This document shows positions 1 through 57,547 of a DNA stretch of 57,547 bases, in pieces. The notes under the pieces were generated by a model that worked only from the letters and a program-made list of their open reading frames with translations, ran no database searches and was not told the DNA's origin. The stretch's first letter is position 1. Every line of letters begins with the position of its first letter. This DNA is from an uncultured Sphingobacteriales bacterium (lineage in GTDB: Bacteria; Bacteroidota; Bacteroidia; Chitinophagales; Chitinophagaceae). Location: assembly GCA_946479435.1 (NCBI GenBank), contig CAMLFX010000006.1:1-57547 (forward strand), written 5' to 3'. Position numbers and translations under genes: made by a program.

Positions 1-832
1 GCATAAAAGCGTACACATCGCTATGATAAGAGTAATCGACACCTGCAAAAGCTTTGTTTTTGCTCAGGTAGCGTTTAGATGCATATATTGAGGCCATATA
101 TATGGGGAAGAGAGGTCCATCTCCGTTGCCCGATTCTGTTGCCGATATGCCAAACCGCGCCTGTATAAGCCAACGATTTTTTAGTGGCTCCAAGGTTCGT
201 ACTATTAATTGAGGTTGGGAAGTATATGGGAAATAACGGACACCAACATGTGCACCGTACATATTAATGCCGAGATTAGGCTTCCTCAGCGCAGCGTTGG
301 ATACATGTGAGAAACTAAGCCCGGTTTGTATGTCCCAATGATGGTTGATGCGATACCGAAGATCGGTACCGAAATAAGAATAATTATTAAAATGGCTACC
401 AATGGCTGTATTTAGAGTATCCCAACCGGGATAGCGGCTGAAGCGTTTTGTTACATAACCCAGGCCGAAACCGGCTTTGGCAGTCCATTGCAATTTCTTA
501 CCTTTTACAATAGGCAATTCAATATTGGGGTAAATACTAAAGCACTTGCCGTAAATAGAATCGATACCATAATTTGTATAGGAAAGTGCGCAGCCAAGCA
601 ATGGGTAATTACGGCGTTGCTGCCAGTCTTTGCGTCCATTAGTCTGCTGAACGAAATTGATCTCAAATTCTTGCGAGTTATCAGGTACTATTTTAGGGAA
701 TTTGGGCGTATGCCTTATCATTTTCCCGCTCATAAGGTTAGCTTCTATGCCCAGGCCATCCCATTTGCTTTGTGCAAACAAGGGGGGTATAAGTACAAAT
801 AGGACAAGCGTTAAAAGCAGTAAACGCTTCAT
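1..832 (-). CDS. PagL-like acyloxyacyl hydrolase (lipid A 3-O-deacylase family), 3' end outside window
   Basis: The frame is open from an ATG at 832 to the window edge (277 codons seen, stop not seen). Residues 1-20 form a signal peptide (MKRLLL, hydrophobic run, then LFA|QS). The rest alternates aromatic and polar residues like an outer-membrane beta-barrel. A segment near residues 174-190 reads SHVSNAALRKPNLGIN, matching the PagL core H-x-S-N-a...P-N-x-G with H176 and S178. The family removes an acyl chain from lipid A in the outer membrane. The position expected for the third catalytic residue (Glu, 14 after the His in Pseudomonas PagL) is N190 here. The protein is longer than classical PagL (about 170 residues). 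A TAnnTTTG box lies about 40 bases upstream. Family is fairly sure; activity is inferred. Confidence 0.72.
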   Translation of the reverse strand, partial: MKRLLLLTLVLFVLIPPLFAQSKWDGLGIEANLMSGKMIRHTPKFPKIVPDNSQEFEINFVQQTNGRKDWQQRRNYPLLGCALSYTNYGIDSIYGKCFSIYPNIELPIVKGKKLQWTAKAGFGLGYVTKRFSRYPGWDTLNTAIGSHFNNYSYFGTDLRYRINHHWDIQTGLSFSHVSNAALRKPNLGINMYGAHVGVRYFPYTSQPQLIVRTLEPLKNRWLIQARFGISATESGNGDGPLFPIYMASIYASKRYLSKNKAFAGVDYSYHSDVYAFM

Positions 833-871
833 AACAAAACAGGGTTTGCGAATAAAAAATTAAGAATAAGA

Positions 872-879
872 CAAATATA
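872..879 (-). promoter_or_regulatory. -7 promoter box for the PagL-like gene
   Basis: On the minus strand this reads TATATTTG, an exact match to the Bacteroidota -7 consensus TAnnTTTG, 39 bases before the ATG at 832. A TTTG lies 13 bases further upstream, inside the palindrome at 889-912. Confidence 0.5.
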
Positions 880-888
880 GTTTTACCT

Positions 889-912
889 GTGCCAAAGGTG
901 TAACTTTGGCAC
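889..912. promoter_or_regulatory. Perfect 9-bp palindrome between divergent promoters
   Basis: GTGCCAAAG, six bases, CTTTGGCAC: both arms match perfectly. The right arm overlaps the plus-strand -7 box (901-908) and the left arm holds the TTTG that could be the -33 element of the minus-strand promoter. It could be an operator for both genes. On the plus strand it is followed by TTCTTTTTTT and so also resembles a terminator hairpin placed just before the ATG at 925. The structure is certain; the function is inferred. Confidence 0.5.
901..908 (+). promoter_or_regulatory. -7 promoter box for the DUF502 gene
   Basis: TAACTTTG matches TAnnTTTG exactly, 16 bases before the ATG at 925. It lies within the palindrome at 889-912. 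Confidence 0.5.
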
Positions 913-924
913 ATTCTTTTTTTA

Positions 925-1509
925 ATGCGGAAGTTCGCCACGATATTATTCCGTTCGTTTCTGCAGGGCTTGTTGATACTAAGCCCTATAGCAATGACTG
1001 CATATATAATCTATATAGTTTTTAATAGTGTTGATAGCCTGGTGCCTTGGGTACCCAGAGGCCTAGGGTTTTTCATCATAATAGCTGCAGTCACCTTTAT
1101 TGGCTATATGGGCACCCGCTTTTTTCTGGGTCGCATGCTGTTCGATTCGTTCGACTACCTGTTGCAACATATACCCGGTATCAAATACATCTATTCTTCC
1201 ATAAAAGATGTGATGGGTTCATTTGTGGGCGACAAAAAAAGATTCAATAAACCGGTATGGGTATGCACTAATCATAATCCTGAAGTTTGGCGTATAGGGT
1301 TCATGACACAGAAAGATATGTCTTACCTGGGGATGGTGAATAAAATAGCGGTTTACCTACCCCATGCCTACGCGGTATCGGGCTATGTAATAATAGTAGA
1401 GCCTAATAATATAAAACCGATAACTAAAATGAATGCTGCCGAAGCCATGAAATTTGCTGTGAGTGGTGGCATAACCAGTATGGAGGAACAGCCGCATGAA
1501 AAGCACTAA
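925..1509 (+). CDS. DUF502 family membrane protein
   Basis: 194 residues. Two membrane segments lie near residues 8-30 and 46-67, followed by a soluble part with the family's Y-S-S-I-K-D signature (IYSSIKDVMGSF), a stretch ending in FxTQ (IGFMTQ), and a P-h-A-Y-A-V-S-G-Y motif. DUF502 proteins are small inner-membrane proteins of unknown biochemical role. The ATG follows a promoter box by 16 bases. The 3' end overlaps the serC reading frame by 14 bases if serC starts at 1496, suggesting co-transcription. Family call is strong; no function can be given. Confidence 0.85.
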   Translation: MRKFATILFRSFLQGLLILSPIAMTAYIIYIVFNSVDSLVPWVPRGLGFFIIIAAVTFIGYMGTRFFLGRMLFDSFDYLLQHIPGIKYIYSSIKDVMGSFVGDKKRFNKPVWVCTNHNPEVWRIGFMTQKDMSYLGMVNKIAVYLPHAYAVSGYVIIVEPNNIKPITKMNAAEAMKFAVSGGITSMEEQPHEKH

Positions 1510-2581
1510 GCAGATGATAAACTTCAATGCGGGCCCTGCGGCGTTACCCAAAGAAGTTTTACAGAAAGCGTCGGAAGCAATAGTTGATTATAATGGTACG
1601 GGGCTTTCCATTTTAGAGATTCCGCACCGGGGTAGATATTTTGATGCTATACTGGAAGAAAGCAAAACTCTTGTAAAAGAAATCGCTAAGCTTGATGCTG
1701 ACCAGGAAGTGCTTTGGATGCATGGTGGTGGCAGGTTGCAGTTCTGCATGATACCCATGAACTTTTTAGGTGAACAGGAAACGGCGGGATTTTTAGATAC
1801 CGGCTACTGGGCTATGCAAGCAATAGAATATGCAGGCTACTATGGTAAAGTAAGTGTGCTGGCATCGGGAAAAGAAAATAATTACCAGCAGTTACCTACA
1901 TGGCCTCTTGTGCCAAATGAACTGGCGTATTTGCATATAACAACCAATAATACCATTTTTGGCACGCAGTTAAAAAATATCCCTGAAACGGATGTGCCGT
2001 TAATAGCTGATATGAGCAGCGATATTTTTAGCAGGGATATTGACTATACCAAATTTGCAATGTGCTATGCATGCGCACAAAAAAATGTGGGGCCTGCGGG
2101 CGTGGCATTGGTGATTATTAATAAGAAATTACTTAAGGAAAATAAAAGGGTTTTACCGCCCATGCTGAGTTATGCAGAACATGTAAAAAAGGGATCGGTA
2201 TTGAATACGCCACCTGTATTTGCTATTTACACATCGCTGCTTAATTTAAGATGGATAAAGAACAAAGGTATAGATGAGATAGAGAAAGAGAACAATATTA
2301 AAGCAGCAATGCTGTATAACGAGATAGAAAGGAATTCATTATTTCATTGCACGGTAAAAGAAGAAGACAGGAGCAAAATGAATGTATGTTTCCATGCAAA
2401 AGATAAGGAAACAGAAAGGGCATTTATAAATTATTGTGAAGACAGGAATATTATTGGCATAGAAGGGCACTGGTCGGCAGGAGCATTCAGGGCATCGCTA
2501 TACAACGCGATTACAAAAGAAGACGTTGAGGTGTTGACTGAGACTATGAAAGAATTTGAACAAACATTTGCAGGCAAATAA
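1496..2581 (+). CDS. serC: Phosphoserine aminotransferase
   Basis: 361 residues, the usual family length. It converts 3-phosphohydroxypyruvate and glutamate to phosphoserine and 2-oxoglutarate in serine synthesis (also used in pyridoxal phosphate synthesis). The N-terminal NFNAGPAALP motif, the ADMSSDIFSR segment (D172, ring-nitrogen contact) and the PLP lysine K196 in AQKNVGPAG identify it. The usual phosphate-binding G-G-A-T/S segment reads HGGGRLQF. The ATG at 1496 has GGAGG nine bases before it but overlaps the previous gene by 14 bases; a second ATG at 1514 would avoid the overlap. No serA is adjacent; a DUF1015 gene follows after 15 bases. Confidence 0.95.
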   Translation: MKSTKQMINFNAGPAALPKEVLQKASEAIVDYNGTGLSILEIPHRGRYFDAILEESKTLVKEIAKLDADQEVLWMHGGGRLQFCMIPMNFLGEQETAGFLDTGYWAMQAIEYAGYYGKVSVLASGKENNYQQLPTWPLVPNELAYLHITTNNTIFGTQLKNIPETDVPLIADMSSDIFSRDIDYTKFAMCYACAQKNVGPAGVALVIINKKLLKENKRVLPPMLSYAEHVKKGSVLNTPPVFAIYTSLLNLRWIKNKGIDEIEKENNIKAAMLYNEIERNSLFHCTVKEEDRSKMNVCFHAKDKETERAFINYCEDRNIIGIEGHWSAGAFRASLYNAITKEDVEVLTETMKEFEQTFAGK

Positions 2582-2596
2582 ATTTAAAAAAAGAAC

Positions 2597-3838
2597 ATGG
2601 CTAAAATTATCCCCTTCAAAGGGCTTAGACCAACCAAACAAATTGCACCCAAAATGGCTACGCTACCTTACGACGTAGTAAGCGTAAGTGAAGCGAGAGA
2701 ATACAAAAAAGAGCCGTATCATTTTTATCATGTTACACGTTCTGAGATAGATCTTCCTGAAAGCGTAGATGTACATAGCCAGCAGGTATATGATAAAGCA
2801 AAAGAGAATCTTGACCAATTAGTAGAGGATAAGATATTAATACAGGATAATGAACCTAGTTATTATATCTATCAATTGGTAATGAATGGACGTGAACAAA
2901 CCGGTCTTATCTGCGGATCGTCGATAGATGATTATTTTAATGGTGTTATTAAAAAGCATGAGTTTACAAGACCTGAAAAAGAGCTGGATAGGATAAACCA
3001 TATAAAAACCACACGTGCGCAAACGGGTGTAGTGTTCCTGGCATATAAGGACAATAAAGAGATCAATAAAATAATTGCCGATTGGAAAAACTGCCATGAG
3101 CCTACTTACGATTTTAAGGCTGAAGATGATATAAGGCATACGCTTTGGGTAGTTGATGACTATTCAAAAGTGGCAAGTATCAGCAGGATATTTAATGAAC
3201 AAGTGCCGGCCACGTATATAGCTGACGGCCACCACCGTGCAGCATCGGCAGCTAAAGTATGCCTGGAAATGCGCGATGCAGGCATGTCGATAACCGGCGA
3301 TGAATCGTTTAACTTTTTTATCACGTGCATCTTCCCTGAAAGCCAACTGGAAATAATGGATTATAACCGTGTGGTGAAAGATCTAAACCACATGAGTGCG
3401 GAAGAATTTATCGAAGCGCTTAAAAAAGATTTTCAGCTCTCAGCTCCGCAGGAAGAGGCAATAAAGCCAGCCAAGCCGCATGAGTTTGGTATGTATATCA
3501 ATCGTAAATGGTATAAGCTGGAAGCAAAAGAAGGAACGTTTACCAAAGATCCTATAGGCATACTGGATGTAACCATTTTGCAAAATAATATACTGTCGAA
3601 ACTGCTGAATATAAATGACCCACGGACTGATAAACGTGTGGACTTTGTGGGCGGCATCCGTGGCCTGGGCGAACTGGAAAAACGCGTGGACAGTGGTGAT
3701 ATGGCTGCCGCATTTTCCTGCTACCCGGTAAGTATCAAGCAATTGTTCGATATAGCAGACAGTGGGAATGTAATGCCACCCAAAAGTACATGGTTTGAAC
3801 CTAAGCTTAGGGATGGACTGGTAGTTTATACCATATAA
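2597..3838 (+). CDS. DUF1015 family protein
   Basis: 413 residues beginning MAKIIPFKGLRP, with the family motifs LPYDVVS near residue 25, the HEFTRPEKELDR segment near residue 116, a Y-I-A-D-G-H-H-R-A segment near 207-215, and FVGG near the C-terminus. DUF1015 proteins are cytosolic and of uncertain function, and in Bacteroidota they are commonly next to serine-synthesis genes, as here 15 bases after serC. Co-transcription with serC is likely, and a hairpin terminator follows at 3853. A role in serine or phosphoserine metabolism is inferred from context only. Confidence 0.88.
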   Translation: MAKIIPFKGLRPTKQIAPKMATLPYDVVSVSEAREYKKEPYHFYHVTRSEIDLPESVDVHSQQVYDKAKENLDQLVEDKILIQDNEPSYYIYQLVMNGREQTGLICGSSIDDYFNGVIKKHEFTRPEKELDRINHIKTTRAQTGVVFLAYKDNKEINKIIADWKNCHEPTYDFKAEDDIRHTLWVVDDYSKVASISRIFNEQVPATYIADGHHRAASAAKVCLEMRDAGMSITGDESFNFFITCIFPESQLEIMDYNRVVKDLNHMSAEEFIEALKKDFQLSAPQEEAIKPAKPHEFGMYINRKWYKLEAKEGTFTKDPIGILDVTILQNNILSKLLNINDPRTDKRVDFVGGIRGLGELEKRVDSGDMAAAFSCYPVSIKQLFDIADSGNVMPPKSTWFEPKLRDGLVVYTI

Positions 3839-3852
3839 TCTTATAACAGTTT

Positions 3853-3880
3853 AAGGCGCTATTTATGGCGCCTTTTCTTT
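3853..3880 (+). terminator. Intrinsic terminator after the DUF1015 gene
   Basis: AAGGCGC pairs with GCGCCTT across an 8-base loop, followed by TTCTTTT. It ends the DUF502-serC-DUF1015 unit. Confidence 0.75.
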
Positions 3881-3946
3881 TATAGATAAATCTTAGTATG
3901 GCATTGGAAGGGTGCCCAAATTTGTTGTGATTAAAAAAAGAAATTT

Positions 3947-4936
3947 ATGGAATACAGAAGAATGGGAAAAACAGGATTACAGCTAAGCGCATTGTCGTTC
4001 GGCTCCTGGGTAACGTTTGCAAAACAAATAGACGATGGAATATCGGACCGCCTAATGAGCATAGCATACGATAACGGTGTGAACTTTTTTGATAATGCTG
4101 AGGTGTACTCAAGAGGAGAATCGGAGAAGATGATGGGGCGTGTACTGAAAAGTAAGAATTGGGAACGATCATCGTACGTGGTATCGAGCAAAGTATTTTT
4201 TGGCTGGAGAGGAGAAAATAACAAGCCAAACCAAACAGGTCTTAGCCGTAAGCACATAACAGAAGCATGCAATGAAGCCTTGCAGAGACTACAGGTAGAT
4301 TATCTTGATCTGTACTATTGCCACAGACCTGATAAAAATACACCTATCGAAGAAGTAGTTTGGACAATGAACCACCTGATACAGCAAGGTAAAATATTGT
4401 ATTGGGGTACCAGTGAATGGAGTGGCGCTGAAATAGTGGAAGCGCACATGATAGCTAAGGAGCTACACATGATAGGCCCGGCTATGGAACAGCCGCAATA
4501 CAATTTGTTTGAACGCTATAAAATGGAAGTTGATTATTACACCATCTTCAAAAATATAGGCATGGGCACAACAATATGGAGCCCGTTAGCTTCAGGTTTG
4601 CTGACTGGTAAATACAATAATGGTGTGCCTGAAGATTCAAGGCTTGCACTGGAAGGTTTTGAATGGCTGAAAGACAGAACGTTGAGCGATGAACGCATAG
4701 GCAGAGTGCGCGAATTAGAAACCGTTGCTAAAGATTTAGGTACTTCTTTATCTACCTTGTCGATAGCATGGTGTATCCACAATCCCAATGTCACTACGGC
4801 AATACTAGGTGCTACCAAAGAAGAGCAATTAAAAGAAAACCTGAAAGCCTTAGATGTGTTACCTAAGCTAACGGACGAAGTGATAGAAAAAATAGAAACA
4901 GTAATGAAGACTAAACCAACGTTACCACAATATTAA
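3947..4936 (+). CDS. Aldo/keto reductase, voltage-gated K+ channel beta-subunit-like
   Basis: 329 residues, a single TIM-barrel NADPH-dependent oxidoreductase. The catalytic tetrad is visible: D49 and Y54 in FFDNAEVYSRG, K82 in SSKVF and H126 in YYCHRPD. The N-terminal MEYRRMGKTGLQLSALSFGSW and the conserved ISPL-like WSPLASGLLTGKY near residue 208 place it in the Kv-beta/YghZ-like group. The substrate is probably a small aldehyde or ketone but cannot be read from the sequence. It is a single-gene unit, with terminators before (3853) and after (4936). Confidence 0.92.
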   Translation: MEYRRMGKTGLQLSALSFGSWVTFAKQIDDGISDRLMSIAYDNGVNFFDNAEVYSRGESEKMMGRVLKSKNWERSSYVVSSKVFFGWRGENNKPNQTGLSRKHITEACNEALQRLQVDYLDLYYCHRPDKNTPIEEVVWTMNHLIQQGKILYWGTSEWSGAEIVEAHMIAKELHMIGPAMEQPQYNLFERYKMEVDYYTIFKNIGMGTTIWSPLASGLLTGKYNNGVPEDSRLALEGFEWLKDRTLSDERIGRVRELETVAKDLGTSLSTLSIAWCIHNPNVTTAILGATKEEQLKENLKALDVLPKLTDEVIEKIETVMKTKPTLPQY

Positions 4937-4963
4937 AATAAGGGGCTTAGCCCCTTATTTTTT
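4936..4963. terminator. Bidirectional terminator between the reductase and DUF6496 genes
   Basis: A 10-bp stem AAATAAGGGG/CCCCTTATTT with a 5-base loop. A T-run follows on the plus strand and an A-rich run precedes it, so it can stop both convergent transcripts. It overlaps both gene ends. Confidence 0.8.
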
Positions 4964-5363
4964 AACTGCGTTTGCGCGCAGTAGATTTTTTAGTTACGGT
5001 CTTTTTTGTAGCAGTCTTTTTACGGGCGGTGCTTTTCTTAGTGGCACTCTTTTTCGTGCCTACACTTTTTTTAGTAGCTGATTTTTTTGTGGCTGTCTTT
5101 TTGCTGGCTGCTTTCTTCGGTGCCGATTTTTTTGACGCAGATTTCTTAGTAGCTGTTTTCTTCTTAGTAGCAGCTTTTTTACCTGCTGCTTTCCTAGGCA
5201 CTTTTGCACCGGCTTCACGTGCTTCGGAAAGCCCAATAGCTATAGCCTGTTTGCGGCTGGTAACCTTTTTACCGGAACGACCGGACTTCAGTTTGCCTTC
5301 TTTCATCTCGTCCATTACCTTGTGGACTTTTTCTTGTGCTTTTGGCGAATATTTTCTTGCCAT
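4962..5363 (-). CDS. DUF6496 protein with lysine-rich, histone H1-like tail
   Basis: 133 residues from the ATG at 5363 (MARKYSPKAQEKVHKVMDEM). Residues 1-60 form the small DUF6496 domain with the motif KLKSGRSGKKVTSRKQAIAI. Residues 65-133 are almost only K, A, T and S in AT-K-K-S-type repeats, like the basic tail of histone H1. Such proteins are thought to bind DNA; nucleoid compaction is a reasonable inference. The frame stays open 40 codons upstream, but that extension (cysteine- and leucine-rich) does not look like part of the protein. Transcribed alone, convergent with the reductase and sharing its terminator. Confidence 0.85.
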   Translation of the reverse strand: MARKYSPKAQEKVHKVMDEMKEGKLKSGRSGKKVTSRKQAIAIGLSEAREAGAKVPRKAAGKKAATKKKTATKKSASKKSAPKKAASKKTATKKSATKKSVGTKKSATKKSTARKKTATKKTVTKKSTARKRS

Positions 5364-5470
5364 GGTAGTAAGTTTTGTTTTATTAAAGCATAAAAATTGC
5401 GCCAATAATATATGTAGGCTCGATATTTTAATAATAGCTAAATACATTACACACAAAACATACAACAGGC

Positions 5471-6409
5471 ATGGAGAAAGCAAAATACTCGTGGTTTAAA
5501 CTATTGAAAGAGTCGGCCAGAGAGTTTTCTAATGACAACGTAGTCAAGCTTAGTGCATCGCTTGCGTATTATACTATATTTTCCATGGGGCCTTTATTGC
5601 TGGTCATCATATCACTTACCGGCCTTTTTTTTGAAACGGAATCGGTAACAGGAAAAATGTACTGGCAAATGAGAAGCCTTGTAGGTGAAGAAGGCGCAAC
5701 CCAGATCATTAATATCATCAATAATATGCGCGCACAAAATGCCGCAGCCAAGTATAGCCTTATTGGCGTTGTGATATTGATATTTGGCGCTACAGGTGTA
5801 TTTGCAGATATGCAAGATTCTATAAATTATATATGGTCGGTTAGGGCAAAGCCCAAAAAGGGATGGCTAAAATTTATAACTAACAGGCTGTTGTCTTTTT
5901 CAATGATCTTAGGGATAGGTTTTCTTCTAATTGTTTCTTTATTGATAAATATAATAACCGACGCGCTTACCGGCCAATTGCAGCAAGTATTTCCAAGCAC
6001 TACAGTTGTTATTTTTCAAGTACTGAATATTGCTATCTTGTTTGGCATCATTTCAGTCTTATTTGCCGTCATTTATAAAGTATTGCCTGATGCAAGGATT
6101 AAATGGAAAGATGCTTTTGTTGGTGCACGCTTTACAGGAGTATTATTCCTAATAGGGAAATTTTTGATAGGGTATTATCTCGGTAGCTCTAATCTTACCA
6201 ATACCTATGGTGCTGCAGCATCAGTCATCATTATTCTTTCGTGGGTGTACTACACTTCTATCATTTTATACTTTGGTGCCGAGTTCACGAAAGTATATGC
6301 CCTGAACAGGGGCGGAGGTATTGTACCGGACGAGACTGCTGTATTCATAATAAAAAGAGAAGTAAAAGAACTGCCCAACGTGATGGGTGAGATAGAAGAA
6401 AAAGATTAG
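5471..6409 (+). CDS. YihY/BrkB family inner-membrane protein
   Basis: 312 residues. The N-terminal KLLKESAREFSNDNVVKLSASLAYYTIFSMGPLL is the family signature (amphipathic start, then S-A-S-L-A-Y-Y). About six membrane helices follow (near 38-58, 95-115, 140-165, 180-205, 215-235 and 248-270), with a short charged tail. The family was once misnamed ribonuclease BN; the transport or envelope role is unknown. Its stop codon shares four bases with the stop of the convergent flippase gene. Confidence 0.9.
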   Translation: MEKAKYSWFKLLKESAREFSNDNVVKLSASLAYYTIFSMGPLLLVIISLTGLFFETESVTGKMYWQMRSLVGEEGATQIINIINNMRAQNAAAKYSLIGVVILIFGATGVFADMQDSINYIWSVRAKPKKGWLKFITNRLLSFSMILGIGFLLIVSLLINIITDALTGQLQQVFPSTTVVIFQVLNIAILFGIISVLFAVIYKVLPDARIKWKDAFVGARFTGVLFLIGKFLIGYYLGSSNLTNTYGAAASVIIILSWVYYTSIILYFGAEFTKVYALNRGGGIVPDETAVFIIKREVKELPNVMGEIEEKD

Positions 6410-7851
6410 CCTTTAATCATTAGTTTTTTTATTGAACCAATACTTACAAAACGGAACAAGAAAACAGCCGGGAGGCATATAGCTACGAATATAATTAGTT
6501 GTAAATACCAGTTGAGGGAAGCCTGACGTACTGTATAAGCACTAACAAACAACAAAAGCAAAAATGAAAGGTGGGCGATCACCCACTTTATATTGGTAGC
6601 TAACTGCATATCTTTTTTGGCAAAAATGATGAAGCACAAGGCTAAAACAGATTGTGTAACCAAAGCAGCGGTTGCCGCCCCTGCTGAACGGTATATGGGA
6701 ATCAGAAAAATGTTGAGTGAAATATTTACAACTACTCCGGCTATTGCAATTTTATTCAGCAATTTCAAATTACCACTTGCTGTAAGTAGGGTTGAATACA
6801 CGTACATGATACAGAAAGCAGGAAATGATGACATAAGCAAGGCAAATACCAAAGCGCTTTGCTCAGTGCTATCCTCATACAACAAGTGCATTATCTCATT
6901 GCCAAAGAACCAGGAAGCAACAGCTATCATGAAGGAAAAGGGAATCAATATATTTACTGATACACCAATGATAGGCCCAATGTTTTGCTTTTGAACCAGC
7001 ATGCGCCCAAACAATGGAAGCAATATACCGGCAAACATAAGGCCGAATATATTACACACATCTAACAAGCGGTAACCCGCGGCATATATACCCGCTTCTT
7101 CTTTACCCGATGCTCCCAGCAACCTTTCAAGCAATACGGAATCGACCCTCGTATATACCGACATTAGAAATATAAGTAAAGCATAAGGCGCGCTTTGTTT
7201 TATTATCTCAAAAGTTTTAGCTGCATTAAACGTAAACTTGAATTGAAGGTGAGTTATTTTTTTTAATACCGCCATTGCTACAATGATGGCTATGAGATAG
7301 CAAACTATTTGTGCGCCAACAAACCACTGTATGGTAAATGAGGATGCGGTAGCCCGGTTGAATAAAAGAAAACCACATACCGCGATCATCAATAGTCTGT
7401 CAGTGACAGATAATAGACTATCGGCTTTGAACCTGTGCAGTGATGAAATGTTACTGCGGATAAACAGAAGTGTTGCAGCGAAAGCTTGTATCAGTAATAT
7501 GCCACTTAATAATATAAGTTCATTCTTGTCGTAACCCAGTAATAAGGCTAGCAAACTTACCAGCACTGCATATACTAATACTAATAGCATACGTGCTGAG
7601 AACATGGCAGGAAATATTTCTTTTATTTTATCAGGGTCTTGCGAAATAATGCGTGTATTGTAATTGCTGAGGCCAAAATCAAGAATTATCTGAAAGATGA
7701 TGCCCATATTGAACAAGGCCTGGTATATACCATAGCTCTCGTGCCCCACCCTGTTTTGCACGGTGCGGTCTATTAAAAATATCCATACCGGCTTCACTAA
7801 GATGTTGACGGTTAGGACGAAAAGGAGATTTTTTACAAAAAAACGTTGCAT
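6406..7851 (-). CDS. Polysaccharide biosynthesis protein / oligosaccharide flippase (MOP superfamily)
   Basis: 481 residues with about 12-14 membrane helices spread over the whole length. The N-terminal region (YGIYQALFNMGIIFQIILDFGLSNYNTRI) is typical of Wzx-like flippases, which move lipid-linked glycans across the inner membrane. No O-antigen cluster surrounds it; the divergent gene 59 bases away is a GT4 glycosyltransferase, which fits a shared role in envelope glycan synthesis. The 3' end overlaps the YihY stop by four bases. The particular substrate is unknown. Confidence 0.85.
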   Translation of the reverse strand: MQRFFVKNLLFVLTVNILVKPVWIFLIDRTVQNRVGHESYGIYQALFNMGIIFQIILDFGLSNYNTRIISQDPDKIKEIFPAMFSARMLLVLVYAVLVSLLALLLGYDKNELILLSGILLIQAFAATLLFIRSNISSLHRFKADSLLSVTDRLLMIAVCGFLLFNRATASSFTIQWFVGAQIVCYLIAIIVAMAVLKKITHLQFKFTFNAAKTFEIIKQSAPYALLIFLMSVYTRVDSVLLERLLGASGKEEAGIYAAGYRLLDVCNIFGLMFAGILLPLFGRMLVQKQNIGPIIGVSVNILIPFSFMIAVASWFFGNEIMHLLYEDSTEQSALVFALLMSSFPAFCIMYVYSTLLTASGNLKLLNKIAIAGVVVNISLNIFLIPIYRSAGAATAALVTQSVLALCFIIFAKKDMQLATNIKWVIAHLSFLLLLFVSAYTVRQASLNWYLQLIIFVAICLPAVFLFRFVSIGSIKKLMIKG

Positions 7852-7888
7852 CCGCCTAAATTGGATGTGCTATAAAAAGGTAAAAGTA

Positions 7889-7896
7889 TATTTTTG
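7889..7896 (+). promoter_or_regulatory. -7 promoter box for the glycosyltransferase gene
   Basis: TATTTTTG, exact TAnnTTTG match, 14 bases before the ATG at 7911. Confidence 0.5.
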
Positions 7897-7910
7897 TCGG
7901 CACAAGAGTT

Positions 7911-9053
7911 ATGCGGATCGCTGTAAATACGAGGTTATTATTAAAAGACAAGTTAGAAGGGATTGGTTGGTTTACCCACCAGACATTGGAACGTATTGTG
8001 CGCCAGCACCCTGAGCATGAGTTTGTTTTCTTTTTCGACAGACCATACGACCCCATGTTTGTATTTGCACCAAACGTAACCCCGGTTGTTGTAGGGCCGC
8101 AGGCAAGGCATGCGGTTTTATTCTATTTATGGTTTGAATGGCGTTTGCCCGCGCTTCTTAAAAAATATAAAGCAGATCTGTTTTTGTCACCCGATGGATT
8201 TTCATCGTTAAGTACTAAAACACCCACCTGTCTTGTAATACATGACCTGGCATTTGAGCATTATCCCGAACATTTTAAACTTAGCCATAAACTATACTGG
8301 AGGCACTATAGTCCATTGTTCGCACGCCATGCACAACGTATAGCAACAGTATCAACCTTCTCGAAAGAAGATATTAGCAAACAGTACAAAATAAGCCCGG
8401 ATAAAATAGATGTTGTTTACAACGGTGCGCATAAAGAATACAGGCCACTAAGCTGGGAGGAGAAAGAAGCTACAAAAACAAAATACGCAGACGGCTGCGA
8501 ATACTTTGTATTTGCTGGTGCATTGCACCCCCGTAAGAATATTGTAAACCTATTGAAGGCTTTTATCATCTTCAAGAAGAAACAGCGTAGCAACATGAAG
8601 CTGGTGATAGTGGGCAGGCTGGCCTGGAAATATGAAGAGGTAGCGGAAATGCGTGAGAATATGCCATTTAAGGAAGATGTGAAGTGGGTGGGATATATGG
8701 GTGTGGAAGAGCTATCGAAAGTAATGGGTGCGGCCTACGCGTTGGTATATGCATCGCTGTTTGAGGGCTTTGGTATACCTATATTAGAAGCATATCAGTG
8801 TAATGTACCTGCTATAGTGAGTGATACATCTTCAATGCCTGAAGTAGCAGGAGATGCAGCATTATTAGTTGACCCTACAGATGCCGATGATATAGCTAAC
8901 AAAATGCAGTTGATATACAAAGACGAGATGCTGCGTGCTAAACTAATAGCAAAAATTCCTGAACAGGTTAAAAAGTTCACCTGGGAACTATCTGCACAAA
9001 GACTTTGGGACTGCATGATGAAATGCTATGCAGACGCGCAAAAAAGAAATTAG
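7911..9053 (+). CDS. Glycosyltransferase family 4 (GT-B fold)
   Basis: 380 residues. The N-terminal half holds the acceptor domain with the glycine-containing loop EGIGWFTHQ near residues 16-24. The C-terminal half holds the nucleotide-sugar domain with FAGALHPRKNI near 198-208 and the E-x7-E element in EGFGIPILEA near 284-293. It probably transfers a hexose to a lipid-linked or other glycan acceptor in the cytosol. It is divergent from the flippase gene, and its stop overlaps the convergent mreD stop by four bases. Donor and acceptor are not readable. Confidence 0.9.
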   Translation: MRIAVNTRLLLKDKLEGIGWFTHQTLERIVRQHPEHEFVFFFDRPYDPMFVFAPNVTPVVVGPQARHAVLFYLWFEWRLPALLKKYKADLFLSPDGFSSLSTKTPTCLVIHDLAFEHYPEHFKLSHKLYWRHYSPLFARHAQRIATVSTFSKEDISKQYKISPDKIDVVYNGAHKEYRPLSWEEKEATKTKYADGCEYFVFAGALHPRKNIVNLLKAFIIFKKKQRSNMKLVIVGRLAWKYEEVAEMRENMPFKEDVKWVGYMGVEELSKVMGAAYALVYASLFEGFGIPILEAYQCNVPAIVSDTSSMPEVAGDAALLVDPTDADDIANKMQLIYKDEMLRAKLIAKIPEQVKKFTWELSAQRLWDCMMKCYADAQKRN

Positions 9054-9595
9054 CCTCTCAACTTTGTTTGCTTGGTAAACAGCAACAAATAGGTAATAAT
9101 AAATAGTAAGGATGTAACCCCAGACGCTATTATTTTCAGTAGCAGGTATCCGATGTTGGATACATTCCAAAGTTCGATAGTAAAGAATACGGCATGGTGC
9201 AGTATAATTAGAAAACTACTGTAAACAAGGAATGGCATCCAGCCCATATTCTTTACCGAGGGCGACTGGCGCGCATATTCAGACAAATTCTTGGGCAACA
9301 AGGCATTTAAAACATTAGTGCGCAAATAAGCAATAAATACAGTTGCGCAAGCATGTATGCCCGCAGTATTCATAAAAGTATCAACAGTAAGGCCGGTAAA
9401 AAAACCAAGTATTAGCAATAGCCACACCGGTGTTTCGAATGGCAGCAGAAGAATAATTAATGGGTATACATACGGTATGAATACAGGGAAACCCGCCGGT
9501 TGTGACCACCAGCGCAGTGTTATCTTGTTTAAGATAAGTACCTGTATCATGATGATAAGGCAGAACCGGAGAAAATTTTTCAGGTATACGCTCAT
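9050..9595 (-). CDS. mreD: Rod shape-determining protein MreD
   Basis: 181 residues with five to six membrane helices, small and hydrophobic as usual for MreD, immediately after mreC. The call rests on size, topology and position because the family is poorly conserved. The start chosen is the ATG at 9595, which shares one base with the mreC stop (TGATG); a GTG one codon earlier is also possible. It anchors the elongasome in the inner membrane. The downstream partners often found in Bacteroidota (PBP2 and RodA genes) are not next to it here. Confidence 0.85.
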   Translation of the reverse strand: MSVYLKNFLRFCLIIMIQVLILNKITLRWWSQPAGFPVFIPYVYPLIILLLPFETPVWLLLILGFFTGLTVDTFMNTAGIHACATVFIAYLRTNVLNALLPKNLSEYARQSPSVKNMGWMPFLVYSSFLIILHHAVFFTIELWNVSNIGYLLLKIIASGVTSLLFIITYLLLFTKQTKLRG

Positions 9596-10449
9596 CACTT
9601 AATTTTTACAGAGTCTTCTAATTGGTTACGCTCAGGCAGCATTTTGTCTTCTACCACATACACATATTGCAGGTTGCGGAAGTTGGTAGCCGTATGCAAG
9701 TGCAATATCTGCATGCCTGTTTTCTTTATCAGTTCTATTTTATATACGTTGCCCACTAATACATCTGTTGGGAAGAATGAATAGCTGGTCGTAAAAACAG
9801 AATCGCCTTTGTGTACTTTTATCTGTTGGGGCACATCTTTCATTAGCAATTCATCGGGCCTTCCACCGTCCCAGCTTACATAACCTATAGTACCATCTTT
9901 CAACTTAGCGCTTACCTGCTGCTTAACGCTTAATACAGATATGGCACTTGCAAAGTGATTAGACACATGCACTACACGGCCTACAATACCATTGCCTGAT
10001 ATTACTGCCATGTTTTTCTTCACGCCTTCTTCACTACCTCGATTGACGGTAATATAATTATTTGCGGCACTAACAGAGTTATTCACAACACGTGCAGTAC
10101 GGTATAAGTATTCAGCATACTTCACTACATGCTTATTTGTATCAATCGGTAATACTTCGCGCTTTACAAAACTATCAGAAAGGGTATCATAACTATTGGC
10201 GGCAGATAGTTGCAAACGCAAACGACTGTTCTCATTAATAAGGCTATCGTTCATGCGCTTCAACCCGAAGTAATAAACTACATCGTTTTGCTTTTTGTAC
10301 AACAGGCCAATAACAGAATTCGCCGAGCTCATTATTTCATTGCCTTGCAGCATATTGGTGCGTGCAATAAGTATGATACATACTATTTCTAATCCCAGGA
10401 AAAGGATGAGGTTAAAGAACCGCCGTATAAATAGTATGAAATTGCGCAC
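9595..10449 (-). CDS. mreC: Rod shape-determining protein MreC
   Basis: 284 residues. A short cytoplasmic start and one membrane helix (near 8-28) are followed by a coiled-coil region (near 50-85, containing RMNDSLINENSRLRLQLSAA) and the periplasmic beta-rich MreC domain, with NRGSEEGVKKNMAVISGNGIVG-like motifs in the middle and a VLVGNVYKIE strand near the end. The start is GTG at 10449; no ATG lies before the membrane helix. It links MreB to the periplasmic cell-wall machinery. It sits 45 bases after mreB and runs into mreD. Confidence 0.93.
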   Translation of the reverse strand: MRNFILFIRRFFNLILFLGLEIVCIILIARTNMLQGNEIMSSANSVIGLLYKKQNDVVYYFGLKRMNDSLINENSRLRLQLSAANSYDTLSDSFVKREVLPIDTNKHVVKYAEYLYRTARVVNNSVSAANNYITVNRGSEEGVKKNMAVISGNGIVGRVVHVSNHFASAISVLSVKQQVSAKLKDGTIGYVSWDGGRPDELLMKDVPQQIKVHKGDSVFTTSYSFFPTDVLVGNVYKIELIKKTGMQILHLHTATNFRNLQYVYVVEDKMLPERNQLEDSVKIK

Positions 10450-10494
10450 CTGTTACAGATGTATTAATTTATTGCTATCGGGAAAACAAAAGAC

Positions 10495-11517
10495 CTACTT
10501 CATCAGGAAAGGCATCTTCACAACATTTTTCAACGCCATGCCTGTGCCACGCACTACAGCACGCAACGGGTCTTCAGCTACCTGTACCGGCAATTTTATT
10601 TTGTGCGATATGCGTTTATCCAGTCCGCGAAGCAAGGCGCCACCACCTGTTAAGTACAAGCCACGGCGATAAATATCTGCAGCCAGTTCAGGAGGTGTAC
10701 TTTCCAGTGCTTTCAAAATAGCTTCTTCTATTTTGAAGATCGATTTATCGAGCGCTTCAGCTACTTCCTGGTACGATACCATGATTTGTTTAGGGATACC
10801 TGTTACAAGGTCACGACCGTTCACAGCGATATCATCCGGTGGATTATCCAGTTCTTTCAAAGCAGAGCCTACGTGTATTTTAATTTGCTCAGCAGTACGC
10901 TCGCCTATCATAAGGCTATGATAGCGGCGCATTGTTTCCATAATGTCTGCAGTGAATTCATCGCCTGCAATACGTATTGACTGATCGCAAACGATACCTG
11001 CCAGTGCAATAACGGATATGCCGGTAGTACCACCGCCAATATCTATGATCATGTTACCGGTAGGTTCTTCAACATCTATACCAATGCCTAGTGCTGCGGC
11101 CATAGGTTCGTGTATCATATACACTTCTTTAGCGCCAGCCTGTTCGGCAGAGTCGCGCACTGCGCGTTTTTCTACTTCGGTAATGCTTGACGGGATACAT
11201 ATAACCATCCTCCAGCTTGGCGGGAACAATGGTTTTTTGGGGTAAACAAGTTTGATCATTTCACGCAGCATACCTTCAGCTGCGTTGAAATCTGCAATAA
11301 CACCGTCTTTTAGCGGGCGTATGGTTTTCAAATTTTCGTGGGTCTTTTCATGCATCATCATTGCCTTTTTACCCACTGCTACTATTTTATTTGTAGTGCG
11401 GTCTATGGCAACGATCGATGGTTCATCAACCACCACCTGATCATTATGAATAATAAGGGTATTGGCAGTACCCAGGTCGATCGCTATCTCTTGCGTCAGA
11501 AAATTGAACAATCCCAT
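10495..11517 (-). CDS. mreB: Rod shape-determining protein MreB, actin-like
   Basis: 340 residues, the usual length. The actin-fold motifs are all present: DLGTANTLI near residues 14-22 (phosphate 1), IDIGGGTTGISV near 159-170 (phosphate 2) and YLTGGGALLRGLD near 288-300 (adenosine). The N-terminal MGLFNFLTQ is the membrane-binding amphipathic segment. It polymerises under the inner membrane and directs lateral cell-wall synthesis, so the cell is probably rod-shaped. First gene of mreBCD; a near-consensus promoter box lies about 42 bases upstream. Confidence 0.97.
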   Translation of the reverse strand: MGLFNFLTQEIAIDLGTANTLIIHNDQVVVDEPSIVAIDRTTNKIVAVGKKAMMMHEKTHENLKTIRPLKDGVIADFNAAEGMLREMIKLVYPKKPLFPPSWRMVICIPSSITEVEKRAVRDSAEQAGAKEVYMIHEPMAAALGIGIDVEEPTGNMIIDIGGGTTGISVIALAGIVCDQSIRIAGDEFTADIMETMRRYHSLMIGERTAEQIKIHVGSALKELDNPPDDIAVNGRDLVTGIPKQIMVSYQEVAEALDKSIFKIEEAILKALESTPPELAADIYRRGLYLTGGGALLRGLDKRISHKIKLPVQVAEDPLRAVVRGTGMALKNVVKMPFLMK

Positions 11518-11558
11518 ATGTTTGGTTACTAAATCGGTGTTTTTTTGGAAAATATTGG

Positions 11559-11566
11559 CAAAGTTG
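11559..11566 (-). promoter_or_regulatory. Possible -7 box for mreBCD
   Basis: On the minus strand this reads CAACTTTG, one mismatch from TAnnTTTG, 41 bases before the mreB ATG. Weak alone; position is right. Confidence 0.3.
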
Positions 11567-11837
11567 ATAAAAAAGCACCCGATTTACGTCAAAAAATGGG
11601 ATTTTTTTTAGCTAAGCAGGGTAAAGATAAAACTAATTATCTGCCAAAATCAAACCCATATTTTTTAACCATTATAATAAGTTTAGTAAAGCTCAAGTTG
11701 TTAATAACCAATATTTAAGGAAAGGTTAATTTTTACTTTTATTCTTGATGTTTATAAAACATTCTATATATGTGAATGTTTGCCAGAATTAGTTCCTATA
11801 CACACTAATTAAATGTTCGTAATCACCTAATTTTTTC

Positions 11838-11845
11838 TACTTTTG
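11838..11845 (+). promoter_or_regulatory. -7 promoter box for carB
   Basis: TACTTTTG, exact TAnnTTTG match, 96 bases before the carB ATG. This implies an unusually long leader of about 90 bases for this window, where most leaders look shorter than 40. Confidence 0.55.
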
Positions 11846-11850
11846 CACCT

Positions 11851-11915
11851 CGGGCGTTGAGCCCGATTTGTTTATCTGCTCATCGCGCCCACGGGTATGT
11901 CTTCCCGTTTTTCTT
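11851..11915 (+). promoter_or_regulatory. Attenuator-like leader of carB: two hairpins, the second with a T-tract
   Basis: Hairpin 1 is CGGGC-GTTGA-GCCCG (11851-11865). Hairpin 2 is ACGGG (11891-11895) with CCCGT (11904-11908), followed directly by TTTTCTTTT, a short intrinsic terminator form. The arms can also pair crosswise: CCCG of 11862-11865 with CGGG of 11892-11895, and GGGCG of 11852-11856 with CGCCC of 11886-11890. This allows mutually exclusive folds. A 9-codon ORF (11897-11926, MSSRFSFRT) lies inside hairpin 2. A termination/antitermination switch for carB is inferred. I recognise no PyrR-type sequence or named riboswitch. Confidence 0.45.
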
Positions 11916-11941
11916 TTAGAACATAGATTGTAAAAATATAT

Positions 11942-14797
11942 ATGCCGCGCGACAACTCCATTAAAAGTGTACTTATTATAGGCTCAGGACCCATTATAAT
12001 TGGCCAGGCCTGCGAATTTGACTATTCAGGCTCACAAGCTGCACGCAGCTTGCGCGAAGAAGGGATAGAAGTTATATTGATTAATTCTAACCCTGCAACT
12101 ATCATGACAGACCCGATAGTTGCTGATAAAGTATACCTGCTACCGCTTACCGTTGAAAGTATTGAGCAAATACTGGAAGAGAACAAAATAGATGCGGTGT
12201 TGCCTACCATGGGTGGGCAAACAGCCCTCAACCTTGCAAAGGAAGCAGAAGAGCTTGGCGTATGGGAGAAATACAATGTAAGGCTGATAGGGGTTGATAT
12301 AAAAGCTATTGATAAAGCAGAGGACCGCGAATTATTCCGCAGGTGGATGATAGACCTTGGTGTGCCTGTTGCCACCGCTAAAACTGCAAACTCGCTATTA
12401 GAAGGGAAAGAGTATGCACAGGAAATAGGGCTACCAATAGTTATTCGCCCGTCGTTTACGCTGGGCGGTACCGGTGGTGGTTTCGTAATGCATAAAGAGG
12501 AGCTGGACGCTGCACTTGAACGCGGTTTAACAGCATCGCCCATGCACGAAGTACTGGTAGAACAGGCCGTGCTAGGATGGAAGGAATTTGAGCTGGAGTT
12601 GCTACGTGATATGAGTGATAACGTTGTTATCATTTGTACGGTAGAAAACTTTGACCCGATGGGCATACATACGGGTGACAGTATAACGGTGGCGCCAGCT
12701 ATGACGCTGAGCGATACAGCATTTCAACTGATGCGCAATACAGCCATTATGATGATGCGCGACCTGGGTAATTTTGCCGGCGGTTGTAACGTACAGTTTG
12801 CACTAAACCCCGAAACGGAAGAACTGATTGCAATAGAGATAAATCCGCGCGTAAGCCGTTCATCAGCACTGGCATCAAAAGCAACAGGTTATCCTATTGC
12901 CAAGATAGCGGCTAAGCTGGCCATTGGTTATTCCTTGGATGAACTGAAAAACCAGATAACACAAACAACATCGGCATATTTTGAGCCTGCACTTGACTAT
13001 GTAATAGTAAAAATGCCGCGCTGGAATTTTGATAAGTTTAAAGGTGCCGACGATACACTTGGCCTGCAAATGAAATCGGTAGGGGAAGTGATGGCAATAG
13101 GCCGCAGTTTCCCTGAGGCGTTGCAGAAAGCCTGCCAGAGTTTGGAAAATAACGCGACAGGTTTAAGCTCTATAAGCAGCACAAAAGTAAAAGCTGAAGA
13201 CCTGTTGGAATCCTTGAAGCGCCCTACATGGGATAGGATATTTAAAATAAAAGAAGCCTTATCTGCTGGTGTATCTATAAAAACACTAAGAGAGATAACA
13301 TATATTGACCGCTGGTTCCTGTATCAAATACAAGACATAGTAAACCTTGAGAATAAAATAAAAGAATATAAGCACCTTGAAAAGCTTCCCGATGATTTGC
13401 TTTCGGAAGCGAAACAAATGGGCTTTAGCGATGAACAGATTGCAGACCTTATAAAAGATTGCACGGCGGAAGAAGTATATGAGCACCGTAAGAAAATAGG
13501 TATAAAACGTTCTTACAAAATGGTGGATACATGTAGTGCTGAGTTTGAAGCAAAAACACCGTATTACTACAGTACTTTCGAACCATCATCATACGACAAA
13601 GAGACAAAAGCTGAACTTGCTTTCAACGAAAGCAAAATTTCTGATAAGAAGAAAATAATAGTATTGGGTTCAGGGCCAAACCGTATCGGCCAGGGTATTG
13701 AATTTGATTATTGCTGTACACATGGGTTGATGGCCATCAGGGAAGCGGGTTATGAATCGATAATGGTTAACTGCAATCCTGAAACAGTATCTACCGATTT
13801 TGATATTGCTGATAAACTATACTTCGAACCTGTATATTGGGAACATCTTTGGGAAATAATAGAACACGAAAATCCATACGGTGTTATAGTGCAATTGGGT
13901 GGTCAAACGGCATTAAAGCTTGCCAAACGTTTGCATGAAAAGGGTGTTAAAATAATAGGTACTTCTTTCGATGATATGGATATAGCGGAAGACCGCGGCC
14001 GCTTCAGCGATTTGCTGAAGGAGTTGGGCATTCCTTACCCTAACTACGGTACAGCATACACTACCGATGAAGCTATAGATGTAGCCAACGAGGTAGGGTA
14101 TCCTGTATTGGTGCGCCCCAGCTATGTATTAGGTGGCCAGCGTATGCGTATCGTTATCAATGACGATGAACTGGAAAAGAGTGTGATCAGCTTATTGAAA
14201 CACTTGCCGGGCAATAAGATTTTGATAGACCATTTCCTCGACAGGTGCCAGGAAGCCGAAGTAGATGCAATATGCGATGGGGAAGATGTGCACATAATGG
14301 GTATTATGGAGCATATAGAACCTGCGGGCATTCATAGTGGCGATAGCCACGCGGTATTGCCGGCATTCAACCTTGGCCAGATGGTAGTAGATGAAATGTC
14401 GGACTATGCAAAAAAGATAGCATTGAGACTAAATATAAAAGGCCTTATTAATATACAGTTTGCTATAAAAGATGGTAAGGTGTATGTGATAGAAGCTAAC
14501 CCGCGTGCGAGCCGTACAACACCATTCATTGCAAAAGCTTATGGTATACCGTACCTGAATATAGCTACACAAGTAATGATGGGTGTTAAAAAACTAAAAG
14601 ATTATAAAGTAGAAAAAAACCTGAAAGGTTTTGCAGTAAAAGAGCCGGTATTTAGCTTCAATAAATTTCCTAACGTAAATAAAGAATTAGGCCCTGAAAT
14701 GAAAAGTACGGGAGAAGCGATAAGGTTTATCAAAGACCTCAGAGACCCTTGGTTCAGACAGCTTTATAAAGAGCGCAGTATGCACCTTAGTAAATAG
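11942..14797 (+). CDS. carB: Carbamoyl-phosphate synthase large subunit, short form
   Basis: 951 residues. It makes carbamoyl phosphate from bicarbonate, ammonia (from CarA) and 2 ATP for pyrimidines and arginine. The two duplicated ATP-grasp halves are plain: [22 protein letters not shown] near residues 9-30 and [21 protein letters not shown] near 572-592, each with [15 protein letters not shown] metal sites (near 299 and 855). The protein stops just after [11 protein letters not shown], where Escherichia coli CarB (1073 residues) continues with about 130 residues of MGS allosteric domain. That domain, the UMP and ornithine site, is absent. carA is not adjacent. A leader with an attenuator-like fold precedes it and a terminator follows. 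Confidence 0.96.
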
Positions 14798-14801
14798 ATT
14801 G

Positions 14802-14825
14802 AACGCCCGCAAGGGCGTTTTTTTA
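14802..14825 (+). terminator. Intrinsic terminator after carB
   Basis: AACGCCC-GCAA-GGGCGTT, a 7-bp stem closed by a GNRA tetraloop, then seven T. Confidence 0.85.
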
Positions 14826-14879
14826 TATGTGTCTTAAATAGTTTTCTTTCTTCTTGATGAACGGAACGGCTACCTCTAA

Positions 14880-14887
14880 TATCTTTG
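14880..14887 (+). promoter_or_regulatory. -7 promoter box for the TonB-dependent receptor
   Basis: TATCTTTG, exact TAnnTTTG match, 20 bases before the ATG at 14908; TTG at 14854-14856 could be the -33 element though the gap is wide. The box lies inside the longer open frame that begins at 14854, which supports 14908 as the true start. Confidence 0.55.
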
Positions 14888-14907
14888 CGCCCGCACAAAC
14901 AACTTTA

Positions 14908-16761
14908 ATGAAAAAACTACTTTTCTTCGGGTGTACAGTTTTAGCTGCTATGCAGGTAAATGCACAAACAACTACGCAACTGGATTCTGTTATCATCCGC
15001 CAAAATCGTTTTCAGCTGGCGCTGACTAAGCAGAATAAATCAATACAAGTAATAACAAGCAAAGAAATAAGTGCCTTACCGGTAAAATCGACCAATGAAT
15101 TATTGGCCTATGCTGCGGGTGTCGATTTAAGGCAGCGTGGACCTGCTGGTACACAAAGCGATGTAAGTATAGATGGCGGTACATTCGACCAAACACTCGT
15201 ATTAATAAATGGCGTAAAAATGTCTGATCCGCAAACCGGTCACCATCTGATGAATTTGCCGATACCACTTTCATCTATTGATCATATAGAAATACTACGC
15301 GGGCCGGCAGCGTATATATATGGTGTAAATGCTTTGGCGGGTGCTATAAATATAGTGACCAAAGTACCTAAAACGAATGAAGTAAGCGGGCAGATATATG
15401 TTGGCTCAAGCTTTAAAACAGATACGGCAACAGGGGAAACATATTATGGCTGGGGTGCGCAGGCATCGGCAAGCCTTGGCTCTGAGAAAGTATCCAACAT
15501 ATTTTCTATAGCGCACGATGAAGGTAATGGCTACCGCCATAACACAGCCTTCAATGCATACAGGCTATTTTATCAAAATAAAACATCCATCAATGCAAAG
15601 AATGAAATAGATGCGATGGGTGGATATGAATATAATACATTTGGCGCCAATGGATATTACAGTGCGCCGGGCGATGCGGAATCGAAAGAAACTACGCAAA
15701 CAGCATTGGGTAGCCTACGTTATACATACAAGCCTACAGGCAATTTTTCAATCAGCCCGCGTATTAGTTACAGATACAATAATGATGACTATATCTATGT
15801 AAAAAGCAAACCTTCATTGTATCACAACATACACGAAACAAATGTGGTTACAGGTGAGATACAATCGGTACTGAATACAAAGAAGGGCCATATTGGCGCA
15901 GGTGTGGAATTGCGTAACGAACAAATAAATAGCAGCAACCTCGGCGAACGCGAAAGAAATAATTTGGGTATTTACGGAGAATACAAGCATGATTTTTCTG
16001 ATAAGCTGAATGCTGGCATTGGTTTATATGCTAATTATAACAGCGATTATGACTGGCAGCTTTTTCCAGGTGTAGATGTGGGTTATTTTATTGATAAAAA
16101 ATGGAAGCTATATGCATCTGCTACACGGGGCCAGCGTTTACCAACATATACCGACTTATATTATAAAGGGCCAACTAACATTGGTAATGATCAGTTACAA
16201 CCTGAAGAAGCCAGTTATGCAGAAGGTGGTTTGAAATATTCAGATAGAAGTTTTTCAGCACAGGCACATTATTTCTACAAGTATGTAACCAATTTTATCG
16301 ACTGGGTAAGGGCAAATCCAACTGATCCCTGGCAGCCACAAAATTACCAGTCAGTAACAACAAAAGGTATCAGTCTGAATATTGGATATGACTTGTATGT
16401 TTCGAAAAATGTACACTCAAATGTAAACATAAGTTATACATACCTCGATCCTAAAATTGACGCACCGGGCACGGAAACATCAAAATATACAATAGACGCA
16501 TTGAAACACCAGGCGACAGCCAGTATGAGAAATATATTGTTTAATAAATTAAATCTGAATGTTACTGGCAGGTATCTATATCGCATAAGTGCCAACGATT
16601 ACACCTTACTGGATGTACGTGCAGGTTATCAGTGGAAAGATTTTCTTGTATATGCAGATTTGAATAACATATTAGATACCCAATATAAGGAAATAGGCTC
16701 TGTGCCTATGCCAGGACGCTGGTACAGCTTTGGTATTAAATTTAACAAGCTGCTACCTTGA
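14908..16761 (+). CDS. TonB-dependent outer-membrane receptor, BtuB-like size
   Basis: 617 residues from the ATG at 14908, chosen because MKKLLFFGCTVLAAMQVNAQ is a clear signal peptide (cleavage after NAQ or VNA) and the promoter box lies just before it. The plug domain spans about residues 30-160 (IQVITSKEISALPVKSTNELL, then EILRGPAAYIYGVNALAGAINI). The 22-strand barrel fills the rest and ends in the aromatic YSFGIKFNKLLP. There is no N-terminal carboxypeptidase-like repeat and no SusD partner, so it is not a SusC glycan importer. It more resembles cobalamin or siderophore receptors. Transported ligand unknown. Confidence 0.9.
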   Translation: MKKLLFFGCTVLAAMQVNAQTTTQLDSVIIRQNRFQLALTKQNKSIQVITSKEISALPVKSTNELLAYAAGVDLRQRGPAGTQSDVSIDGGTFDQTLVLINGVKMSDPQTGHHLMNLPIPLSSIDHIEILRGPAAYIYGVNALAGAINIVTKVPKTNEVSGQIYVGSSFKTDTATGETYYGWGAQASASLGSEKVSNIFSIAHDEGNGYRHNTAFNAYRLFYQNKTSINAKNEIDAMGGYEYNTFGANGYYSAPGDAESKETTQTALGSLRYTYKPTGNFSISPRISYRYNNDDYIYVKSKPSLYHNIHETNVVTGEIQSVLNTKKGHIGAGVELRNEQINSSNLGERERNNLGIYGEYKHDFSDKLNAGIGLYANYNSDYDWQLFPGVDVGYFIDKKWKLYASATRGQRLPTYTDLYYKGPTNIGNDQLQPEEASYAEGGLKYSDRSFSAQAHYFYKYVTNFIDWVRANPTDPWQPQNYQSVTTKGISLNIGYDLYVSKNVHSNVNISYTYLDPKIDAPGTETSKYTIDALKHQATASMRNILFNKLNLNVTGRYLYRISANDYTLLDVRAGYQWKDFLVYADLNNILDTQYKEIGSVPMPGRWYSFGIKFNKLLP

Positions 16762-16775
16762 TAGTTGTAAACGGT

Positions 16776-16783
16776 TAACTTTG
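16776..16783 (+). promoter_or_regulatory. -7 promoter box for the thioesterase gene
   Basis: TAACTTTG, exact match, 13 bases before the ATG at 16797, so the leader would be only a few bases. Confidence 0.5.
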
Positions 16784-16796
16784 AAAGACTAATAAA

Positions 16797-17318
16797 ATGA
16801 CGATGCAAACAAAAGTACCACAGGATACCCACATCATTATGTCGGAACTGGTATTGCCTAATGATACCAATACCCTGGGTAACCTGATGGGTGGTAAACT
16901 AATGCATTGGATGGATATAGCAGCAGCTATATCAGCACAGAAACATTGCAATTGCCCGGTGGTGACAGCTTCAGTAGATAATGTATCGTTCAATATACCT
17001 ATAAAACTAGGCAATCTGTTAACAATAGAATCTAAGCTGACAAGGTCTTTCAACACATCGATGGAAGTTTACATAAGGGTGTGGGGGGAAGACCTTGCAG
17101 CCCAATATAAATATTTGAGTAACGAAGCGTATTTGACCTTTGTGGCGTTAGACCCCAACGGACGGCCACGCAAAGTGCCCGAAATAATTCCGCAAACCGA
17201 TGAGGAAAAGAAATATTTTGATGGTGCGTTGCGCCGAAGACAACTGAGGCTGATATTAGGTGGTAAAATGAAACCTAAAGACGCGGGTGAATTGAAAGCA
17301 TTATTTTTTAACGATTAA
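16797..17318 (+). CDS. Acyl-CoA thioesterase, hotdog fold (YciA/BFIT type)
   Basis: 173 residues with one hotdog domain. The motif NTLGNLMGGKLMHWMDIAAA near residues 25-44 contains the family's G-G-x-L-M-x-W-x-D with the active-site aspartate. A second strand motif, TASVDNVSFNIPIKLGN, lies near 59-75. It hydrolyses acyl-CoA esters to free CoA and acid in the cytosol; chain-length preference is not readable. An ATG two codons later (16803) is an alternative start. The M16-like gene follows after 17 bases, so the two may be co-transcribed. Confidence 0.9.
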   Translation: MTMQTKVPQDTHIIMSELVLPNDTNTLGNLMGGKLMHWMDIAAAISAQKHCNCPVVTASVDNVSFNIPIKLGNLLTIESKLTRSFNTSMEVYIRVWGEDLAAQYKYLSNEAYLTFVALDPNGRPRKVPEIIPQTDEEKKYFDGALRRRQLRLILGGKMKPKDAGELKALFFND

Positions 17319-17335
17319 AGAAACAACCCAAACTT

Positions 17336-18616
17336 ATGCTGGATCGTAAAGCACCCCCTGTTATACATGATGCCGTGGAATTTGATTATGTGTTACCAGC
17401 CATAAACCAGGTGAAACTGGATAATGGCCTACCCTTATATTGGCTGAATGCGGGTGTGCAAGATGTTGTTGAAATAGATTGGATTTTCCCTGCCGGCCTG
17501 TGGTACGAACATAAACCTGCCACTGCACAAGCGGTAGCAGCGCTAATAAAGAATGGAACTTCAAAACGGAGTGCACATGCAATAAATGAAGCTTTAGAGT
17601 TTTATGGTGCAAGCCTAAGGATAACAGCCAGCAACGACTATGGTGTAGTAAGCCTGCATACATTAACTAAGCATCTGGAAGCATTACTACCTATAGTGTA
17701 CGAGATATTGACCGAAGCCACGTTTCCTGAGAATGAATTGGGTATATATAAACAGAATGCAGTACAACGTCTTTTAGTAAATGAGCGGCAGTGTGAATTT
17801 GTAGCTAACCAGCGCATAGATGCTGTGTTGTTTGGAGAATTTCACCCTTATGGCCGCTTTTCTAAAAAAGAAAAGATAGAAGCGGTAACAAAAGAAGACC
17901 TGTTACAGTTTTACAATGGCAGTTACGATCTATCGCACATGCAGATATTTATGGGTGGTAAGGTTGGCGATAATGAAGTAAAGCTTTTGAATAAAATATT
18001 TGGTCAGGCAAATGTTTCAAAAACTTCATTGTTTTCAGAAACATTTTCGGCACCGGCGCCAGCCGATAAAAAGCAACGTATCATAAACGATGCAAATGGG
18101 GTGCAAGGAGCTATACGTATAGCACGCCTATTCCCTAACAGGCACCACCCCGATTTTGCACCAATGGTAGTGCTCAACACTTTATTCGGGGGGTATTTTG
18201 GCTCCAGGCTTATGAGTAATATACGCGAGGATAAAGGATATACCTATGGTATATATAGTTCGCTATCGCCTTTTACTAATGGGGGCGCACTTACTATACA
18301 TACTGAAGTAGGCAGGGACGTGGTAGAGCCATCGGTAAAAGAAATATACAAAGAGATGGAAGTTCTGTGCAATGAAAAAGCCGATGAAGAAGAGTTGATG
18401 TTGGTGAAGAACTATTTGCTGGGTAACCTGTTGGGAGATCTTGACGGACCATTCTCTATTTTGCAGCGCTGGCGTAGTTTGATATTGAATGGGTTGACTA
18501 TAGAGCATTTCAACAAAAATATATCGGTATATAAAACTATTACTTCAGGCGATCTGATACTTCTTGCGCAGAAGTATTTTGAGAAAGATGATTTTTATGA
18601 AGTTGTAGTTATATAG
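17336..18616 (+). CDS. M16 peptidase-like protein lacking the zinc motif
   Basis: 426 residues with the two half-domains of the M16 family. The first would carry H-x-x-E-H about where the sequence reads EHKPATAQAVAALIKNGT (near residues 57-74); no H-x-x-E-H is present, so no zinc site. The second half keeps the substrate-side R/Y element in REDKGYTYGIYSSL near 296-309. Such proteins usually act as the non-catalytic partner of an active M16 subunit, as in mitochondrial processing peptidase. No active M16 gene is in this window. No signal peptide is visible, so it is probably cytosolic. It follows the thioesterase by 17 bases. Confidence 0.82.
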   Translation: MLDRKAPPVIHDAVEFDYVLPAINQVKLDNGLPLYWLNAGVQDVVEIDWIFPAGLWYEHKPATAQAVAALIKNGTSKRSAHAINEALEFYGASLRITASNDYGVVSLHTLTKHLEALLPIVYEILTEATFPENELGIYKQNAVQRLLVNERQCEFVANQRIDAVLFGEFHPYGRFSKKEKIEAVTKEDLLQFYNGSYDLSHMQIFMGGKVGDNEVKLLNKIFGQANVSKTSLFSETFSAPAPADKKQRIINDANGVQGAIRIARLFPNRHHPDFAPMVVLNTLFGGYFGSRLMSNIREDKGYTYGIYSSLSPFTNGGALTIHTEVGRDVVEPSVKEIYKEMEVLCNEKADEEELMLVKNYLLGNLLGDLDGPFSILQRWRSLILNGLTIEHFNKNISVYKTITSGDLILLAQKYFEKDDFYEVVVI

Positions 18617-18678
18617 GCTTAACAATATTTTATAAAACCTTTTCAGTTCATTATGCGTTAATAAATAACAATAATAAT

Positions 18679-19209
18679 ATGATGAGGGTATTAAAATTAG
18701 TTTTGGGTTGCGGCATGATGTTGTTGTTTATACAATGCTCTAACGCACAAAAAAAACAAGCAATGAACGAAGAACATAAAAACAATCCTTACTATTCGCG
18801 TACCGATACAAACCACCTGGATGTAAGCAACGAAGAATGGGAAAAAATACTTTCAAAAGAGGTGTATGGCATAGCGCGCGAAGCACAGACTGAATGGGCC
18901 TTTTCTGGTAAGTATTGGAATACAGATGAAAAAGGCACTTATTACTGTGCCGTTTGTGGCAATCCGCTTTTTAAATCAGACGCGAAGTTTGCCAGTACCT
19001 GTGGGTGGCCAAGTTTTTATGAAACAATAAAGCCTAACAGCGTAAAGTACATTGATGATAACTCGCATGGTATGCACCGCGTGGAGGTTGTTTGCGGACG
19101 TTGCGATTCTCACCTGGGACATATTTTTGATGATGGCCCTCCCCCAACTCATAAACGCTTTTGCATGAACTCGCCGGTTTTGGAGTTTGAACCAGAAGGA
19201 AAGAAATAA
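18679..19209 (+). CDS. msrB: Exported peptide-methionine (R)-S-oxide reductase
   Basis: 176 residues. Residues 1-24 are a signal sequence; the cysteine in LLFIQCSNAQ could be a lipoprotein anchor although the -1 glutamine is unusual, so cleavage after NAQ is an alternative. The MsrB domain covers about 50-172, with zinc ligands in CAVC and CGRC, the core CGWPSFYE, and the resolving active-site cysteine in RFCMNS near the end. It reduces methionine-R-sulfoxide, here in the periplasm or on a membrane surface. A terminator follows directly. Two ATGs in a row open the frame. Confidence 0.93.
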   Translation: MMRVLKLVLGCGMMLLFIQCSNAQKKQAMNEEHKNNPYYSRTDTNHLDVSNEEWEKILSKEVYGIAREAQTEWAFSGKYWNTDEKGTYYCAVCGNPLFKSDAKFASTCGWPSFYETIKPNSVKYIDDNSHGMHRVEVVCGRCDSHLGHIFDDGPPPTHKRFCMNSPVLEFEPEGKK

Positions 19210-19225
19210 TTGAAAAATAAATTTC

Positions 19226-19255
19226 ACCGTTATTTGTAAGAGTAACGGTTTTTTT
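19226..19255 (+). terminator. Terminator after msrB, touching the nth start codon
   Basis: ACCGTTA pairs with TAACGGT over a 10-base loop, followed by a T-run ending at 19255; the nth ATG is at 19256. Confidence 0.7.
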
Positions 19256-19954
19256 ATGACGAAAAAAGAGCGCTATAAATACATTATTGATTGGTTTGAA
19301 GAGCACATGCCAGTGGCCGAAACGGAATTGCATTATACCAATCCGTACGAACTATTGGTATCTGTTATTTTATCGGCCCAGTGTACCGATAAGCGTGTGA
19401 ATATAGTTACACCTGCTTTATTCGAACGATTCCCGGATGTACACCAATTAGCCAAAGCGGAGTTTGATGATGTGGAGCCATATATAAGAAGTATCAGCTT
19501 TGCCAATAATAAAACCAGGCACCTGATAGGGATGGCAAAAATGCTAGTTGAAAAATATGATGCGGAAGTACCATCTACAGTTGATGAATTGGTAGAATTA
19601 CCCGGCGTAGGCAGGAAGACTGCAAACGTTATTACCTCTGTAATATTTAACCAGCCCAATATGGCGGTGGATACCCATGTATTCAGGGTATCGGCAAGGA
19701 TAGGTTTAACCGTAAACGCAAAGACACCATTACAAACGGAACAACAACTTATTGCCAATATACCGCAACACCTGGTTCATAAGGCACATCATTGGCTAAT
19801 ACTGTTAGGTAGGTATATATGTGTAGCCCGCAGACCTAAATGCGAGATTTGCGGGGTGCGCGATGCATGCAAATACTTTCGTACAGACATGCGCCATATA
19901 GTAGAGGAATTAAAAGAACCGGTTATCCCTGGGCCTGCTTCCAGGATGGCGTAA
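19256..19954 (+). CDS. nth: Endonuclease III, DNA glycosylase/AP lyase
   Basis: 232 residues. It removes oxidised pyrimidines and cleaves abasic sites. The helix-hairpin-helix LPGVGRKTANVI near residues 113-124 contains the catalytic lysine; the catalytic aspartate is in MAVDTHVFR near 136-144. The 4Fe-4S loop has spacing C-x6-C-x2-C-x5-C in CVARRPKCEICGVRDAC near 188-204. The start MTKKERYKYI aligns with the usual N-terminus. There is no room for a normal leader because the T-run of the upstream terminator reaches the ATG. The 3' end overlaps the convergent thioredoxin-like gene by 32 bases. Confidence 0.96.
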   Translation: MTKKERYKYIIDWFEEHMPVAETELHYTNPYELLVSVILSAQCTDKRVNIVTPALFERFPDVHQLAKAEFDDVEPYIRSISFANNKTRHLIGMAKMLVEKYDAEVPSTVDELVELPGVGRKTANVITSVIFNQPNMAVDTHVFRVSARIGLTVNAKTPLQTEQQLIANIPQHLVHKAHHWLILLGRYICVARRPKCEICGVRDACKYFRTDMRHIVEELKEPVIPGPASRMA

Positions 19955-20492
19955 ACCCTTTGTCGTACTCTTCAAACTTCTGAGTTTTATAGATATCCTC
20001 ACCTAAGTATTTTAGTACTTTTTCAATAGTAGGTACATCTAAGTAACCGGGTATAGGTTGCGGATTTTGGAAATTCTCTTCAAGTATAACAGATGTAGGA
20101 TAAGACATTTTGCCGCGTAACAATTCTGCTGCTAATGTATTGGCACGGTACTGAGGCACAAACCCCCACATTTTACCCATAAAACGAATGCTATCCTGTG
20201 TTTCAGCATTGAACTTTACAGCATAGAAGTTTTGGTTCATGTATTTAATAACATCCGGATTGCTAAAAGTTTTTTTATCCATCACTTTGCACCATCCGCA
20301 CCAGTTAGTGTATACATCTATAAAAACCTTTTTAGGTTTTTTCTTCATTTCTACCTGCACCTCATCTAGTGTCAGCCAGTTTATCTCTAATGAGTCAACT
20401 GCATTTGTCTTGACTTTCTTGTTCTTATCGCCTGCCGTAGCAGTATATCCAATCAGGGTAAAAGCCAATAGGAAATATAGTACTCGCTTCAT
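19923..20492 (-). CDS. Exported thioredoxin-fold protein
   Basis: 189 residues from the ATG at 20492, chosen because MKRVLYFLLAFTLIGYTATAG is a signal peptide; an in-frame ATG 14 codons earlier would bury it. The thioredoxin-like domain has the redox pair in NWCGWCKVMDKKTF near residues 61-74, then a cis-proline region near SYPTSVILEE. It resembles the DUF255/thioredoxin_7 proteins that act as periplasmic thiol reductants. It could support exported MsrB, encoded about 700 bases away, but that is inference. Its last 32 bases overlap the end of nth. Confidence 0.85.
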   Translation of the reverse strand: MKRVLYFLLAFTLIGYTATAGDKNKKVKTNAVDSLEINWLTLDEVQVEMKKKPKKVFIDVYTNWCGWCKVMDKKTFSNPDVIKYMNQNFYAVKFNAETQDSIRFMGKMWGFVPQYRANTLAAELLRGKMSYPTSVILEENFQNPQPIPGYLDVPTIEKVLKYLGEDIYKTQKFEEYDKGFTPSWKQAQG

Positions 20493-20578
20493 CGGGATGT
20501 AGTATTGTGTCAACGAATTTACAACTATTTCCATGTAGCTTTGTTAATACCATGCTATAAATTGGATAAATTAACGAT

Positions 20579-21136
20579 ATGAAAGTAGCGGTTGCCGTAA
20601 CAGGCGCAAGTGGATCGATATATGCTAAACTTTTGCTCCGTAAGCTTGAGTCATTAACCGATCAGGTACAGGAAGTGAGCGTAGTGTGGAGCGATAATGC
20701 ACATACTGTTTGGGAATATGAGGTTGGTGATACTACATACAAAGACTTTAAGGTGAAAACCTGGAAGAAAGACGACTTTATGGCGCCTTTTGCGTCGGGC
20801 AGTTCTACGTATGGTGCACTTATTATTTGTCCATGCAGTATGGGCACAGTGGGTCGTATAGCTTCGGGTATTAGTAATGATCTTATATCGCGTGCAGCCG
20901 ATGTAATGCTCAAAGAAAGGCGAAAACTTATTTGCGTAGTGCGTGAAACCCCTTACAGCCTTATACATCTTAAAAATATGACCACCATAACTGAAGCCGG
21001 TGGCATTATATGCCCTGCAACGCCATCTTTTTACAGCAAACCTACCACTATAGAAGCTGTGGCCGACACAGTAGTACATCGCGCACTGCACCTTGCAGGT
21101 ATTCATATCGATGGGTATAAATGGAATGAAGAATAA
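20579..21136 (+). CDS. ubiX: Flavin prenyltransferase UbiX
   Basis: 185 residues of the expected Rossmann-like fold. VAVTGASGSIYAKLLLRKLE near the N-terminus binds FMN; the central CPCSMGTVGRIASGISNDLISRAADVMLKE region and RETPYSLIHLKNM near 122-134 are family signatures. It prenylates FMN to make the cofactor used by UbiD-type decarboxylases, for example in quinone synthesis. No ubiD is in this window. Its stop shares one base with the mazG start (TAATG), so the two are translationally coupled. Confidence 0.95.
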   Translation: MKVAVAVTGASGSIYAKLLLRKLESLTDQVQEVSVVWSDNAHTVWEYEVGDTTYKDFKVKTWKKDDFMAPFASGSSTYGALIICPCSMGTVGRIASGISNDLISRAADVMLKERRKLICVVRETPYSLIHLKNMTTITEAGGIICPATPSFYSKPTTIEAVADTVVHRALHLAGIHIDGYKWNEE

Positions 21137-21909
21137 TGAATAAAGAAATGGAATACGCCGGTTCGCTGGAAAGATTATTACGCATAATGAATGAACTCAG
21201 GGAGCAATGCCCCTGGGATAAGAAGCAAACAATCCAGACACTGCGGCAATTAACGATAGAAGAAGTTTATGAACTCGCAGACTCTATAACAGAGCAAAAT
21301 TGGCAAGGCCTTAAAGAAGAGCTTGGCGATATTTTATTACACATTATCTTCTACAGCAAAATAGGGGCAGAGCAAAACCAGTTCGATATTCACGATGTGA
21401 TAGAAGCGGTCTGTAATAAGCTCATCAACAGGCATCCGCATATATACAGCAATGTAAAAGTGGAAAATGATGAGCAGGTAAAGCAAAACTGGGAACAGAT
21501 AAAATTGAAAGAAGGCAAGAAATCGATATTGAGCGGCGTGCCGCAGTCGCTGCCTGCTATTGTTAAAGCTTTGCGCTTACAGGAAAAAACCAAAACAGTA
21601 GGTTTTGAATGGGATCATATAGACCAGGTAAAAGAAAAAGTGGATGAAGAAATAGCTGAATTATATCAGGCAGTAGAGAAAGGAAAGCAAAACGAAATAG
21701 AGGAAGAGTTTGGCGATGTACTATTTGCATTGGTAAACTATGCCCGTTTTGCAAATATTGATCCTGAACATGCGCTTGAATTGACCAATAAAAAATTCAT
21801 AAAAAGGTTTCAATACATAGAAACAGTGGCAAAGGAACAAGGAAAAATATTGGATAAAATGAGTCTTGAAGAGATGGATGCCTTGTGGAATGAAGCAAAG
21901 GAAAAATAG
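21136..21909 (+). CDS. mazG: Nucleoside triphosphate pyrophosphohydrolase MazG
   Basis: 257 residues with two MazG repeats. The first has LREQCPWDKKQTIQTLRQLT followed by EEVYELADSI and EELGDILLHIIFYSKI (near residues 17-75). The second has VDEEIAELYQAV and EEEFGDVLFALVNYARF (near 170-207). The acidic E-E-x-x-E-type clusters bind magnesium. It hydrolyses NTPs and dNTPs to monophosphates, cleaning nucleotide pools. Overlaps ubiX by one base, and the sensor kinase begins 15 bases later, so all three may share a transcript. Confidence 0.95.
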   Translation: MNKEMEYAGSLERLLRIMNELREQCPWDKKQTIQTLRQLTIEEVYELADSITEQNWQGLKEELGDILLHIIFYSKIGAEQNQFDIHDVIEAVCNKLINRHPHIYSNVKVENDEQVKQNWEQIKLKEGKKSILSGVPQSLPAIVKALRLQEKTKTVGFEWDHIDQVKEKVDEEIAELYQAVEKGKQNEIEEEFGDVLFALVNYARFANIDPEHALELTNKKFIKRFQYIETVAKEQGKILDKMSLEEMDALWNEAKEK

Positions 21910-21924
21910 TGTTTTAATAACTGA

Positions 21925-24900
21925 ATGTTTAAAAGATACCCATATAAAGGTTGGCTGCTGATAAGTGTACTGCTTTGGTGTATTGCAGGCTACAGGTATT
22001 ATGTAAAAAACAATGAAGTAACACCCGCTAAGATGGCTCAATCTGTAGAGCGGGATCTGCAGGATAAACAAAGAGAGGCTAAACAAACCTTGCAGGATAA
22101 AAACCTTATTAGTAAAATATTCAATGACAGGTTATCAGAAAAAGATGTACAGCAATTATCAGAGCTATCATTTTTCATATATGCTTACGAGAATGATGGC
22201 CTGATATTTTGGAACAGCAACGAAATGCTTGTTGATTGTAGCAGCGGTCATGCTGAAGATAATATACTGCTAAATACTGATAAAGGGACATTTGTAAAAC
22301 AATGCGTATTCATTGATGCAAAAAGGAAAATAACAGTACTCTATCCTATTCTTATAAAATATCCGTTTGAGAATAATTATTTAAAGTCTCATTTCGAAGC
22401 AGAAGATTATATACCTGTAAATACAAGTATAAGTATAAGAAAGGCACAAGGGAGTTTCGCCATTAGAGATAATAAGAATAAGATAGTCTGTTACCTTAAC
22501 TTTTCTAATACCAGTATGCCGGTATGGATGCCAGGAAAAATATTAATATGGACCTTGGCACTTGCATTACTCACAACAATTTTCTGGATACAACTCGTAA
22601 CTATATTTATAACACGCAAGCGTTCGCTAGCTATAGGTTTTTCTCTTACCATTTTAGCTGTTATTAGTATCAGGTTGTTTACCTATTTATATGGCTTACC
22701 ATTTAACCTGGACAATCTGCCTATATTCTCGCCATTGTTGTATGCATCCAGTAGTTTTTTGCCCTCGCTTGGCGACCTGCTGATAAATGCATTATGCTTT
22801 TTATGGATAGTGACTTTTGCTGTTCGAAATATCCGATCTGATTTCTTCCAACGTTTTCACATACCTGTATGGGTAAAAGTTATTTCAGCCGGCCTGATCT
22901 CAATTATTCTTGTGTGGTATACTAAAGGGTTCACTGATGTAATAAGAAGCCTTGTTCTTGATTCACGCATATCTTTCGACGTAAGCCATTTCTATTCTAT
23001 AACGTTTTATACGTTAGTGGGGCTCACTACTATTGCCATTATTGTATTGTCCTCATGTCTCTTTATATACCTGCTTAATATTTTACTATCTGGTTTATTG
23101 CGGGGAAGAGTGCTTAAGTACGGCTTAATATTATTGGCTGGCATATCTATTATTTTAGTTGATAGTGGGACACTGACAGATATTTTGCCGCTAACAATAT
23201 TGGGCTGGTTGCTTCTGGCAATTATATTGCTTGATATAAAAGTACTGGTTAAGGTTAATGATATTTTTTCACCACAAATGATATTCTGGGCGGTATTTGT
23301 TTGCGTTTTTTGTACTGCCTACTTACAGTTTTTTGTACATGTTAAGGAAATAGAAACAAGGAAAAATTTTGCTGAACAGGTGGTAAAGCAGAGGGATTAC
23401 CTTACAGAGTTTGCATTTAAAAATACATCGGGAAGTATTCAGAACGATGCGGTCATAAAAAATTTCATGCAGTTTCCTACTGCCGATCGCCGCAGAATAA
23501 TTAATGAACGTTTTGACGCCCTATATCTTGGCGGCCAGTTAAACAAATATCAAAGTAAAGTTCTGCTATACAATGCTAAAGGGCAACCATTGTATAATAC
23601 AGATACTGCAAAGTATGCAGGGTTTCAATTTGAAAAACTAACTGCTGAACCCACGTCTGATTCTACATTGTTTTATAGAGGATATACACAGGATGGACAT
23701 TATTATATGGCTACCATCCCCATATACACCGATACTACGCTAAACCCCAAAGGATATGTAGTAATAGACCTGGCAATAAAAGAAGGTGAAACAGAGACCG
23801 TGTATCCTGAGCTATTACAACCCGGTTCTATAAAAAATACTAACGACGAAGCGGGATATTCTTATGCGGTATATATAAATAACAGGCTTATCACCCAAAC
23901 TGCCGATTATTCCTTCCCTGTACATCTCAACTATTCGATACCACAGCCACACACTTTTTACGATTGGGAAAATTCATCGGAATTATTGCATAAGGTAGAT
24001 GATACAAAAACCGTATTTGTTATCAGGTACAACCGTTTGTGGCTTGAGTCTATAACACTGTTTTCTTATTTGTTCGGTATAGTGATAATAATTGTTTTGG
24101 CTATTGTAATGTATCGCATTAGCATATCATACTTTACCAAACCCAAACGAGATAAACTTATTAATCTTACGCTGCGCAATCGCATACATTTTTCAATGTT
24201 AGGTATCGTACTTATATCGTTCCTCATAATAGGTGCGGTAACAATCATCTATTTCAGTGTTCAATACAGGCAATCCAGCACAAAAAGTTTACAGAAAACG
24301 ATGCAGGTAGTTCAGCTTACATTACAACAATACTTGAAAGAAAATGGCGGACTGACTACTGAATCAGATTTCAACAAGCAAACCAGTACTGCCGGGTTTA
24401 AATATTTAATTGCCGGTGTTGCTAATACACAAAAGGTTGACATTAATGTGTATAAGAATAGCGGCATACTTAGTATCACTTCTCAAGAGAATATTTATGA
24501 TAAATTTCTTTTGGCGAGAATAATAAAGCCTGATGCATACTACCAGCTTAATAACCTTAAAAAAACACTGGTTACACAAAACGAAAAAATTGGCCGACTC
24601 TCATACTTGTCAGGCTACGTACCTGTATATGATGACAATGGCCAAACATTAGGTTATATAAACGTGCCGTACTTTTCGTCTCAAAAAGAGCTTAACTATC
24701 AGATATCGAATATAGTTGTAGCACTCATAAATCTCTATGCATTTATATTTTTAGTATCGAGCCTGCTTACAGTATTTATAACAAGATGGTTGACACGTAC
24801 ACTGAGTGTGGTGATAAGCAGGTTTGAGAAACTAAGCCTATCCAGAAATGAGCCAATAGAATGGCAGTATGAAGATGAGATAGGCACGTTGGTGAAAGAA

Positions 24901-25632
24901 TACAATAAAATGTTGAAGAAGGTGGAAGAGAGTGCTATACTTTTGGCGCAAAACGAACGTGAAATGGCGTGGCGTGAAATGGCCAAGCAAGTGGCACATG
25001 AAATAAAGAATCCCCTAACGCCCATGAAGCTTAATATACAATACCTGCAGCAAGCTTTAAATAATGGGTATAGTAATGTAAATGAGTTGGCGGCTAAAGT
25101 ATCAGAATCATTGATAGAACAAATAGATAACCTTTCTTATATTGCTTCCGAGTTTTCAAACTTTGCCAAAATGCCCGAAGCAAAGCCGGAAGAAATAGAA
25201 CTGAATGAAGTGCTAGCTAAAGCAGTAGAGCTTTATCTTAACGAGGAGAATGTAAAAGTAATATTCAATAACTATCCCGGTAAGCTAAAAGTATTTGCAG
25301 ACAAAAGTCAAATAGTGCGAGTATTGTCAAATATTTTAGGCAATGCTGTGCAGGCAATACCAGATGAAAAAGATGGATTGGTTACAGTGTCTTTACAAAA
25401 GCAAAATGCGAATGCTCTTATTATTTTTAAAGACAATGGTAACGGAATAGAAGAAGAAATAGTTGAAAAAATATTTCAGCCATATTTTACAACCAAAAGC
25501 TCCGGAACGGGTTTAGGGCTTGCGATGACTAAAAAGATAATAGAGTTCTGGAAGGGACGTATATGGTTTGAAACAGAAAAAAATAAAGGTACAATCTTCT
25601 ACATACAGCTACCGCTTGAAGAAGAAGGTTGA
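21925..25632 (+). CDS. Very large NtrY-like sensor histidine kinase
   Basis: 1235 residues. One membrane helix near residues 9-27, an extracytoplasmic stretch to about 200, then a block of roughly eight helices (205-475), a second extracytoplasmic domain (480-705), helices near 709-732 and 758-780, a third domain (780-925) and a last helix near 932-952. HAMP covers about 953-1005, HisKA has phospho-acceptor H1025 in VAHEIKNPLTPMKL, and HATPase_c spans 1125-1235 with NILGNAVQAI, DNGNGI and GTGLGLAM. The HEIKNPLTP H-box is of the NtrY class. The signal sensed is unknown. No response regulator is adjacent; one is at 33561. It ends one base before the convergent murB gene. Confidence 0.9.
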   Translation: MFKRYPYKGWLLISVLLWCIAGYRYYVKNNEVTPAKMAQSVERDLQDKQREAKQTLQDKNLISKIFNDRLSEKDVQQLSELSFFIYAYENDGLIFWNSNEMLVDCSSGHAEDNILLNTDKGTFVKQCVFIDAKRKITVLYPILIKYPFENNYLKSHFEAEDYIPVNTSISIRKAQGSFAIRDNKNKIVCYLNFSNTSMPVWMPGKILIWTLALALLTTIFWIQLVTIFITRKRSLAIGFSLTILAVISIRLFTYLYGLPFNLDNLPIFSPLLYASSSFLPSLGDLLINALCFLWIVTFAVRNIRSDFFQRFHIPVWVKVISAGLISIILVWYTKGFTDVIRSLVLDSRISFDVSHFYSITFYTLVGLTTIAIIVLSSCLFIYLLNILLSGLLRGRVLKYGLILLAGISIILVDSGTLTDILPLTILGWLLLAIILLDIKVLVKVNDIFSPQMIFWAVFVCVFCTAYLQFFVHVKEIETRKNFAEQVVKQRDYLTEFAFKNTSGSIQNDAVIKNFMQFPTADRRRIINERFDALYLGGQLNKYQSKVLLYNAKGQPLYNTDTAKYAGFQFEKLTAEPTSDSTLFYRGYTQDGHYYMATIPIYTDTTLNPKGYVVIDLAIKEGETETVYPELLQPGSIKNTNDEAGYSYAVYINNRLITQTADYSFPVHLNYSIPQPHTFYDWENSSELLHKVDDTKTVFVIRYNRLWLESITLFSYLFGIVIIIVLAIVMYRISISYFTKPKRDKLINLTLRNRIHFSMLGIVLISFLIIGAVTIIYFSVQYRQSSTKSLQKTMQVVQLTLQQYLKENGGLTTESDFNKQTSTAGFKYLIAGVANTQKVDINVYKNSGILSITSQENIYDKFLLARIIKPDAYYQLNNLKKTLVTQNEKIGRLSYLSGYVPVYDDNGQTLGYINVPYFSSQKELNYQISNIVVALINLYAFIFLVSSLLTVFITRWLTRTLSVVISRFEKLSLSRNEPIEWQYEDEIGTLVKEYNKMLKKVEESAILLAQNEREMAWREMAKQVAHEIKNPLTPMKLNIQYLQQALNNGYSNVNELAAKVSESLIEQIDNLSYIASEFSNFAKMPEAKPEEIELNEVLAKAVELYLNEENVKVIFNNYPGKLKVFADKSQIVRVLSNILGNAVQAIPDEKDGLVTVSLQKQNANALIIFKDNGNGIEEEIVEKIFQPYFTTKSSGTGLGLAMTKKIIEFWKGRIWFETEKNKGTIFYIQLPLEEEG

Positions 25633-25633
25633 T

Positions 25634-26641
25634 CTACCATATCTGTACTTCTCTTTCCAGCTCAATGCCATATTCGTTAGCTACTGATTGCAATATCTTC
25701 TCAGATAGCTGCCAAATATCGCTGCCAGTAGCAGAGCCGTAATTAACCAATACTAAGGCTTGTAAGGGATGCACACCGGCATCTCCGGCCCTATACCCCT
25801 TCCAGCCAAGCTGCTCTATCAACCAGCCGGCGGGCACTTTAACGGTTTCATTGTTTACAGGGTATGAAGGTATTTTATTGAATCTGTTTTTTAACTCATT
25901 ATACAGACTTACAGGGATAGCAGGGTTTTTAAAGAAGCTACCTGCGTTACCTATTTTTTTAGGATCGGGCAATTTGCTTGTTCTTATATTAATAACAGCA
26001 TGACCTATAGCATCTATCGATAGCTGCTCTATATTCATCCTGGCCAGCTCCTGTTCAATAGCGCCATAGCTTATATTAAAGGTTAGTTTTTTGTTAAGCC
26101 TGAATATTACCGATGTGATCAATACCTGGCCCTTAAGCTGGTTTTTAAAAATACTATCACGATAGCCGAATGCACAATCGGCATTTTTAAAATCTATAAA
26201 GTTTTTTTGTTTCCAGTGCCAGCATGTTACTGTATCAATGGTTTCTTTTGCTTCTATTCCATAAGCACCAATATTTTGTATAGGTGCCGCACCTACCGTA
26301 CCCGGTATTAATGCCAGATTTTCTATGCCAGCCCAATTATTATGTATAGCATACATCACCAGGTTGTGCCATACTTCACCCGCACCAACCTTTAGCCACA
26401 CATGGTCTTCATCTTCATTTACCAATTCTATACCAGTTAATCTATTGAAAATGGTAAGGCCTTCAAGCCGTTGTGTTAAAAGTATATTGCTACCACCACC
26501 TATTATATTTTTTTTAGCGTAAGGAAGGCTCCCAATCTCTTCAAGTGTATTGATATCGGTTAGCGATAAGGCACTTTCAGCAGCCACATCCATACCAAAA
26601 GTATTATAAGATTTTAGCGAAATATTGCGCTGTATATCCAT
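25634..26641 (-). CDS. murB: UDP-N-acetylenolpyruvoylglucosamine reductase (type I)
   Basis: 335 residues. It reduces UDP-GlcNAc-enolpyruvate to UDP-MurNAc with NADPH and FAD, a cytosolic step of peptidoglycan synthesis. FAD-binding IIGGGSNILLT lies near residues 41-51, ENLALIPGTVGAAPIQNIGAYG near 101-122, the catalytic serine in GNAGSFFKNP near 227-236 and the catalytic glutamate in LEREVQIW at the end. The length and extra loop place it with the Escherichia coli-like type I enzymes. The dipeptide epimerase gene lies 24 bases upstream on the same strand; together they make and recycle peptidoglycan parts. Confidence 0.96.
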   Translation of the reverse strand: MDIQRNISLKSYNTFGMDVAAESALSLTDINTLEEIGSLPYAKKNIIGGGSNILLTQRLEGLTIFNRLTGIELVNEDEDHVWLKVGAGEVWHNLVMYAIHNNWAGIENLALIPGTVGAAPIQNIGAYGIEAKETIDTVTCWHWKQKNFIDFKNADCAFGYRDSIFKNQLKGQVLITSVIFRLNKKLTFNISYGAIEQELARMNIEQLSIDAIGHAVINIRTSKLPDPKKIGNAGSFFKNPAIPVSLYNELKNRFNKIPSYPVNNETVKVPAGWLIEQLGWKGYRAGDAGVHPLQALVLVNYGSATGSDIWQLSEKILQSVANEYGIELEREVQIW

Positions 26642-26665
26642 AGCTGTAAAAATAGACAGGTATAA

Positions 26666-27706
26666 TTAGATTTTCGAACTGCTGAATTTTTCTCCCCTAA
26701 AATGTATGCCTAATCCCGGTAGATTATTGATCATTACATTTCCATTCTGGTATTTTAAACCATCAGCTATATCTTCTTTCAAAAGCAAAGGCCCATCGGC
26801 GTCCATTTCATCTAGTAAAGGGGCTAGGTGGGCAACTGCGGCTGTACCTATGGTGCTTTCATTCATAGATCCCATCATTACCTTTAGGTTATGCTTGCGT
26901 GCATTATCTATCATGCGCAGTGCAGGTGTTATGCCACCGCACTTAGTTAGCTTAATGTTGATGCCATGAAAAGAATCGGTACATTTTTCAACATCTTCTT
27001 CTGTTCTGCAACTTTCATCGGCATATAGCGGAATAGGTGATAGTTGTTTAAGTTCTTTCATTTCCTCATATAACCCTTTATTTAGTGGTTGCTCAAGCAG
27101 ACTAACATTTAATTTTGCAAATTCCGGTAGCAAATTTTTTGCCTCATCAAAACTTAAGGCTTCATTTGCATCTACCCTAAAAGGTGCGTCCGTACATTTC
27201 CTTAAGGCAGCTAATGTTTCAATATCATCAGCCTTACCTATTTTGATCTTATATATAGGCCAAGGGTGCTTCTGTATTTTTTGCACCATCGCATCTGTCG
27301 TATCCAGGCCAATAGTATAGTCGGTTAAAGGTGCTTGTTTAAATTGTAAGCCCAGCATTTGGTATAGCGGTTTTCTACGCATTTGCGCAAACAAGTCCCA
27401 GCCTGCAATATCTAAGGCCGCTATCAGAAAATTTTCTCCCGGCATCAAATGATGCAGAAAATGCCAGAAGCGTTGAGGGTCTGTTAATGCATACCGTTCA
27501 ATCTCTTTCCTTTTCAACTCCAGCATTTCCTGCATTGCAGGCACAGTCACATTGTAGTAATTAATAGCCGGGGCTTCGCCCATGCCAAAAATGTTACGTA
27601 TGCCCAGCGCAACAACTAAAGTTGGCTGGTGGGTCTTGGTGCCTTTCGATATAGTAAAAGGGTATTCAAAAGCTAATTCATAAGAATAACTACGTAATTG
27701 CAGCAT
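26666..27706 (-). CDS. Dipeptide epimerase (L-Ala-D/L-Glu epimerase type)
   Basis: 346 residues from the ATG at 27706; a TTG five codons earlier is open too but less likely. It belongs to the enolase superfamily, muconate-lactonising subgroup. The catalytic lysines are in YKIKIG near residues 154-159 and NIKLTKCGG near 253-261; metal ligands lie in RVDANEAL, LLEQPL and YADESC (near 177, 203 and 228). In bacteria this enzyme epimerises L-Ala-D-Glu released from peptidoglycan. Its position before murB fits that role. Specificity for Ala-Glu over other dipeptides is inferred. Confidence 0.85.
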   Translation of the reverse strand: MLQLRSYSYELAFEYPFTISKGTKTHQPTLVVALGIRNIFGMGEAPAINYYNVTVPAMQEMLELKRKEIERYALTDPQRFWHFLHHLMPGENFLIAALDIAGWDLFAQMRRKPLYQMLGLQFKQAPLTDYTIGLDTTDAMVQKIQKHPWPIYKIKIGKADDIETLAALRKCTDAPFRVDANEALSFDEAKNLLPEFAKLNVSLLEQPLNKGLYEEMKELKQLSPIPLYADESCRTEEDVEKCTDSFHGINIKLTKCGGITPALRMIDNARKHNLKVMMGSMNESTIGTAAVAHLAPLLDEMDADGPLLLKEDIADGLKYQNGNVMINNLPGLGIHFRGEKFSSSKI

Positions 27707-27722
27707 TAGATAAAATTGCAAC

Positions 27723-27730
27723 TATTTTTG
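27723..27730 (+). promoter_or_regulatory. -7 promoter box for the omega-amidase-like gene
   Basis: TATTTTTG, exact match, 19 bases before the ATG at 27750; TTG at 27698-27700 may be the -33 element. Confidence 0.5.
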
Positions 27731-27749
27731 CTTATATCTAACACATAGT

Positions 27750-28532
27750 ATGGAGCTAAATATCAGTTTAATACAGCCCGATATAATATGGGAAGACAAA
27801 AACGCAAATTTCACGCAATACGAAAATTTCATTTCTTCTATTAAAGAGAAGAGAGAGCTGGTAGTACTTCCTGAAATGTTTAGTACCGGGTTCAGCATGG
27901 CTCCTGAAAGGCTTGCTGAAAATATGGAAGGCCCATCGGTTCAGTGGATGAAAAGTATAGCGGCAAAGTATAGATGTATATTGACGGGGAGCTTAATAAT
28001 AGAAGAGAATGGTCACTATTACAATCGTTTGTTATGGGTTCAGCCCGATGGGAAGATATGGCATTACGACAAACGGCACTTATTTGCGTACGCAGGCGAG
28101 CATGAACATTATAATGCAGGCAATAAGAGATTAATAACACAAGTCAAAGGATTTAAGATCTGTCTTATGGTTTGTTACGATCTCAGGTTCCCGGTATGGG
28201 CACGCAACCAAAATGAGGAATATGATGTGCTTATATATGTTGCTAATTGGCCACACAAAAGAAGCCTTGCCTGGAAAACACTTTTACAAGCAAGGGCCAT
28301 TGAAAACCAAAGCTATGTGATAGGTGTTAACCGAGTAGGGAAAGATGCAAACGATATTGAATACAGTGGCAACAGCTCGGCTTTTGACCCGTTAGGAGAA
28401 CATATATGGCAAAATAGCGGCGATGCCATCGTACATACAGTTGCAGTACATAAAGAAATTTTGCAGGAAGTGCGAAGCCAGTTCCCGTTTCTGAACGATG
28501 CAGATAAATATTTAATACTCGACTTGCAATAA
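27750..28532 (+). CDS. Nitrilase-superfamily amidase, omega-amidase (YafV) type
   Basis: 260 residues. The Glu-Lys-Cys triad is visible: E in LPEMFSTGFSM near residue 41, K in YDKRHLFAYAGE near 111 and C in MVCYDLRFPVWARN near 143. The MFSTGFSM and RHLFAYAGE forms are typical of omega-amidases, which deamidate 2-oxoglutaramate or 2-oxosuccinamate and repair transamination by-products. Cytosolic. It is divergent from the epimerase gene, and the RND gene follows after 44 bases with its own promoter box. Confidence 0.9.
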   Translation: MELNISLIQPDIIWEDKNANFTQYENFISSIKEKRELVVLPEMFSTGFSMAPERLAENMEGPSVQWMKSIAAKYRCILTGSLIIEENGHYYNRLLWVQPDGKIWHYDKRHLFAYAGEHEHYNAGNKRLITQVKGFKICLMVCYDLRFPVWARNQNEEYDVLIYVANWPHKRSLAWKTLLQARAIENQSYVIGVNRVGKDANDIEYSGNSSAFDPLGEHIWQNSGDAIVHTVAVHKEILQEVRSQFPFLNDADKYLILDLQ

Positions 28533-28561
28533 TGGCTGAAAAGTAAGTAGGTATTATTTGC

Positions 28562-28569
28562 TACTTTTG
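28562..28569 (+). promoter_or_regulatory. -7 promoter box directly before the RND gene
   Basis: TACTTTTG, exact match. The ATG at 28577 begins only 7 bases after the box, about where transcription itself should start. Confidence 0.45.
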
Positions 28570-28576
28570 CCACCAT

Positions 28577-30937
28577 ATGTGGCACAGGCTTGCAGCGTTC
28601 ATTATTAAGTACAGGATAGCTTTGCTTTTTCTGTTACTTGCGGCGACGGCATTTATGGGTTATCATGCACGCAAAGTAGAACTCAGTTACGAGTTTACCA
28701 GTGCTATTCCTACTAATAACCCAAAGTATCAGCAATACCAGGATTTTCGCAGGCAATTTGGAGAAGACGGTAATATGATGGTAATCGGGGTGCAAACTGA
28801 TCAATTCTTCACGCAACATTTTTTCAATGATTACATAGCTTTTGTAAAAAAGCTGGAACAAGTTAAATCAGTAGAAAATGTGCTTAGCCTGCCCGGCGCT
28901 TTCAATTTGGTAAAAGATACAGTTACAGGGCAACTAAAAGTTGAAAAAATAGTTGCAGGCAATAGCATTGCAAATGCCGACAGTGTTAAGGATGTCATTT
29001 TAAACCTGCCCTTTTACCGGGGGTTCCTTTATAATTCAGAAACGAATGCATACCTAATAGCACTACGTATTGATAAACAGGTGCTTAATTCAAAAAACAG
29101 AACTGGTGTTGTAAAAGAAATAATGGCTATTGGCGATGCTTTTGGTAGAGCACACAATATTGAAATGTATTATTCGGGCCTGCCGCTAATACGCACTATG
29201 ATGGCAACACAAGTGCAGGCGGAAATGCAAATGTTCTTGATTCTATCATTCGTGCTTACAGCAGTTATACTCATCCTTTTCTTTCGTTCGTTTATTGCGG
29301 TAATAGCATCTATGGTAGTTGTAGCAGTAGGGGTGGTATGGTCTATGGCTACCATCGTACTCTTAGGTTACAAGATAACACTGCTTACTGCCCTCATACC
29401 GCCACTTATAGTGGTGATAGGTATCCCTAACTGTGTTTATTTCCTCAACAAATACCATTCAGAATACAATAAAAATCCTAACAAGACACGCTCGCTATTG
29501 CGTATGGTTGACAGGATGGGCATTGTTACCCTGTTTACAAACCTTACCGCTGCTATTGGTTTTGGCGTATTCTTTTTTACTGATAGTGTTTTGCTAAAAG
29601 AATTTGGGTTGGTTGCGGGATTAAATATCATAGCTATATTTTTTATCTCATTAATATTCATTCCTGCTTTATTCAGCTTTTTGCCGCCACCATCGGGCAA
29701 ACATACCAGCTACCTGGAAAGTAAATGGATGAACAGGCTTTTGGATATGCTTACCAAATGGGTATTTGGCCATAGGAGATGGATATATGCAATTACTATA
29801 ATTATCTGTGCTGTTTCTGTAATGGGTATTATGCGCCTGCAAACAGTTGGGCGTATTGTAGACGATCTTCCTAAAGATGATAAAGTATATACCGACCTGA
29901 AATTTTTTGAGAAAAACTTCAGGGGAGTAATGCCCCTTGAAATAGTTATTGATACAAAAAGAAAGAATGGTGCTGTTTCATTGCCGGTATTGCAAAAAAT
30001 GGATGAATTAAGCGAGTATTTGAAAAAATTTCCTGAAATAGGTCATTCATTATCGATAGTTGAAGGTGTAAAATTTGCCAGGCAAGCGTATTACGACGGA
30101 GATAGCAGCAGCTATGCCGTACCCAATATGTTCGATGCAGCATTTATTCAACCTTATCTTAGGCAAAAAGGCGATAAGGCAAGTACATTCAACAAACTGA
30201 TTTCTTCTTTTGTAGATGAAGACAGGCAAAAAACACGTTTAAGTATCAATATGGCAGATGTGGGTTCGAAACGTTTGCCAATATTATTAGATAGTATCCG
30301 CCCGAAAACATACGAAATTTTTGACAGCAGTAAATACAAGATCACTTTTACAGGAACAAGTATTGTATTTCTGGAAGGCAGCAAATTTATCATCCAGAGT
30401 CTGACAGACAGTCTCATGCTGGCATTCCTTATGATATTCGGCTGCATGATATTCCTGTTCCGCTCGTGGAAGATACTTATTATCTCCATCGTTATCAATA
30501 TAGTTCCGCTGCTTATTACTGCAGGTGTAATGGGGTGGATAGGAATAGCGATAAAACCATCTACCGTATTGGTATTCAGTGTTGCTTTAGGGATTACAAT
30601 CGATGTAACTATTCGTTTCCTTGTTAATTTCAAACAAGAATTACAGCGCAACGATGCAGATATTGCCGGTACCGTGCAAAAAACCATTCATGATACAGGT
30701 TTAAGCATAATATATACTTCATTGATTTTAATAGCTGGTTTCGGGGTTTTTGCCCTTTCGAAATTTGATGGCACGAAATCTTTAGGATATCTTACATCAT
30801 TAACCCTTCTTATGGCAATGATTACCAACCTGACATTACAACCTGCGTTGCTGTTATGGATGGATAAAAGTGCCAGAAAAAACAGAGCCGGTAAGTGGCT
30901 TATAGAAGAAGATGATACTGACAATTTTACAAGTTGA
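28577..30937 (+). CDS. RND/MMPL family exporter
   Basis: 786 residues. Two MMPL-type halves: one helix near residues 9-28, a periplasmic loop (about 35-205), six helices (about 214-375), one helix near 402-420, a second periplasmic loop (about 425-615) and six more helices (about 618-770). The first helix block includes the conserved GITLLTALIPPLIVVIG-like segment (here YKITLLTALIPPLIVVIGIPN). The architecture matches HpnN/MmpL-type transporters that carry lipids or hydrophobic molecules; no membrane-fusion or TolC partner is adjacent. A fatty acid hydroxylase gene follows after 53 bases, which favours a lipid cargo, but this is inference. Confidence 0.88.
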   Translation: MWHRLAAFIIKYRIALLFLLLAATAFMGYHARKVELSYEFTSAIPTNNPKYQQYQDFRRQFGEDGNMMVIGVQTDQFFTQHFFNDYIAFVKKLEQVKSVENVLSLPGAFNLVKDTVTGQLKVEKIVAGNSIANADSVKDVILNLPFYRGFLYNSETNAYLIALRIDKQVLNSKNRTGVVKEIMAIGDAFGRAHNIEMYYSGLPLIRTMMATQVQAEMQMFLILSFVLTAVILILFFRSFIAVIASMVVVAVGVVWSMATIVLLGYKITLLTALIPPLIVVIGIPNCVYFLNKYHSEYNKNPNKTRSLLRMVDRMGIVTLFTNLTAAIGFGVFFFTDSVLLKEFGLVAGLNIIAIFFISLIFIPALFSFLPPPSGKHTSYLESKWMNRLLDMLTKWVFGHRRWIYAITIIICAVSVMGIMRLQTVGRIVDDLPKDDKVYTDLKFFEKNFRGVMPLEIVIDTKRKNGAVSLPVLQKMDELSEYLKKFPEIGHSLSIVEGVKFARQAYYDGDSSSYAVPNMFDAAFIQPYLRQKGDKASTFNKLISSFVDEDRQKTRLSINMADVGSKRLPILLDSIRPKTYEIFDSSKYKITFTGTSIVFLEGSKFIIQSLTDSLMLAFLMIFGCMIFLFRSWKILIISIVINIVPLLITAGVMGWIGIAIKPSTVLVFSVALGITIDVTIRFLVNFKQELQRNDADIAGTVQKTIHDTGLSIIYTSLILIAGFGVFALSKFDGTKSLGYLTSLTLLMAMITNLTLQPALLLWMDKSARKNRAGKWLIEEDDTDNFTS

Positions 30938-30990
30938 TAATTTAGGTATCAATTTTGCAGTGTTAAAGTAAGTTTGTTATCCACCAACCT

Positions 30991-31605
30991 ATGGAATTCG
31001 ATAAAATAAAGAATAAAGGTCAGGCGCGGTTGTTTAAGAGTGAGTATATGGAAATAATGACCAAAACACATCCGCTGGTCATTTACAGTATGTATTTTCC
31101 TGTAATTGTTTTCTTTTTATACTATGGCTATAGCTATAAAGATCTTGCTATTGGCCAGGAAGCAATTCTGTTTTTAGGTGGTGCGCTGTTGTGGAGTTTG
31201 TTCGAATATATTATGCACAGGCACTTATTTCACATGATAGTTGAAACGCCACGTGCCAAACGTATAGTTTATACTATGCATGGCGTGCATCATGAATTTC
31301 CGCGCGATAGGGAAAGGCTATTCATGCCACCTGTACCTAGTATAATTATTGCAACGATTATATTTTTAACTATGTACTATACCATGGGCTGGAATGCACT
31401 TGCTTTCTTCCCGGGCTTTTTATTTGGTTATCTTATGTACGGCTCCATGCACTATGCTATACATGCGTTTACACCACCCAGATATTTAAAGGCTTTATGG
31501 CGCAACCACCATTTGCACCACTACAAAACGCCCGATAAAGGCTTTGGCGTCAGTTCTGTACTTTGGGATGTTATATTCCGCACTGTTCCTAAAAAAGGAG
31601 TTTAA
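30991..31605 (+). CDS. Sterol desaturase/fatty acid 2-hydroxylase family protein
   Basis: 204 residues with four membrane helices. The di-iron histidine clusters are all present: HRHLFH near residues 75-80, HGVHHEFP near 96-103, HYAIHAF near 152-158 and HHLHHY near 172-177. The order and the ELFEYIMHRHLFH-like context match the fungal Scs7/FA2H enzymes that hydroxylate the acyl chain of sphingolipids. Bacteroidota make sphingolipids and sulfonolipids with hydroxylated chains, so this is a likely substrate. A one-mismatch promoter box (CAATTTTG at 30950-30957) precedes it. The stop overlaps the convergent NUDIX stop by four bases. Confidence 0.88.
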   Translation: MEFDKIKNKGQARLFKSEYMEIMTKTHPLVIYSMYFPVIVFFLYYGYSYKDLAIGQEAILFLGGALLWSLFEYIMHRHLFHMIVETPRAKRIVYTMHGVHHEFPRDRERLFMPPVPSIIIATIIFLTMYYTMGWNALAFFPGFLFGYLMYGSMHYAIHAFTPPRYLKALWRNHHLHHYKTPDKGFGVSSVLWDVIFRTVPKKGV

Positions 31606-32252
31606 AAATATTCCTCCAGCAAGGCCTCCAGTTCTGATATTATCATAGCTGTTGCTCCCCATACTATGCCACCTGCGGCTATTTTATAAGCACGTACGCT
31701 ACGTATTATTTCCGGCATAATGGGCGATGTTACATTGACTATTGTTTTGTTGTGTTCGTGGAGGAGTTCCTCTATTGATACTTCAATAATACCAGATACC
31801 TCGCTTTCGCTCAGGTTAAATAAAGGCTGAGCAGCAGCATAAGCTATGAAAGGATAGACCTGGAAATTACTTACCGGTATATATAATGGCGTTAGTCCGC
31901 CCAGTATGTCCACATCGCCTGATAAAATACCTACCTCCTCCTGTGCTTCTCGAAGCGCAGTCGCTTTAAGGTCAGCGTCAGATGTTTCTTGTTTACCACC
32001 CGGAAAGCCAATTTGACCGCTATGTGCTTTACCATCATCGGTACGTTTTATCAGTAGCAATGTCAGTTTATCACCTACCGGGTACAGCAGGCAGAGTACT
32101 GCGCTAGGGCGTGCATTACCGGGCACTTTTTCTGGCATTGGTTTTACCCTCGCCGCCATACGCTCTTGCCCCTCAGCACCCGGTAGCGGTTGCTGAAGCC
32201 GCACTCTTAACCAATCAATAATATTCTGTGTAGTGTCGCTATACTCATTCAT
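31602..32252 (-). CDS. NUDIX hydrolase, CoA pyrophosphatase (NudL) type
   Basis: 216 residues from the ATG at 32252. The Nudix box reads GGKQETSDADL...REAQEEVGI near residues 87-109, preceded by the SGQIGFPGG motif that marks the NudL subgroup acting on CoA and acyl-CoA. The frame extends ten codons further upstream, but the 32252 start gives a compact 8-base overlap (ATGAATGA) with the upstream CDGSH gene, the usual form of coupling. The stop overlaps the fatty acid hydroxylase stop by four bases. CoA as substrate is inferred from the subgroup motif. Confidence 0.88.
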   Translation of the reverse strand: MNEYSDTTQNIIDWLRVRLQQPLPGAEGQERMAARVKPMPEKVPGNARPSAVLCLLYPVGDKLTLLLIKRTDDGKAHSGQIGFPGGKQETSDADLKATALREAQEEVGILSGDVDILGGLTPLYIPVSNFQVYPFIAYAAAQPLFNLSESEVSGIIEVSIEELLHEHNKTIVNVTSPIMPEIIRSVRAYKIAAGGIVWGATAMIISELEALLEEYF

Positions 32253-32667
32253 CTTTAAATCCTGTCTTAACATGGCTTCCATCGCAATAGGGCTTATTTG
32301 CAGATGCCCCGCAACGGCATAGCGCAGTTACTTTATATTTTTTTTCTTCCGCCCCTGTCTTGTTTTTCACTGTTATATTGCCATATACCAGCAGTGGCCC
32401 ATTGGGTGTTACTTCAACCGTTGTTTCTACAGCAACAGGCTGTACGTCGCCATTATTACTAAAATAACTTAGTGCGCCCGAAGGGCATTTTTCTACTTGT
32501 GTTCTTATCGCATCTGTACCGGCAGCAGTAGCATCTATCCATGGCCGTTTTTTAGGATTGAAAACTTCTATCAGCCCCTTCCAGCATAAAGTTGAATGGA
32601 TACACTGAGCGGGTTTCCAAACAATGGTTATTTCACCATTCGAATATTCTTTAGTGATATTTTCCAT
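32245..32667 (-). CDS. Two-domain iron-sulfur protein: Fer4_19 plus CDGSH
   Basis: 140 residues. Residues 10-70 are a Fer4_19-type divergent cluster domain with C22, C28 and C61 (CPSGAL). Residues 95-135 are a CDGSH zinc-finger-like iron-sulfur domain with ligands C117, C119, C128 and H132, which bind a 2Fe-2S cluster. Both domains occur in small redox or cluster-transfer proteins; the partner here is not known. It overlaps the start of the NUDIX gene by 8 bases. No signal peptide, so cytosolic. Confidence 0.88.
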   Translation of the reverse strand: MENITKEYSNGEITIVWKPAQCIHSTLCWKGLIEVFNPKKRPWIDATAAGTDAIRTQVEKCPSGALSYFSNNGDVQPVAVETTVEVTPNGPLLVYGNITVKNKTGAEEKKYKVTALCRCGASANKPYCDGSHVKTGFKDE

Positions 32668-32798
32668 TTTTACCTAATAATTATGGTCAATTTGAGCAGC
32701 TAGCTAAATTTACAAAAAACACCAGTCGCAACCTATTAATTGCCAAACAGCCACAGTAAAAAAAGAAATAACTAAATTGGCTGCAAAATATAGATTAC

Positions 32799-33554
32799 AT
32801 GCAATACCGTTTATTCACCCTACTGTTTTTATTCCTGGCTCATTGTTCATTTGCCCAACAGGCAGATACACTTAGGCGTAAAGATGCGAATGGGTGGGAA
32901 TTTATACAAATACGCAATTTTAAGGTTGTAGTTATGGAAGGTAATTTACACAATGGTATAAAAGAAGGTGTATGGACAGAATATTGGCCAACCGAATACC
33001 CGCAAACTGTTACTTCCTATATTAACGGGAAAAAAGATGGCATGTCAATGGGTTTAGATGCCATGGGTAGGATTCAATATATTGAGAACTATAAAAATGA
33101 TAAACTGGAGGGTCCAAGGAAAGTGTATGACCCGCAAAGAGCAGGCAGAAGAAATGAGGTAATATATTACTCTGAAGGCAAAAAGCATGGTAATTATACT
33201 AAATGGTATGAAAATATGAGGATACAAGAGACGGGCAACTACGTATACGATAAGAGAGATGGCCTGTCAACATGGTATTTTGAAAATGGTAATAAGTCGG
33301 CTGAGTATAATTACCGCGAGGGTAAACTGGATGGTAACGCATCTACGTTTTTTGAAAATGGTAAAGTAAGTGCATACGGTATGTACACAAATGATAAACA
33401 AACCGGCGAGTGGAAAGAATATTATGAGAATGGCAATATGCAGGCAGAAGGCATGTATAAAGATGGCGAGAAAGAAGGTCCATGGAAACAATACGATACT
33501 GATGGGAAACTTGTAAAAACGGTTACCTACAAGAAGGGAGAAATAAAAAAGTAA
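32799..33554 (+). CDS. Secreted MORN-repeat (YwqK-like) protein
   Basis: 251 residues with a signal peptide (MQYRLFTLLFLFLAHCSFAQ). About six MORN_2-type repeats follow from residue 45 on, each with a G-x-W/Y...Y-x-N/D-G-x form, for example GEWKEYYENGNMQAEGMYKDG near 203-223. Such proteins are common in Bacteroidota and are often labelled YwqK antitoxin component, but nothing here suggests a toxin pair. It is probably periplasmic or surface-exposed. The response regulator gene starts 6 bases after its stop, so the two are very likely co-transcribed. Confidence 0.82.
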   Translation: MQYRLFTLLFLFLAHCSFAQQADTLRRKDANGWEFIQIRNFKVVVMEGNLHNGIKEGVWTEYWPTEYPQTVTSYINGKKDGMSMGLDAMGRIQYIENYKNDKLEGPRKVYDPQRAGRRNEVIYYSEGKKHGNYTKWYENMRIQETGNYVYDKRDGLSTWYFENGNKSAEYNYREGKLDGNASTFFENGKVSAYGMYTNDKQTGEWKEYYENGNMQAEGMYKDGEKEGPWKQYDTDGKLVKTVTYKKGEIKK

Positions 33555-33560
33555 GAAATT

Positions 33561-34721
33561 ATGCCGCAATCGATACTGATAGTTGACGATGAAAAAGCCA
33601 TCCGTAAAACGCTTACAGAAATATTAACCTTTGAAGGGTTTGTAATAGATGAAGCTGCCGATGGTGTGGAAGCAGTGAAAAAAATAAAAGAAGGCAATTA
33701 CGATTGTGTGCTTTGCGATATCAAAATGCCGAAGATGGATGGCATTGAAGTGTTGGAACAAACCCGCGAATTCAAACCCGACACCCCATTCATAGTTATA
33801 TCAGGGCACGGGAATATTGAAACAGCGGTAGAAGCAGTAAAGAAAGGTGCGTTCGATTTTATCGCGAAGCCACCTGATCTTAACCGTTTACTGATAACCA
33901 TCCGCAATGCGATGGACAAAAAATCGCTGGTGGCAGAAACCAAACAGCTACGCAAGCGCATAAGTAAGGGTGCAGAAATGATTGGAGAGTCGGAAGCGAT
34001 GCAGCAAATAAAAGAAACCATTGAAAAGGTTGCACCTACTGAGGCGCGTGTTTTGGTTACTGGCGAAAATGGTGTAGGGAAAGAATTGGTAGCACACCGC
34101 ATACATGAGCTAAGCTCAAGGGCAAATGCACCATTGATAGAAGTAAACTGTGCCGCAATCCCGTCTGAACTTATAGAGAGCGAATTGTTTGGCCATGAAA
34201 AAGGTTCATTTACTTCAGCTATTAAACAACGCATAGGCAAGTTTGAGCAAGCTAGCGGAGGCACTTTATTTCTCGATGAAATAGGAGATATGAGTCACGA
34301 TGCGCAAGCTAAAATGCTGCGCGCCTTACAGGAAGGTAAAATAACCCGCGTAGGCGGCGAGAAGGAAATAAAAGTAGATGTACGTGTAATAGCTGCCACG
34401 AATAAAGATCTGCTAAAAGAAGTAGAAGAAAAGAAATTCAGGCTCGATCTGTATCACCGCCTCAGTGTCATACTTATAAAGGTCCCTTCGCTCAACGAAC
34501 GTAAAACCGATATACCTCTTTTGGTCGATCACTTCCTGAAAGAGATAAGCGAAGAGTACAAGCAACCGGTAAAGCAAATAGACGAAGCAGCAGTAGAAGC
34601 TTTACAGAAATACAACTGGACAGGTAATATACGCGAGCTAAGAAATGTAATAGAAAGGCTCATTATTCTTGCTGATAAAAAAATAACTAAGAAGGATATA
34701 GAAACCTACATCCTTAAATAA
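33561..34721 (+). CDS. Response regulator with NtrC-type AAA+ domain but no DNA-binding domain
   Basis: 386 residues. Receiver domain 1-120 with acidic pocket D9-D10, phospho-acceptor D53 in LCDIKMPKMDG and K near 103. AAA+ domain about 140-365 with Walker A GENGVGKE near 170, Walker B GTLFLDEIGDM near 234-244 and the arginine-finger region WTGNIRELRNVIER. The sigma-54 contact loop GAFTGA is changed to GSFTSA (215-220). The protein stops about 30 residues after the AAA+ domain with no Fis-type helix-turn-helix. It could still act on sigma-54 from solution, or do something else. No kinase is adjacent; an NtrY-like kinase is at 21925. Confidence 0.88.
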   Translation: MPQSILIVDDEKAIRKTLTEILTFEGFVIDEAADGVEAVKKIKEGNYDCVLCDIKMPKMDGIEVLEQTREFKPDTPFIVISGHGNIETAVEAVKKGAFDFIAKPPDLNRLLITIRNAMDKKSLVAETKQLRKRISKGAEMIGESEAMQQIKETIEKVAPTEARVLVTGENGVGKELVAHRIHELSSRANAPLIEVNCAAIPSELIESELFGHEKGSFTSAIKQRIGKFEQASGGTLFLDEIGDMSHDAQAKMLRALQEGKITRVGGEKEIKVDVRVIAATNKDLLKEVEEKKFRLDLYHRLSVILIKVPSLNERKTDIPLLVDHFLKEISEEYKQPVKQIDEAAVEALQKYNWTGNIRELRNVIERLIILADKKITKKDIETYILK

Positions 34722-34755
34722 ATAAAGGCGGGCATTTTGCCCGCCTTTATTTATT
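34717..34755. terminator. Strong bidirectional terminator between response regulator and dnaN
   Basis: A perfect 18-bp stem (GC core GGCGGGCA/TGCCCGCC, AT flanks) around a 3-base loop. It includes the response regulator stop codon and lies 14 bases before the dnaN stop. Confidence 0.9.
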
Positions 34756-34768
34756 ATGCTAAAAGTAT

Positions 34769-35890
34769 TTATACGCCTACCATCAAAGGCATCAGCAGCA
34801 TCAATACATTTTCATTGTCAGTTACTTCAGTTGGTTTGAAGATACCTGCACGTGTGGGTGTGCTTAGTTCAACCTGTATCTCACTGCCATCAAGATTGTT
34901 CAGCAGCTCGATCATTAGTTTTGCGTTGAATGCGATTTTTATATCCTCACCATTGTATTGGCAGCTCAACGTTTCCTTACCCTCGTAAGAGAAGTCAATA
35001 TCCTGTGCACTAAGTTGTAGTGCATTGCCATTAATATCCAGTACAACTTGGTTAGTAGTCTTGTTGGCAAATATGCTTACCCTGCGTAGCGCACTTACAA
35101 AATCGGTGCGGCTGATGCTCAACCTGTAAGGGTTGTCTTGCGGTATAACCGATTTATACGGAGGGAACTTCGCATCTATCAGTCGGCAGCTCATGCTGAA
35201 TTTACCACCTGTAATAAATAAATGGCTGCTGTTGTAAGACAATTCAAGCTGCGTGTCATCGGCCGGCAGTACACTGCGTAATTGCTGCAATGGTTTCTTA
35301 GGCACTACAAAACCTTCTTCCGTTGGGCATTCAATATCGGTGCGTGTAAACTGTACCAGCCTGTGTGCATCAGTTGAAACGAATGTGATGCCAGACTTTG
35401 AAAGCTCGAAAAATACACCCGTCATAGCAGGCCTCAACGTGTCGTTACTTACTGCAAACAAAGTTTTATTGATGCTTTCTAATAATGCTATCGATGGTAT
35501 ATTGAAGCTTGTAGCATCACCAGGCGATGGTTCTTTAGGGAAATCATCAGCCCTTTCACCACCTATTTTATATTTACCTACATCGCTCGACATTTCTATT
35601 GAAAGATCTTGCTCGTTGATATTGAAAGTGATTGGCTGCTCAGGCAGGTTCTTCAAATACTCGGTAAGTATTTTCGATGGTATGCAAATACGTCCATCAC
35701 CCTGTGCATCATTCACATCGAGTTGCACACGCATCATAGTTTCAAGGTCGGTAGCAGTAAGGGTAAGCGTGTTCCCTTTCAGCTCGAACAAGAAATCTTC
35801 TAACACAGATAACACGGTATTGGCACTTATAACACCGCTGATTTGTTGTAAGTTTTTGAGTAACGCTGTTGAGGTGACGATGAATCGCAT
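34769..35890 (-). CDS. dnaN: DNA polymerase III sliding clamp, beta subunit
   Basis: 373 residues, the usual length, made of three repeated clamp domains (about 1-120, 128-245 and 247-373). Recognisable parts are MRFIVTSTALLKNLQQISGVI at the start, ATDLETMMRV near 46, FVSTDAHRLVQF near 175-186 and the C-terminal MLLMPLMVGV, the partner-binding end (usual form ...PMRL). It forms the ring that holds the polymerase on DNA. It is not beside dnaA or recF here. Its promoter box is at 35916. Confidence 0.97.
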   Translation of the reverse strand: MRFIVTSTALLKNLQQISGVISANTVLSVLEDFLFELKGNTLTLTATDLETMMRVQLDVNDAQGDGRICIPSKILTEYLKNLPEQPITFNINEQDLSIEMSSDVGKYKIGGERADDFPKEPSPGDATSFNIPSIALLESINKTLFAVSNDTLRPAMTGVFFELSKSGITFVSTDAHRLVQFTRTDIECPTEEGFVVPKKPLQQLRSVLPADDTQLELSYNSSHLFITGGKFSMSCRLIDAKFPPYKSVIPQDNPYRLSISRTDFVSALRRVSIFANKTTNQVVLDINGNALQLSAQDIDFSYEGKETLSCQYNGEDIKIAFNAKLMIELLNNLDGSEIQVELSTPTRAGIFKPTEVTDNENVLMLLMPLMVGV

Positions 35891-35915
35891 GTGTGTAAAT
35901 AAAACGGTTTAGTAA

Positions 35916-35923
35916 CAAAGATA
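35916..35923 (-). promoter_or_regulatory. -7 promoter box for dnaN
   Basis: On the minus strand TATCTTTG, exact match, 25 bases before the ATG at 35890. Confidence 0.55.
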
Positions 35924-36004
35924 ATCGTTTCAGGAACTTATGGGAAGGGTGTGGATATTTAGCTAATAACTTGAAAACTAGCCAATAAGACTGCCAAAAA
36001 TGCC

Positions 36005-36046
36005 TTGGCCGTTGTTTTGTATTTTTATAACGGACTATTTGGCCAA
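36005..36046. promoter_or_regulatory. Nested inverted repeat before the YbjN/protease operon
   Basis: TTGGCC (36005-36010) pairs with GGCCAA (36041-36046), and overlapping CCGTT (36009-36013) with AACGG (36029-36033). It ends five bases before the ATG at 36052. The region also holds TTTTGTATTTTTA and TATTTGG, near but not exact promoter boxes. It could be an operator or a leader hairpin. Confidence 0.35.
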
Positions 36047-36051
36047 AAGAT

Positions 36052-37422
36052 ATGCTGAATTGGATTAATATTTTGTTTGGTAAAAAAAAGGAAAAGGATA
36101 GCGGCAGCCCCTTGGCAGAGGCTGTAGACTTAGACAGAATAGATGCTGGCAGGTATAGCGATAACAATAAATCGCTCGATAAGATAAATAATTGGTACAA
36201 GGCCGAGGATCTTTATAAGGCTAAACAGTACGAAGAATCTGTATCAGCATTTTTCAATTATATAACAGATGAGAGGGTAAGGAATGTAACATTGCAGAAG
36301 ACAGGCGGGAAGAACTTCAATTTCCAGATATTACAGGGCTCCAAACGTATATTAGGCAGCTTTGACGGCAAGAAAATAGTAGGGGAAGTATCTCTAGCCA
36401 TAATGGACTATCCCGGTGTTGCCATTATGCGCAGGCTTCTGGAGTTGAATTATAATTTATACTATACACGGGCAGCCTTGAACGATGATAAAACCTTATG
36501 CCTGCTTTTCGACACGGATATCAGTACGGCAAGCCCTGAAAAAATGTATTACGGGTTAAGGGAATTAGCTGTAAGCGGCGACCGGCAAGATGACCTGCTT
36601 ATAGCAGATTTCAGTACCCTGAAAGGGACCGATACAAACAATACGCAGCAATTGTCTTCCGCGGAAATTGCTATAAAATATAAGTATTTCAAAAACTGGA
36701 TAACCGGCACACTTCAGGATGTAGAAGTATTGAACCAGGATTCTTTTTCGGGGGCTATTGCCTATATGTTGCTGGGCCTTGTTTACCGTATAGATTTTTT
36801 CTTTACTCCCGAAGGCCCGCTATTCTCCGATCTTGAAAAGATATACCGTATATATTGGGAGAAAAAAGATCAGGTAGCTTTGGTGGAACGCAACAGGCTA
36901 ATGAAGCTGGCCATAAAAAAACTACTGGATGTAACTGAAGAAGCTTTTGCGATCAGTGTTTATAATGCCACTTATACTTTTTCAGCAGGTACGCCGCCAT
37001 CTGCAGAAAAAGTGCGGGAGCATATTATTAATGCAAATAAAGATGCACAGTGGTATATTGAAAATAAGCATCCTGAAATAGCTGTCAGGTTGGTTGGCTA
37101 TGGGCTGTTGCATAACCAGTTTATTTATAGCATGCCTAAAGTGCAAACCTCACTTATCAAAATACTAATGGCTGTAATACATCACGATTACTGCAATGAA
37201 CTATGGCCTGATATAAAATTTTACGATGCAGAGCATAAAAAATTCAATCGCGATTTGATAGAACATACTACCAACAAAGCATTAGAAGAGTTTAAAGAAA
37301 GATATGAACATATAAAATGGGATAACGAACGTATTCGGTACAACACATTATTCGATTTTTGTATCAGCTACAGCGAACAAATAGCTAACCTGAACCTGAA
37401 AACAAAAAGGACGGTAAAATGA
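36052..37422 (+). CDS. Unrecognised protein with a YbjN/type-III-chaperone-like segment
   Basis: 456 residues; I do not recognise the whole protein. No signal peptide or membrane helix. Residues 1-60 are charged. Residues about 60-200 look like the CesT/YbjN fold: an early strand region (RILGSFDGKKIVGEVSLA), then MRRLLELNYNLYYTRAAL, then DKTLCLLFDTDISTASPEKMYYGLREL ending in a helix. Residues 215-456 seem mostly helical, with no motif I can name. The stop overlaps the protease start by four bases (ATGA), so the two are translationally coupled. The protease carries a similar domain at its C-terminus, which suggests the two proteins pair. Gene reality is certain; function is not known. Confidence 0.75.
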   Translation: MLNWINILFGKKKEKDSGSPLAEAVDLDRIDAGRYSDNNKSLDKINNWYKAEDLYKAKQYEESVSAFFNYITDERVRNVTLQKTGGKNFNFQILQGSKRILGSFDGKKIVGEVSLAIMDYPGVAIMRRLLELNYNLYYTRAALNDDKTLCLLFDTDISTASPEKMYYGLRELAVSGDRQDDLLIADFSTLKGTDTNNTQQLSSAEIAIKYKYFKNWITGTLQDVEVLNQDSFSGAIAYMLLGLVYRIDFFFTPEGPLFSDLEKIYRIYWEKKDQVALVERNRLMKLAIKKLLDVTEEAFAISVYNATYTFSAGTPPSAEKVREHIINANKDAQWYIENKHPEIAVRLVGYGLLHNQFIYSMPKVQTSLIKILMAVIHHDYCNELWPDIKFYDAEHKKFNRDLIEHTTNKALEEFKERYEHIKWDNERIRYNTLFDFCISYSEQIANLNLKTKRTVK

Positions 37423-38525
37423 GTATACAGGATATAATAGAACGTTATGAAAATGCGGTAGTGCAAATTGCTACTAATTCGGGTACAGGTACAGGTTTTT
37501 ATTTGCACGAGTATAAGCTGGTAGTTACCAATTATCACGTAGTACGAGACAATGCCTATGTATCTTTAAAGATCCCGTCCATAGAAAAAAAGCTTGCGAA
37601 AGTAGTGTTCTACGACGAACGGTATGATCTGGCATTTCTTATGCCTCCTGTCGATTTAGATAATCTTCCTACGCTAAGGCTTGGTTATTATCCCGATCTG
37701 AAAGATGGAGACAGTGTATTGGCAATTGGCCACCCCTATGGATTGAACTATACGGCTACACAAGGTGTTATATCACGTGTTGACAGGATACAGCAGGGCT
37801 TAAATTATATACAGATAGATGCAGCCATCAACCCTGGCAATAGTGGGGGGCCGCTTGTAGATATTGATGGTTCTGTAGTAGGGGTTAATACGTTTATAAT
37901 AAAAGGTGGCGATAATCTTGGCTTTGCACTGCCGGTCAATTATTTAAAAGAAGCGCTCGACCAATATAAATTGATATACGGTGAGGTAGCGATAAGATGT
38001 CCTAATTGCGCTACGTTGGTCACTGAAAAGACTTTAGATAATTATAAATACTGCCCCAATTGCGGTACTATAATTGAGTTTAAAAAACTTAATGAGCCTG
38101 AAGAGGATAACTTATCGGGTATTGCAAGCATTATTGAAGATATCTTAGAGATGCTGGGCTATGATAAAAAACTATCGCGTAGCGGGCAAAATAAATGGGA
38201 GATAAAAAAAGGATCAGCCAGGATCAAGATAACTTACAATACAGACAATTATTTTATTGTTTGCGACGCCTACCTCTGCAGGCTTCCGAAGAATGGCATT
38301 AAAGAACTGTACACTTTTTTGCTACAGGAAAACTATAAACTGCATAGCAAATTGTTCAGCCTGAAAGGAGAGAACATTATACTTAGCAGCCTTATATATG
38401 ATATCGATATAAAACCTGAAACAGGTAAAGATATATTCAGTCGCTTTTTTGAGAAAGCAGATTACTACGATAATCTACTGGAGAAACAATACCATTGCTT
38501 ACCCATACTTGAAGAAGATATGTAA
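37419..38525 (+). CDS. Cytosolic trypsin-like protease with zinc ribbon and YbjN-like domain
   Basis: 368 residues in three parts. Residues 1-185 are an S1C/HtrA-type protease with catalytic triad H40 (TNYHVV), D70 (RYDLAF) and S142 (NPGNSGGPLVD). No signal peptide, membrane anchor or PDZ domain is present, unlike DegP/DegS. Residues 192-218 are a zinc ribbon with C194, C197, C212 and C215. Residues 233-358 resemble the YbjN/type-III-chaperone fold: helix IASIIEDILEML, strands, then helix FLLQENYKLHSKLFSL and ENIILSSLI. It overlaps the upstream gene by four bases. Substrate and trigger are unknown; a cytosolic protein-quality or regulated-cleavage role is inferred. Confidence 0.85.
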   Translation: MSIQDIIERYENAVVQIATNSGTGTGFYLHEYKLVVTNYHVVRDNAYVSLKIPSIEKKLAKVVFYDERYDLAFLMPPVDLDNLPTLRLGYYPDLKDGDSVLAIGHPYGLNYTATQGVISRVDRIQQGLNYIQIDAAINPGNSGGPLVDIDGSVVGVNTFIIKGGDNLGFALPVNYLKEALDQYKLIYGEVAIRCPNCATLVTEKTLDNYKYCPNCGTIIEFKKLNEPEEDNLSGIASIIEDILEMLGYDKKLSRSGQNKWEIKKGSARIKITYNTDNYFIVCDAYLCRLPKNGIKELYTFLLQENYKLHSKLFSLKGENIILSSLIYDIDIKPETGKDIFSRFFEKADYYDNLLEKQYHCLPILEEDM

Positions 38526-38557
38526 AATTAAAGCGCCTGCTGGCGCTTTAATTTTTT
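38524..38557. terminator. Bidirectional terminator between the protease gene and alaS
   Basis: A 14-bp stem (AAAATTAAAGCGCC/GGCGCTTTAATTTT) with loop TGCT, A-rich on one side and T-rich on the other; it ends both convergent units. Confidence 0.9.
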
Positions 38558-41264
38558 AGTTTAATAATGCTCTTACTTTATCTATAACAGCTGCCAGGTT
38601 GCCGATATCCTGCCCACCTGCTGTTGCAAGCGTTTTCTGTCCTCCTCCACCGCCTTTAATAAGCGGCGCTACCTGTTCTTTAATTATCTTACTTGCATCC
38701 AATCCTTTGGCGGCATTCACAGTATCGGCCACGCCTATAGCAACAAATGCTTTGCCGTCAATATTAGCACACAGTACTATTAGGTGGTCATTCAAATGGT
38801 GTTTTACATCTGCGCATAACTTCTTTAATGCATCGCCTGAGCTTACTTCTACAATATCACCTACAAAACTTACCTGGTTGATGATCTCATCTTTTGTCAG
38901 CAATTCGTTTCGTATAGCAACTAACTGGCGTGCTTCTAACGAGGCAATATGTTTCTCTAACTGTTGTTTTTCTTCATACAGTTTTTCAATTGCTTTCAAT
39001 GGGTCTTTTGCATTCTTCAATGCTAACTGTACTTCATGCAAAGTATGCAAGTGTTCATTCACATATTCTTCAGCCGCTTTACCACTTATCGCTTCAATAC
39101 GGCGTACACCCGCTGCTACTGCACTTTCATGTTTTATTTTGAAAAAACCTAACTGGCCGGTATTGCCTACGTGCGTACCGCCACACAATTCTATCGAGTA
39201 GTTAGGATCCATTACTACCACGCGTACTTTATCGCCATACTTTTCACCGAACAATGCCATAGCTCCCATAGCTACTGCTTCGTCCTTCGCCATTTCTTTT
39301 ATTACTACAGGTACGTTATCGCGTATCTTTTCGTTTACTAATGCTTCTATTTGTTTGATCTCTTCATCGGTTACTTTCGCAAAGTGTGAAAAGTCAAAAC
39401 GCAAATGCTCTTCATTTACCAACGAACCTTTTTGTGTAACATGGGTACCCAATACTGTACGCAGCGCTGCGTGCAATAAGTGCGTAGCGCTATGGTGTGC
39501 TTCAGTGCCTGAGCGTTTTATAGTATCTATCTTAGCAAGCACCGAACCACTAACATCTGCTGGTAGTGTTTCGGAGAAATGAATGATCAGGTCATTCTCT
39601 TTCTTGGTATCAATGATCTGTATCGTTTCATTCGGAAATATCAATTCACCTGTATCACCAACCTGTCCACCGCTTTCAGCGTAGAAAGGTGTTTGGTCTA
39701 ATACCAATTGATAAGACTCTTTTCCTTTAGCTTTTACCTTCCTGTATTTCACCACATTGGCAGTTGCCTCTACGTTATCGTAGCCTACAAACTTCGAACT
39801 ACCTTCTTTCAATACTACCCAGTCTTCCGTATCTAAAGCTGTTGCAGCACGGCTGCGTGTTTTCTGTTGTTGCAAAGATTTTTCAAAGCTCTCGATATCT
39901 ACTCTCCAACCATCTTCTCTAGCCATAAGGCTTGTTAAGTCTATTGGGAATCCATAAGTATCACTTAATTCAAATGCGAAAGGTCCGGCTATAATTTTTT
40001 GACTTATTTCTTTACCATATTGTTCTCTTAGTTCTATCACATCCCTTATTTCTCCTTCTGGCTGAATACTAATTACATTTCTTGGATATTCCTTTACATC
40101 AGTAGTATAAGATACATACCTTGAAATTCCTTTAGATAGGGTTCTTAAAAATGCTTCTTCTTCTTCCAATACCACTTTAGCAACAAAATCTTTCTGCTTA
40201 TCTAATTCTGAGAAAACATCTCTAAACTGTTCGGCTAATACTGCAACTAACTTTGTTAATAAAGGTTGTTTGTAATCAAAATAGGAATAATAGTATCGAA
40301 CGGCTCTACGTAATATACGGCGTATCACATAACCCGAACCGGTATTCGATGGCAGCTGTCCATCAGCAATGGTGAAGCATATAGCTCGGATATGGTCAGC
40401 TATAACACGAAAGGCTACATCCTTATGACTATCTGAATATTTATACTCCCTTCCTGTGATCTTCATAACCTCTGCTATAGTGCCAGTAAACAGGTCAGTA
40501 TCGTAATTGCTTTGTTTGTTTTGCAGCACACGTACCAAACGCTCAAGCCCCATACCGGTATCTACGTGTTTGGCAGGTAAAGGTTGCAGGCTGCCATCTT
40601 TCATGCGGTTGAACTGCATGAACACATTGTTCCATATCTCTATCACCTGCGGGTGGTCGGCATTTACAAGTGTAGCGCCATCTACTTGTTTCCGTTCTTC
40701 CAGTGTACGGCAATCCACATGTATTTCCGAGCAGGGTCCGCACGGGCCCGTATCGCCCATCTCCCAGAAGTTGTCTTTCTTGTTCCCCATCAGTATGCGC
40801 TCTTCCGGCACAAACTGTTTCCATGTTTCATAAGCTTCATCATCCTTTGGCAGGTTTTCTGATGCATCGCCCTGGAAAACGGTAACGTATAATTTATCCT
40901 TAGGTATCTTGTATACTTCGGTCAGCAGTTCCCAGCTCCACTCTATGGCTTCTTTTTTAAAATAGTCGCCAAAGCTCCAGTTACCCAGCATCTCGAACAT
41001 GGTATGGTGGTAGGTATCTACACCCACTTCTTCCAGGTCGTTATGTTTACCGCTTACGCGCAGGCATTTCTGTGTATCGGCCACACGTGGGTCGGGTGCT
41101 TGTTTGTTGCCCAAAAAGTAGTCTTTGAACTGGTTCATACCCGCATTGGTAAACAGCAGGGTCGGGTCGTTCTTCACAACTATAGGGGCAGAAGCAACTA
41201 TTACGTGTCCTTTACTTTTAAAGAAATCCAGATATTGCCGGCGTATCTCGTTGGCAGTAAGCAT
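38556..41264 (-). CDS. alaS: Alanyl-tRNA synthetase
   Basis: 902 residues, somewhat longer than the usual 870-880. The class II core starts at RRQYLDFFKSKGHV; NAGMNQFKDYF and the GCGPCSEIHVD-like GPCGPCSEIHVD lie in the catalytic domain. The editing domain has HSATHLLHAALR (near 598-609) and CGGTHVGNTG (near 695-704), and a glycine-rich C-Ala domain ends the protein (KGGGGGQKTLATAGG). Residues about 370-430 hold a stretch (near YVSYTTDVKEYPRN...) not found in the Escherichia coli enzyme. In roughly 39,900-40,290 all arginine codons I read are AGA/AGG, unlike the flanks. Promoter box at 41289. Confidence 0.97.
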   Translation of the reverse strand: MLTANEIRRQYLDFFKSKGHVIVASAPIVVKNDPTLLFTNAGMNQFKDYFLGNKQAPDPRVADTQKCLRVSGKHNDLEEVGVDTYHHTMFEMLGNWSFGDYFKKEAIEWSWELLTEVYKIPKDKLYVTVFQGDASENLPKDDEAYETWKQFVPEERILMGNKKDNFWEMGDTGPCGPCSEIHVDCRTLEERKQVDGATLVNADHPQVIEIWNNVFMQFNRMKDGSLQPLPAKHVDTGMGLERLVRVLQNKQSNYDTDLFTGTIAEVMKITGREYKYSDSHKDVAFRVIADHIRAICFTIADGQLPSNTGSGYVIRRILRRAVRYYYSYFDYKQPLLTKLVAVLAEQFRDVFSELDKQKDFVAKVVLEEEEAFLRTLSKGISRYVSYTTDVKEYPRNVISIQPEGEIRDVIELREQYGKEISQKIIAGPFAFELSDTYGFPIDLTSLMAREDGWRVDIESFEKSLQQQKTRSRAATALDTEDWVVLKEGSSKFVGYDNVEATANVVKYRKVKAKGKESYQLVLDQTPFYAESGGQVGDTGELIFPNETIQIIDTKKENDLIIHFSETLPADVSGSVLAKIDTIKRSGTEAHHSATHLLHAALRTVLGTHVTQKGSLVNEEHLRFDFSHFAKVTDEEIKQIEALVNEKIRDNVPVVIKEMAKDEAVAMGAMALFGEKYGDKVRVVVMDPNYSIELCGGTHVGNTGQLGFFKIKHESAVAAGVRRIEAISGKAAEEYVNEHLHTLHEVQLALKNAKDPLKAIEKLYEEKQQLEKHIASLEARQLVAIRNELLTKDEIINQVSFVGDIVEVSSGDALKKLCADVKHHLNDHLIVLCANIDGKAFVAIGVADTVNAAKGLDASKIIKEQVAPLIKGGGGGQKTLATAGGQDIGNLAAVIDKVRALLN

Positions 41265-41288
41265 ATAAATACTGATAAATTAAGGCTG

Positions 41289-41296
41289 CAAAGATA
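41289..41296 (-). promoter_or_regulatory. -7 promoter box for alaS
   Basis: On the minus strand TATCTTTG, exact match, 24 bases before the ATG at 41264. One arm of the inverted repeat begins at the next base. Confidence 0.55.
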
Positions 41297-41404
41297 ATTA
41301 GCTAATGTGAGGATTAGCTAATTAGCTGGTTTGGGTACGAATTAATTATTCTGCATATAAATATTTGCTAAATACTGCATTAGCTAATCATCACATCAGC
41401 TAAT
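41297..41404. repeat. Long imperfect inverted repeat between divergent alaS and BatA-like genes
   Basis: The arms 41297-41322 and 41379-41404 are inverted copies matching at 24 of 26 positions (core ATTAGCTnATGTGAnGATTAGCTAAT). They are separated by 56 bases and have extra AGCTAAT units beside them. Each arm sits just upstream of one of the two divergent -7 boxes. It may be a paired regulator site or a cruciform/hairpin element. Confidence 0.7.
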
Positions 41405-41419
41405 CAGCTAATTTGACCA

Positions 41420-41427
41420 TATATTTG
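41420..41427 (+). promoter_or_regulatory. -7 promoter box for the BatA-like gene cluster
   Basis: TATATTTG, exact match, only 4 bases before the GTG start at 41432. Confidence 0.45.
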
Positions 41428-41431
41428 TTTA

Positions 41432-43465
41432 GTGAGTTTTCTATACCCTTTATTCCTGTTGGCGGGTCTGGCTTTAGCCATTCCCATACTGATACACCTG
41501 TTCAACCTGCGCAGGTATAAAACGGTATACTTTCCACATACCCGCTTTTTAAAGACCATCCAGCTCAATTCACAAAAGCAATCGCAGATAAGATATAAAG
41601 TGCTGCTAACGCTGCGCTTATTGTTCCTGGCCAGCCTTATATTGGCATTTGCCCAGCCATTCTTCAACCGGGGAGGCAAAAAAGGTAGCAACGCACTGAA
41701 TGTGATCTATATAGATAATTCAGCCAGTATGACGGCCAAGAAAGGAGCCCGCACATTGCTGGAAATAGCTAAAGAACAGGCAGCCCAACAAATAAGGAGT
41801 ACTCCAGCAGGGGACAGGTTCCTGTTGCTTACTAATAACAGGCTCAATACTTACCAACCACTTTCTGCCACCAAGGCATTAGCCGAACTGCAACAAATAG
41901 AAGTATCGGCAGGTGCCAAGACATCGCAACAGGTAATAGAAAGCATAGAGAATACACTGACTAATGAATCACTGCCTGCAGCAAACCTCTTTTATTATTC
42001 CGATTTTCAGAAGAACTCTTTTACATCTACAGCAAAACTAAAAGATAAGAATATTGAATTCTACGGCATACCCGTTCAGGCAGAAGTATCTGAAAATATA
42101 TTTATAGATACAGCATACCTCACCGCACCTGTGCTGCAAACAGGTCAAAGCAACACCTTAGTAGTGCGGTCAAGGGCAATAGGCAAACTGCCTGCTGATG
42201 CACCTGTGCTGCAACTCAGCATGAACGGGCAGGTAAAAACCGCCGCAAGCTTGAGCTTCGATGATAACGGCGAAAGCATCGATACCCTTACCTTCCAGGT
42301 AAATGATAGCCGCTGGCAAAAAATAGATCTTGTAGTGAATGATGCCTCTGTGAGGTTCGATGATACATTCAGGTTAAGTGCCCGCAGTGCACCCAACTTA
42401 TCGGTATTGGTACTGAACGAGGGGCAATCCAATCCTTTTATACAGGCTGCTTTCAAAGCCTACAATGGTTTCAGGTTAAGCCAAATGTCAGTAGATCAGC
42501 TACCGGGAAACCTTCGTGAGTACAACCTGATCATCTTAAATGGTATAAGATCGTTATCCCCAACTACAGCGGGTAAGCTAAACGAACTACTGCAAAGCGG
42601 CAGTAATATCGCCATCTTCCCCGGCAAAATAACCAATACTACTGCACTGAATGAAGGACTTGCAGTATTGGGCGATATTAAATTCGCCAATCTCGATACC
42701 TCAGTCCAAACCATTAGCAGTATACAACAGGGCAGCCCATTGGTGCGCGATATGTTTGAGCGCATCCCCGAAAACGTACAACTCCCGGTTTCCAACTGGC
42801 ATTATAATATAGAGGCTGGGCTTACGGCCAACCAGCAGTCGGTAATGAGCTTCAGGAGTGGCAACCCGTTTTTGGCTGCTTATACACCTTCACGAGGCCA
42901 GTTGTATATCGTTGCATCTTCAGCCGATGTGGAAGCGGGCAATTTTACAAATAGCTACTTTTTTGTACCGTTCTTATATCAAATGGCGGTTCAATCGCAC
43001 GGGGGTGATGTGTTTGCACTAACCGCCGGAAGCGATCAAACAGCGTATCTTCCTGTAAAAGATCTGACCGACCGCACCGTAGTGCATTTATATGCTGATG
43101 GTTTAGATGTGATACCACCCCAAAGAACGGTAGCTGCAGGTGTTGAAGTAAACATTGCCAAAGTACAGCAACAGGCAGGTTTCTATACCCTGGCTGCTGC
43201 GGGTGCCGATACGTCAATTGTAGCAATAAATCAGGACAGGGCTGAGTCACACTTGGCCACCTGGGATATCAACGTGCTTAAAAAACAGTGGGAAGGCAAT
43301 AACATACATTGGGTGGCCGATGGTAAATACAATGAACAAGCTGGCAGTCATAATGCAACAAACTTCCCCCTTTGGAAAGTTTGTGCTATTTTAGCCCTGT
43401 TAATGCTGCTGGCTGAAACCTATGTTTTAGCGGGCGGTCTTCGCAAACAGAACACAGCTATTTAA
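41432..43465 (+). CDS. BatA-type membrane protein with von Willebrand A-like domain
   Basis: 677 residues. The N-terminal YPLFLLAGLALAIPILIHLFNLRRYK is the BatA (aerotolerance) membrane signature, with a second helix near residues 55-75. A vWA-like domain starts near 90 with the metal-site form D-x-S-x-S in YIDNSASM. A large region to about 640 is probably periplasmic, and a last helix (near 648-668) ends the protein. The start must be GTG at 41432, since no ATG precedes the first helix. It leads a unit of four genes with gaps of 8, 3 and 24 bases. Function is unknown; envelope-related by topology. Confidence 0.88.
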   Translation: MSFLYPLFLLAGLALAIPILIHLFNLRRYKTVYFPHTRFLKTIQLNSQKQSQIRYKVLLTLRLLFLASLILAFAQPFFNRGGKKGSNALNVIYIDNSASMTAKKGARTLLEIAKEQAAQQIRSTPAGDRFLLLTNNRLNTYQPLSATKALAELQQIEVSAGAKTSQQVIESIENTLTNESLPAANLFYYSDFQKNSFTSTAKLKDKNIEFYGIPVQAEVSENIFIDTAYLTAPVLQTGQSNTLVVRSRAIGKLPADAPVLQLSMNGQVKTAASLSFDDNGESIDTLTFQVNDSRWQKIDLVVNDASVRFDDTFRLSARSAPNLSVLVLNEGQSNPFIQAAFKAYNGFRLSQMSVDQLPGNLREYNLIILNGIRSLSPTTAGKLNELLQSGSNIAIFPGKITNTTALNEGLAVLGDIKFANLDTSVQTISSIQQGSPLVRDMFERIPENVQLPVSNWHYNIEAGLTANQQSVMSFRSGNPFLAAYTPSRGQLYIVASSADVEAGNFTNSYFFVPFLYQMAVQSHGGDVFALTAGSDQTAYLPVKDLTDRTVVHLYADGLDVIPPQRTVAAGVEVNIAKVQQQAGFYTLAAAGADTSIVAINQDRAESHLATWDINVLKKQWEGNNIHWVADGKYNEQAGSHNATNFPLWKVCAILALLMLLAETYVLAGGLRKQNTAI

Positions 43466-43473
43466 CTGCAATT

Positions 43474-44739
43474 ATGCAATTGCTCATCAGGCAGGCCAAG
43501 ATTATAGATCCGGGTTCGGATTTTCATAACAAAACCGTAGATATACTTATTAAAAACGGTAAGATCATCTCTATTGGTCAACTGGATACCGATGCCGATA
43601 AAGTAATTGAAACAGATGGCCTGCATATAAGCAAAGGCTGGGTAGATATATTGGCCGACTATAGCGAACCGGGGCATGAACAAAAAGAAACAATCATATC
43701 CGGTTTATCAGCAGCGGCGGCAGGAGGTTTTACCGAAGTGCTTTTAGCACCCAATACTACTCCTGCTGTCAGTACAAAATCAATTGTTGAGTTCATCATC
43801 CGCAAAGCATTGGGCAATGTAGTTTCACTACATCCAATGGGCTCGGCCAGCAATAATATTGAAGGCAAAACGCTGGCTGAAATGCTGGATATGCGTGCCC
43901 AGGGCGCAGTTGCCTTTACCGATGGCTGGAAACCAATACAAAATGCCAATCTGGCACTTAAGGCGCTCGAATACATTAAAGCATTCAATGGTGTACTGTT
44001 GCAAATACCTGCCGAAGGAAGTTTATCAGCAGGTGGCTTGATGCACGAAGGAAGTACCTCTACAAGGCTGGGTATGGCAGGCATACCTGAAATGGCTGAA
44101 ACATTACTTATACATCGCGATCTGGAGTTGCTGCGCTATACAGGCTCAAGGTTACACATCAGTGGTATATCCTCTGCTGCAGGTGTGGATATGATAAGGA
44201 AAGCAAAAGCAGAAGGTTTGGATGTTACTTGTTCCGTAACCCCATACCACTTAGCACTTACCGATGAAGCACTTACAGGCTATAGCAGTCTTTATAAAGT
44301 AACGCCACCACTACGTACAGAGAATGACAGGAAGGCGTTAATAGAAGCCCTGGCTGATGGCACTATAGATTGCCTGGCTTCGCACCACAGGCCGCAAGAG
44401 TGGGATGCCAAGGAAAAGGAATTTGAATATGCCGGTGAAGGGATGAATGTGCAGGAGATAGCCTACAATATTGCGCTTACCGCAATAGGTAAGAAAGTAA
44501 AAACCGACAGACTGGTTGATGCGCTGAGTATAAAACCACGCGCGATATTTAATTTACCCCCTGCTGAAATAGCAGAAGGTGCAGTTGCTAATCTTACATT
44601 GTTCACCACAACAGGTGGTATCAACTATAGTACACAAGACATCAGGTCTGTTTCCAAAAACAATCCTTTTATAGGTAAAGACCTGCAAGGGCAGGTTATT
44701 GGCATCGTAAACAATAACAAACTACACCTAAACAAATAA
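43474..44739 (+). CDS. Dihydroorotase homologue without the catalytic residues
   Basis: 421 residues, with an amidohydrolase barrel and the order of dihydroorotase motifs kept. The active-site residues are changed: the H-x-H metal site before E-P-G reads ILADYSEPG; the usual h-C-E-D reads QIPAE; the P-H-H-L motif is PYHL; and the T-D-H-A-P-H motif with the catalytic Asp is SHHRPQ. It should not bind the two zinc ions. Such forms act as a structural partner of aspartate transcarbamoylase in some bacteria. Here the neighbours are envelope genes, and no pyrB is present, so another role is possible. A DUF4199 gene follows after three bases. Confidence 0.88.
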   Translation: MQLLIRQAKIIDPGSDFHNKTVDILIKNGKIISIGQLDTDADKVIETDGLHISKGWVDILADYSEPGHEQKETIISGLSAAAAGGFTEVLLAPNTTPAVSTKSIVEFIIRKALGNVVSLHPMGSASNNIEGKTLAEMLDMRAQGAVAFTDGWKPIQNANLALKALEYIKAFNGVLLQIPAEGSLSAGGLMHEGSTSTRLGMAGIPEMAETLLIHRDLELLRYTGSRLHISGISSAAGVDMIRKAKAEGLDVTCSVTPYHLALTDEALTGYSSLYKVTPPLRTENDRKALIEALADGTIDCLASHHRPQEWDAKEKEFEYAGEGMNVQEIAYNIALTAIGKKVKTDRLVDALSIKPRAIFNLPPAEIAEGAVANLTLFTTTGGINYSTQDIRSVSKNNPFIGKDLQGQVIGIVNNNKLHLNK

Positions 44740-44742
44740 GCT

Positions 44743-45255
44743 ATGGAAAAGAAAAAAACCCACATGGTATATGGCCTGTTTACAGCAATAGCTGCCATCA
44801 TCTTAGGCCTTGTATTACATTTTACAGGTTTGTCTTTCGAGCCTTGGGCACAATGGGTAACCCTCGGCGTTTTATTGGTAGGTTTAATATTGAATGGAAT
44901 GGCTTTCTCGAAAGAGAACGGCGGCATTGTAACTTTTGGACAAGTATTCAGTAGTTGTTTTAAGGCTACAGCTATTTATACACTTATACTTATTGTCTGG
45001 TCTTTCATATCATTACTGATTTTTCCTGATATCATGGAAAAAGGTATGCAAATAGCTGAAGAGAGAATGACAAGCCAGGGCTTATCTGAAGAACAAATTG
45101 ATAAGGCGATGGAAATGACACGCAACAATTTTAAAGTGTTCATGGTAGGTGGCATCTTATTCATGACCATGTTTTGGGGTGCAATATTTTCTCTGCTTTC
45201 AGCAGCAATTGCTAAGAAAACCCCAAATGCGGCACCGCCTGCGCAAATGCAATAA
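44743..45255 (+). CDS. DUF4199 membrane protein
   Basis: 170 residues with four membrane helices (near 8-28, 35-53, 68-95 and 130-152) and a hydrophilic loop near 100-125 (KGMQIAEERMTSQGLSEEQI), which fits DUF4199. The family is found mainly in Bacteroidota and has no assigned function. It lies three bases after the dihydroorotase-like gene and just before the GT2 glycosyltransferase, an order I believe recurs in the phylum (from memory). Confidence 0.82.
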   Translation: MEKKKTHMVYGLFTAIAAIILGLVLHFTGLSFEPWAQWVTLGVLLVGLILNGMAFSKENGGIVTFGQVFSSCFKATAIYTLILIVWSFISLLIFPDIMEKGMQIAEERMTSQGLSEEQIDKAMEMTRNNFKVFMVGGILFMTMFWGAIFSLLSAAIAKKTPNAAPPAQMQ

Positions 45256-45279
45256 CTATACAGTATTTTAGTGCAACCC

Positions 45280-46233
45280 ATGCAGATTGATATCTCTATC
45301 GTAGTACCTCTTTATAATGAAGAGGAATCATTACCGGAACTTGTTGACTGGATCGAGAAAGTATGTACTGAACTTGGTTATATACACGAGGTAATAATGG
45401 TGGATGATGGTAGCACTGACAATAGCTGGTATGTGGTGCAGCAACTGGCAGCACAATACCCTGCGGTAAAAGGTATTAAATTTCAGCGCAACTATGGTAA
45501 AAGTGCTGCACTAAATGAAGGATTCAAAGCGGCCCTGGGTAATGTGGTCATTACTATGGATGCAGATCTGCAGGATAGCCCCGATGAGATACCTGAACTT
45601 TACCGCATGATAATGGCCGATGGTTTCGATATGGTGAGCGGCTGGAAAAAAGTAAGGCACGATAACACATTTACAAAGAATCTTCCTTCCAAATTATATA
45701 ATTCGGTTAACCGCGCTGTATCGGGCATTAAGTTGCACGATATGAACTGCGGGCTGAAATCGTACCGCCGCAACGTAGTAAAAAGCATTGAGGTGTATGG
45801 TGAAATGCACCGTTTTATACCCGTACTGGCCAAAGCTGCGGGGTTCCGTAAAATAGGTGAAAAAGTAGTTGTGCACAGGGCGCGCAAATACGGAGTGTCA
45901 AAATTTGGCTGGGAGCGTTTTATCAATGGTTTTCTCGATCTGCTTACCATCCAGTTCGTAAGTAAGTTTGGTAAAAAACCTATGCACTTCTTTGGTAGTT
46001 TAGGCATGCTTACCTTTCTGGTAGGTTTCATCATGGCTATATGGATGGTGATTGAAAGGCTGAGTGTGGGTGAAAACTATGGCCTTACCAATAAACCACC
46101 ATTCTACATTGCATTGGCGGCTATGGTAATTGGTACCCAGTTTTTCCTTACAGGCTTCCTGGCCGAATTGACTTCGCGTAGCGCCGCCGACCGTAATCAT
46201 TACCTTATAGAAGAAAGAATAGGTAATCTTTAA
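45280..46233 (+). CDS. Family 2 glycosyltransferase, dolichol-phosphate-mannose-synthase/GtrB type
   Basis: 317 residues from the ATG at 45280; an in-frame GTG three codons earlier is possible. GT-A fold: ISIVVPLYNEEESLPEL at the start, VMVDDGSTDNSW near 40, the metal site MDADLQDSPDEIP near 90-102, and two C-terminal membrane helices (near 232-255 and 272-298). Enzymes of this type put a sugar on a polyprenyl phosphate at the inner membrane. It is the last gene of the BatA-like unit. The sugar cannot be read from the sequence. Confidence 0.92.
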   Translation: MQIDISIVVPLYNEEESLPELVDWIEKVCTELGYIHEVIMVDDGSTDNSWYVVQQLAAQYPAVKGIKFQRNYGKSAALNEGFKAALGNVVITMDADLQDSPDEIPELYRMIMADGFDMVSGWKKVRHDNTFTKNLPSKLYNSVNRAVSGIKLHDMNCGLKSYRRNVVKSIEVYGEMHRFIPVLAKAAGFRKIGEKVVVHRARKYGVSKFGWERFINGFLDLLTIQFVSKFGKKPMHFFGSLGMLTFLVGFIMAIWMVIERLSVGENYGLTNKPPFYIALAAMVIGTQFFLTGFLAELTSRSAADRNHYLIEERIGNL

Positions 46234-46274
46234 CTTTCCTCAATAGCCTCACATACAGCGGAATAGATAAATTT

Positions 46275-46305
46275 ATTGTCTGGTGACAATTAGGTAAACC
46301 ATTGT
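46275..46305. promoter_or_regulatory. ATTGTC operator-like sites before the DUF4197 gene
   Basis: A perfect palindrome ATTGTC-TGGT-GACAAT (46275-46290), then a third ATTGTC at 46300-46305 overlapping the likely -33 TTG. The position just upstream of the promoter suggests a dimeric regulator site. Confidence 0.4.
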
Positions 46306-46320
46306 CGCCTGTTTTGGTAT

Positions 46321-46328
46321 TATATTTG
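46321..46328 (+). promoter_or_regulatory. -7 promoter box for the DUF4197 gene
   Basis: TATATTTG, exact match, 34 bases before the ATG at 46363, with TTG 16 bases upstream (46302-46304). Confidence 0.55.
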
Positions 46329-46362
46329 AAATAGCTTTAAGGCATTTCGTAAAAGACTTATA

Positions 46363-47121
46363 ATGAGGATAGCAAAAGAATGGATGATAGGTGCGGCATT
46401 GTTGTTAACAGCAACAACTGCCAATGCACAATGGGGAAAGCTCTTTGATAAAGCTAATGGGGTATTGAACGATGCCGGTGTGAAAACAGGAAACACAGGC
46501 ACTACTACCGGTAGCTATACTAATAGCGAGGCCGTAACTGCATTGAAAGACGCCTTAAAAATAGGTGCCCAAAACGCATCAGGAAGGTTATCAACTGTTA
46601 ATGGTTTTTTTGGGAACCAGTTGATAAAAATATTAATGCCCCCCGAAGCCCAGAAAGTGGAAGCTGTAATGCGTTCTGCAGGTTTGGGAAGCTATGTTGA
46701 TAAAACAATTTTATCAATGAATCGTGCCGCTGAAGATGCTTCGGGTAAAGCTGTGAATATATTCGTCAATGCTATTACCACCATGTCTGTGCAAGATGGT
46801 ATTTCTATTGTAAGAGGTGGACAAGGCGCTGCAACTAACTATCTGAAGGCAAAAACTACCCAGCAACTTACCAATGCATTCAGGCCGGTTATACAGAATT
46901 CACTCAGCAAAGTGAACGCCACTAAATATTGGGCTGATGTTTTTAACTTGTATAATAAACTACCTATATCAAACAATAAAGTAAACCCTGATCTTACCGC
47001 TTATGTAACAGAACGTGCTTTGAATGGCTTATTTGTTACCATAGCCGATGAAGAAAATAAAATAAGAACGAATCCTGCAGCAAGGGTTACAGATATACTG
47101 AAGAAGGTTTTCGGTAAGTAA
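46363..47121 (+). CDS. Exported DUF4197 protein
   Basis: 252 residues with a signal peptide (MRIAKEWMIGAALLLTATTANAQ). The mature part begins with a glycine/threonine-rich linker, then the helical DUF4197 domain: SEAVTALKDALKIGAQNAS near 51-69, a KILMPPEAQKVE segment near 89-100 and the C-terminal TERALNGLFVTIADEENKIR region near 217-236. These proteins are periplasmic, widespread and of unknown function. Its own promoter with a palindromic site lies upstream; the DUF349 gene follows after 51 bases. Confidence 0.88.
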   Translation: MRIAKEWMIGAALLLTATTANAQWGKLFDKANGVLNDAGVKTGNTGTTTGSYTNSEAVTALKDALKIGAQNASGRLSTVNGFFGNQLIKILMPPEAQKVEAVMRSAGLGSYVDKTILSMNRAAEDASGKAVNIFVNAITTMSVQDGISIVRGGQGAATNYLKAKTTQQLTNAFRPVIQNSLSKVNATKYWADVFNLYNKLPISNNKVNPDLTAYVTERALNGLFVTIADEENKIRTNPAARVTDILKKVFGK

Positions 47122-47172
47122 TGCACAACTAAATCAGACACATAAAGTACCAATTTGTAAAAGGCACCAATA

Positions 47173-48738
47173 ATGACACAAGAAGCCAGCAACACACTAT
47201 CAGCCTGGTGGGATACTATATCTTTCCCCGGCAAGGAACAATATTCACTAAACGAAACCGGAGATTTGATATTGAACGGTAATGGCCCTTTCAGGGAAAG
47301 GATCATCGGCACACTAACCGATAATGCTGCTATTACTTTCAAAGCTTTGACTGATAAATTTCCTGAGGTGGAAGCAAAAGTGTCGGAACTTGAAACAGAA
47401 TGGGCAGGTGCCGAAGACAAATTAAAATTGTTTGGTAAAGTAGAAAGAGTAAAAGAGTACTTGAAACATACCAATGCAGCAGGCGATTTTAAAATGCTGT
47501 ACGATAAACTGGCTCTTATAGATGCGGAACTAAACGGATTGGTACAAAAGAACTATGATGCAAGGCTGGATTTGGTGAAAAGGGCTGAAGCCATTGCGGA
47601 AAGTGAAGACTGGAAAGATGCTACCCAAAAATTTAAAGAGATAACTGAAGAGTGGAAAAATACGGGCCATATAGATAAAGAAAAAAGCGACGAGCTATGG
47701 GGCAGGCTGGATGCAGCCAAGAATAAGTTCTTCGACCGCAAACGCCAGCACAGCGAAGATGTAGAAAAGGACATGCTGCAAAACCTGGACCTGAAAATGG
47801 AACTGGTTGAGAAAGCAGAAAAGTTGGCCGCCTCTGAAAACTGGAAGGAGACAACGGAAGCATTTAAGCAACTGATGGATGAATGGAAACATACAGGTAA
47901 AACACTGCATGATAAGAACGAGGAGCTTTGGAATCGCTTTATTCAGGCCAAGAATGCATTTTACGACAGGAAAAAAGTACACTTCGAGAGCATACAGGTA
48001 GAGCAGGAAGCCAACCAGTTGAAAAAAGAAGCACTGATAGAGCAGGCAGAAGCTATGAAAGATAATACAGATTGGGGCCCGGCTACACAAGCATTTACCA
48101 ACCTGTTTGAAGAGTGGAAGAAGGTAGGTAAAGTGCCTATTGAAAAAGCGGAAGAACTGTGGGCCAAATTCAACGCTGCCCGCGAACATTTTTTCCAGGC
48201 TAAGAGGCATCATTTCGAAACAGTGAAAGTAGCGCTCAGTGATAACTACGCCCAAAAAATGGGGTTGTTAAAAAGGGCCGAAATATTGCAGCATTCTAAA
48301 AACTGGCGCGAAGCCACTGCTGAGATAAATGAGCTGATGGATGAATGGAAAAAGATAGGTCCTGTACCGCGTGAGCATAGCAACGAAATATGGGAAAAAT
48401 TCATTGCAGCGCGTAAAAACTTTTTTGCACGTAAAGATGCGGATAGAGAAAGGAGGCAGGAACAAGTGGAAAGACAAAAAGAATATAAGAGCAAGCAAGC
48501 TGCGGGCTTTGTACACAAGCTGGAGGATGAAATAGAAGAAGAACAGGAAAGGCTTGCAGACTTTAAAGAAGGTTTGCAGAATATAACCCCCGGCCTTAAA
48601 GAAGAAGAGCTAAGGGCACATCTTACCAAACTCATAGCCCAAACCGAACAGAAAATAGCGCATAAACAACAAAAGCTGGAAGAAGTAAAAGCTCAGGCCA
48701 TAAACAGCGGTACAGGAGATAAAAACGAAAATGTGTAA
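47173..48738 (+). CDS. DUF349 repeat protein
   Basis: 521 residues with at least four DUF349 repeats (about 128-200, 203-275, 280-345 and 352-422) and a possible degenerate one before them. Each has the form K-A-E-x-h...W-x-x-A-T-x-x-F-x-x-h-x-x-E-W-K-x-h-G...W-x-x-F-x-x-A-R-x-x-F-F. The rest (about 430-515) is a long charged coiled coil. All-helical and cytosolic, with no signal peptide. Function unknown; a binding or scaffold role is inferred from the repeats. Confidence 0.88.
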   Translation: MTQEASNTLSAWWDTISFPGKEQYSLNETGDLILNGNGPFRERIIGTLTDNAAITFKALTDKFPEVEAKVSELETEWAGAEDKLKLFGKVERVKEYLKHTNAAGDFKMLYDKLALIDAELNGLVQKNYDARLDLVKRAEAIAESEDWKDATQKFKEITEEWKNTGHIDKEKSDELWGRLDAAKNKFFDRKRQHSEDVEKDMLQNLDLKMELVEKAEKLAASENWKETTEAFKQLMDEWKHTGKTLHDKNEELWNRFIQAKNAFYDRKKVHFESIQVEQEANQLKKEALIEQAEAMKDNTDWGPATQAFTNLFEEWKKVGKVPIEKAEELWAKFNAAREHFFQAKRHHFETVKVALSDNYAQKMGLLKRAEILQHSKNWREATAEINELMDEWKKIGPVPREHSNEIWEKFIAARKNFFARKDADRERRQEQVERQKEYKSKQAAGFVHKLEDEIEEEQERLADFKEGLQNITPGLKEEELRAHLTKLIAQTEQKIAHKQQKLEEVKAQAINSGTGDKNENV

Positions 48739-48810
48739 AACAAGCACATTTACTATTTAGCTACTAGCCTAAGGGTTTCGTAACTTCATTGCTGCAATCT
48801 TTAGTGTGCA

Positions 48811-51800
48811 ATGATCATCAACGAACAACTTTTTCTTCAACGATATAATAACCTTAACGAGCAACAAAAACAGGCTGTAGATGCTATCTACGGCCCTGTT
48901 ATGGTTATAGCAGGCCCCGGTACCGGTAAAACGGAAGTACTATCGGTACGCATAGCCAACCTGTTGCGCAGCGAAGCACAGGTGCAACCAGCCGAGATAC
49001 TTTGCCTTACCTATACCGATGAGGCAACCAACTCCATGCGCAACCGTCTTACCCAGATAATAGGTACGGCGGCGCATAAAGTAAACATCGTCACCTTCCA
49101 TGCTTTTTGTAACAACGTAATCCAGGCCAACAGCGAAAACTTCAGCCTGCGTTCATTGCAACCCATTACCGACCTTGAACGTACTGAACTGCTCTATGAA
49201 ATATTCGAAACACTGCCACAGGGACATATACTTAGAAAGCTAAGCGGTAATATATACTACGACGCAGGCCGCTTGAATCGCCTGTTCGATTTCATGAAGC
49301 GCGAACACCTTTCTGCTGCTGATATAGAAACTGCAGTTGAAACATACAATGCCAGCCTGTCCGAGCGTGAAGAGTATGTATATAAAAGAGCAGGTAAAGG
49401 TTTTGCCAAGGGCGACCTCAAACAAGCCCAGATAGATGATGAGATAAGAAAGATGTCGCAGACACGCGCTGCTGCGGGCTTATACGAAGTCTATAACGAA
49501 CGTATGCGCGAAATGGGCCGCTACGATTTCAATGATATGATCGTTTGGGTGCTTGAAGAATTCAAGAACAATCCTGCATTACTGCAAAGCTACCAGGAGC
49601 GTTACCAGTTTATTTTGGTCGATGAGTTTCAGGATACTAATGGCGCACAGAATGAACTGATCAATGAACTGACACAGTTCTGGGACGATCCCAATCTTTT
49701 TGTAGTGGGCGATGATGACCAATCTATTTACGAATTCCAGGGCGCACGTATCCGCAACATTATCGACTTCTACCAGAAATTTAAAGAATCGATACAGGTT
49801 ATTGTGCTGCCACAAAACTACCGTTCATCGCAACCGATACTCGATAAAGCCACTGCAACTATTCAAAACAATTTACAGCGCCTTATCTATCAGCTAAAAG
49901 ATTTACAACTTGATAAAAACATCGTAGCATCGCACCCGCGCTTTGCCGGTGGTAAGGATACTGTTCAGCCTCTGGTAACCGCATACAGCAATGTGGTGCA
50001 TGAAGAAGCCGATGTACTGATGCAGATTGAACAATTGCGTGCGGAAGGCATACCACTCAACGAAGTAGCTATCATCTACGCACAGCACAAGCAGGCGGAT
50101 AATATTATGGCGCTGATGGACCGCATAGGTATGCCATATAGTGTAAAGAAGCAGGTGAATGTTTTAGAACTACCACTCATTCAGCAGATCATCAACTTGC
50201 TGCGCTATCTCGACGACGAGAAAAAAGCACCATTCAGTGCAGAACATATTTTGTTCGGCATCATGCACACGCCCTACTACGAAATAGACCCAACAGATAT
50301 TGCAATGCTCGCATTGTATATACAAACCAACAAGGCAAAAGATAAAAGCCTTGGGTATTGGCGTTTGGTATTGGCGAATGGTTTGTTGCTGGAATCACTC
50401 AACCTGAAAACGGTTGAAGCGCTCAGACGCTTAGGCGATAATATCAATAACTGGTTGCGACTACAACAGGAGTTGCCTGTACCCTTACTTATTGAACATA
50501 TATTACACGAAAGCGGTATTGTACAGCATTTGCTGAAAGAAAAAGATCATGTATGGCAAATGCAGGTTTTGCATACCTTCTTCGATTTTGTTCGTGAAAC
50601 TTATGCACGGAATCACCGAACAGGTATTACTGATCTGCTGCGTATGATAGACCGCATGCAGTTGGAGAACATCAGCATACCGGTGCAAAAAATAGTGCAA
50701 AACGAAAATGGTGTAAAACTCTACACAGCACATGGCGCCAAAGGCAATGAATTTGAATATGTGTATTTAATAGGCGTTACCAAAAACTTTTGGGAAGCAC
50801 GTAAAGGTGCAGGCAATGAATACAAACTACCCGATACTATAACCAGTACCGATGACGATGCAGACAAAACCTACAAGACAGAAGTAGCACGTCGTTTATT
50901 TTATGTAGCCCTTACCCGTGCTAAAAAAATGCTGCACGTATCTTATGCAGTTGCTGATAACCAGGGTAAGCCAATAGAACATTCAGTATTTATTGATGAG
51001 ATAAGCACTGCCGATGAACGTGTAAATAAACAGGTGACAAGTGAAGAGGTCATTAAGCATATAGCATGGGCTATGCAGCCGGTGCCTGAAGTGCGTATAT
51101 CATTGGCTAACCATAAATGGATAGACATGGTATTGCAGCAGTTCATTATGAGCTATACCACCCTGTCCAAGTACCTGCGCTGCCCGCTTAGTTACTATTA
51201 CGAAACATTGCTGCGTGTACCTTACCTGAAGAATGATGCGTTGGCTTACGGTAGTGCATTGCACTATGCGCTGGAGCGCATGTTCAAACTGATGAAAGAA
51301 AGGAATGGTGAGTTCCCAACAAAAGAAGAAGTGATCACTGTTTTCAGAACAGGTATGTATTCAGAACAGGAGTCATTTACGCCATTGCAATACGAACGCA
51401 GAATGGAGCAAGGCGAAACAACCATATCCGATTATTACGATAAGTACCTGCCCACCTTCTCGAAAAATGTTGAGATAGAATATAAAGTACCCCGTTACAT
51501 TTTAGATGGTGTACCCGTAACGGGGAAGATTGATAAGATGGAGTTTGACGGTGATACCTGCACGGTGGTAGATTACAAAAGCGGCGACCCGGACAGGTCG
51601 GCAGGAGCTTATACAATGCCGCCAAATGATAAAGAACCGCTGGGGGGCGACTACTGGCGACAAATGGTATTTTATAAACTGATACTCGAAAATAATCCTG
51701 ACCGTCAAATAAAAGTAGGCAAAGGTATTTTCGATTATATAGAAAAAGGTAGAACCACAGGGCAATACAAACGCGTGCAGGTGCCTGTTTTTCCGCAAGA

Positions 51801-51960
51801 TGAAACCACCGTTCGCCAGCAAATGAAACAAGCCTACGCGGGCATTATGAACCACGACTTCGATAAAGGTTGCGGTAAGCCCGATTGCTACTGGTGCAAC
51901 TTTGCCCGCCAATACAAGCTGGTGAAGGAAGAAGAGGTAGCAGAAATTGATGATATATAG
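48811..51960 (+). CDS. UvrD-type helicase fused to a PD-(D/E)XK nuclease with iron-sulfur ligands
   Basis: 1049 residues. SF1A helicase motifs in order: Walker A AGPGTGKT (K40), VTFHAFCNNVI, VDEFQDTN near 271-278, GDDDQSIYEFQGA near 300-312, LPQNYRSSQ near 333-341, AHGAKGNEFEYVYL near 641-654 and RLFYVALTRAKK near 695-706. From about 770 comes a RecB-like nuclease domain with GKIDKMEFDGD...VVDYKSGD near 906-930. A cysteine in YLRCPLSYYYE and three more in GCGKPDCYWC near the end match the AddB/Cas4-type 4Fe-4S staple. It probably unwinds and trims broken DNA for repair. No AddA partner is adjacent. Confidence 0.92.
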   Translation: MIINEQLFLQRYNNLNEQQKQAVDAIYGPVMVIAGPGTGKTEVLSVRIANLLRSEAQVQPAEILCLTYTDEATNSMRNRLTQIIGTAAHKVNIVTFHAFCNNVIQANSENFSLRSLQPITDLERTELLYEIFETLPQGHILRKLSGNIYYDAGRLNRLFDFMKREHLSAADIETAVETYNASLSEREEYVYKRAGKGFAKGDLKQAQIDDEIRKMSQTRAAAGLYEVYNERMREMGRYDFNDMIVWVLEEFKNNPALLQSYQERYQFILVDEFQDTNGAQNELINELTQFWDDPNLFVVGDDDQSIYEFQGARIRNIIDFYQKFKESIQVIVLPQNYRSSQPILDKATATIQNNLQRLIYQLKDLQLDKNIVASHPRFAGGKDTVQPLVTAYSNVVHEEADVLMQIEQLRAEGIPLNEVAIIYAQHKQADNIMALMDRIGMPYSVKKQVNVLELPLIQQIINLLRYLDDEKKAPFSAEHILFGIMHTPYYEIDPTDIAMLALYIQTNKAKDKSLGYWRLVLANGLLLESLNLKTVEALRRLGDNINNWLRLQQELPVPLLIEHILHESGIVQHLLKEKDHVWQMQVLHTFFDFVRETYARNHRTGITDLLRMIDRMQLENISIPVQKIVQNENGVKLYTAHGAKGNEFEYVYLIGVTKNFWEARKGAGNEYKLPDTITSTDDDADKTYKTEVARRLFYVALTRAKKMLHVSYAVADNQGKPIEHSVFIDEISTADERVNKQVTSEEVIKHIAWAMQPVPEVRISLANHKWIDMVLQQFIMSYTTLSKYLRCPLSYYYETLLRVPYLKNDALAYGSALHYALERMFKLMKERNGEFPTKEEVITVFRTGMYSEQESFTPLQYERRMEQGETTISDYYDKYLPTFSKNVEIEYKVPRYILDGVPVTGKIDKMEFDGDTCTVVDYKSGDPDRSAGAYTMPPNDKEPLGGDYWRQMVFYKLILENNPDRQIKVGKGIFDYIEKGRTTGQYKRVQVPVFPQDETTVRQQMKQAYAGIMNHDFDKGCGKPDCYWCNFARQYKLVKEEEVAEIDDI

Positions 51961-51977
51961 GTTCCCTATAATTCTTT

Positions 51978-51985
51978 TACTTTTG
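51978..51985 (+). promoter_or_regulatory. -7 promoter box for the CoA-transferase genes
   Basis: TACTTTTG, exact match, 18 bases before the ATG at 52004. Confidence 0.55.
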
Positions 51986-52003
51986 ACAAAATTTTTCAGA
52001 TAG

Positions 52004-52702
52004 ATGAACAAAGTAGTAGCGAATGCTGAAGAAGCTATAAAAGATATAGAATCGGGTGCGGTATTGATGTTGGGTGGTTTTGGCCTTTGCGGCATACCCG
52101 AAAACTGTATTGCTGCCCTGGTAAAAAAAGGTATCAAAGATCTTACCTGCATATCCAACAATGCTGGGGTCGATGATTTTGGTATTGGCCTGATGCTGCA
52201 ACAAAAGCAAGTGAAGAAGATGATATCATCGTACGTAGGTGAGAATGCTGAATTTGAGCGCCAGCTCTTAAGTGGTGAACTGGAAGTGGAACTGGTACCA
52301 CAAGGTACACTGGCTACACGCTGCATGGCTGCGGGCTACGGTATGCCTGCAATCTTTACCCCTGCGGGTGTAGGTACTGAGGTGGCAGAAGGTAAGGAAG
52401 TAAGAAACTTCAATGGTAAAGATTACCTGATGGAGTATGCTTTCGATTCTGATTTTGCAATTGTAAAAGCCTGGAAGGGCGATGCCCAAGGCAACCTTAT
52501 TTTCAAGGATACCGCCCGCAATTTCAATCCACTAATGGCTATGGCGGGTAAAATAACTATTGCAGAGGTTGATGAATTGGTACCCGTTGGCGAACTGGAT
52601 CCCAACTTCGTACACACACCGGGTATTTATGTGCACCGCATCTTCCAGGGGGTTAATTATGAAAAGCGTATTGAACAACGCACTACCCGTAAACGCTCTT
52701 AA
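52004..52702 (+). CDS. scoA: 3-oxoacid CoA-transferase subunit A
   Basis: 232 residues. The glycine-rich MLGGFGLCGIPENCIAAL near residues 22-39 and the CISNNAGVDDFGIG segment near 49-62 are typical of family I CoA-transferase alpha subunits. With the B subunit it moves CoA from succinyl-CoA to acetoacetate, so it serves ketone-body or acetoacetate use, or leucine breakdown. The B subunit follows after 30 bases. The donor acid is inferred from similarity to the succinyl-CoA type and not proven. Confidence 0.92.
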   Translation: MNKVVANAEEAIKDIESGAVLMLGGFGLCGIPENCIAALVKKGIKDLTCISNNAGVDDFGIGLMLQQKQVKKMISSYVGENAEFERQLLSGELEVELVPQGTLATRCMAAGYGMPAIFTPAGVGTEVAEGKEVRNFNGKDYLMEYAFDSDFAIVKAWKGDAQGNLIFKDTARNFNPLMAMAGKITIAEVDELVPVGELDPNFVHTPGIYVHRIFQGVNYEKRIEQRTTRKRS

Positions 52703-52732
52703 TCACCATTTCATTTTTATCAATTAGAATTT

Positions 52733-53392
52733 ATGCCTTTAAATAAAGAACAGATAGCACAACGTATAGCAAAGGAATTGCAGGACGGTTATTATGTAAA
52801 CCTGGGTATTGGTATTCCAACTTTAGTTGCTAACTACATACCCGATGGGGTGAACGTAGTACTGCAAAGTGAGAATGGCTTATTGGGTATGGGCCCTTTC
52901 CCTCTCGAAGGTGAAGAGGATGCCGATATGATCAATGCAGGTAAGCAAACCATTACCAAACTACCGGGCTCTTCTATATTCGATAGTGCTATGAGCTTTG
53001 GTATGATACGCGCAGGCAAGGTTGACCTTACCGTGCTGGGTGCTATGGAAGTATCGGACGATGGGAATATTGCCAACTGGAAGATACCGGGCAAAATGGT
53101 AAAAGGCATGGGTGGCGCAATGGATCTTGTTGCTTCTGCAAAGAATATCATTGTGGCTATGCAACACACCAATCCAAAAGGCGAAAGCAAGCTATTGTCG
53201 AAATGCACACTGCCGCTTACAGGCATCAAATGTGTAAAGAAAATAGTAACTGATCTTGGGGTGTTCGATGTAACACCTGAAGGTTTTGTTTGTATTGAAT
53301 ATGCACCCGGCGTTACTATCGATGAAATAAAAGCAAAAACAGCAGGTAAGCTTTCAATATCGCCCAACGTAAAAGAAATGACCTTTGCATAA
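52733..53392 (+). CDS. scoB: 3-oxoacid CoA-transferase subunit B
   Basis: 219 residues. The catalytic glutamate is E47 in SENGLLGMGP, which forms the covalent CoA thioester. GIGIPTLVANY near residues 25-35, DSAMSFGMIRAGKVDLTVLGAMEV near 83-106 and NWKIPGKMVKGMGGAMDLV near 115-133 are all typical. The stop shares one base with the start of the ArsC-like gene (TAATG), so three genes form one unit. Confidence 0.94.
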   Translation: MPLNKEQIAQRIAKELQDGYYVNLGIGIPTLVANYIPDGVNVVLQSENGLLGMGPFPLEGEEDADMINAGKQTITKLPGSSIFDSAMSFGMIRAGKVDLTVLGAMEVSDDGNIANWKIPGKMVKGMGGAMDLVASAKNIIVAMQHTNPKGESKLLSKCTLPLTGIKCVKKIVTDLGVFDVTPEGFVCIEYAPGVTIDEIKAKTAGKLSISPNVKEMTFA

Positions 53393-53754
53393 TGTCGATA
53401 ATCATATATCATAATATCGAGTGCAGTAAAAGCAATTCAGCTACGCAGCTATTAGAAGATGCAGGTATCCCTTTCAATGTTCGCAATTATATGTTGCAAC
53501 CATTGAATGAAGAAGAGCTAAGAGTGCTGATACAAAAGCTGGATATCGAACCGGAAGCGTTAGTAAGAAAGAGCGAACCTTTATACAAAGAAAAATATGA
53601 AGGAAAAGCACTATCAGGTGATGAATGGATCAAGGTATTGGCTACCAATCCTATACTCATAGAGCGGCCGGTGGTAGAAAAAGATGGTAAAGCAATTATT
53701 GCCCGGCCACCTGAAAAAGTCATAACGTTTATTAATTTTAACAGCCCTGCTTAG
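53392..53754 (+). CDS. ArsC/Spx-family protein (arsenate reductase-like)
   Basis: 120 residues with a thioredoxin-like fold. The single catalytic cysteine is C11 in IECSKSNSA; the usual arginine after C-S-K-S is asparagine here. The NPILIERPVV motif with the conserved arginine is near 85-94. ArsC enzymes reduce arsenate using glutaredoxin or thioredoxin, but many family members (YffB/Spx type) do not. Coupled by a one-base overlap to the CoA-transferase B gene and with no ars genes nearby, so an arsenic role is doubtful. Confidence 0.85.
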   Translation: MSIIIYHNIECSKSNSATQLLEDAGIPFNVRNYMLQPLNEEELRVLIQKLDIEPEALVRKSEPLYKEKYEGKALSGDEWIKVLATNPILIERPVVEKDGKAIIARPPEKVITFINFNSPA

Positions 53755-53763
53755 GGCTGTTTT
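53740..53763 (+). terminator. Weak terminator after the ArsC-like gene
   Basis: AACAGCCC/GGGCTGTT stem with a 6-base loop, but only four T follow. It includes the ArsC-like stop codon. Confidence 0.5.
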
Positions 53764-53774
53764 GCTATATACTT

Positions 53775-54893
53775 ATGAAAAAGGCTTGCATTTATTTATT
53801 CCTGCTGGTGATTGTGCTCGCTAAAGCGCAGGCGCAAACTAAATCAGAAGCATTGCAGGTAGGTGCTGTTCTCGAGAGTCTGCAATCGGGCAATGAGTCG
53901 GTATATCTTACCTTATTCCCTCCATACGATACCCTGCTAAAACATCTGCATACAACTACGGACACTATTGCTTTAATAAACTTCGGTACCAATCCGCAAA
54001 AGCTGCAGCAATATGATCCAATGTTCAATGAGGATATCGATAAGGATTTTAAGTACGTCAGACAAAAGGGGAAAGACTCGGGCGTACACTGGACAGATAT
54101 ACTTATGGCCAGGTACGAACTGGAGCGAATGATGGTGACCCGCGATCTGCGCGGTATAGAAAAAATAATAGAGGGTCGCATGCAGGGGTATATCATGATA
54201 GAAGATATACTTACAAGAAGACACTATATAATAACGGTAAAAGATATAATGCGTATAAAGGGCTTATGGTATGGTGGCCATGTACTAAATGTGCTGGAAG
54301 CGGAAAGCATTGATGAATATTATGATAAACTTGCTGCCGAGAGAAAGATGGAAAAGCAAAAGCTGCTGGCCTTATTATACCCCCCCGACGAAGACACTTT
54401 AGTAACACCTATTGCCGATACTGCTAAAGACAAAGTGGTGGCAGACGAAAAATCATTTCTGTATATAAACACTGAAGAAGATGAAGGAGCTAAAAGGCAA
54501 AAGCCACCAGCCGGGAACAAAGAGATAACCGAACGTAAGCTTTACACAGGTACGTTCGATGGTACTACAAAGGTGGAAATGTATATACGTGGTATAAAAG
54601 GTAGTTGCCCGGAAACTGCCTGCTATTGGGATGCTATTTACCGATTCCAGGATCAGGACGAATACATAAAGCTTGAAGTAACCAGGAAACAAGATGGTAC
54701 CTGGATCTTTGATGAAGAGCCTGATGTAGGCAGTATGGAACTGGTACTAAAGGATGATAAGTTTACCGGTACCTGGATATCGAACAAAGACAAGACCGAA
54801 TATGAAGTGAACTTCAGGGAAAAGAAGGAAGTGAAACCCAGCAAGCTGGAAGAATTGGATAACACTATAGAGAATGGCATGTTTGCCAACTAG
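53775..54893 (+). CDS. Secreted protein of unknown function
   Basis: 372 residues; I do not recognise it. A signal peptide (MKKACIYLFLLVIVLAKAQAQ) is clear. Residues 25-190 are mixed with many charged residues (contains FKYVRQKGKDSGVHWTDILM). Residues 195-255 form a low-complexity acidic linker. Residues about 258-350 look like a beta-rich domain (KLYTGTFDGTTKVEMYIRG, then CPETACYWDAIYRF, two cysteines that might pair), resembling small lipocalin-like or DUF-type periplasmic domains. It starts 20 bases after the ArsC-like gene, with a weak terminator between them. Confidence 0.7.
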   Translation: MKKACIYLFLLVIVLAKAQAQTKSEALQVGAVLESLQSGNESVYLTLFPPYDTLLKHLHTTTDTIALINFGTNPQKLQQYDPMFNEDIDKDFKYVRQKGKDSGVHWTDILMARYELERMMVTRDLRGIEKIIEGRMQGYIMIEDILTRRHYIITVKDIMRIKGLWYGGHVLNVLEAESIDEYYDKLAAERKMEKQKLLALLYPPDEDTLVTPIADTAKDKVVADEKSFLYINTEEDEGAKRQKPPAGNKEITERKLYTGTFDGTTKVEMYIRGIKGSCPETACYWDAIYRFQDQDEYIKLEVTRKQDGTWIFDEEPDVGSMELVLKDDKFTGTWISNKDKTEYEVNFREKKEVKPSKLEELDNTIENGMFAN

Positions 54894-54967
54894 CTATATA
54901 TTATCTATAAGGCTATTGCTATTGTTTACACAGCCGCAACGCTACATCATGTATCTTTAACTACAAG

Positions 54968-56518
54968 ATGCAGTACATGAACAAACCAGATATCAATACA
55001 TTAGGCGAGCTAAAGAAGTCGGGGTACATATACAAGACAGTAAAGCAGGAGGTAAGGGACAACCTCATCAAAAGCATACAAACCAAAACCAATCCATTCA
55101 ATGGTATACTGGGTTATGAAGATTCGGTGATACCTGATGTAGAAAGGGCATTGCTATCGAGGCACAACATACTGTTCCTGGGTTTGCGTGGCCAGGCCAA
55201 GACGCGTATGGCGCGCGAGATAGTGAGCCTGCTGGATGAATGGGTACCTTTCATATCAGGTAGCGAGATCAACGACGACCCGCTGCATCCCATCTCCTTT
55301 CATTCAAAGGAACTGGTCAAAGACCTGGGCGATAACACACCCATCGACTGGATGCACAGGAGCGAACGCTACGGTGAGAAGCTGGCAACACCCGATGTAT
55401 CGGTAGCCGACCTGATAGGCGATGTAGATCCCATCAAGGCAGCTAACATGCGCCTGAGCTTTGCCGATGAACGCGTGATACATTATGGCATCATACCACG
55501 TTCGCACAGAGGCATCTTCGTTATCAACGAACTCCCCGATCTGCAGGCGAGGATACAGGTTTCACTGTTCAACATACTGCAGGAGGGCGATATACAGATA
55601 CGTGGCTTTAAGCTGCGCCTGCCTTTAGACATACTGTTCGTGTTCACTGCCAACCCCGAGGACTACACCAACCGCGGCAGCATTGTTACGCCATTGAAGG
55701 ACCGTATCGAAAGCCAGATCATCACGCACTATCCTAAAACTATAGAAGTATCGAAAGCCATCACCGAACAGGAAGCCAACCTGCTTGATGAACAGATGGC
55801 ACGCATAGAGCTGCCGGATATTACGCGTTTGCTGGTAGAGCAGATTGCGATGGAAGCCCGCAAGAGCGAGTTTGTAGACCAGAAGAGCGGTGTATCTGCA
55901 AGGCTTACCATATCGGCACTGGAGAACCTGGTAAGCACTGCCGAACGCAGGGCACTACGCAATGGCGAATCAAAGACTGATGTACGCATATCCGACTTTT
56001 TGGGTGTGATACCCTCCATAACCGGTAAGGTAGAGCTGGTGTATGAAGGCGAGCAGGAAGGCCCGCTTAATGTGGCCTACCGCCTTATGGGCCAGGCTAT
56101 ACGCACTATGTTCATACAGTACTTCCCCGACCCGCAAACATTTAAGAAACCTGCCGGCAGGGATAAGGATGCACAACGCAACAAACCAAAACCTAACCCC
56201 TACCAACCGGTTATAGATTGGTTTGGTAAAGGCAACGATTTGATGTTGCTGCAAGACACTACCGATGAGGCCTATAAAGAAAGGCTGTACCAGGTAGATG
56301 GACTGTATGCAGCAGTAAAACAGTTTTACCCTAATGCCGATGAAAAGCAGGCGGCACTTTTGATGGAGTTTGTTTTGCATGGTTTATCAGAGTTCTCGTT
56401 GATAAGTAAGAAGGGTGTAGAAACAGGTGGATATAACTTTGGCGATATACTAGGTAGCATGTTCAATATGAATATGGGTGGCGATGAGGATGATGACATT
56501 GACGAGGAAGATTTTTAA
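54968..56518 (+). CDS. MoxR/magnesium-chelatase-I-like AAA+ ATPase
   Basis: 516 residues. AAA+ core about 40-320. Walker A is LGLRGQAKT near 73-81 (the usual G-x-x-G-x-G-K-T has A for the last G), Walker B is FVINELPDLQ near 178-187 (N for the usual D) and sensor 1 is VFTANPEDYTNRG near 224-236. It resembles the ChlI/BchI and MoxR group, which normally work with a von Willebrand A protein; none is beside it. A low-complexity acidic tail (DEDDDIDEEDF) ends it. An ATG three codons later is an alternative start. The arfB gene starts two bases after its stop. Confidence 0.87.
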   Translation: MQYMNKPDINTLGELKKSGYIYKTVKQEVRDNLIKSIQTKTNPFNGILGYEDSVIPDVERALLSRHNILFLGLRGQAKTRMAREIVSLLDEWVPFISGSEINDDPLHPISFHSKELVKDLGDNTPIDWMHRSERYGEKLATPDVSVADLIGDVDPIKAANMRLSFADERVIHYGIIPRSHRGIFVINELPDLQARIQVSLFNILQEGDIQIRGFKLRLPLDILFVFTANPEDYTNRGSIVTPLKDRIESQIITHYPKTIEVSKAITEQEANLLDEQMARIELPDITRLLVEQIAMEARKSEFVDQKSGVSARLTISALENLVSTAERRALRNGESKTDVRISDFLGVIPSITGKVELVYEGEQEGPLNVAYRLMGQAIRTMFIQYFPDPQTFKKPAGRDKDAQRNKPKPNPYQPVIDWFGKGNDLMLLQDTTDEAYKERLYQVDGLYAAVKQFYPNADEKQAALLMEFVLHGLSEFSLISKKGVETGGYNFGDILGSMFNMNMGGDEDDDIDEEDF

Positions 56519-56520
56519 TA

Positions 56521-56913
56521 ATGAGAGATTTTACATCAGAGATATTTTTCAAGACCGCGCGTAGCGGTGGTAAAGGTGGCCAGAACGTCAACAAGGTAGA
56601 GACGATGGTGGAAGCATGGTGGCATATTGATACCTCTTACTTCTTTAAGCCCGAAGAGAAAGAACTGATACTGGACAAGCTCAAGAACCGCATCAACAAA
56701 GAGGGCTACCTGATGGTGAAGAGCAGCGAAAGCCGCTCGCAGCTGGAGAACAAAGGCATAGCCCTTGAGAAGATACTACAGCTGGTGAACCAAAGCATTG
56801 TGAAGCCCAAGCCACGTAAGCCAACCAAGCCAAGCAAAGGCGCTGTACAGAAGCGGCTGGACAGCAAGCGCAAAGAATCTATAAAGAAACAACTGCGAAA
56901 AGCAGACTGGTAA
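56521..56913 (+). CDS. arfB: Alternative ribosome-rescue peptidyl-tRNA hydrolase ArfB
   Basis: 130 residues, one release-factor-like domain with the GGQ motif at residues 19-21 in ARSGGKGGQNVNKVET, then a lysine/arginine-rich tail (about 98-130) that enters the empty mRNA channel. It frees stalled ribosomes lacking a stop codon. It lies two bases after the MoxR-like gene, so expression is linked. Confidence 0.93.
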   Translation: MRDFTSEIFFKTARSGGKGGQNVNKVETMVEAWWHIDTSYFFKPEEKELILDKLKNRINKEGYLMVKSSESRSQLENKGIALEKILQLVNQSIVKPKPRKPTKPSKGAVQKRLDSKRKESIKKQLRKADW

Positions 56914-56915
56914 TA

Positions 56916-56938
56916 AAAGGAGCTTCGGCTCCTTTCTT
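56916..56938 (+). terminator. Terminator with UUCG tetraloop after arfB
   Basis: AAAGGAGC-TTCG-GCTCCTTT, an 8-bp stem closed by the very stable UUCG loop, with a short T-rich end. It lies between the convergent arfB and PaaE-like genes. Confidence 0.8.
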
Positions 56939-56940
56939 AT

Positions 56941-57547
56941 TTACCGTGCATCGAAGTCGATAACTACCTCTGCAGTTTTTGGGTGCGACTGGCAGGCCAG
57001 TACAAAACCATTAGCTACATCGTCATCTTCCAGTGCGTAGTTCACTTCCATATCCACCTCACCTTTGGTAACGCGGCAACGGCAGGTGCTGCATACACCA
57101 CCCTTGCAGGCGTAAGGCAGGTCGGCGCCATGTTGCAGGGCGGCATCCAGTATACTTTCACCATTATAGGCAAGCTCCATATCGAAGGCGGTACCATCCA
57201 GTATCACTTTTACTTTGCTGGTAGGGCCCTTATCGGCAGCGTGGTCCGATGCCCATTTTTCGTGCGATGCTTTAGGCTGGTCGGGGCTGGTGAATAGTTC
57301 TATATGTACGTTGGCCGATGGCATACCCAGGTCAACCAGTTTTTGCCTTACGGAAAGGATCATGTCTTCAGGGCCACAGATAAATGCCTCGTCAACCGAT
57401 TTTATATCAACCAGTGTATCGCAGAAGTCGGCACATTTTTGGGCATCGATACGGCCATTGAACAAAGGCACTTCCATTTGCTCGCGGCTCAATATATGGT
57501 ACACGCGCAGGCGCTGCATGTATTTGTTCTTCAGTCCTTCCACTTCC
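56941..57547 (-). CDS. paaE: PaaE-like 2Fe-2S reductase, C-terminal part only
   Basis: About 202 codons to the window edge; the N-terminal FAD domain lies outside, and the in-frame GTG near 57543 is internal, not a start. The visible part is the NAD(P)-binding end (HILSREQMEVPLFNGRI, then AFICGPEDMI) and a plant-type ferredoxin domain with cysteines in CKGGVCSTCRCRV and VLACQSHP. This layout matches subunit E of phenylacetyl-CoA epoxidase, the electron donor of aerobic phenylacetate breakdown. The other paa genes, if present, would lie beyond the edge. Other reductase-ferredoxin fusions are possible. Confidence 0.8.
   Translation of the reverse strand, partial: EVEGLKNKYMQRLRVYHILSREQMEVPLFNGRIDAQKCADFCDTLVDIKSVDEAFICGPEDMILSVRQKLVDLGMPSANVHIELFTSPDQPKASHEKWASDHAADKGPTSKVKVILDGTAFDMELAYNGESILDAALQHGADLPYACKGGVCSTCRCRVTKGEVDMEVNYALEDDDVANGFVLACQSHPKTAEVVIDFDAR

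Follow-up and report, generated by a model that had tools for sequence, protein, structure and literature searches.

What an HtrA-type protease might do in the cytosol, fused to a chaperone-like domain and accompanied by a partner protein, is the question raised by two adjacent genes of an uncultured Sphingobacteriales bacterium (contig CAMLFX010000006.1; the whole stretch analysed, 57,547 nucleotides, is called the window below). HtrA proteases are known mainly for quality control outside the cytoplasm, under the guidance of PDZ domains. Here, a protease of this type appears to be cytosolic and is coupled both to a fold familiar chiefly from type III secretion chaperones and to a homologous, dedicated partner. 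The pair is probably an unstudied two-part machine for handling or destroying proteins, possibly on the inner side of the cell membrane.

Domain architecture of the two proteins

Both genes lie on the plus strand between dnaN (minus strand, 34769–35890) and alaS (minus strand, 38556–41264) and overlap by the four bases ATGA (37419–37422); their features are collected in Table 1.

Table 1. Features of the two-gene locus, with positions in the window
Feature	Position	Strand	Description
Gene 1	36052..37422	+	456-aa partner protein: end motif, GRYSDNNK segment, TY-Chap/YbjN domain, helical domain
Gene 1 N-terminal aromatic/basic motif	36052..36096	+	residues 1–15, MLNWINILFGKKKEK; putative membrane-targeting role
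Gene 1 GRYSDNNK segment	36148..36171	+	residues 33–40
Gene 1 TY-Chap/YbjN-fold domain	36199..36633	+	residues 50–194
Gene 1 helical domain	36634..37419	+	residues 195–456; high-confidence model
Gene 2	37419..38525	+	368-aa HtrA-like protease + zinc ribbon + TY-Chap domain
Gene 2 HtrA-type (trypsin-fold) protease domain	37419..37982	+	residues 1–188; H40, D70, S142
Gene 2 zinc-ribbon region	37983..38093	+	residues 189–225; C194, C197, C212, C215
Gene 2 TY-Chap/YbjN-like domain	38094..38522	+	residues 226–368
Stem-loop terminator-like site, strong	38524..38555	+	14 pairs; separates gene 2 from convergent alaS

The product of gene 2 begins with a trypsin-fold domain carrying a His-Asp-Ser triad (His40, Asp70, Ser142). 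No PDZ domain is found among its Pfam matches to E = 10 (best 25 of 27); in its place, the C-terminus can be aligned with the TY-Chap domain of gene 1. The two domains are homologous (hhalign 92.2%, E = 6e-7), the order of helices and strands in the predicted model of the tail fits the TY-Chap fold and, at E ≤ 0.1, TY-Chap1 is found in four and YbjN in two of 22 relatives. As judged from Kyte–Doolittle hydropathy alone, the N-terminus has no signal peptide or anchor, nor any hydrophobic stretch, the highest 19-residue mean in the first 30 hydropathy windows being 0.21. Gene 2 also stays below the curated cut-offs of the Do/DegP/DegQ/DegS/HtrA models (TIGR02037, 164.3 bits against 416.2; the remaining HtrA models likewise) and is not assigned to the HtrA/Deg subfamilies, since tests for their PDZ domain, export signal and model scores were all negative. 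The layout given in the preliminary description (protease with H40, D70 and S142, four-cysteine zinc ribbon and YbjN-like C-terminus, with neither signal peptide nor PDZ domain) agrees with both sequence and model.

In the predicted model of gene 1, residues 50–194 form an α-β3-α-β2-α chaperone fold, and the YbjN-like fold that had been claimed for both proteins is seen in each. The long helical part that had been left nameless is a domain modelled with high confidence; searched as part of gene 1, it has no informative known match. The GRYSDNNK segment, in which G33, Y35, D37, N38, N39 and K40 are invariant among 37 close relatives, adjoins a low-confidence stretch of the model and is altered or missing in distant relatives. 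At one locus (L105, 4110–6461; G155:C236), the relative of gene 1 is extended at its N-terminus by about 325 residues (frame of 783 residues) and is followed by a normal gene 2.

Pairing, co-occurrence and neighbourhood

Protein searches returned 513 relatives of gene 1 (the best 7996 candidates being scored) and 73 of the gene-2 tail. A scan of named genomes gave 124 gene-1 relatives, the best 80 of which were used as named loci; according to their record titles, all 80 are from Bacteroidota (e.g. Chitinophagaceae, Taibaiella, Flavisolibacter, ‘Sphingobacteriales’). Among these best 80 of 124, gene 2 comes next after gene 1 on the same strand in 78; at the other two (L048 and L072), the contig stops at the end of gene 1 or at most 12 bases from it. 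With start codons picked mechanically, the gap between the genes is negative in 14 of the 78 loci and no more than 100 bases in 70, with a median of 15 bases. The gene order noted in the preliminary description is thus kept in every linked pair counted (78 named loci and 64 of the 99 survey copies considered below), and the four-base overlap is not, as just 14 of the 78 pairs overlap.

Of 248 genomes surveyed, all drawn from the order to which one relative belongs, 93 have gene 1 (88 with a single match) and likewise 93 the gene-2 tail, or 92 after a weak match in a 185-residue frame (G119) is dropped. Both genes are held by 91 genomes, which together with the named loci bears out the claimed pairing. 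Gene 1 occurs alone in two genomes, G218 and G129, in the latter of which the contig stops about 140 bases past the gene; gene 2 occurs alone in one (G123), truncated by the contig start. Fisher's test, in which shared ancestry is ignored, gives p = 1.2e-64. A sample of 296 genomes from the phylum overlaps the order survey (seven of its 12 gene-1 genomes are common to both); it contains gene 1 in 12 genomes and matches to the gene-2 tail in 16, of which 13 are strong and include all 12. Lone or weak tail matches in G389, G423 and G435 were dropped. The genome G352 (G352:C31:83466-83882) has the tail in a 383-residue frame and no gene 1 at E ≤ 0.001; a divergent partner may have been missed.

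Among 99 gene-1 ORFs in the fetched stretches, 61 are linked to a full-length gene 2 and three to a lone TY-Chap gene; 33 are unlinked but have a full-length gene 2 at another place in their genome, and two are without gene 2. The 33 unlinked copies show that both genes are usually retained when separated. GSCFA (PF08885) was tried as a control gene for co-distribution and rejected, being too common to inform (200 of 248 genomes). The least probable of the readings considered is that shared descent alone explains co-occurrence and adjacency, with no physical or functional link. The genomes are indeed related, and the p value takes no account of phylogeny, but three deep branches, which differ in their neighbours, show the adjacency, the 33 separated copies of gene 1 still have gene 2 in the same genome, and the TY-Chap domains of the two proteins share homology.

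At 53 of the 78 named loci, the closest gene upstream is a member of a divergent dnaN cluster, and at 36 the closest one downstream is a member of a recX cluster (the recX cluster was checked by Pfam on one member and the dnaN cluster named from its sequences). Within 2.5 kb of the 32 linked group-2 loci, GSCFA is found at 14, PorP/SprF at 17 and bactofilin at 13; in L091, L103, L104 and others, GSCFA is divergent upstream, with PorP/SprF and bactofilin downstream. Group-3 pairs (L095, L096, L097 and others) have a LuxR-type response regulator, often divergent, in eight of 18 loci. One member of each of these four kinds of neighbour was checked by Pfam. Separated copies of gene 1 or gene 2 occur near Paa-like genes at L081, L084, L085, L101, L106, L110, L111 and G166:C90: gene 1 adjoins a PaaD-like gene in five cases by pattern and seven by clustering, and gene 2 is near a PaaC-like gene in three by pattern and five by clustering, both kinds of neighbour being present on one contig in G166. 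One PaaC and one PaaD were verified by Pfam; the pair may have been split by a rearrangement involving a phenylacetate cluster.

A defence role for the pair is unlikely, and it is very improbable that the two genes act, through a trypsin-like effector, against phage or in some other conflict. TY-Chap families were defined in ADP-ribose-centred conflict loci, according to PMC9503650, and gene 2 has six PADLOC hits, the best of them (RT-Protease_XI, E = 4.8e-20) in the protease portion and a weak one (E = 0.028) in the tail. The best match, however, covers only the protease end (340–502 of 506 model positions), gene 1 has no PADLOC match, and tblastn with gene 1 finds no match at 1e-5 among 72,556 records of plasmids and 50,697 of phages. 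Moreover, the window's branch keeps the pair at a conserved chromosomal place, near the dnaN (53/78) and recX (36/78) clusters, and 88 of the 93 gene-1 genomes have a single match.

Loss of the protease, and an end motif in gene 1

The His-Asp-Ser residues are kept in 88 of 95 full-length gene-2 ORFs and the four cysteines of the zinc ribbon in all 95. In the other seven ORFs, Ser is replaced by Gly (G198, G073, G110), Ala (G250) or Val (G220), His by Gln (G234), or two residues are lost (G179 C4). G179 has a second, intact copy of gene 2; the other six genomes show no further gene-2 tail except matches inside gene 1. Four of the seven dead proteases form one clade of the tree (support 0.945), and G179 C4 and G234 are placed elsewhere, which suggests at least three losses, several branches there being weakly supported. 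Seven relatives of the dead clade retain Ser but show AHSGG or SHSGG instead of GNSGG. The loci of a branch with decaying active sites (AHSGG/SHSGG or Ser lost; L112, L113, L190, L191, L205–L212) are all unlinked from gene 1.

In G122, G139 and G156, gene 1 adjoins a gene for a TY-Chap domain and nothing else, 136–142 residues long; in G156, the two genes overlap by four bases. These lone genes are long, weakly placed branches in the tree. G122 also holds two full pairs elsewhere in the genome, and no further gene-2 tail was found in G139 or G156 in the survey. Since seven of 95 proteases lack a catalytic residue, proteolysis is not universal; since the triad is intact in 88, it is probably under selection in most lineages. 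As read from these sequences, the constant core of the system is gene 1 plus the TY-Chap domain.

Gene 1 might instead be a substrate or inhibitor that is cut on a signal, in a regulated proteolysis switch with the TY-Chap domain of gene 2 as the docking site; we regard this as rather unlikely. The genes are adjacent and paired one-to-one, and GRYSDNNK, beside its low-confidence stretch, might serve as a site of regulated cleavage or of docking. A mere substrate or inhibitor fits poorly, however, because gene 1 persists beside protease-less TY-Chap partners in three genomes and also where the protease lacks a catalytic residue (7/95), and GRYSDNNK does not track the protease. Tried as a protease-dependent motif, the segment proved not to be a clean correlate and was rejected: one of three protease-less cases retains it (as GRFSDAFK), it has changed in the protease-linked G144, G206 and G104 despite an intact triad, and it is not recognisable in group-3 pairs, whose triads are intact.

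The strongest rival puts the chaperone first: the TY-Chap heterodimer would hold or deliver a specific client, and the protease would only dispose of failures. The pair does outlast the protease, with lone TY-Chap partners in G122, G139 and G156 and dead proteases in other genomes, and YbjN-family proteins are proposed in PMC3575483 as protein stabilisers or chaperones. Nevertheless, with the triad intact in 88 of 95 and no constant neighbour gene as a possible client (neighbours vary by branch), the probability of this reading is low; it differs from the adaptor reading set out below mainly in emphasis.

Gene 1 opens with a short aromatic motif, LNWINILFGKKK; its close relatives start M-x-W-L-x-K-L-F-G, and the window has MLNWINILFGKKK. 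By patterns written after the sequences had been seen, a strict N-terminal form is present in 90 of 110 full-length gene-1 N-termini against 8.7% of 770 neighbouring ORFs (starts picked mechanically), and a second, with a net positive charge condition, in 53 of 110 against 17.1% of the controls. In group 3, which comprises distant relatives, the N-terminal motif is absent and the C-terminus instead reads KKGFFxKLFG, an end shared by 15 of 18 survey proteins of the group against 0.09% of 1139 control C-termini and none of 81 main-family copies. A protein search seeded with seven group-3 proteins finds it in 98 of the 120 matches listed (of 364). Among the matches listed, the N-terminal pattern occurs in no group-3 protein and the C-terminal one in none of the 120 main-family proteins; neither is present in 73 gene-2 relatives, and the C-terminal pattern is absent from 2450 internal 18-residue segments of group-3 proteins. 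A conserved end motif occurs at either end of gene 1, depending on the branch.

By analogy with MinD, the likeliest role of this motif would be membrane targeting; we take the letters KKGFFxKLFG to resemble the tail of E. coli MinD. Hydrophobic moment was set aside as weak support for membrane binding: it is low for the window's motif (0.10, z −0.97 against its own shuffles), and the family mean is 0.233 against 0.205 in controls (Mann–Whitney p = 0.0018; mean z 0.39). As this moment is low and the charge pattern fits only 53 of 110 N-termini, the putative membrane role rests on position and resemblance. MinD itself is targeted to the membrane by a C-terminal amphipathic helix (PMC8155659).

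Proposed mechanism and relation to known systems

The preferred reading, about evenly poised between right and wrong, is a two-protein cytosolic chaperone–protease with gene 1 as an adaptor, perhaps tethered to the membrane. The PDZ domain of an HtrA-type serine protease would have been replaced in gene 2 by a zinc ribbon and a TY-Chap domain, whose YbjN/T3SS-chaperone fold binds peptides in other proteins and may do so here. Gene 1 would be the dedicated partner, made up of a short aromatic/basic end, a TY-Chap domain homologous to that of gene 2 and a helical domain. The two TY-Chap domains would pair as a heterodimer, like heterodimeric T3SS chaperones, and the end segment would bring the complex to the inner side of the membrane; the helical domain and chaperone sheets of gene 1 would capture unfolded or exposed stretches of clients, which the protease of gene 2 would then cut. 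In some lineages, the protease would be dead or lost and the chaperone pair would remain.

Covariation over 193 gene 1–gene 2 pairs (effective number 138; 21 of the 193 matched only by equal length of their source sequences) does not single out the surface between the two TY-Chap domains. The raw top 50 contain 21 couplings between the gene-1 helical domain and the gene-2 TY-Chap domain against 11.2 expected and seven between the TY-Chap domains against 6.3; after within-clade partner shuffling, the figures are 12 for TY–TY against 6.3, 15 for TY–protease against 8.5 and 12 for helical–TY against 11.2.

More speculatively, and with less confidence than in the adaptor reading, the constant core may consist of two T3SS-chaperone-fold domains that form a heterodimer and are kept at the inner side of the membrane by the portable end motif of gene 1, with the HtrA-type protease as an exchangeable effector; the pair would then be a new class of bacterial chaperone–protease. 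If true, periplasmic quality control by HtrA would have a counterpart on the cytosolic side, with a partner protein providing the anchor in trans. How the work is divided between chaperone and protease is directly testable, since there are relatives in which the protease is deleted or dead and the pair is kept. The roles of YbjN-fold domains are still under debate, and the pair would also offer a defined complex in which to study them.

The recognisable parts are all of known folds (HtrA-type protease, TY-Chap chaperone). No description of the pair was found in the open-licence literature, as judged from titles and abstract openings, in line with the earlier remark that no named system is known to have this layout. 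Gene 2 shares the trypsin-fold His-Asp-Ser domain with the HtrA/Deg proteases (S1C; DegP, DegQ, DegS, HtrA1/2), but scores far under the curated cut-offs of their models and has a zinc ribbon and TY-Chap domain instead of a signal peptide and PDZ domain. The YbjN fold is shared with E. coli YbjN (6vu7), AmyR (5fr7), DR1245 (4h5b) and a Synechococcus protein (2plg); these solved chains are single domains of 141–152 residues, whereas the present pair carries the fold joined to a helical domain in gene 1 and to a protease in gene 2. With the membrane targeting sequence of MinD, gene 1 has in common a short end segment and, presumably, some of its letters, but the motif in the window lacks a high hydrophobic moment. 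TY-Chap1 (PF22551), by Pfam the same domain family in some relatives of the pair, represents chaperone domains of ADP-ribose conflict loci in PMC9503650, the main text of which does not contain the word ‘trypsin’. The T3SS class I chaperones (SycN–YscB with YopN, 1xkp; ExsC–ExsE, 3kxy) are alike in fold, and 1xkp, by its PDB title, is a precedent for a two-chaperone heterodimer such as genes 1 and 2 may form.
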